Part shown: positions 1 through 21,861 of the stretch, piece after piece
Layout: every line of letters starts with the position of its first letter
Position numbering within the stretch: the first letter of the stretch is position 1
Source: a virus
Virus record (IMG/VR): IMGVR_UViG_3300020156_000082
Location: 1 to 21,861 of that record
Length of the DNA: 21,861 nucleotides
Direction: 5' to 3' (one strand)
Translations under genes and position numbers: made by a program
Notes under the pieces: generated by a model
The model's input: the letters and a program-made list of their open reading frames with translations, nothing else
Told to the model about the DNA's origin: nothing
Databases searched by the model: none

Positions 1-62
1 CAGATCGCCTTCGCAACCCGCTCCACAATGGGAATGGTGGAGCGGGTTGCGAAGGCGATCTG
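1..62. repeat. Perfect 26-bp inverted repeat at the window's left edge
   Basis: Bases 1-26 (beginning CAGATCGCCT) are the exact reverse complement of bases 37-62 (ending AGGCGATCTG), separated by a 10-base loop (27-36). The right arm is coding sequence of the first gene. The left arm sits where that gene's ribosome binding site should be and contains no purine-rich motif. Because the repeat starts at base 1, its real length cannot be seen. It could be a fold-back assembly or amplification artefact at a contig end, or a genuine hairpin. Confidence 0.95.
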
Positions 63-333
63 GCAGGAGCGGGAGCGCCGGCTTGGGCCTCGCGGGCAGC
101 GCATGGAGCCCGACGCAATGGACATGGTTACGGGCGCTTGGGCGAGCACGCTGGCGGACGCCCGAGTGGCGATAGGCGCAATGGCGGAACCGACGAAGCC
201 GATGGAATTCGCGGGCGGGACCAAGCTGGAGGAGATGCTGTTCAACGGCGACCGCGATTATTCGGGCGTCATCTTCAAGGACGTGGGCGTGGTCTATCGC
301 ACCATGCTCCGTGCCGCCCTTCAAGAGGAGTGA
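28..333 (+). CDS. Small phage protein of unknown function (possibly 5'-truncated)
   Basis: This encodes a 101-residue protein. The N-terminus MVERVAKAIW, followed near residues 40-52 by an ADARVAIGAM segment, resembles a small helical protein type common in alphaproteobacterial phages; I know no function for it. The frame is open to the left edge, so the gene could start upstream. ATG 28 is used here, and ATG 34 (starting MVERVAKAIW) is an equally good start. Neither has a visible ribosome site, because the upstream bases are one arm of the inverted repeat at 1-62. The gene ends 3 bases before the next start codon, suggesting co-transcription with 337-459. A shorter protein with a similar VAKAI...AIRAM pattern is encoded at 1645-1788 on the other strand. 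Confidence 0.65.
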   Translation: MGMVERVAKAIWQERERRLGPRGQRMEPDAMDMVTGAWASTLADARVAIGAMAEPTKPMEFAGGTKLEEMLFNGDRDYSGVIFKDVGVVYRTMLRAALQEE

Positions 334-336
334 GAG

Positions 337-459
337 ATGGACGCTTACGTCAGATATCGTGGGAGAGTGGTCGCTGAGGGCTGGTGCGCGGCGCTGATCA
401 TCCTTGGCGCTATCGGGGTGATCTGGGGCGTCGGCTTTCTGGTCGGCCTCGCATTCTAA
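337..459 (+). CDS. 40-residue single-span membrane protein
   Basis: The ATG at 337 is preceded by an AAGAGGAG ribosome site that overlaps the end of the upstream gene. The product has a short charged N-terminus (MDAYVRYRGR) followed from about residue 16 to 40 by an uninterrupted hydrophobic, Gly/Leu/Ile/Trp-rich helix that runs to the C-terminus. It is therefore predicted to be an inner-membrane peptide with one transmembrane segment. The good ribosome site and tight spacing to both neighbours support it as a real gene despite its size. Function is unknown. A small holin-like or superinfection-type role is conceivable, but nothing in the sequence proves it. Confidence 0.5.
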   Translation: MDAYVRYRGRVVAEGWCAALIILGAIGVIWGVGFLVGLAF

Positions 460-484
460 CTCCTCACAACCACAGGGGCATATT

Positions 485-1069
485 GTGGCAAGAGCAATAC
501 AGGGGCGGCTTGTTCCCGACCCGATGATAACGGACGCGGAATACCTCTACCGCAAGCGCCAGGAGGCCGAGCGGGCAGAGAAAACGGGCAGGCTTCCCAA
601 CCTCGACGTGGGCAAGGTCTGGGTCGAGGAGAACGGTCTGAGCCGCATCGGGGCCTTGACCTATATCCGCCGCCGGCAACCGCACCATGAGCGCGCGGCC
701 GAGCGGTTCAAGAACGAATACGAACGGCTCTACGGCGCCGGCAACCCGGCTATGGACCCGTCCCGTATCCAGGTGGACACCTCGCCCATCGCCCATGACA
801 GCGGCATGGCCGCGAGGGTGGACCGGGGCAGGAGCATCCTGGAAGTGATCTACGGCATACCCGCCACCGCCGAGCGGGCGGGGGTGCCGGCTGTCCTTTC
901 CCCCAGGTCGGCACAGCGCGTCATTGCCAGCATTGTGCTCGAAGAACCGTGCCAAAGTATGGCGGTGAGCGACAGCCGCAAGGATCGCGATGAGGCTGTG
1001 GAGCTACTGCTGGCCGACCTTGATACGCTGGCGGTGTTCTGGGGTTATCTCGCGCGCGTTGCCGCTTGA
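485..1069 (+). CDS. Putative phage regulatory protein, DUF6456-like
   Basis: The start is a GTG at 485 with an AGGGG ribosome site at about 475-479. The product is 194 residues, mostly helical and charged. The middle part (RRRQPHHERAAERFKNEYER, then SRIQVDT) and a C-terminal helix ending LLADLDTLAVFWG resemble the alphaproteobacterial DUF6456-type arrangement, in which a helical DNA-binding-like core is followed by an LxxxLDxLAxxxG ending. The match is by eye and tentative. The position, just ahead of a terminator and the packaging genes, is where a late regulator or antiterminator would be expected, and three intrinsic terminators lie downstream in the same direction. That role is inference only; it could equally be an early hypothetical protein. 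Confidence 0.6.
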   Translation: MARAIQGRLVPDPMITDAEYLYRKRQEAERAEKTGRLPNLDVGKVWVEENGLSRIGALTYIRRRQPHHERAAERFKNEYERLYGAGNPAMDPSRIQVDTSPIAHDSGMAARVDRGRSILEVIYGIPATAERAGVPAVLSPRSAQRVIASIVLEEPCQSMAVSDSRKDRDEAVELLLADLDTLAVFWGYLARVAA

Positions 1070-1141
1070 CAGCTTGCAGCCGATCTGAGACAAAGGGCTA
1101 CGGGGCGTTCTGCGCCCTAAAGTGATTCGCACTACATCCAG

Positions 1142-1170
1142 CCCGCCCGAGCAATCGCGGCGGGTTTTTT
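1142..1170 (+). terminator. Intrinsic terminator upstream of the 1196 gene
   Basis: A GC-rich stem (CCCGCCCGA against TCG-C-GGCGGG, one bulged base) closed by a GCAA tetraloop is followed directly by six T residues at 1165-1170. This is a strong rho-independent terminator for rightward transcription. A second, smaller hairpin (GGGCG/CGCCC, 1103-1117) lies upstream without a T run, so the 126-base gap 1070-1195 is a structured leader. The T run ends 25 bases before the ATG of the next gene. Confidence 0.85.
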
Positions 1171-1195
1171 GCGTTCCCCGATCGGGAGCCCCGTC

Positions 1196-1402
1196 ATGTT
1201 CAAAGACGCCCCTTCCGACGCCTATATAGACAAGCTGATCGAACGCATCACCAGGGACAACCTCCACGTCGAAACGGACGCCGGCTCAGCCCTTGGGCGC
1301 GAGGTGTTGGACGACCTGGAACTCGAACGCCAGCTCATCGTGCTGCTCGGTGAATCCAACGCCTACCGCCTTCTGCATCCATCCGCGAGGGGCGAGGCTT
1401 GA
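1196..1402 (+). CDS. Small hypothetical phage protein (68 aa)
   Basis: The ATG at 1196 follows a GGGAG ribosome site about 9 bases upstream. In-frame codons further upstream lie in the terminator T tract and are not credible starts. The 68-residue product (MFKDAPSDAYIDKLIERITR...) is acidic and helical, with no membrane segment or recognisable motif. It is the only gene between the terminator at 1142-1170 and the convergent leftward operon ending at 1457, so its transcription depends on read-through of that terminator. I do not recognise the family. Confidence 0.6.
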   Translation: MFKDAPSDAYIDKLIERITRDNLHVETDAGSALGREVLDDLELERQLIVLLGESNAYRLLHPSARGEA

Positions 1403-1456
1403 GCACCTACATCGACAGAAGCCCAACCCCATTGGGTTCGCGGCAAGACTGCCGGG

Positions 1457-1648
1457 TCAGGCCCACGGCTCCATCCGGTGATAGAGCGCCCGACAGGCGA
1501 GGGCGACGGCTCGATCCGTGCCAGCTGATTTCATCCTGACGATGGTATCGGCTGATTTACCCAGCAGCCTGCCGCACTCGGCATCGGATCGAGCAAGGCC
1601 CGCCGCTTTCATTGCGGCGAGCCAGTTGATGAAGGCGGCGGCGGTCAT
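1457..1648 (-). CDS. Small helix-turn-helix-like regulator
   Basis: This is the last gene of a three-gene leftward operon. The ATG at 1648 overlaps the stop of the upstream gene (ATGA), so translation is probably coupled. A longer in-frame version starting at 1711 is rejected because it would overlap the neighbour deeply and lacks a ribosome site. The 63-residue product opens with MTAAAFINWLAAMKAAGLAR and continues SDAECGRLLGKSADTIVRMK. This is a compact helix-turn-helix pattern (about residues 18-40) seen in small XRE-like or MerR-size phage DNA-binding proteins, where a small-residue helix precedes a recognition helix with Ser-Ala-Asp-Thr-Ile. It is the best candidate in the window for binding the repeated sites at 1984-2030, though nothing seen proves binding. 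Confidence 0.65.
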   Translation of the reverse strand: MTAAAFINWLAAMKAAGLARSDAECGRLLGKSADTIVRMKSAGTDRAVALACRALYHRMEPWA

Positions 1649-1788
1649 TGGTTTTCTGCTCTGCGCATGGCGCGGATCGCGGCGTCGGCCGCTGGCTTCC
1701 ACTTCTGCCATCCGTAGAGGTTGCCCAGCACCGCTTTACAGATGGCTTTGGCAACCTCATCGACGATGGCCTTCTCCCCCGCGCTCAT
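1645..1788 (-). CDS. Small phage protein (47 aa), middle gene of leftward operon
   Basis: The ATG at 1788 overlaps the stop of the upstream gene by ATGA, and its own stop overlaps the downstream ATG in the same way. This gives a coupled trio of tiny genes. The product (MSAGEKAIVDEVAKAICKAV..., with DAAIRAMRRAENQ at the C-terminus) is helical. It shares the VAKAI...AxxAIxAM pattern with the protein at 28-333, so the two may belong to one small phage protein type. A longer in-frame reading back to 2004 is rejected, since it runs through the promoter region and the upstream gene in another frame. Function is unknown. Confidence 0.55.
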   Translation of the reverse strand: MSAGEKAIVDEVAKAICKAVLGNLYGWQKWKPAADAAIRAMRRAENQ

Positions 1789-1955
1789 GGGTGGAATGTC
1801 AGCGCCTGTGCGCCATCGATCCAGGTTGCATAGGGGGCGGCGGTGATCTTTCTGACCAGGTAACGGTCCTCGCCATGGGTCCCCCTGCTGGCGGGGCGAA
1901 TGATGACGACCTCGATCTCGGCCCCAGTCTCGCGGTTGGTGTAGGTGGCGGTCAT
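1785..1955 (-). CDS. Small hypothetical protein (56 aa), first gene of leftward operon
   Basis: The ATG at 1955 is chosen because an AGGGAG ribosome site lies about 8 bases upstream; the ATG at 1961 is too close to that site. The 56-residue product (MTATYTNRETGAEIEVVIIR..., ending TWIDGAQALTFHP) looks like a small beta-rich domain with alternating hydrophobic residues. No family is recognised. Upstream at 1981-2008 there is a good leftward promoter (TTGCAT, 16 bases, TATATT), leaving an untranslated leader of roughly 20 bases. Expression is probably controlled by whatever binds the repeats over that promoter. Confidence 0.6.
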   Translation of the reverse strand: MTATYTNRETGAEIEVVIIRPASRGTHGEDRYLVRKITAAPYATWIDGAQALTFHP

Positions 1956-1980
1956 TTCCATCTCCCTTGTTGATGGTCCT

Positions 1981-2008
1981 AATATACGCACTTTGCGGAC
2001 GCATGCAA
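1981..2008 (-). promoter_or_regulatory. Leftward promoter for the three-gene operon
   Basis: On the minus strand, TTGCAT (2008-2003) and TATATT (1986-1981) are separated by 16 bases. This is close to the bacterial housekeeping consensus and lies directly upstream of the ribosome site of the gene at 1785-1955. No equally good rightward promoter was found; a TAAAAT at 2032-2037 could be a -10 element for the packaging genes but has no convincing -35. Confidence 0.55.
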
Positions 2009-2030
2009 GCACTAAATACGCAAATCGCGG
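1984..2030. promoter_or_regulatory. Paired operator-like repeats over the divergent promoter region
   Basis: Two 15-base direct repeats, ATACGCACTTTGCGG (1984-1998) and ATACGCAAATCGCGG (2016-2030), match at 11 of 15 positions and are spaced 32 bases apart, about three helical turns. Each is a partial inverted repeat (CGCA/TGCG with a 3-base gap in the first; CGC/GCG in the second), as expected for a dimeric repressor. The left copy overlaps the -10 box of the leftward promoter. The regulator is unknown; the helix-turn-helix-like protein at 1457-1648 is a candidate. Confidence 0.4.
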
Positions 2031-2127
2031 GTAAAATGCACTAGGGGCAGAGTATCCGCACAATTCCGATTTTCCACCAACCAAGCCGATCTGCCTCATG
2101 GCCCCGGCGGAGTGGAGCAATAGACCA

Positions 2128-2376
2128 ATGGCACGCGGCAGAACGCCCGGTTTCGTCATGTCGCACGAACACCGGAGTAAAATCCAAAACAGCCAAATCC
2201 TCAACGCGTTGATCGAACACGCGGAGGGCAGGCGGGACATGAGCGCGTCCCAGGTGTCGGCGGGGCTCGGGCTGCTGAAGAAAGTGATGCCAGACCTATC
2301 GCAGATGCAGATGGACGCCAGCGTGACAACCTCTCACGAGGAAGCTCTCGATGAGCTTGACGGAGAGGGAACGTAG
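2128..2376 (+). CDS. terS: Terminase small subunit-like protein
   Basis: This 82-residue protein has a basic N-terminus (MARGRTPGF) and a helical core. The pattern SKIQNSQILNALIEHAEGRR, then MSASQVSAGLGLLKKVMPDL, is typical of short phage terminase small subunits: two helices, a MSxxQxxAxxxLLxKxxPDL segment and an acidic tail. The small subunit recognises the viral DNA and hands it to the large subunit. ATG 2128 is chosen because a GGAG lies upstream at somewhat long spacing; ATG 2158 and in-frame ATG 2098 are alternatives. The gene overlaps the large-subunit gene by 26 bases, the classic arrangement, which supports the assignment more than the sequence alone. Confidence 0.7.
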   Translation: MARGRTPGFVMSHEHRSKIQNSQILNALIEHAEGRRDMSASQVSAGLGLLKKVMPDLSQMQMDASVTTSHEEALDELDGEGT

Positions 2377-3922
2377 TATCCGGCGCAGGCTGCGAGACGA
2401 GTTCCCGCACTACGCCGCCAAGTGCCTCAAGATCAGGCCCAAGGACCCGAGGGGCGGCCCGCAGCCGTTCATTCTCAACAAGGCTCAGGTATACCTGCAC
2501 GGACGCTTTGAAGACCAGCGTGCGCGCACCGGCAAGGTCAGGGCTCTCGTCCTCAAGGGACGCCAGCAGGGTATCTCGACCTATATCGGCGGGCGGTTCT
2601 ACTGGCGCACGTCGCACAGCCGCGGCGTTCGCTGCTTCATCCTCACACACGAGCAGGATGCAACCGACAACCTGTTCGGCATGGTGGACCGCTACCATGA
2701 GCACTGCCCGCCACTGGTGAAGCCGAGTACGGGCGCCGCCAACGCCAAGGAGTTGTATTTTGACCGCCTCGAAAGCGGATATGCCGTTGGAACAGCGGGC
2801 ACAAAGGCTGTTGGCCGATCCCAGACTATTCAGCTTTTTCACGGCTCGGAGGTCGCTTTCTGGCCTAATGCCGCCACTCACTTTGCAGGAGTGGTGCAAG
2901 CTATACCTGATATGCCGGGCACGGAGATCGTTCTGGAGAGTACGGCCAACGGCGTCGGCGGCGAGTTTCACGAGCGCTGGCAACAGGCCGAAGCTGGGAT
3001 AGGCGATTACGAGGCCATTTTCATCCCCTGGTACTGGTCGCCGGAATACTCACGGCCGGCCCCCGATGGCTTTGTCCTCGATGAGGAAGAGGCTGAGTAC
3101 CAGACGGCCTACGGGCTGACGCTCGATCAGATGGCATGGCGCCGCAACAAGATTGCCGAACTGAAGGACCCGCTGTTGTTCAAGCAGGAATATCCGGCGA
3201 CGGCAGCAGAGGCGTTCCAGAGCACCGGCCACGACAGCTTCATCAAGCCCGCCGCCGTGGTCAAGGCGCGCAAGGCCAGCCTTGATGGGGTGGGGCCACT
3301 CATCCTCGGTGCTGATCCGGCGCGATTCGGAAATGACAGGTTTTCGCTGGCCCGCCGCAAGGGCCGCAAGGTTCTGGGCGTCGAATCCAGGCAGAAGCTC
3401 GATGTGGTGGCTGGCGCAAACTGGCTGCGCAACGTGACGGACACGGAGCGCCCCGCGCGCGGCTTCATCGACGTTGGTGGCGTCGGCGCGGGTGTGTTCG
3501 ACCTGCTGAACTCGTGGGGCTACGCGTTCGACCCCGCCGACCCGGACAACCCGAAAAAGGTATGGGTGCCAATCGACTTCAGCGGCTCGCCACAGCAGCC
3601 CGAGATCGTGCTGCCCTCGGGAGAGAAGCGGCCGGGGCCATACAACCGCAGAGCCGAAATCTGGATGCGCTCGCGCGACTGGCTGGATGAGCCCGGCGGC
3701 GCCGACATCCCGGATGAAGACAGCCTGCAAGCCGATGCCTGCGGTCCTGGCTACCACTACAACGCCAACAGCTACCTGCTGATCGAGAGCAAGGAACACA
3801 TGCGGGATATTCGCAAGGTTCGCTCCCCCGATGAGTGGGACGCGGTGGCGCTGACATTTGCCGAGCCGGTCGGCGAGTCGTTCCGCCTACCCAAGCCACC
3901 CAAACCAAAGTGGGTCGTGTGA
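2351..3922 (+). CDS. terL: Terminase large subunit (DNA-packaging ATPase/nuclease)
   Basis: This 523-residue protein pumps DNA through the portal into the procapsid and cuts it. The N-terminal ATPase has a variant Walker A (LKGRQQGIST, residues 68-77), a Walker B-like strand with catalytic Glu167 (QLFHGSEVAFW) and the coupling motif ESTANG (196-201). The C-terminal RNase H-like nuclease has its acidic metal ligands at Asp322 (GADPARFG), Asp374 (GFIDVGG) and Asp497 (SPDEWDAVALT). All expected motifs are present and in order, and the length is normal. The ATG at 2351 has a GAGGAA ribosome site. The start lies inside the small-subunit gene, and the portal gene begins 7 bases after the stop. Confidence 0.95.
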   Translation: MSLTERERSIRRRLRDEFPHYAAKCLKIRPKDPRGGPQPFILNKAQVYLHGRFEDQRARTGKVRALVLKGRQQGISTYIGGRFYWRTSHSRGVRCFILTHEQDATDNLFGMVDRYHEHCPPLVKPSTGAANAKELYFDRLESGYAVGTAGTKAVGRSQTIQLFHGSEVAFWPNAATHFAGVVQAIPDMPGTEIVLESTANGVGGEFHERWQQAEAGIGDYEAIFIPWYWSPEYSRPAPDGFVLDEEEAEYQTAYGLTLDQMAWRRNKIAELKDPLLFKQEYPATAAEAFQSTGHDSFIKPAAVVKARKASLDGVGPLILGADPARFGNDRFSLARRKGRKVLGVESRQKLDVVAGANWLRNVTDTERPARGFIDVGGVGAGVFDLLNSWGYAFDPADPDNPKKVWVPIDFSGSPQQPEIVLPSGEKRPGPYNRRAEIWMRSRDWLDEPGGADIPDEDSLQADACGPGYHYNANSYLLIESKEHMRDIRKVRSPDEWDAVALTFAEPVGESFRLPKPPKPKWVV

Positions 3923-3929
3923 GAACCTG

Positions 3930-6299
3930 ATGGCATCCCTGACCGACACACAGCTCAGCGCCATCATCTCGGCGCAGCTCAGGCTTGCCCGCGATCACGA
4001 CCGGGCCGAACTGGCCGGCACCCGCAGCAAGGCCATCGACTACTATTTCGGGCGCATGGACGCTTATGTGCCGCCCGAGCCCAATCGCTCCAAGGTGGTG
4101 AGCCGCGATGTGGCCGACACCATCGGCTGGATGATGCCGCAACTGGTGCGGGTGTTCACCTCGTCCGACAGGTTCGTGGAAGCCGAGCCGGTCGAGGAGG
4201 GGGACATCGAGTTCGCCGGGCAGGCGACGGACGGCATGAACCATGTCTTCTGGAAGGACAATCCCGGCGAGGAAGTCTGCTACGACGCCACGCATGATGC
4301 GCTCCTGTTCGGCGACGGGGTGGTGAAGACGTATTGGGACGATACCCCGCAATATGCGGTGTCGTTCCATTCGGGGCTGACTGAAGACCAGCGGGCCATG
4401 CTGCTGCTGCCCAACGAGAACGGCGAGGAGCCGGAGGTGCTGGCCGCCGAGGAGCGCACCGAACTGGTTGACGATGGCATGGGCAACCAGATGCCCGTGC
4501 TGGTCTACGACTGCAAGATCCGGCGCATGAAGGCGCGCGGGCGCTTCGTCATCGAGGCCATTCCGCCCGAGGACTACCTCAAGGACAGGGACGCCACATC
4601 GACCGAAGACGCGGTGATGCAGGCGCACCGCAGCGAGAAGACCCGCTCGCAACTGATCGAGATGGGCTTCGACCGCGACCTGGTACGGTCCATCAATGCG
4701 GCATCCGATTGGGACGAGCGCGAGGAAATGGCGCGCGACCCGCGATCCCGCGAGGATGCGCCCGACGACAGCACGGAACTGGTGGACCTCTATGAGGTCT
4801 ACATCAAGGTGGACGTTGACGGCGACGGCATGGCGGAATGCGTCAGGGCTTACTATGCCGGCGGCGAGAGCGGAACGCTGCTCGATTGGGAGGTGTGGGA
4901 GGACGAGACCCCGTTCGACACCATCCCCTATGAGCCGGTCCCGCACCGCTTCGAGAGCCGTTCGGTGTTCGACAAGACCGCCGATGTGCAGGACATCAAG
5001 ACGGTGCTGCACCGGCAGGTGCTCAACAACATCTATGCGGTGAACAACCCGCAGCGGGCGGTGATCGGCAAGGTCAAGAATCCCGAGGAGCTGCTGGCGC
5101 CGAGCTTCAACGGCACGGTGTTCGCCGATGCCGGGACGGAGATCGTACCGCTGCCGGTGCCGTTCGTCGCCAACCATGCCTTCGAGGGACTGGCCTATCA
5201 GGACGAGGTGACGCAGCGGCGCACGGGCGTCGGCCGGCAGTCGATGGCACTCGACCCCGAGGCATTGCAGAACCAGTCGGCGACGGCCAACCAGAACCAG
5301 AAGGATGCGGCTTACTCGCAGGTGGAGCTGGCGGCGCGCAACATGGCGCGGGGCTGGAAGAAGGTGTTCCGCAAGCTGATGCGGCTGATGATCAAGCATC
5401 AGACGACGCCGCGCACCATCCGGCTCAGGGGCGAGGAGTTCACGACCATCGATCCGCGTCACTGGAACGCGGATATGGACGTGACCATCAATGTCGGGCT
5501 CGGCACCGGCTCGCGCGACCGCGACATGGTGATGCTGCAACAGGTGCTCGCCAACCAGGTCATGCTGGCGGACAGGTTCATGGCCTCGGGCGCGACCGAG
5601 CAGGCAATCGAGCTGTTGCCCAAGATCATCCGCACCATGCAGAAGATCGCGGAATCGGCGGGCTTGCGCAACGCCGACGAATACTATCCCGACGATGTGG
5701 AGGAACTGGTCGAGCGGCTGAAGCAGGTGGCGGCGCAGGCGGCCGAGCAGCCCAACCCGGAAGTCATGAAGGAACAGGCCAAGGCGCAGGCGCAGATACA
5801 GATCGAGCAGGCGCGGATTCAGGCCGAGGGGCAACTGGAGCAGTTGCGCTTGCAGGCCGGGGCGCAGGCTGAGCGCATGAAGGCCGAGGGCAATGCGGTC
5901 AAGGAGCGGGCGCAGCTCGAGGCCGACCTTCAGACGAAGGAAGCCGACCGGCAGAATGCGCTGATGATCGAGCAGCAGCGGCAGGCATTCGAGCGGGACA
6001 AGTTCATGGCCGAGCTTCAGTTCAAGATGTGGGAAGCGCAGCAGAAGTTCGCGCTGGAGCGGGACAAGCTCAACACTGTGGACGTGGAAGAAGAGCAGGA
6101 AGGCCCACCCGGTCCTGACGGCAAGCCGAAGAAAACCAAGTCCAAGGTGCGCGTGGTCGATAACAGCGCCGCTGTCATGCAGGGCATCGGCAAGCTTGGC
6201 GAGGCGATTGCGCAGATGAGCGCCAGCCTGACGGCGCCGACCGAGATCGTGCGCGACCAGAACGGCCGGGCAGTGGGCACCCGCAAGGTAGTGAACTAG
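3930..6299 (+). CDS. Portal protein, P22 type
   Basis: This 789-residue protein is expected to form the dodecameric portal ring at the capsid vertex. The N-terminal region (AIDYYFGRMDAY, SRDVADTIGWMMPQLVRVF) and the central FDTIPYEPVPHRF and DIKTVLHRQVLNNIYAVNNP segments are typical of the large P22-like portals. The C-terminus, about residues 610-712, is a long Gln/Glu/Ala-rich coiled coil (EQAKAQAQIQIEQARIQAEG), matching the extended barrel of P22-type portals. ATG 3930 is chosen because it lies 7 bases after the terminase stop and the conserved portal N-terminus begins there. An upstream in-frame ATG at 3858 would overlap terL by 65 bases with a Ser/Pro-rich non-portal extension. Confidence 0.92.
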   Translation: MASLTDTQLSAIISAQLRLARDHDRAELAGTRSKAIDYYFGRMDAYVPPEPNRSKVVSRDVADTIGWMMPQLVRVFTSSDRFVEAEPVEEGDIEFAGQATDGMNHVFWKDNPGEEVCYDATHDALLFGDGVVKTYWDDTPQYAVSFHSGLTEDQRAMLLLPNENGEEPEVLAAEERTELVDDGMGNQMPVLVYDCKIRRMKARGRFVIEAIPPEDYLKDRDATSTEDAVMQAHRSEKTRSQLIEMGFDRDLVRSINAASDWDEREEMARDPRSREDAPDDSTELVDLYEVYIKVDVDGDGMAECVRAYYAGGESGTLLDWEVWEDETPFDTIPYEPVPHRFESRSVFDKTADVQDIKTVLHRQVLNNIYAVNNPQRAVIGKVKNPEELLAPSFNGTVFADAGTEIVPLPVPFVANHAFEGLAYQDEVTQRRTGVGRQSMALDPEALQNQSATANQNQKDAAYSQVELAARNMARGWKKVFRKLMRLMIKHQTTPRTIRLRGEEFTTIDPRHWNADMDVTINVGLGTGSRDRDMVMLQQVLANQVMLADRFMASGATEQAIELLPKIIRTMQKIAESAGLRNADEYYPDDVEELVERLKQVAAQAAEQPNPEVMKEQAKAQAQIQIEQARIQAEGQLEQLRLQAGAQAERMKAEGNAVKERAQLEADLQTKEADRQNALMIEQQRQAFERDKFMAELQFKMWEAQQKFALERDKLNTVDVEEEQEGPPGPDGKPKKTKSKVRVVDNSAAVMQGIGKLGEAIAQMSASLTAPTEIVRDQNGRAVGTRKVVN

Positions 6300-6309
6300 G
6301 AGAACGTGA

Positions 6310-6597
6310 ATGGCGACGGCGAGTCAGATCAAGACCGGCCTCGATGAGATTTCGGCCCGTATCCGTGAGGCGCGGGCGGTCATGGAGAAGGTCAAAAGCA
6401 ACGCCGGGCTGGCGTCCGTAGACCTTGCTGCCATTCCCGCCGATTATGCCGATGTGCTGGCAACGATCGACGCGTTCGCGGCCGGCTCGACCAACTATTT
6501 CGAGCGCATGGCCAAGGACGAAAAGGCCAAGCTGGCAGCCGAGTTCACGGCGCTGAAGGCCGTGGCCGACCAGGTTGCGGCGGCCAATCTCGGATGA
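6310..6597 (+). CDS. Small helical phage protein of unknown function
   Basis: The ATG at 6310 follows the ribosome site CTAGGAGAAC (6296-6305), which contains the portal's TAG stop and recurs exactly before the gene at 16220. The 95-residue product is Ala/Lys/Glu-rich and predicted to be all-helical (QIKTGLDEISARIREARAVM, then KAKLAAEFTALKAVADQVAA). It lacks signal peptide, membrane or enzymatic motifs. Its position directly after the portal suggests a head-assembly accessory protein, but that is inference from place only. Its stop overlaps the start of the next gene by ATGA. Confidence 0.75.
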   Translation: MATASQIKTGLDEISARIREARAVMEKVKSNAGLASVDLAAIPADYADVLATIDAFAAGSTNYFERMAKDEKAKLAAEFTALKAVADQVAAANLG

Positions 6598-7355
6598 TTG
6601 ATGGACAGTTCGCGCCTGGTCAGGCAATGCAGTTTGGGGGAGGTCAGTTCGTTTTTGCGCCCCCTCAACTCCTGAGCGCGCCGACCGTGGTCAGGACTGT
6701 CATCGAGCAGGCGGCTCTTGCCGGGACCAGCCAGACGCTGACGCTCGCAGCCGCGCCCACGGCGGGCAACCGGCTGCTCCTTGCCGTCATCCCCGACAAG
6801 ATCGCCGGGACGTTCGGCACCCCGACTGACGATGGGACGGGAACTTGGTCCCTCGTGGGAACCGCATACGAGGGCGAGGATGGCGTCAGCGGGGCGCTGT
6901 TCACCAAGGTCTCGGATGGCACGGAAACCGAGATCGTCGCCAGTTGGGCCAACAGCCGCAATGCACTGCTGATGTTCGTGGAGGTGACTGGAGCCGGGGC
7001 CGTAGATCAGTACGGTCTCAGCACACAACACGGCGTTTCAACCGGCCGTTCGTCCGGGACAATCACAGCGGCCGGCGCGGTTGCTGACGCGCCGCAACTG
7101 GCCCTCGCCTTCATCGGTGTGGACAGCGCCCTATCCACCGATGCGGCGACGATAGTGGGCTGGTCCAACGGGTTCATCGAGATCGACAGCATGGGCATGG
7201 GCGCCGTCAACTACAATACAGCCGGGGATTTCCCCTCTGGTTCCATCGGGGCCAAGCAGATCGAGGCAATCGGCACCCCCGCGACCGAATACACATGGAC
7301 GGGCGATGCGGCGGACGAAACGATGGGCATGCTCGTGACCATCAAGGCGGCGTGA
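6594..7355 (+). CDS. Putative virion beta-sandwich (adhesin/decoration-type) protein
   Basis: The 253-residue product is rich in Gly, Thr, Ser and Ala with alternating beta-strand patterns and few charged helices. The stretch GNRLLLAVIPDKIAG...GTWSLVGTAYEGEDGVSGAL...LLMFVEVTG resembles a jelly-roll-type beta domain found in phage surface proteins, in which 'GnxLLxAV', 'W' and 'VxGxGxV' strands pack together. It may therefore be a surface appendage or decoration protein. The start overlaps the upstream stop (ATGA), implying coupled translation. With the next two genes it forms a group of likely surface proteins between portal and scaffold. I do not recognise a named family. Confidence 0.7.
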   Translation: MIDGQFAPGQAMQFGGGQFVFAPPQLLSAPTVVRTVIEQAALAGTSQTLTLAAAPTAGNRLLLAVIPDKIAGTFGTPTDDGTGTWSLVGTAYEGEDGVSGALFTKVSDGTETEIVASWANSRNALLMFVEVTGAGAVDQYGLSTQHGVSTGRSSGTITAAGAVADAPQLALAFIGVDSALSTDAATIVGWSNGFIEIDSMGMGAVNYNTAGDFPSGSIGAKQIEAIGTPATEYTWTGDAADETMGMLVTIKAA

Positions 7356-7358
7356 CCC

Positions 7359-8264
7359 ATGCGAATCCCCAGCGGCACCACCGACCAGTACATCTACTTC
7401 GTCGCGGTCGATGCGACCGATCTGACCACGCGCGAGACGGGGCTTTCCGGTTTCACGGTCTATCGCTCCCGCAATGGTGGTGCTGCGGCGTCGTTCACCA
7501 CGCCGACCGTCAACGAAACGGACGCCACCAACATGCCGGGCGTCTACGAGCTGCTGCTCGATGAGGATATGACCATCGACGCGGGCGACGATTCGCAGGA
7601 GATGGTTTTCCACATCACCCACGCGAGCATGGCCCCGGTGACGCGGGTGATCGAACTGTACCGGCCCAAGATCACGGCGGGCGAGACGCTGACGGTATCG
7701 TCGGGAACCGGCAATGCTGCGGTGCAGTCCGTCGCCAACAACGCCTTGACCGCCGCGGCGCTGGCTTCGGATGCGGTGAACGAGATTGTAGATCAGGTCT
7801 GGCGCGAGGCGACGGCGGACCACAGCGGCACCGCCAGTTCGTTCGCTAACCTCATCCAGTACATGGCCGACTTGATGTACAACACCAACGAGGTTCTCGC
7901 CCCGGCTATTCTCGAAGACACGGGTACCACAATACCGGCACTCATCGCCGCTATTGATGGCTCAACCTTCACCACAATCCCTTGGAACGCATCATGGGAT
8001 GCCGAGGTGCAGTCGGAAGTCACCGACGCCCTCAACGCCTATGATCCTCCGACCAATGCCGAGATGGAAGCGCGCACTCTCGCCGCAGCCGACTATGCCA
8101 CCGCGACGGCGCTGGCCACGGTGGACACGGTTGCCGATGCGGTCAAGGTCAAGACCGATAGCCTGACGTTCACGGTTGCCGGCCAGATAGACGCCAACAT
8201 CAAGAGCGTGGCGGGAACCACCGTCACCGGGACGGGCTCCGAAGCCGATCCCTGGGGGCCATAA
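7359..8264 (+). CDS. BppU-like fibre/appendage protein
   Basis: This 301-residue protein has an N-terminal domain (about 1-103: TTDQYIYFVAVDATDLTTRE..., GLSGFTVYRSRNGG, MPGVYELLLDEDMT, FHITHASMAPVTRVIELY) that follows the pattern of the BppU N-terminal domain used by many phages to anchor fibres. The middle is Ala/Asp-rich and helical, likely a trimeric stalk. It ends with a short beta segment closing in GSEADPWGP, a type of C-terminus common in fibre-like proteins. It starts 3 bases after the upstream stop. Likely role: surface attachment or head fibre, since its neighbours are head genes. The receptor-binding part, if any, is not identifiable. Confidence 0.7.
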   Translation: MRIPSGTTDQYIYFVAVDATDLTTRETGLSGFTVYRSRNGGAAASFTTPTVNETDATNMPGVYELLLDEDMTIDAGDDSQEMVFHITHASMAPVTRVIELYRPKITAGETLTVSSGTGNAAVQSVANNALTAAALASDAVNEIVDQVWREATADHSGTASSFANLIQYMADLMYNTNEVLAPAILEDTGTTIPALIAAIDGSTFTTIPWNASWDAEVQSEVTDALNAYDPPTNAEMEARTLAAADYATATALATVDTVADAVKVKTDSLTFTVAGQIDANIKSVAGTTVTGTGSEADPWGP

Positions 8265-8701
8265 TGGCTTCCACTTGGGGCGCAAGCTGGGGCTCCGCAT
8301 GGGGTAGCAGCTGGGGGGCTATCGGGGCTGTTGTTGCTCCGACCCGTCCGCGCGGGTGGGATGACGCAGGCCCCCGCCGCCGACCCATCTTTGTTTTTGA
8401 AGAAGAAGCCGAGGAGTGGGCCGAAACCCCTCCGCCCCAAAGGACGGAACGCAAACGCCGGCGCAGGATAGTCCCGTGGCGAACGGTTGAGGAGGCGATT
8501 GCCTCCGTGCCGTGGCCCGAAGATTGGGCGACGAGCCGAGCGCTGGGATTTGCGCCACCCGAGATCGTACTACCGTGGCCGGGTCCGAGCGCGACTGAGC
8601 AACTGGACGTCCTGCGCGTGTGGCTTCAGGCCGAACAGCAGCGGGCAGCCGCGATAGAGGACGAAGAAGACATCGAAATGCTTCTGTTCGCGATGCACTG
8701 A
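8264..8701 (+). CDS. Trp-Gly-repeat phage protein of unknown function
   Basis: The ATG at 8264 shares its A with the upstream TAA stop. The product has 145 residues. The N-terminus carries short repeats (STWGASWGSAWGSSWGA), followed by a basic and acidic linker (PRRRPIFVFEEEAEEWAE, RTERKRRRRIVPW), a Trp/Pro-rich segment (VPWPEDW, VLPWPGPSATEQ) and an acidic C-terminus. Similar WG-repeat N-termini occur in hypothetical proteins beside fibre genes of other phages; no function is established. The low-complexity start and tight coupling suggest an accessory virion or assembly protein. Not a fragment: start and stop both fit the neighbours exactly. Confidence 0.65.
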   Translation: MASTWGASWGSAWGSSWGAIGAVVAPTRPRGWDDAGPRRRPIFVFEEEAEEWAETPPPQRTERKRRRRIVPWRTVEEAIASVPWPEDWATSRALGFAPPEIVLPWPGPSATEQLDVLRVWLQAEQQRAAAIEDEEDIEMLLFAMH

Positions 8702-8937
8702 TGACCACTGACCATATCCTCGCGGAAGCCCGCTCGCTCCGCGAAAACCCCATATTCGGGCAGCTTCTCACCGAACTCTCGGAAGAAGCCCGCTCAAGGC
8801 TGGTTACCACACCGGCAGAAGAAACCGACCGCATCCGCGACCATCAGGCGATGGCAAAGACGGTCGAGGCCATTCGGGAACGGCTGGACCTGATGATCCA
8901 GCGCCACAGCCCGAAACCGCCTTCCGGGCTGCCCTAG
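8701..8937 (+). CDS. Small helical phage protein before the scaffold gene
   Basis: The ATG at 8701 overlaps the upstream stop (TGATG). The 78-residue product (MTTDHILAEARSLRENPIFG, then LSEEARSRLVTT, DHQAMAKTVEAIRERLDLMI) follows a pattern common in small phage proteins located just before scaffold or capsid genes: an 'A..L..NP.F...L..L...A...L' helix, a loop, then an 'R....A...V..IR..L' helix. No biochemical function is known to me. A longer in-frame reading from 8620 is rejected because it would overlap the preceding gene and has no ribosome site. The 55 bases after it (8938-8992) hold only the ribosome site of the scaffold gene. Confidence 0.65.
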   Translation: MTTDHILAEARSLRENPIFGQLLTELSEEARSRLVTTPAEETDRIRDHQAMAKTVEAIRERLDLMIQRHSPKPPSGLP

Positions 8938-8992
8938 AGGCCCGATCACAGCGACCAAGCCCCCCGGCAGTCGCGCAACCCAAGGCACATGA

Positions 8993-10015
8993 ATGACCAC
9001 CGAGAACGACGCCCTTGAGGGCGGCGAGGGCATCTCCATTGACGAAGCTGCCCAGCGCTTTGCCGCTGCCACGTCCAACGCAGTCCCCGAGGACCACGCG
9101 GAAGACGAGGACGCGGAACAAGGCGAGACCACCGAAGACGATGCCGAACTCTCCGACGACGATGTTGGAGCCGAGGACGTTGACGGCGATTCCGGCGAGG
9201 AAGACCAAGCCGAGGACGATCAAGAGGAACCCCAGACCGATCTAGGTCGCTTCGTGGCGGACAACGCCAAGGTGCGGCTCGATGACGGCTCCGTGGTCTC
9301 GATTGCCGACCTCAAGAAGGGCAGTCTGCTCCACGCCGATTATACGCGCAAGACCCAGGAAGTGGCGGAGCAGCGGCGCTCCGTCGAAGGCCAGTCCGAG
9401 CGCATCAAGGCAACCGAAACCGAGCTTCAGCAGCGCATGGAGTATGTCTCCGGCCTGCTGCAATCCGTTGTGCCGCCGCCTCCCGACCCGGCCATGCTCC
9501 AGTCGGACCCTCTGGGCTACATGTCCCAGAAGGCCCAGCACGAGCAGTGGGTCACGCATCTCAACTACATGCAGGCCGAACAGCAGCGCATCCTTGAGGA
9601 GCGCCAAGCCCAGACGGCCCAGCAGCAGAACGAGACCGCCCAGCGGGAATGGGAAGCGCTGATCGCGAAGGTTCCCGAGTTCCGGGACCAGAAGCGCGTC
9701 GATCGCTTCGTCACGGACCTCAAGGAGCAGGCCACCAGCCTCTACGGCTTCAAGCCGGAAGAGCTGCGGGCCGTCGCGCTCGATCACCGTCAGGCCCTCG
9801 TCCTCAAGGACGCGCTGGCATGGCGGAAGCTCCAGGCCAGCAAGCCCAAGGTGCCGCAGAAGGTGGAAGGACGCCCGCCCGTACAGAAGGGCGGCAAGCG
9901 ACTGACCCCGGATGCGCAGAAGGCTCGCGCCGAATCGGCTGCCAAGGACCGCCTCAAACGCAGCGGGCGTCTCGATGACGCCGTGGCTGCCTACCTCGCA
10001 ACACAGAAAGGATAG
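8993..10015 (+). CDS. Capsid scaffolding protein
   Basis: The 340-residue product has the usual scaffold layout. The N-terminal part is strongly acidic (about residues 34-82, mostly Glu/Asp). It is followed by a DGSVVSIADLKKG...HADYTRKTQEVAEQR motif (98-128) shared with many phage scaffold proteins, a Gln/Glu-rich coiled coil (130-220) and a basic C-terminal region (280-325, Lys/Arg-rich) that would contact the capsid protein. Scaffold directs procapsid assembly and leaves before or during packaging. It lies 6 bases before the major capsid gene, the classic order. ATG 8993 has an AAGG ribosome site. No protease motif is seen. Confidence 0.85.
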   Translation: MTTENDALEGGEGISIDEAAQRFAAATSNAVPEDHAEDEDAEQGETTEDDAELSDDDVGAEDVDGDSGEEDQAEDDQEEPQTDLGRFVADNAKVRLDDGSVVSIADLKKGSLLHADYTRKTQEVAEQRRSVEGQSERIKATETELQQRMEYVSGLLQSVVPPPPDPAMLQSDPLGYMSQKAQHEQWVTHLNYMQAEQQRILEERQAQTAQQQNETAQREWEALIAKVPEFRDQKRVDRFVTDLKEQATSLYGFKPEELRAVALDHRQALVLKDALAWRKLQASKPKVPQKVEGRPPVQKGGKRLTPDAQKARAESAAKDRLKRSGRLDDAVAAYLATQKG

Positions 10016-10021
10016 CCAGCA

Positions 10022-11008
10022 ATGGCCGTACTCGCCAATACCGTGGTCACCACGGACGCGGTGGGTAACCGCGAGGAGTTGTCCGACATCGTTTCGATGA
10101 TCACTCCGACCGATACCCCCATCTATTCCATGGCCGGCAAGGAAAAGCTCTCGTCCACCCACCCCGAGTGGGAGATCGAGGAACTCCGTGCCCCCGCCGC
10201 CAACGCCGTGCCGGAAGGTGCGGAGTTCGACTTCAACGAGCAGGAATCCCCTGACCGGGTCGGCAACTATACCCAGATTTTCCGCGACACCTGGATCTAC
10301 TCCAAGACCCAGCAGGCCGTGGACAACGCGGGTCGGCAGGAAAAGGCCGCCAAGGCCAAGATGAAGGCCGGCATCAACGTCCGCAAGGACATCGAGCTCG
10401 CCATCGTCACCAATACCGCCTCGGTCGCGGGCACCACCCGCTTCTTCGGCAGCCTGCCTTCGTGGCTGACCTCCAACGTCTCCCGCAACTCCGGCACCAA
10501 TGGCGGCTTCAACAGCGGCACGGGGCTGACGGTTGCCGAGACGACCGGCACGCAGCGCGCCTTCACCAAGGCCCTCCTCGATACCGTGGCCCAGTCGGGC
10601 TACATCGAGGGCGCCAACTTCAGCGACCTGGTGGTTTCTCCCTACGTCAAGTCGGTCTTCGTGACCTTCATGTCGGACACCAACGTGGCGGCTTTCCGCT
10701 ACGCTGCCGGCGGCTCGGGCAAGAACACCATCGTCGGAACGGCCGACATCTACGAAGGTCCGTTCGGCAAGCTGACGGTGAAGCCCAACCGCGTCATGGG
10801 CCAGAACGCGGGCGTTGCCCGCCGTGCGTACCTCCTCGATCCCGACATGATCGCATGGGGTTCGCTGCGTCCCATCGGCGAGGCGGACACCGCCGCGACC
10901 GGTGACTCGGAGAAGGGGGTGATCCTCGCGGAAGGCACCCTGAAGGTCAAGAACGAGGCCGGTCTCGGCGTCGTGGCGGACCTGTATGGATTGGGTGCAT
11001 CCAGCTAA
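10022..11008 (+). CDS. Major capsid protein, SU10-like
   Basis: This 328-residue protein should form the HK97-fold shell. The N-terminus (ELSDIVSMITPTDTPIYSM, then the GN-YTQIFRDTWIYSKTQQAV segment), the KDIELAIVTNT helix, the central DLVVSPYVKSVFVTFM and the C-terminal GEADTAATGDSEKGVILAEG and TLKVKNEAGLGVVADL strands are the order and wording of the SU10/DUF5309-type major capsid family. The length is normal for that family. Third positions are strongly C/G-biased, as expected for a highly expressed gene. It follows the scaffold by 6 bases. An HNH endonuclease gene separates it from the next structural gene. Confidence 0.92.
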   Translation: MAVLANTVVTTDAVGNREELSDIVSMITPTDTPIYSMAGKEKLSSTHPEWEIEELRAPAANAVPEGAEFDFNEQESPDRVGNYTQIFRDTWIYSKTQQAVDNAGRQEKAAKAKMKAGINVRKDIELAIVTNTASVAGTTRFFGSLPSWLTSNVSRNSGTNGGFNSGTGLTVAETTGTQRAFTKALLDTVAQSGYIEGANFSDLVVSPYVKSVFVTFMSDTNVAAFRYAAGGSGKNTIVGTADIYEGPFGKLTVKPNRVMGQNAGVARRAYLLDPDMIAWGSLRPIGEADTAATGDSEKGVILAEGTLKVKNEAGLGVVADLYGLGASS

Positions 11009-11049
11009 GCGGGATTCACCTTCCGTTCTCGTTGTGCTATGAAAATGAC

Positions 11050-11083
11050 GAGCCGGGGCAGCGTTAGCGCGCCGCTCCGGCTC
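11050..11083 (+). other. Strong hairpin between capsid and endonuclease genes
   Basis: GAGCCGG (11050-11056) pairs with CCGGCTC (11077-11083), and AGCG/CGCT extends the stem inward after a 3-base bulge. There is no T run, so it is not a standard intrinsic terminator. It lies in the 104-base gap ahead of the homing-endonuclease gene and could affect transcript stability or limit endonuclease expression, as hairpins do ahead of several free-standing phage endonuclease genes. The rest of the gap shows no promoter I trust. Confidence 0.5.
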
Positions 11084-11101
11084 TCACCGCAACAGACCGT
11101 C

Positions 11102-11106
11102 AGGGG
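11102..11106 (+). promoter_or_regulatory. Ribosome site that sets the TTG start of the endonuclease
   Basis: AGGGG lies six bases before TTG 11113. No ATG or GTG in this frame is available near the conserved N-terminus, so this site decides the start. A TTG start suggests deliberately low translation compared with the flanking structural genes. Confidence 0.55.
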
Positions 11107-11112
11107 TCCGAA

Positions 11113-11670
11113 TTGGCTGCAAAACCACTACCACCGCAGGACGTGCTGCGGCAACTATTCGACTACGATCCCGAGTCCGGGGCGCTATTCTGGCGCTATC
11201 GCCCGGATTCGATGTTTACCGATGGCAAACAGGCCGCCGCCCACAACGCGGCCATCTGGAACGGCAAGAACGCCGGTAACCCGGCGTGTTCGAAAAGCGC
11301 GGCCGGTTACCTTGAAACGAGCATCTGGAGCCGCCGGGTCTATGCTCACCGCGTGATCTGGAAGTTGGTACACGGCGTCGATGCGGCCGATATCGACCAT
11401 GTAAATGGGGATCGCGCCGACAACCGGCTCAGCAATCTGCGCAACGTGTCGCACGCCGCCAACGGCAAGAACATGAAGGTGCGCAAGAACAACACCAGTG
11501 GCGTCATGGGCGTGCGCTGGGAAGAGCGTCTAGGCAAGTGGCACGCCCGGATCATGCCGGGGCGACGCAATATCCACCTTGGCGTCTTCGACAGTTTTGA
11601 CGATGCGGTGGCAGCCCGAAGGGCCGCAGAAGTCAGGTACGGTTATCACCCAAACCACGGGCAACGATAG
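11113..11670 (+). CDS. HNH homing endonuclease with AP2 DNA-binding domain
   Basis: The start is a TTG at 11113 with AGGGG at 11102-11106. The 185-residue protein has an N-terminal segment (FDYDPESGALFWRYRP, about 17-31) usual in this group. The HNH core follows (YAHRVIWKLVHG, DIDHVNGDRADNRLSNLRNV, 77-112; His79, Asp95-His96 and Asn104 are the expected catalytic and metal residues), then an AP2-like domain (NTSGVMGVRWEERLGKWHAR to FDDAVAARRAAEVRYG, 127-177). It would nick or cut phage DNA at a specific site and spread its own gene by repair. Such genes are not virion components and typically sit between conserved structural genes, as here. All key residues are intact, so it is probably active. 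Confidence 0.9.
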   Translation: MAAKPLPPQDVLRQLFDYDPESGALFWRYRPDSMFTDGKQAAAHNAAIWNGKNAGNPACSKSAAGYLETSIWSRRVYAHRVIWKLVHGVDAADIDHVNGDRADNRLSNLRNVSHAANGKNMKVRKNNTSGVMGVRWEERLGKWHARIMPGRRNIHLGVFDSFDDAVAARRAAEVRYGYHPNHGQR

Positions 11671-11694
11671 CACAACCAGAACCGCATCAACCCA

Positions 11695-11718
11695 AGGCTC
11701 GCTTCGGCGGGCCTTTTT
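11695..11718 (+). terminator. Intrinsic terminator with UUCG loop
   Basis: AGGCTCGC and GCGGGCCT form an 8-bp stem (one G-T pair) closed by an extra-stable TTCG tetraloop, followed by five T residues (11714-11718). It ends the endonuclease transcript and lies 24 bases before the decoration-protein ATG. The 15 bases GGGCCTTTTTCATTT (11709-11723) recur exactly at 12209-12223. Confidence 0.88.
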
Positions 11719-11742
11719 CATTTCTGAAAGGCAAACTCTACA

Positions 11743-12168
11743 ATGGCACGCTTCAATCCCATCGTCGTCACCGACGCAACGACCTACGCGGTCAAGGACT
11801 ATAACTCCGGGGTGCTTCACATCATCCCGAACCTCACCGCGGACATCACCATTTCGCTGCCGACCGCAGCGGAGGGTCTTGAGTATGAGTTCTGGTACGG
11901 CGGCGCCGCTGCCGATGCGCAGGACTGGCTCATCACCACCGGGTCCGACACCAACTACTACAAGGGCGGTGTCGTGCATCTGGATGAGGATTCCGCGGAT
12001 GCGGAGGCGGCCTCGGTCTATTCGGACGGCAACAGCAACTCCAAGTTGACTGTCCTGACCCCGGCCGCCGGCACGGTCGTGCGCGTCCACTGCGACGGCA
12101 CCAACTGGTACGTCAACGGCACGGTGGTCTCGGCTTCGGCCTCGGCTGCCGCCTTCGCCGACCAGTAA
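11743..12168 (+). CDS. Putative capsid decoration/cement protein
   Basis: The 141-residue product is beta-rich and acidic with Thr, Asn, Ser and Ala: it opens ARFNPIVVTDATTYAVKDYN, includes ITISLPTAAEGLEYEFWYGG and closes VHCDGTNWYVNGTVVSASAS then AFADQ. The alternating strand pattern, small size and position next to the major capsid gene fit a head decoration or cement protein that stabilises the expanded shell; the 'CDGTNWYVNG' strand near the C-terminus is a common feature of small phage beta proteins. It has an AAGG ribosome site. It is bracketed by intrinsic terminators at 11695-11718 and 12192-12218, which may give it its own transcript level. No family name is certain. Confidence 0.7.
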   Translation: MARFNPIVVTDATTYAVKDYNSGVLHIIPNLTADITISLPTAAEGLEYEFWYGGAAADAQDWLITTGSDTNYYKGGVVHLDEDSADAEAASVYSDGNSNSKLTVLTPAAGTVVRVHCDGTNWYVNGTVVSASASAAAFADQ

Positions 12169-12191
12169 GGGCAACCGACTCCTCGAGCATG

Positions 12192-12218
12192 GGCCTCGCC
12201 TCCGGGCGGGGCCTTTTT
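12192..12218 (+). terminator. Intrinsic terminator after the decoration-protein gene
   Basis: GGCCTCGCC and GGCGGGGCC form a 9-bp stem (one G-T pair) with a TCCG loop, followed by TTTTT at 12214-12218. It would stop rightward transcription just 17 bases before the ATG at 12236. It shares the 15-base GGGCCTTTTTCATTT end with the terminator at 11695-11718, so one may have been copied from the other. Confidence 0.88.
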
Positions 12219-12235
12219 CATTTGAAGGACAGCCC

Positions 12236-12418
12236 ATGACCAGCAAGACCAATGCGGCCGACAAGCGCGCCCCGGTGTTTCTCGACTACGACACCTGGTT
12301 GGGCGAGGAACGCATCAAGGCCGATCCCGAGCATGCGGTGGAACTGCCGCTGCCGCTCGCCAAGGAACTCATTGCGGCCGGCAAGGCCCGCCGCGCGGAC
12401 CCGCTGCCCGGCGAATGA
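12236..12418 (+). CDS. Small hypothetical phage protein (60 aa)
   Basis: The ATG at 12236 follows a GAAGGA ribosome site directly after the terminator at 12192-12218. The 60-residue product (MTSKTNAADKRAPVFLDYDT, AVELPLPLAKELIAAGKARR) has a small mixed fold. Its 'W..EERI......ELPLPLAKELIAAGKA.R' part resembles short accessory proteins found next to head-completion genes, in which the LPxxLAxxLIxxGKA helix is conserved. Function is unknown. The stop overlaps the next start codon by ATGA, so it is translated with the downstream head-completion genes. Confidence 0.7.
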   Translation: MTSKTNAADKRAPVFLDYDTWLGEERIKADPEHAVELPLPLAKELIAAGKARRADPLPGE

Positions 12419-12732
12419 GCTGGTCCCTGTTCGAGCACGATCCGCTCACCGGCCGGAAAATCTGGATGTCCCTCGATGAGGGGCCGCCGGGCAAGACCCT
12501 GTGGCGCATCGAGATGCCGATGGACGGGCTGGCGGAAGCCAATGCGGAAGCCGAGAAGCTGACGCACGGCCAGCGCCTTCCCGACTGGAACCGCGTGGCA
12601 TCGGTGCCGCTCAACATCCTCGAAAAGAGCGGCCTCGATACGGCGGTGCAGATGCGTGACGACAGGTTCGTCAGCCGGTTTCTCAACGACCCCGACCACT
12701 CCAAGTTTCGGACCAGCCGCGGGAAAGTGTGA
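12415..12732 (+). CDS. Conserved podophage protein near the head-tail genes (105 aa)
   Basis: The product begins MSWSLFEHDPLTGRKIWMSL, contains GKTLWRIEMPMD and LPDWNRVASVPLNILEK, and ends DDRFVSRFLNDPDHSKFRTS-RGKV. This combination (DPxTG near the start, 'W.RVASVPLNI', 'LNDPD....RT..G.V' at the end) marks a small protein type I recall next to adaptor genes in many podophages. No function has been established that I know of. Its position between the decoration gene and the adaptor suggests a role in head completion or in regulating it. Its start overlaps the previous stop and its stop overlaps the next start. Confidence 0.72.
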   Translation: MSWSLFEHDPLTGRKIWMSLDEGPPGKTLWRIEMPMDGLAEANAEAEKLTHGQRLPDWNRVASVPLNILEKSGLDTAVQMRDDRFVSRFLNDPDHSKFRTSRGKV

Positions 12733-13331
12733 TGGCAGCAATCACCGACTACGCGACCCTTTCGGCTGCAATCCAGTCATGGGACGAGCGTTCGCATGAC
12801 GCGGACGAACTGATCGGCCTCGCCGAAGCCGAGTTCCGGCTGCATTTCGGGCCGCACTATGCGCGCGAAACCTCCGGCACCGTCTCCTTCACCAGCGGCA
12901 CGGCTACGCTCCCCACCGGCTATATCCGATCCCTCGCGCTGTCGCACGCCACCTATGGCGAACTCGATCAGAAGCCCCTGTCGGCGATCCGCGAGCGGCG
13001 CGTGTGGGATGCCTCGGGCGTTCCCGATATCTACGCCATCACCGCCAGCAGCATCGAGGTCGCGCCCTCCTATACCGGCGATTTGACCTTCGATTACGAG
13101 GCGAAGCTGACCGGCCTGTCGGGCTCCAACACCACCAACTGGCTGATCACCAACGCCCCGCAAGCCTATCTTGCCATGTGCATGAGCATGGCCAAGGCCA
13201 AGTACGAGGATTTCGAGAAGGCCGCGCTTTACAAGTCGCAGGCCATCGACACCCTCGACACGCTCGGCATCCAGTCCATCGTGGCACAGTATGGCCGCGC
13301 CGGCATGGTCATCCGGGGCTCGACGCCGTGA
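12732..13331 (+). CDS. Head-to-tail adaptor protein
   Basis: The chosen start is ATG 12732, which shares its A with the upstream TGA; the GTG codon immediately before it is less likely. The 199-residue product has the layout of the small podophage/SU10-type adaptor. An N-terminal helix pair (YATLSAAIQSWDERSHDADE, LIGLAEAEFRLHFGP) matches the 'W..R.D...D..I.LAE..F...' motif. It is followed by a beta domain (TATLPTGYIRSLALS, SIEVAPSYTGDLTFDYEAKL) and a C-terminal helical part (APQAYLAMCMSMAKAKYEDF). It would form the ring that binds the portal and carries the nozzle. It ends in a GTGA overlap with the nozzle gene. Confidence 0.75.
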   Translation: MAAITDYATLSAAIQSWDERSHDADELIGLAEAEFRLHFGPHYARETSGTVSFTSGTATLPTGYIRSLALSHATYGELDQKPLSAIRERRVWDASGVPDIYAITASSIEVAPSYTGDLTFDYEAKLTGLSGSNTTNWLITNAPQAYLAMCMSMAKAKYEDFEKAALYKSQAIDTLDTLGIQSIVAQYGRAGMVIRGSTP

Positions 13332-14725
13332 TCCCGCTTGGCCCCTGGGACCCCGACGCAGCGGTTCCCAATTCCGGCAAGAGCAGAACTGCGGATGGCT
13401 GCATTCCGACCGCCACGGGCTGGGGACCATTCCCCCGGCTGGTCACGGCCTCGGGCGCGGAGGCGCTGTCCGCCGAGCCGCTGGGCGTTGCCTCCGTGCA
13501 GAAGGCAGACGGTACGTGGCAGGTCTATGCCGCGACCTCCACCACCATCCAGAGCATGGCCAGCGATTACAGCTGGGACGATGTGGAGACCGGCCGCAAT
13601 GCGGTCACCGATTATGTGAGTTTCACCCGCTTCGGCAAGTACCTGATCAACACCGATCCCGACAACGGGATGAAGGCATATGACATCGAGGCGGGCGGCA
13701 CCAATGACGCCATCAGCGGCGCTCCCGATGCCAAATTCGCCTTCACCTGCGCCAATCATGTCGTTGCCCTCGATTGCGACGGCAACAACAGAAGGATGCA
13801 GATTTCCGACCTTGGCCGGCACGATGTGTGGGCGGGCGGGCTGGCCAACGGCAAGACCTTCGAGGATGGCGCGGCCATCGTCGGGGGGTGCGATCTCAAG
13901 AACGGGCAGGCGCTTATCCTCCAGGAGCGCGCCGTGCGGCTGGCCTCCCTCGGGGCCGGCTTGCAGGGTATCGTCAAGATCGCCGATTTGCGCGGCGGCG
14001 TGTCGGGCAAGACGCTGATCGGCTCGGACGGCCGCGCCTACTGGTGGGACACGGACGGGCCGTGGGAGTTCAATGGCGGGGCGCTGGTGCCCATCGGGGC
14101 GGAGGTGATTTCCCGCTGGGCAGACGAGAACATCGGCGCCGCCAACTACGAAGGCATGTGGGCGACGATGGACCCCTCGCGGCACATCGTCATCTGGCGG
14201 GTGAGCGCAACCCAGCTCCTCGGCTTTCACTGGCTGCTCCGGCGCTGGTTTACGCTGCCGGCCAACACCACGGCGCTCACGCAGTTGGCCACGCCCGGCG
14301 TCAGTATCGACTCGCTGTCCGGCACCATTGACGACTTGGAGTTCGCGATCAATTCGCGCTTCCTTGCCGGCTCGGCTCCTGTGCTGGGTGCGCTGGATGC
14401 CAACCGCAAGTTCGCAACCTTTTCGGGCACGAGCATGGCGGTGACGCTGGAAAGCGCCCGCGTGGACAATCCGGTCACCGGACTGGTCGGCTGGGCGACC
14501 CCGGTCACCGACAGTGCGGGGTGCAGCCTCGAATTGGGCGTCGCCGACCGGCAGGACGACGACCTGGTGTGGAAGGCGGCGGCCTCGCGGGCAAGCAGTG
14601 GTCGGGTGCCGCTCAGGGGCAGGGGCAAGAGTCTTGCCTTCAGGATGAGCATTCCGGCCGGGGAAACCTGGACCTATGCGACCGGGCTCGACCATATCCA
14701 GAGTTCATCGGGTGGGCCGAAATGA
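13328..14725 (+). CDS. Tail nozzle / DNA-stabilisation protein
   Basis: The GTG at 13328 overlaps the adaptor's stop; a longer in-frame reading from 13004 would cover most of the adaptor gene and is rejected. The 465-residue product opens IPLGPWDPDAAVPNSGKSRT, then GWGPFPRLVTAS, and repeats beta-propeller-like strands: VYAATSTTIQSM, YVSFTRFGKYLINTD, HVVALDCDGNNRRMQISDLG, LKNGQALILQERAVRLASLG and LIGSDGRAYWWDTDGPWEFN. This order is the one seen in podophage nozzle proteins related to P22 gp10 (packaged-DNA stabilisation), which plug the tail. The adaptor-nozzle gene pair is the expected one. C-terminal residues past about 340 are more beta-sandwich-like and may contact fibres. Confidence 0.75.
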   Translation: MIPLGPWDPDAAVPNSGKSRTADGCIPTATGWGPFPRLVTASGAEALSAEPLGVASVQKADGTWQVYAATSTTIQSMASDYSWDDVETGRNAVTDYVSFTRFGKYLINTDPDNGMKAYDIEAGGTNDAISGAPDAKFAFTCANHVVALDCDGNNRRMQISDLGRHDVWAGGLANGKTFEDGAAIVGGCDLKNGQALILQERAVRLASLGAGLQGIVKIADLRGGVSGKTLIGSDGRAYWWDTDGPWEFNGGALVPIGAEVISRWADENIGAANYEGMWATMDPSRHIVIWRVSATQLLGFHWLLRRWFTLPANTTALTQLATPGVSIDSLSGTIDDLEFAINSRFLAGSAPVLGALDANRKFATFSGTSMAVTLESARVDNPVTGLVGWATPVTDSAGCSLELGVADRQDDDLVWKAAASRASSGRVPLRGRGKSLAFRMSIPAGETWTYATGLDHIQSSSGGPK

Positions 14726-15078
14726 GCGTCTTCACCCGCGAGATCGGAACCCCCGAGCCGATAGCGGTGCGGATCACCGGCAATACCGCAACGACCATCG
14801 TGGATGCGAGCGACAGCGCCTTCTGGGTGCCGTGGTTCGAGGTCAACGAGATCAATGGCGGTACGCAGAACCTGACCGTCGACCTCTATGACGGCTCCAA
14901 TGCGCATTATCTTGGCGACGACGCCGGAATGACATGGGCGGCCTCTGCCGTGACGGCTGACAAGTCCTATCGGTTCTCGGGCGGCTACATCGTTCCCAAA
15001 GGCTGGAAGCTGAGGGTCACGAGCAGTGATGCTGCCGGGTATTTCCATGTGCATGGGCTGAAGGCACGGGTGCTGTAG
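14722..15078 (+). CDS. Small beta-rich virion-accessory protein
   Basis: The ATG at 14722 overlaps the nozzle stop (ATGA). The 118-residue product (MSVFTREIGTPEPIAVRITG, NLTVDLYDGSNAHYLG, FSGGYIVPKGWKLRVTSSDA) is predicted to be an all-beta domain. The closing YxVPxGWKLRVTSSxAxG-type strand is typical of small phage proteins that accompany nozzle or head-decoration genes. No catalytic motif or signal peptide. It may decorate the tail or head. Longer in-frame readings upstream lie within the nozzle gene and lack ribosome sites. Confidence 0.65.
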   Translation: MSVFTREIGTPEPIAVRITGNTATTIVDASDSAFWVPWFEVNEINGGTQNLTVDLYDGSNAHYLGDDAGMTWAASAVTADKSYRFSGGYIVPKGWKLRVTSSDAAGYFHVHGLKARVL

Positions 15079-15497
15079 TGCTCCAGCGCCTGCCGCCCGC
15101 CCGCGTCATCCATGAATGGGACGCGATAGCGGGGGACTTGGCCCGTGCCATAGAGCGCGACCCAGGCCGTACATGGATGGATGTGCTCGGGCAGGCCATC
15201 GCCGGGGAACTGCAATTCTGGGAGGTGCGCGGGCCATGCGCCGGCTACCTCGCCAGCCAGATCACCCGCGAGTCGGGCAGTCTCAGAAAGACGTTCTGGA
15301 CGATCTACGCGGGCGGCGTCGGCGGCGATTGGGACGACATGCGCTCCATGCTGGAGATCGTGGAGATGCAGGCGCTGAACTCGAAATGCACCTGGCACCG
15401 CTTCGAGGGCCGCGCCGGGTGGGGACGGCTGTTTTCTGACTACAACGCGACCAGGGCCAAGGATGGCCGGTGGCATTACACAAAGAGGCTCGACTGA
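15078..15497 (+). CDS. GNAT-fold-like phage protein (degenerate)
   Basis: GTG 15078 shares its G with the upstream TAG stop. The 139-residue product begins LQRLPPARVIHEWDAIAGDL and has the layout of small GNAT-like proteins found beside podophage tail genes: a central strand region (FWTIYAGGVGGD), a helix (WDDMRSMLEIVEMQALNSK) and the closing 'C.WHRFEGRAGWGRLFSDY' segment. The usual GNAT acetyl-CoA pocket signature (Q/R-x-x-G-x-G/A) is not obvious, so it may be a structural relative without activity. Its role is unknown. The stop overlaps the start of the first ejection protein gene. Confidence 0.6.
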   Translation: MLQRLPPARVIHEWDAIAGDLARAIERDPGRTWMDVLGQAIAGELQFWEVRGPCAGYLASQITRESGSLRKTFWTIYAGGVGGDWDDMRSMLEIVEMQALNSKCTWHRFEGRAGWGRLFSDYNATRAKDGRWHYTKRLD

Positions 15498-16210
15498 TGA
15501 GCGGTGGCGGCGACAAGGGCGGGTACGATCCCGCAAAGCTCGGCAACACGTTGGGCAAGAAACTGGAGTCCTACGTCAACGCCAAGCCCCCGGTTTTCAA
15601 GCAGAATTTGTATCCGGGCCTGAGCGACACAACGCGGGGCGGGCTGCAATCGTTGCTCGGCACGGCCAACAATCCGGCCTTTTCTCAGGGCATCTCGGGG
15701 GCGCTCGGCTCCTATGCCAACCGGGCGGCAGGCAATGAACTCGGCATGGACGCGCCGGGCTACCGCTCCATGCGCGACACGCTGATGAGCGACATCACCG
15801 GGCAGGTGAACGGGGCCTTCAATTCCTCGGGGCTCTTTGGCGCCGACAGCAACCAGACGGCACTTGCTAGAGGGCTGACGGAGGGCGTCGGGGCGCTCGA
15901 TTACGGCAATTACCAGGACAGCCTGTCACGGCAGGCGGAAGCCACGCAGATGCTGCCCATGCTGTTCGAGGCCGGGCAGGCTCCGGCACAGACGCAGCTC
16001 GGGGTCGGCGCGGCGCTGGATGCGGATGCACAGGCGCAGCGGCAGGGTGACTTCGACCTGTTCGATAGAACCCAGAACGCGGACTTCCGGAGATTCCAGG
16101 AATTGCTGCTCGCATTCAACGGCACGCAGGCCAATGCCGGCATGCAGGAACAGCCCAACATGTTCCAGCAGTTGCTGGGCGGCGGGCTCGGCCTGCTCGG
16201 GCTTCTCTAG
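15497..16210 (+). CDS. Putative internal virion / DNA-ejection protein 1
   Basis: The ATG at 15497 overlaps the upstream TGA. The in-frame ATG at 15470 would lengthen the overlap and lacks a ribosome site. The 237-residue product is Gly/Ala/Gln-rich and has a segment near residues 105-145 (GAFNSSGLFGADSNQTALAR, then YGNYQDSLSRQAEATQMLPM) recognisable in podophage internal virion proteins located after the nozzle genes. The C-terminus is a Gly/Leu-rich hydrophobic end (GGGLGLLGLL) that could insert in a membrane. P22 has three ejection proteins (gp7, gp20, gp16); this and the next two genes fit that number and order, though sequence identity to them is not implied. Confidence 0.62.
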   Translation: MSGGGDKGGYDPAKLGNTLGKKLESYVNAKPPVFKQNLYPGLSDTTRGGLQSLLGTANNPAFSQGISGALGSYANRAAGNELGMDAPGYRSMRDTLMSDITGQVNGAFNSSGLFGADSNQTALARGLTEGVGALDYGNYQDSLSRQAEATQMLPMLFEAGQAPAQTQLGVGAALDADAQAQRQGDFDLFDRTQNADFRRFQELLLAFNGTQANAGMQEQPNMFQQLLGGGLGLLGLL

Positions 16211-16219
16211 GAGAACATC

Positions 16220-17191
16220 ATGGCGGGTCTGGCGTCTCTCCTCGGCATTCCGAGCAATCCGTTCCTTGACTTCACGGGGCGCAACCGCTCTGCGCTGATG
16301 GGGCTCGGGGCGGGCATTGCCTCGGGTCCGAACTGGTCGCAGGGGCTCTCGCAGGGCCTCAACAACATGGCCCAGATGAGCCCGATGGACGCTCAGCGGG
16401 CAGAACAGGAACGGCTGCTGGCCGAACAGACCGAGCAGAAGAACCAGACCGTCCAGTGGCTTGCCGAGCAGCATCCCGACCTTGCCGAGATGGTGGGCGC
16501 CGGCATGCCGATAGGCGAAGCGTGGGGCGAGGCACTGGCGCGCATGCGTGGTGAGACGGCAGTCCAGCCCACCGATGACATGCGCGAGTTCGACTTCGCC
16601 CGCCAGAACGGCTTCGAGGGCTCCTTCGCCGATTGGGTTCACCCGCCCGAGGACAACACTCCCAGCCTCCCGACCAGTTACCAGGAGTTCCTGCTGTCGC
16701 AGCAGGACCCTGGATATGCAGCCTCCCTCGCGTCATCCAGCACCCGCCCACCCACCGAGGGCGAGCGCCGCAACCAGCAACTCGCCTCTGTCATCGAGCC
16801 CGAACTGGCCACGCTGGAGCAGAATTGGGATGCGCTGACCGACCCCGGCAACCAGATGGCTGGCGCGGAAGTCGGCGGCAACCGTCCGGGCCTTGCTTTC
16901 ACGTCCCCCGAGTACCAGCAGGCCATCAACTCCCTGTCCGCCATAGTGGCATCATACCTCTACAGCGTGTCCGGCGCCACCGCGACCGACGAGGAAATCA
17001 AGCGGCAAGTCAACCTGCTGACGCCCCGGCTCGGCGAGAGCGAGGCGTCGGCCAACGCCAAAAAGGACCGGATCAGGCAATATGCCGAAGCGGTCAAGTT
17101 CGCAGCGGGCCGCGCGGCGCCATCGCCTGGCGGTAGTGGCGGGATCGGCGGCACGACCTCGACAGGTCTCTCGTGGAGCGTAGGCCCGTAA
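16220..17191 (+). CDS. Putative internal virion / DNA-ejection protein 2
   Basis: The ribosome site CTAGGAGAAC (16207-16216) precedes ATG 16220. The 323-residue product has a hydrophobic Gly-rich N-terminus (SALMGLGAGIASG, about 24-36), a Gln/Glu-rich helix (57-80) and the phage-associated REFDFARQNGFEGSFADWV motif (122-140). A conserved helical block follows (228-293: SPEYQQAINSLSAIVASYLY, GATATDEEIKRQVNLLTPRL, AKKDRIRQYAEAV), of a type common in podophage DNA-transfer proteins. The last 25 residues are Gly/Ser-rich. It likely travels inside the capsid and helps build the ejection channel. The stop TAA directly abuts the next ATG. Confidence 0.65.
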   Translation: MAGLASLLGIPSNPFLDFTGRNRSALMGLGAGIASGPNWSQGLSQGLNNMAQMSPMDAQRAEQERLLAEQTEQKNQTVQWLAEQHPDLAEMVGAGMPIGEAWGEALARMRGETAVQPTDDMREFDFARQNGFEGSFADWVHPPEDNTPSLPTSYQEFLLSQQDPGYAASLASSSTRPPTEGERRNQQLASVIEPELATLEQNWDALTDPGNQMAGAEVGGNRPGLAFTSPEYQQAINSLSAIVASYLYSVSGATATDEEIKRQVNLLTPRLGESEASANAKKDRIRQYAEAVKFAAGRAAPSPGGSGGIGGTTSTGLSWSVGP

Positions 17192-18805
17192 ATGGCGACA
17201 CTCACCATCGGCGACAGGCAGGTGAAGGTGGACGACGCCTTCCTCAGCATGACGCCCGAAATGCAGCAGCAGACGGTCGAGGAGATCGCGAGCCAGCTCG
17301 GGCTGAGTGGTGGCGGGTCAGCCTTTGACCAAGCGACGGCGAACGCCAGCCGCATGTCGCTGGGCGGCAAGGTCGATGAATTGCCATCGCAGCGCCCCTC
17401 GCTTGGCGACGAGGCCATGTCGTTCCTGCGCGGGTCCATCGAGGGCATCCCTGTCATTGGCCAGCCGCTTGCCGATGCGCGGCGCGGGCTCGACGCCAAC
17501 ATCATGACCATGCTGCACGGTGGTGACACCCAAGGCTATCAGGACCAGTTCAAGGCCGCCGACGAAGAACTGCGCGGCAAGACTGGCGGCTCCCGGCTAG
17601 CCGGGCAGATCACGGGCGCGGTCGGCTCGCTGGCGCCACTCGGGGCAACATCGCTCGGCGGCCGGTTGCTCGGAATGACGGGGAGCGTTCCGCAGCGCGT
17701 GCTCATGGGTGCCGGTTCTGGCGGCGCATTGTCCGCAGCGGACACTGCAACGCGCGGCGGCTCCCAAGAAGACGTGATCCGCAACGGGCTCATCGGTGCC
17801 GGCCTGGGGACAGTGTTCCCAGCCATTGGCGGCATGTTCGGCAAGGCGGGCCAGAAGGCGGCGCATGGCAGGGCCGTGGACACCGCGATCAAGGACGCGC
17901 CTGGCTCGGCCGAACTCAAGACCGCAGCCTCTGCGCTGTTCGAGAACAGCCGCGCCGCCAATGCCGGGATCGAACCTACCCATTTCGGGCGGTTCGCCTC
18001 GCAGCTCATCAACAGGGCCAACGCCGCCGACCTGGACGATGTGCTGGATGGACAGGCGCTCACCGCCTACCAGCGCCTCGCCACGCTCGCACAGCAAGCG
18101 ATGGACAGCGGCCAGCCCGTATCGTTCTCGCGGCTGCACAACCTGCGCCAGATCGCGCAGGACGTGGCGCTGGAGGCCAAGAAGGATCGCACCAAGCGCT
18201 TTGCGCAGGAGATCGTGGATGGTCTTGATGATCTCATAGAGAACCTGAAGCCCGCGAACGTGGCCGGTGCCGGCGGGCTGGAGGCCGGTAACGCACTGAT
18301 GGAGGGCATCTCCATCTGGTCTCGCGCCAAGAAATTGTCCCTGATCGAGGAAGCGATCACCAAGGCGGGCTTCCAGAAGTCCGGCCTCGAAAACGGGCTG
18401 CGGCTCCAATTCCAGGCGATACTCCGCAACCCCAAAACCCGCCGGCTGTTCTCGCCACAGGAGATCGCCGAGATCACCAAGGTGGCGAACGGCACGCCGA
18501 TCAGCAACCTCGCGACCCTTCTGGGCAAGTTCGGCTTCGGCACGGACGGGGCGACCAACATGCTCGGCGGCTCCATCGGCGCCGGCATCGGCAGCCTCCT
18601 GGGCGGGGGGCTCCCGGGAGCAATTGCGGTCGGCGCTGCTACAACTGGCGCGCGCAAGCTGAGCGAGGTGATTGGCCGCAATGCCGCAGAACGGGCGGCC
18701 AAGGTTGTTGCTACGCCGAACATCCCGGCGATGTCGATGGTGCCGCTGCCGAATGCCCGGCTTGCCCCGGCGCTGTTGCCCTTGACCGTGACGCGGGAGT
18801 TCTAG
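17192..18805 (+). CDS. Putative internal virion / DNA-ejection protein 3
   Basis: This 537-residue protein starts on the base after the upstream TAA. The N-terminus (GDRQVKVDDAFLSMTPEMQQ, QTVEEIASQLG) matches a short domain at the start of many alphaproteobacterial phage internal virion proteins. It continues with Gly/Ala-rich hydrophobic stretches (about 125-215; GAVGSLAPLGATSLGGRLLG, GAGLGTVFPAIGGMFG) and a long helical middle (250-400). A second hydrophobic Gly-rich stretch lies near 450-490 (NMLGGSIGAGIGSLLGG, GAIAVGAATTG). Such amphiphilic Gly-zipper-like segments fit a protein that spans the envelope during DNA ejection. The stop TAG shares a CTAG palindrome with the stop of the opposing gene. 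No enzymatic motif was seen. Confidence 0.65.
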   Translation: MATLTIGDRQVKVDDAFLSMTPEMQQQTVEEIASQLGLSGGGSAFDQATANASRMSLGGKVDELPSQRPSLGDEAMSFLRGSIEGIPVIGQPLADARRGLDANIMTMLHGGDTQGYQDQFKAADEELRGKTGGSRLAGQITGAVGSLAPLGATSLGGRLLGMTGSVPQRVLMGAGSGGALSAADTATRGGSQEDVIRNGLIGAGLGTVFPAIGGMFGKAGQKAAHGRAVDTAIKDAPGSAELKTAASALFENSRAANAGIEPTHFGRFASQLINRANAADLDDVLDGQALTAYQRLATLAQQAMDSGQPVSFSRLHNLRQIAQDVALEAKKDRTKRFAQEIVDGLDDLIENLKPANVAGAGGLEAGNALMEGISIWSRAKKLSLIEEAITKAGFQKSGLENGLRLQFQAILRNPKTRRLFSPQEIAEITKVANGTPISNLATLLGKFGFGTDGATNMLGGSIGAGIGSLLGGGLPGAIAVGAATTGARKLSEVIGRNAAERAAKVVATPNIPAMSMVPLPNARLAPALLPLTVTREF

Positions 18806-19047
18806 TCTCGGAAGGCGAGCAGCAACATGCCACCCGCTATGGCGGCCGCTACCGCCGTTCCGCCGAACAGGATGCCAGATGAAAGTGCATCCCGATTGAA
18901 GAAAATGTAGGCCAGCCCGGCCAGCATAACGCAGAGCATGACGAGTGGGAGTTTCGTGTCCTCGGGATGGCTCCACGGCAGCCGCCAGCGCCAGCCGGGT
19001 GGTTTCCGCTCGTGGTAACTGCCCGGCTCTAGGTCAATCTGGGGCAT
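18802..19047 (-). CDS. Two-helix membrane protein, holin-like candidate
   Basis: This is the last gene of a leftward three-gene cassette; the ATG at 19047 has an AGGA ribosome site. The 81-residue product has a charged N-terminus (MPQIDLEPGSYHERKPPGWR...) and two predicted membrane helices (about 33-50, LPLVMLCVMLAGLAYIFF, and 57-78, Gly/Ala/Leu-rich), with one short charged loop (NRD) between them. Size and topology fit class II holins or small membrane accessory proteins, but neither can be told from sequence alone, and no endolysin lies beside it. Its stop codon overlaps the stop of the rightward ejection-protein gene. Confidence 0.65.
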   Translation of the reverse strand: MPQIDLEPGSYHERKPPGWRWRLPWSHPEDTKLPLVMLCVMLAGLAYIFFNRDALSSGILFGGTAVAAAIAGGMLLLAFRD

Positions 19048-19056
19048 CCGCTAATC

Positions 19057-19431
19057 CTAGTTCCGGCGTTCCTTGGCTTCAATAGCCTCAAGCGCCCGGT
19101 CAACCTCTGAACGAAGGTGAAGCAATGCATCCCGCTCCATCGGCACGGCGACAGGTCCGATTTGGTCGATGGTCAATATCAGGCCCGTGGCCTGGTTTTC
19201 CCCGTGTGCGAGAACAACGTCCAGAACAGACGATATCGGCATGTGAGGCGTCCCTTCCCGAAGGTCGAGCGCTGCTTTCTGAATACGTATGGTCAGACCT
19301 GCCACATCCGAAATTGGGATCGGCACGATGCACGATCCGAGGGTCTGAATATCAATTCTCAGGGCTAGGTGAGACCCGTCTTTACTGACGCCAACGGCGC
19401 CGATTTGACCAACCGGGTACGTTTCATCCAT
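19057..19431 (-). CDS. Unknown cytoplasmic protein in the leftward cassette
   Basis: The ATG at 19431 follows a strong GGGAGGA ribosome site. The 124-residue product (MDETYPVGQIGAVGVSKDGS, ALRIDIQTLGSCIVPIPISD, VAGLTIRIQKAALDLREG, ending LHLRSEVDRALEAIEAKERR) alternates strands and helices with no signal peptide or membrane segment. The 'VSKDGSxxALRIDxxxxG....PIPxxxxxxLxxxxxxAxxxL' pattern resembles small uncharacterised bacterial or phage proteins I cannot name. It lies between the membrane protein (9 bases downstream) and the secreted Rap1a-like protein (50 bases upstream), so the three are probably co-transcribed. Function unknown. Confidence 0.6.
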   Translation of the reverse strand: MDETYPVGQIGAVGVSKDGSHLALRIDIQTLGSCIVPIPISDVAGLTIRIQKAALDLREGTPHMPISSVLDVVLAHGENQATGLILTIDQIGPVAVPMERDALLHLRSEVDRALEAIEAKERRN

Positions 19432-19481
19432 GCCCGTTCCTCCCCCACAGCATCAACGCATGCAGGGCTGGGGAGAGTCAA

Positions 19482-19823
19482 TCAGGGGCAGGGATAGGCG
19501 GACTGCAAAGCCCGCCCGCCGACGACTACTGCGTCCTCATCGATAAGGTCTTCGCGGTCCATTGCAAAGTCGTGGATCACCGTGAACGCCTGTTCCAACG
19601 ATAGATCGGGCGGCGGGCAGAACCGAGCGCCATCCACAAGAATCGTGTTCGTCACCATCAAGGTTTGCGCGATCCCGGTGATGTAGCCGGAGCACATCGC
19701 GCGCTTCGCCGCGTCCGCGTCTGTGCAAGCCCGAACGATCAGTTCGGCTGAATAGCCCAATGCGCCGCTCGGGGCGGCAAGGCCCATTCCTACCAGCAAC
19801 CCTGCAAGCGCGATCCGGCGCAT
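19482..19823 (-). CDS. Secreted Rap1a/Tai-like immunity-type protein
   Basis: The ATG at 19823 follows AGGGAGAGAG. Residues 1-23 form a signal peptide (MRRIALAGLLVGMGLAAPSG then ALG, cleavage before Tyr24), placing the mature protein in the periplasm. The mature part has the Rap1a/Tai-type layout: C33, the motif MCSGYITGIAQT with C44, RFCPPP with C69, a helical TVIHDFAMDRE segment, and a closing ALQSAYPCP with C112. Four cysteines could form two disulfides. Rap1a-type proteins are known as periplasmic immunity proteins against type VI amidase effectors. A phage copy beside a virion transglycosylase might protect the host wall or block competitors; that role is inference. Confidence 0.72.
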   Translation of the reverse strand: MRRIALAGLLVGMGLAAPSGALGYSAELIVRACTDADAAKRAMCSGYITGIAQTLMVTNTILVDGARFCPPPDLSLEQAFTVIHDFAMDREDLIDEDAVVVGGRALQSAYPCP

Positions 19824-19843
19824 CTCTCTCCCTTTTCGGAGCC

Positions 19844-19873
19844 ACTATATGGCAACCAGAGCCGAAATTGTAA
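19844..19873 (-). promoter_or_regulatory. Possible leftward promoter overlapping the transglycosylase start
   Basis: On the minus strand, TTACAA (19873-19868), an 18-base spacer and TATAGT (19849-19844) precede the leader of the leftward cassette. The -35 is poor. Only 25 bases separate the two divergent start codons (19823 and 19849), so a leftward promoter has to lie inside the rightward gene, as this one would. Confidence 0.3.
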
Positions 19874-21558
19874 GAGCCATTGACGAGGCCGCTGCCAAGT
19901 ACGGCGTGGACCCTCAGGCGCTCCTTACGATTGCCAACATCGAGAGCCGCCTCAACCCCAGCGCACAGAACCCCAACTCGTCTGCTGGCGGCTTGTTCCA
20001 GTTCATTGATTCAACGGCTCGCGGTTATGGGCTGTCCGACAGGTTTGACTATGAGCAGGCTGCCGATGCCGGCGCTCGTCTCGCTCGCGACAATGCCCGC
20101 GCGCTGCGGAGCGCGCTCGGTCGCGACCCGGAGCCGTGGGAACTCTATCTCGCTCATCAACAGGGCGCCGGCGGGGCCATCAAGCTCCTGACCAACCCGG
20201 ATGCCAAGGCGAGTTCGCTCCTGGGCTCCGCTGCCGTCAGCCTCAATTTCGGCGACACCAGCATGACGGCCCGCGAGTTCGCCAGCAAGTGGAAGTCCCG
20301 ATATGGCCGGGCAGCCGGCCTGATCCCGAAAGAGAACATCGGTTCGTCCACCTTCCGCCAGGGTTCCCGCGGCGAGGGCGTCCGCGATTTGCAATCGCGC
20401 CTCAAGTCGGCCGGCTTCAACATCGCCGTGGATGGCGATTTCGGCCCCGATACCGCCCGCGCGGTTCGCGAGTTCCAGCAGCGGCGCGGCCTTACCGTTG
20501 ACGGCATCGTCGGCCCCAAGACCCTCGCTGCCCTGCGCCCCGCTTCCGAGATTCAGTTCGGTATCGGCGACCGTGAGGGCTCGCGCCAGATGCTCGCATC
20601 GGCCCGCCCCACGCTCCCTCCGCCCCCCGTATTGCCGCGCTTCATGGGCACGACAGCCCGTGCCCTTGCGCCCACGGCAGCCAACAAGCTCGCCGGCAAT
20701 CTGCTCGGCGGATCGCCGCCCGTACCCGCTCCGCGCCACATGGCAAACACCGCCCGCGCCCTCGCCAATACCCCGCAGGACGTGGCGAGCATCACCAGCC
20801 GTGGCCTGACGCCCAGCAGCCAGCTCGGGCTCATCAACCGCACCCCGCCGATCCCGGCCACCATGTCGGCCAATCTCGCGGCCTCGCGGCGTCCCCCGGT
20901 CAATGCTCCGCTCAGGATCGAGGTGGCTGGAGCCACGCCGCTGCGCATGCCATCCGCTCCCGGCGCCGGGCTGACAATGGCTCAGAAGCTCGCATTCGGC
21001 GGCTCTGGCGCGCCCGTGCCCGCCATGCAGAGCACCGACATGGCAATGATGCGTGGGGCCTCTTCGTTCTACCCCAAGCCGCAGACATTCCCCCCCATTC
21101 CCGCCACCATGTCGGCAGGACTGGCCGCATCGAGGCGACCCGCACCCATGATGCCGGCAGTTGCCGCGACCCCCGCCAAGGCCGCTCCCGGCTCTGCCGA
21201 ACGGGCTCTGGAATACGGGCTCGCCTCGCGCCCCTCGCACATCGTCCAGGTGGGCAATTACCTCTACGACACATCGCGGCCCAAGCCGGGCGGTGGCTAC
21301 GAGAAGGTCTCCCCCTCCTTTGTCGAGCGCGAAATGTTCGCACCCACCATTGCCGGCGGCATGATCCGCTCCGGGCTCACCGCGCAGGTCAACAACCTGC
21401 TTGGCGGCGGCAACAAGACCGCCGTGGCCTCCCGCACATCCACTTCCGGTTCGTCCAGCAAGCCCAGCGGCTCGGGCGTCTCGCCCACCACCGGCAAGAA
21501 ATATGTGCAGGGCAACAGCTCCACCAATTCCGCCTTCCGCAAGATGATCGGGCTCTGA
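19849..21558 (+). CDS. Virion lytic transglycosylase with peptidoglycan-binding domain
   Basis: The ATG at 19849 has a CGGAG site 10 bases upstream. The 569-residue protein begins with an SLT/lysozyme-like domain (about 10-155): catalytic Glu32 in NIESRLNPSAQNPNSSAGG, then GLFQFI (48-53) and the WELYLAHQQGAGGAIKLL segment (98-113). A PG_binding_1 domain follows (about 172-228: GSRGEGVRDLQSRL, VDGDFGPDTARAVREFQ, VDGIVGPKTLAAL). The remaining 340 residues are Pro/Ala/Ser-rich with degenerate repeats (IPATMSANLAASRRP at 335-349, IPATMSAGLAASRRP at 417-431). There is no signal peptide, so it is probably carried in the virion and opens the wall during entry rather than acting as a secreted endolysin. 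Confidence 0.82.
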   Translation: MATRAEIVRAIDEAAAKYGVDPQALLTIANIESRLNPSAQNPNSSAGGLFQFIDSTARGYGLSDRFDYEQAADAGARLARDNARALRSALGRDPEPWELYLAHQQGAGGAIKLLTNPDAKASSLLGSAAVSLNFGDTSMTAREFASKWKSRYGRAAGLIPKENIGSSTFRQGSRGEGVRDLQSRLKSAGFNIAVDGDFGPDTARAVREFQQRRGLTVDGIVGPKTLAALRPASEIQFGIGDREGSRQMLASARPTLPPPPVLPRFMGTTARALAPTAANKLAGNLLGGSPPVPAPRHMANTARALANTPQDVASITSRGLTPSSQLGLINRTPPIPATMSANLAASRRPPVNAPLRIEVAGATPLRMPSAPGAGLTMAQKLAFGGSGAPVPAMQSTDMAMMRGASSFYPKPQTFPPIPATMSAGLAASRRPAPMMPAVAATPAKAAPGSAERALEYGLASRPSHIVQVGNYLYDTSRPKPGGGYEKVSPSFVEREMFAPTIAGGMIRSGLTAQVNNLLGGGNKTAVASRTSTSGSSSKPSGSGVSPTTGKKYVQGNSSTNSAFRKMIGL

Positions 21559-21559
21559 A

Positions 21560-21861
21560 ATGCAGTGGAACGGTCTCAACTTCACCCCGTCCTCCGGGAA
21601 CGTCGAGCGCTGGTATGAGGGCATCACGCCGCAACAGCAGAATTTCGTGCGTCCCACGGGGCCGGTGGGTGCATTGCCGCGTGGCGGCTCTCCCGCTCCG
21701 GTCCTCACCGACGATCTGCGCCGGCAGTTGTCCATCATGCATGCGGGCGGACTCGGCACCGGCTTTGCCAACCTGTTCGCTGGCCCCATTGCCGCTTCAA
21801 CAGAGGTTCAACGGCCCTTCAACGGGGGTTCAACGGGTTCAACGCTGCCGAGCAGCTTCCC
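21560..21861 (+). CDS. 3'-truncated phage protein after the transglycosylase
   Basis: The ATG at 21560 lies one base past the upstream stop, and the frame is open to the window edge, so only about 100 residues are visible. The N-terminus (MQWNGLNFTPSSGNVERWYE, GITPQQQNFVRPTG) is followed by RRQLSIMHAGGLGTGFANLF and then a Ser/Thr/Gly-rich segment encoded by the TTCAAC repeats. The Gly/Pro/Gln-rich composition resembles the preceding protein's tail, so it may be another virion or ejection component. The family is not recognised. Confidence 0.6.
   Translation, partial: MQWNGLNFTPSSGNVERWYEGITPQQQNFVRPTGPVGALPRGGSPAPVLTDDLRRQLSIMHAGGLGTGFANLFAGPIAASTEVQRPFNGGSTGSTLPSSF
21796..21843. repeat. Phased TTCAAC repeats (five copies, 11-base period)
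   Basis: TTCAAC starts at 21796, 21807, 21818, 21829 and 21838: four copies exactly 11 bases apart and a fifth 9 bases on. Four of the copies continue as TTCAACG. Because 11 is not a multiple of 3, the repeats fall in different reading frames and do not make a protein repeat, which points to selection on DNA or to slippage. The array may continue beyond the window. Confidence 0.85.

Follow-up and report, generated by a model that had tools for sequence, protein, structure and literature searches.

A predicted Aca-like autorepressor with a phased operator array opposite phage terminase genes

Lambda-type CI/Cro operators are several similar intergenic sites that are bound by small helix-turn-helix (HTH) proteins. 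For Staphylococcus phage phi11, three operators are described in the accessible text of PMC3991615. In acr-aca operons, one inverted repeat always lies in the core promoter, and several families (Aca1, 2, 4, 5, 9 and 10) have a second repeat, according to the accessible sections of PMC9410906. Excerpts of the same paper and of the AcaFinder paper (PMC9765179) give a mean length of mostly 60-65 aa for Acr-associated Aca proteins, with 63 aa for Aca11, and mention many aca-like genes without a known acr.

Here we analyse a divergent intergenic region in a virus record. The sequence studied, called the window below, is the whole 21,861-base virus record IMGVR_UViG_3300020156_000082. Its leftward operon consists of three genes and resembles the acr-aca operons (Aca1-10) of Shehreen et al. 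(2022), as far as the accessible text of that paper describes them: the HTH gene comes last in an operon of small phage genes, and an inverted repeat lies inside the core promoter. Unlike those operons, the loci described here have up to three sites at fixed offsets of 31/32 and 64 bp, lie recurrently opposite terminase genes, and show no anti-CRISPR family among the matches listed for 55 of their small proteins (NCBIfam, Pfam and PHROG, E ≤ 0.01). With the lambda CI/Cro and phi11 systems, the latter as given in the accessible text, the loci share several similar intergenic sites and small HTH proteins. They differ in having one repressor gene, a spacing of about 31-33 bp and, in most tested loci, a terminase gene instead of a repressor gene on the opposite side.

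The leftward promoter of the window and its repeats

The features of the region are as follows.
1457-1648, minus strand: predicted 63-aa HTH repressor, last gene of the operon; AF2 pLDDT 93.2, helices 22-29 and 33-42
1645-1788, minus strand: operon gene 2, 47 aa, unknown; its start overlaps the stop of gene 1
1785-1955, minus strand: operon gene 1, 56 aa, unknown; ribosome site AAGGGAG, 6 bases ahead of the ATG
1981-1986, minus strand: -10 box TATATT of the leftward promoter
1985-1999, minus strand: predicted operator O1, TCCGCA-aag-TGCGTA; in the -35/-10 spacer, overlapping the -10 box; equivalent position in 34 non-redundant loci
2003-2008, minus strand: leftward -35 box TTGCAT; spacer of 16 bp to the -10 box; position matches the TTGAC boxes of other loci
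2017-2031, minus strand: predicted operator O2, CCCGCG-att-TGCGTA; 32 bp from O1; 10/12 symmetric match
2055-2069, minus strand: possible third operator O3, TCGGAA-ttg-TGCGGA; 10/12 match; 70 bp from O1
2128-2376, plus strand: terS, small terminase subunit by position and by-eye likeness to relatives; no named family
2351-3922, plus strand: terL (phrog_2, E 6e-27)

An earlier note on this DNA had pointed out two ATACGCA....GCGG repeats with internal dyad symmetry. Both are present, as ATACGCACTTTGCGG (1984-1998) and ATACGCAAATCGCGG (2016-2030), 32 bp apart. The dyad is exact in the left copy (CGCA-n3-TGCG) and weaker in the right copy (CGC-n5-GCG). By homology to other loci, the 15-bp sites are set at 1985-1999 and 2017-2031. 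The third site is a tentative assignment, as its offset is 70 and not the usual 64-65. The note had also placed the left repeat over the -10 box of a good leftward promoter. The repeat does lie in the spacer and overlaps the -10 box, but the -35 box TTGCAT is poor compared to the E. coli consensus, and a strict promoter scan of positions 1-4000 found none. This -35 box sits where 31 of 34 non-redundant loci have TTGAC, and the same hexamer is found in loci L138 and L175. The start of terS is probably 2128 rather than 2098. Operon gene 1 has zero relatives in viral contigs and, read as 58 aa, matches none of NCBIfam, Pfam and PHROG at E 0.01; gene 2 has no Pfam match and one weak PHROG match (E 0.24).

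A motif search over the rest of the genome, which had been proposed together with these claims, gave nothing further at up to one mismatch: in the entire 21.9-kb record, ATACGCA-n4-GCGG occurs at this stringency only at 1984 and 2016. At two mismatches 11 matches were observed against 9.4 expected, which is close to chance, so that the loose motif is uninformative. In dinucleotide shuffles of the 142-bp intergenic region, a 15-mer pair with at least 12/15 identity arose in 10 of 400 cases and the exact 7+4 split in 6 of 400. The repeat pair in the intergenic region alone is improbable by these shuffles and not compelling on its own.

Two further observations were made near the start of the record. 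Positions 1-25 and 38-62 form, by eye, a perfect inverted repeat of 25 bases, possibly an artefact of assembly. A match to the RcsR1 sRNA at 1092-1170 reaches 28.6 of 60 bits, far under the gathering score, and ends in a rightward terminator-like hairpin, CCCGCC..GGCGGGTTTTTT.

Phased sites and recognition-helix covariation in relatives of the HTH gene

Viral contigs were scanned with the 63-aa protein in one single-sequence and two alignment-based searches, yielding 15, 58 and 63 largely overlapping loci. We examined 57 loci (56 relatives and the window), comprising 40 distinct loci with a promoter, 7 duplicates and 10 without a promoter. The promoter score looked for TTG-, a spacer of 15-18 and a TATNTT-like box. 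Counts for the array, covariation, conservation, tree and rightward promoters are given without L125 and L176, whose promoters were judged doubtful, and non-redundant counts (34 loci) without rows whose protein is at least 90% identical. A relaxed scan recovered L134 and L142 among the loci lacking a called promoter; it gave no convincing promoter in L146, L150, L159, L164/L191, L167/L168 (L168 being a copy of L167), L172 and L178, and none comparable in the distant chromosome matches L182-L184.

The 34 non-redundant loci in which a promoter could be called contain a 15-bp dyad in its spacer, overlapping or abutting the -10 box. Over 40 loci these O1-like dyads have a mean of 5.1 of 7 symmetric pairs, compared to 3.25-3.48 at shifted positions under the same best-of-8 search, and the left repeat of the window is exactly this site. 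Second and third sites were scored against the O1 of each locus, and offsets played no part in choosing the loci. At an offset of 30-35 bp, a second site with at least 9/12 letters is present in 26 of the 34 loci, and a third at 60-65 bp in 14, while the remaining six-base bins from 18 to 143 hold 0-3 loci each. The mean score peaks at offsets 31, 32 and 64 (z 5.8, 5.7 and 4.7; next best 2.4), which correspond to about three and six helical turns. In an alignment of the 29 loci whose best second site reaches 8/12, base conservation ends within O3 and no position beyond it exceeds 0.45 bits; many of these loci have an A-rich flank after O2.

The presence of the repeats in related phages had been put forward earlier as a test of the operator reading. 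It is borne out by the arrays around relatives of the HTH gene, but not by the literal motif: the pair is absent from the 1200 bases preceding terL in 94 loci, 74 of which include over 1500 bp before the gene, and only single one-mismatch matches occur there, in L039 and L078. The HTH gene is present in just one of these terL loci, L078 (same contig as L153), which carries its own version of the array. Thus terL is the wrong anchor and the HTH gene the right one, and the missing literal motif upstream of terL was dropped as a refutation. Chance similarity within an AT-richer promoter region would agree with this missing pair and with a two-mismatch motif that is no commoner than expected. The fixed offsets and the helix-operator covariation described below, over diverse loci, speak strongly against it, and we consider chance a most improbable explanation. 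The repeats go beyond chance because they are conserved around genes homologous to the HTH gene.

In 13 records (7.7-55 kb), all but two matches to the class consensus with at most one mismatch sit at the array. The two exceptions are G298:C1:28077-28091, about 2 kb away in the L151 record, and G308:C1:3419-3433, about 1.4 kb away in the L140 record. Two-mismatch matches off the array are about as frequent as those of a control pattern. The predicted regulon of the HTH protein looks local. In the phage collection, only the record of Microcystis phage Mae-JY35 has an HTH match (E ≤ 0.01); terL lies opposite, and the locus fits the array only under a relaxed promoter reading. The contig of L138 and L192 holds a second HTH paralogue, with Asn34, 561 bases downstream of the Asp34 one, and the relaxed scan finds a promoter for the first paralogue only.

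The AF2 model of the HTH protein (47 sequences) has a pLDDT of 93.2 and helices at 22-29 and 33-42, which places residues 34-38 in the second HTH helix. By analogy with HTH proteins in general, we take this helix (33-42) to be the recognition helix. Half-sites fall into classes that include T[A/C]CAAG, TCCGCA and TCCGAA. In a partial Mantel test (n = 33, without L169, L125 and L176), operator distance correlated with distance at residues 31-41 after the rest of the protein had been removed (partial r 0.435, 0/5000 permutations); for the rest of the protein given the helix, 269 of 5000 permutations did as well. The best five-residue window for covariation was 34-38. Across 47 loci, Asp34 goes with a CG at positions 3-4 of the half-site: it is found in all 8 such loci and in none of the 39 others. 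Two of the eight, L197 and L199, came from a later scan and obey the rule, as do new Asn34 loci, in picks that were not blind: the operators of the nine added rows were chosen by a palindrome-weighted script when the pattern was already known.

A tree was built without the recognition helix and without L196, which has an insertion. The best tree has 6 changes of the half-site label (4-7 in the bootstrap), and label and Asp34 agree in all rows. The tree is poorly resolved, with 4 of 44 inner branches starred; the starred branches alone give one independent pair for the Asp34 rule, with which a single origin remains compatible. The nearest tree neighbour of the window, L124, is 80% identical over 51 columns outside the helix, carries Asn34/Ser38 and has a TCACAG site, and thereby forms a natural minimal pair with the window.

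Against Pfam and NCBIfam, the HTH family gave scattered weak matches only, and no model names it; a description in the open-licence literature was not found. The PHROG family phrog_4441 (HTH DNA binding protein) is matched by 20 of 47 relatives, with a best E of 2.5e-6, but not by the window protein at E 0.01, and the library row gives no operator. Fold matches in the PDB are all weak, starting from E 0.92, and include HipB, C.AhdI, P22 c2, 434 Cro, lambda cI, Aca1 and Aca10; viral fold matches start at E 0.045. In a PDB profile search at E ≤ 1, no Aca chain (7vjm, 7xi5 and, if in the set, Aca2 7B5J) was matched, only three DPBB_sym proteins. As a sequence comparison that covered PDB chains revealed no similarity to the Aca proteins among them, the family would be Aca-like in its action and not a member of the Aca families.

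The divergent terminase genes and a hairpin in head-gene leaders

The earlier note had further proposed that a small repressor could link the packaging genes to the leftward operon. To assess the gene on the other side of the array, 20 divergent genes were chosen from the 40 loci for a plausible ORF. A terminase was found in 17 of them (large subunit in 16, small subunit in 1; L125 counted among them), from varied terminase families; the remaining three are one head-morphogenesis gene and two genes without a terminase match. This neighbourhood bears on whether the HTH protein could be the Cro- or CI-like partner in a CI/Cro-type lysis-lysogeny switch. Its small XRE/HTH-like fold, the weak matches to P22 c2, 434 Cro and lambda cI, and a set of up to three phased operators like that of lambdoid switches would suit such a role. 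However, where the divergent gene is a terminase there is no second repressor that could share the operators, and matches were found in 4 of 297 genomes of Aquamicrobium's order, all with E 8e-10 or weaker, so that a common prophage role is not seen there. A switch of this kind is therefore improbable.

The position opposite terminase genes does recur, so a link to packaging may exist. In the window a rightward promoter was not found: the best score is 3.9, and 53% of 60 shuffles were as good. Of 34 loci, 4 (L130, L133, L144 and L147) have a rightward sigma70-like promoter within 170 bases of O1 whose score beats 60 shuffles at p ≤ 0.05; leftward promoter scores are 6.6-14.4 in all 34. A two-way switch, in which HTH protein bound at O2/O3 additionally controls a rightward terminase promoter, by repression or activation, would fit these four promoters, the varied terminase families opposite, the extension of the array from the leftward promoter toward terS and the A-rich flank after O2. 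Against it, the best rightward score in the other 30 loci is no better than shuffles at p ≤ 0.05, the distance of the rightward -10 box from O1 varies between 29 and 146 bases, and conservation fades beyond O3. We regard it as rather unlikely, though more plausible than a lysis-lysogeny switch.

As a separate observation, phage gene leaders of relatives carry a covarying RNA hairpin of the form P1-CAA-P2-A-P1' (L030, L015, L006, L027, L059, L063, L099 and others). In the window, the following features belong to it.
2073-2116, plus strand: possible hairpin P1-CAA-P2-A-P1' in the terS leader; first model 19.0 bits, E 0.029; rebuilt model none at E ≤ 1
8951-8974, plus strand: RNA hairpin before the scaffold gene; training member of both models; fold z -2.05
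8993-10015, plus strand: head scaffolding protein gene (phrog_3927, E 1.4e-50)

A strict scan gave 49 matches, compared to 11 in reversed sequence. In 30 distinct sequences, 88.8% of cells are paired and 60 double-sided changes were counted against 21.8 in shuffles, figures that are overstated since the set was partly chosen for pairing and aligned to the structure; slid versions of the alignment collapse. The alignment was made with the first model, and a MAFFT alignment was left out, its 3' arm being out of register. With the rebuilt model, 38 matches reached E < 0.05. They come from 24 of the 94 sources and always lie on the coding strand; 32 are members of the model itself, and of the remaining 6, 5 closely duplicate a member. 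Thirteen of the 94 sources, two of which (L031 and L060) are near copies, have one hairpin upstream of terL and another 3.5-4.5 kb downstream from the start of that gene. The terS-leader copy of the window is doubtful: its minimum-energy fold has the hairpin shape, with a z of only -0.63. Translational or RNA-binding control of head genes by the hairpin is a guess. A search of Rfam with positions 1000-3000 (E ≤ 1) gave no match for the terS leader of the window. In 12 relatives, nothing but a tRNA and an abiF RNA reached the gathering score, the latter at L016 5050-5085, about 0.9 kb upstream of terL. No description of the hairpin was found in the open-licence literature. Another recurrent terS leader was seen by eye in L003, L007, L008, L009 and L103, about 260-340 bases before terL, in which TTTGA and AATCAAAGGAAATCAAA-like stretches precede the ATG; it is possibly an A/T-rich version of the hairpin.

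Small genes of the operon and autorepression

In the relatives, the HTH gene is mostly preceded by one to three small genes. Clustering of 56 small ORFs (without L125, L176, L166, L140 and ORFs below 40 aa) gave 48 clusters with a median length of 74 aa. For 55 of the proteins, that is without the first ORF of L162, family searches matched 22 PHROG, 7 Pfam and 2 NCBIfam families, each with one or two members of the set. Nearly all of these families have no known function, the exceptions being anti-TRAP-like and ParB-like.

Taken together, the repeats are very probably operators of the 63-aa HTH protein, which we predict to be an Aca-like autorepressor with a phased operator array. Autoregulation by the protein of the last gene, already suggested from the sequence alone, is the best reading because like dyads lie in homologous promoters, an HTH fold is modelled and half-sites vary with residues 34 and 38. 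From this we infer the following course of events. Upon infection, the strong leftward promoter would start a burst of small genes and repressor. A repressor dimer on O1 would cover the -35/-10 spacer and thus block RNA polymerase. Further dimers could occupy O2, and O3 in many relatives, at intervals of about three helical turns along one face of the DNA, and would probably strengthen repression via cooperation or wrapping. The repressor would then close its own promoter, as Aca proteins do at anti-CRISPR operons.

It is possible, although we lean slightly against it, that anti-defence genes with rapid turnover gather in a hotspot back to back with the packaging operon, and that this Aca-like repressor family is its marker. 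In that reading residues 34 and 38 largely determine DNA specificity, which would make operators readable from the protein sequence. If it is true, dozens of unrelated small genes become candidate counter-defence genes. The results offer a rule for calling the operators of a phage repressor family without a Pfam or NCBIfam name, and the matched changes in protein and operator form a natural data set for HTH-DNA specificity. For 48 clusters of small phage proteins, they also provide a first handle on function through association with the repressor gene. Should the proteins act in counter-defence, the HTH gene would mark more of them, in phages that are mostly known from metagenomes.
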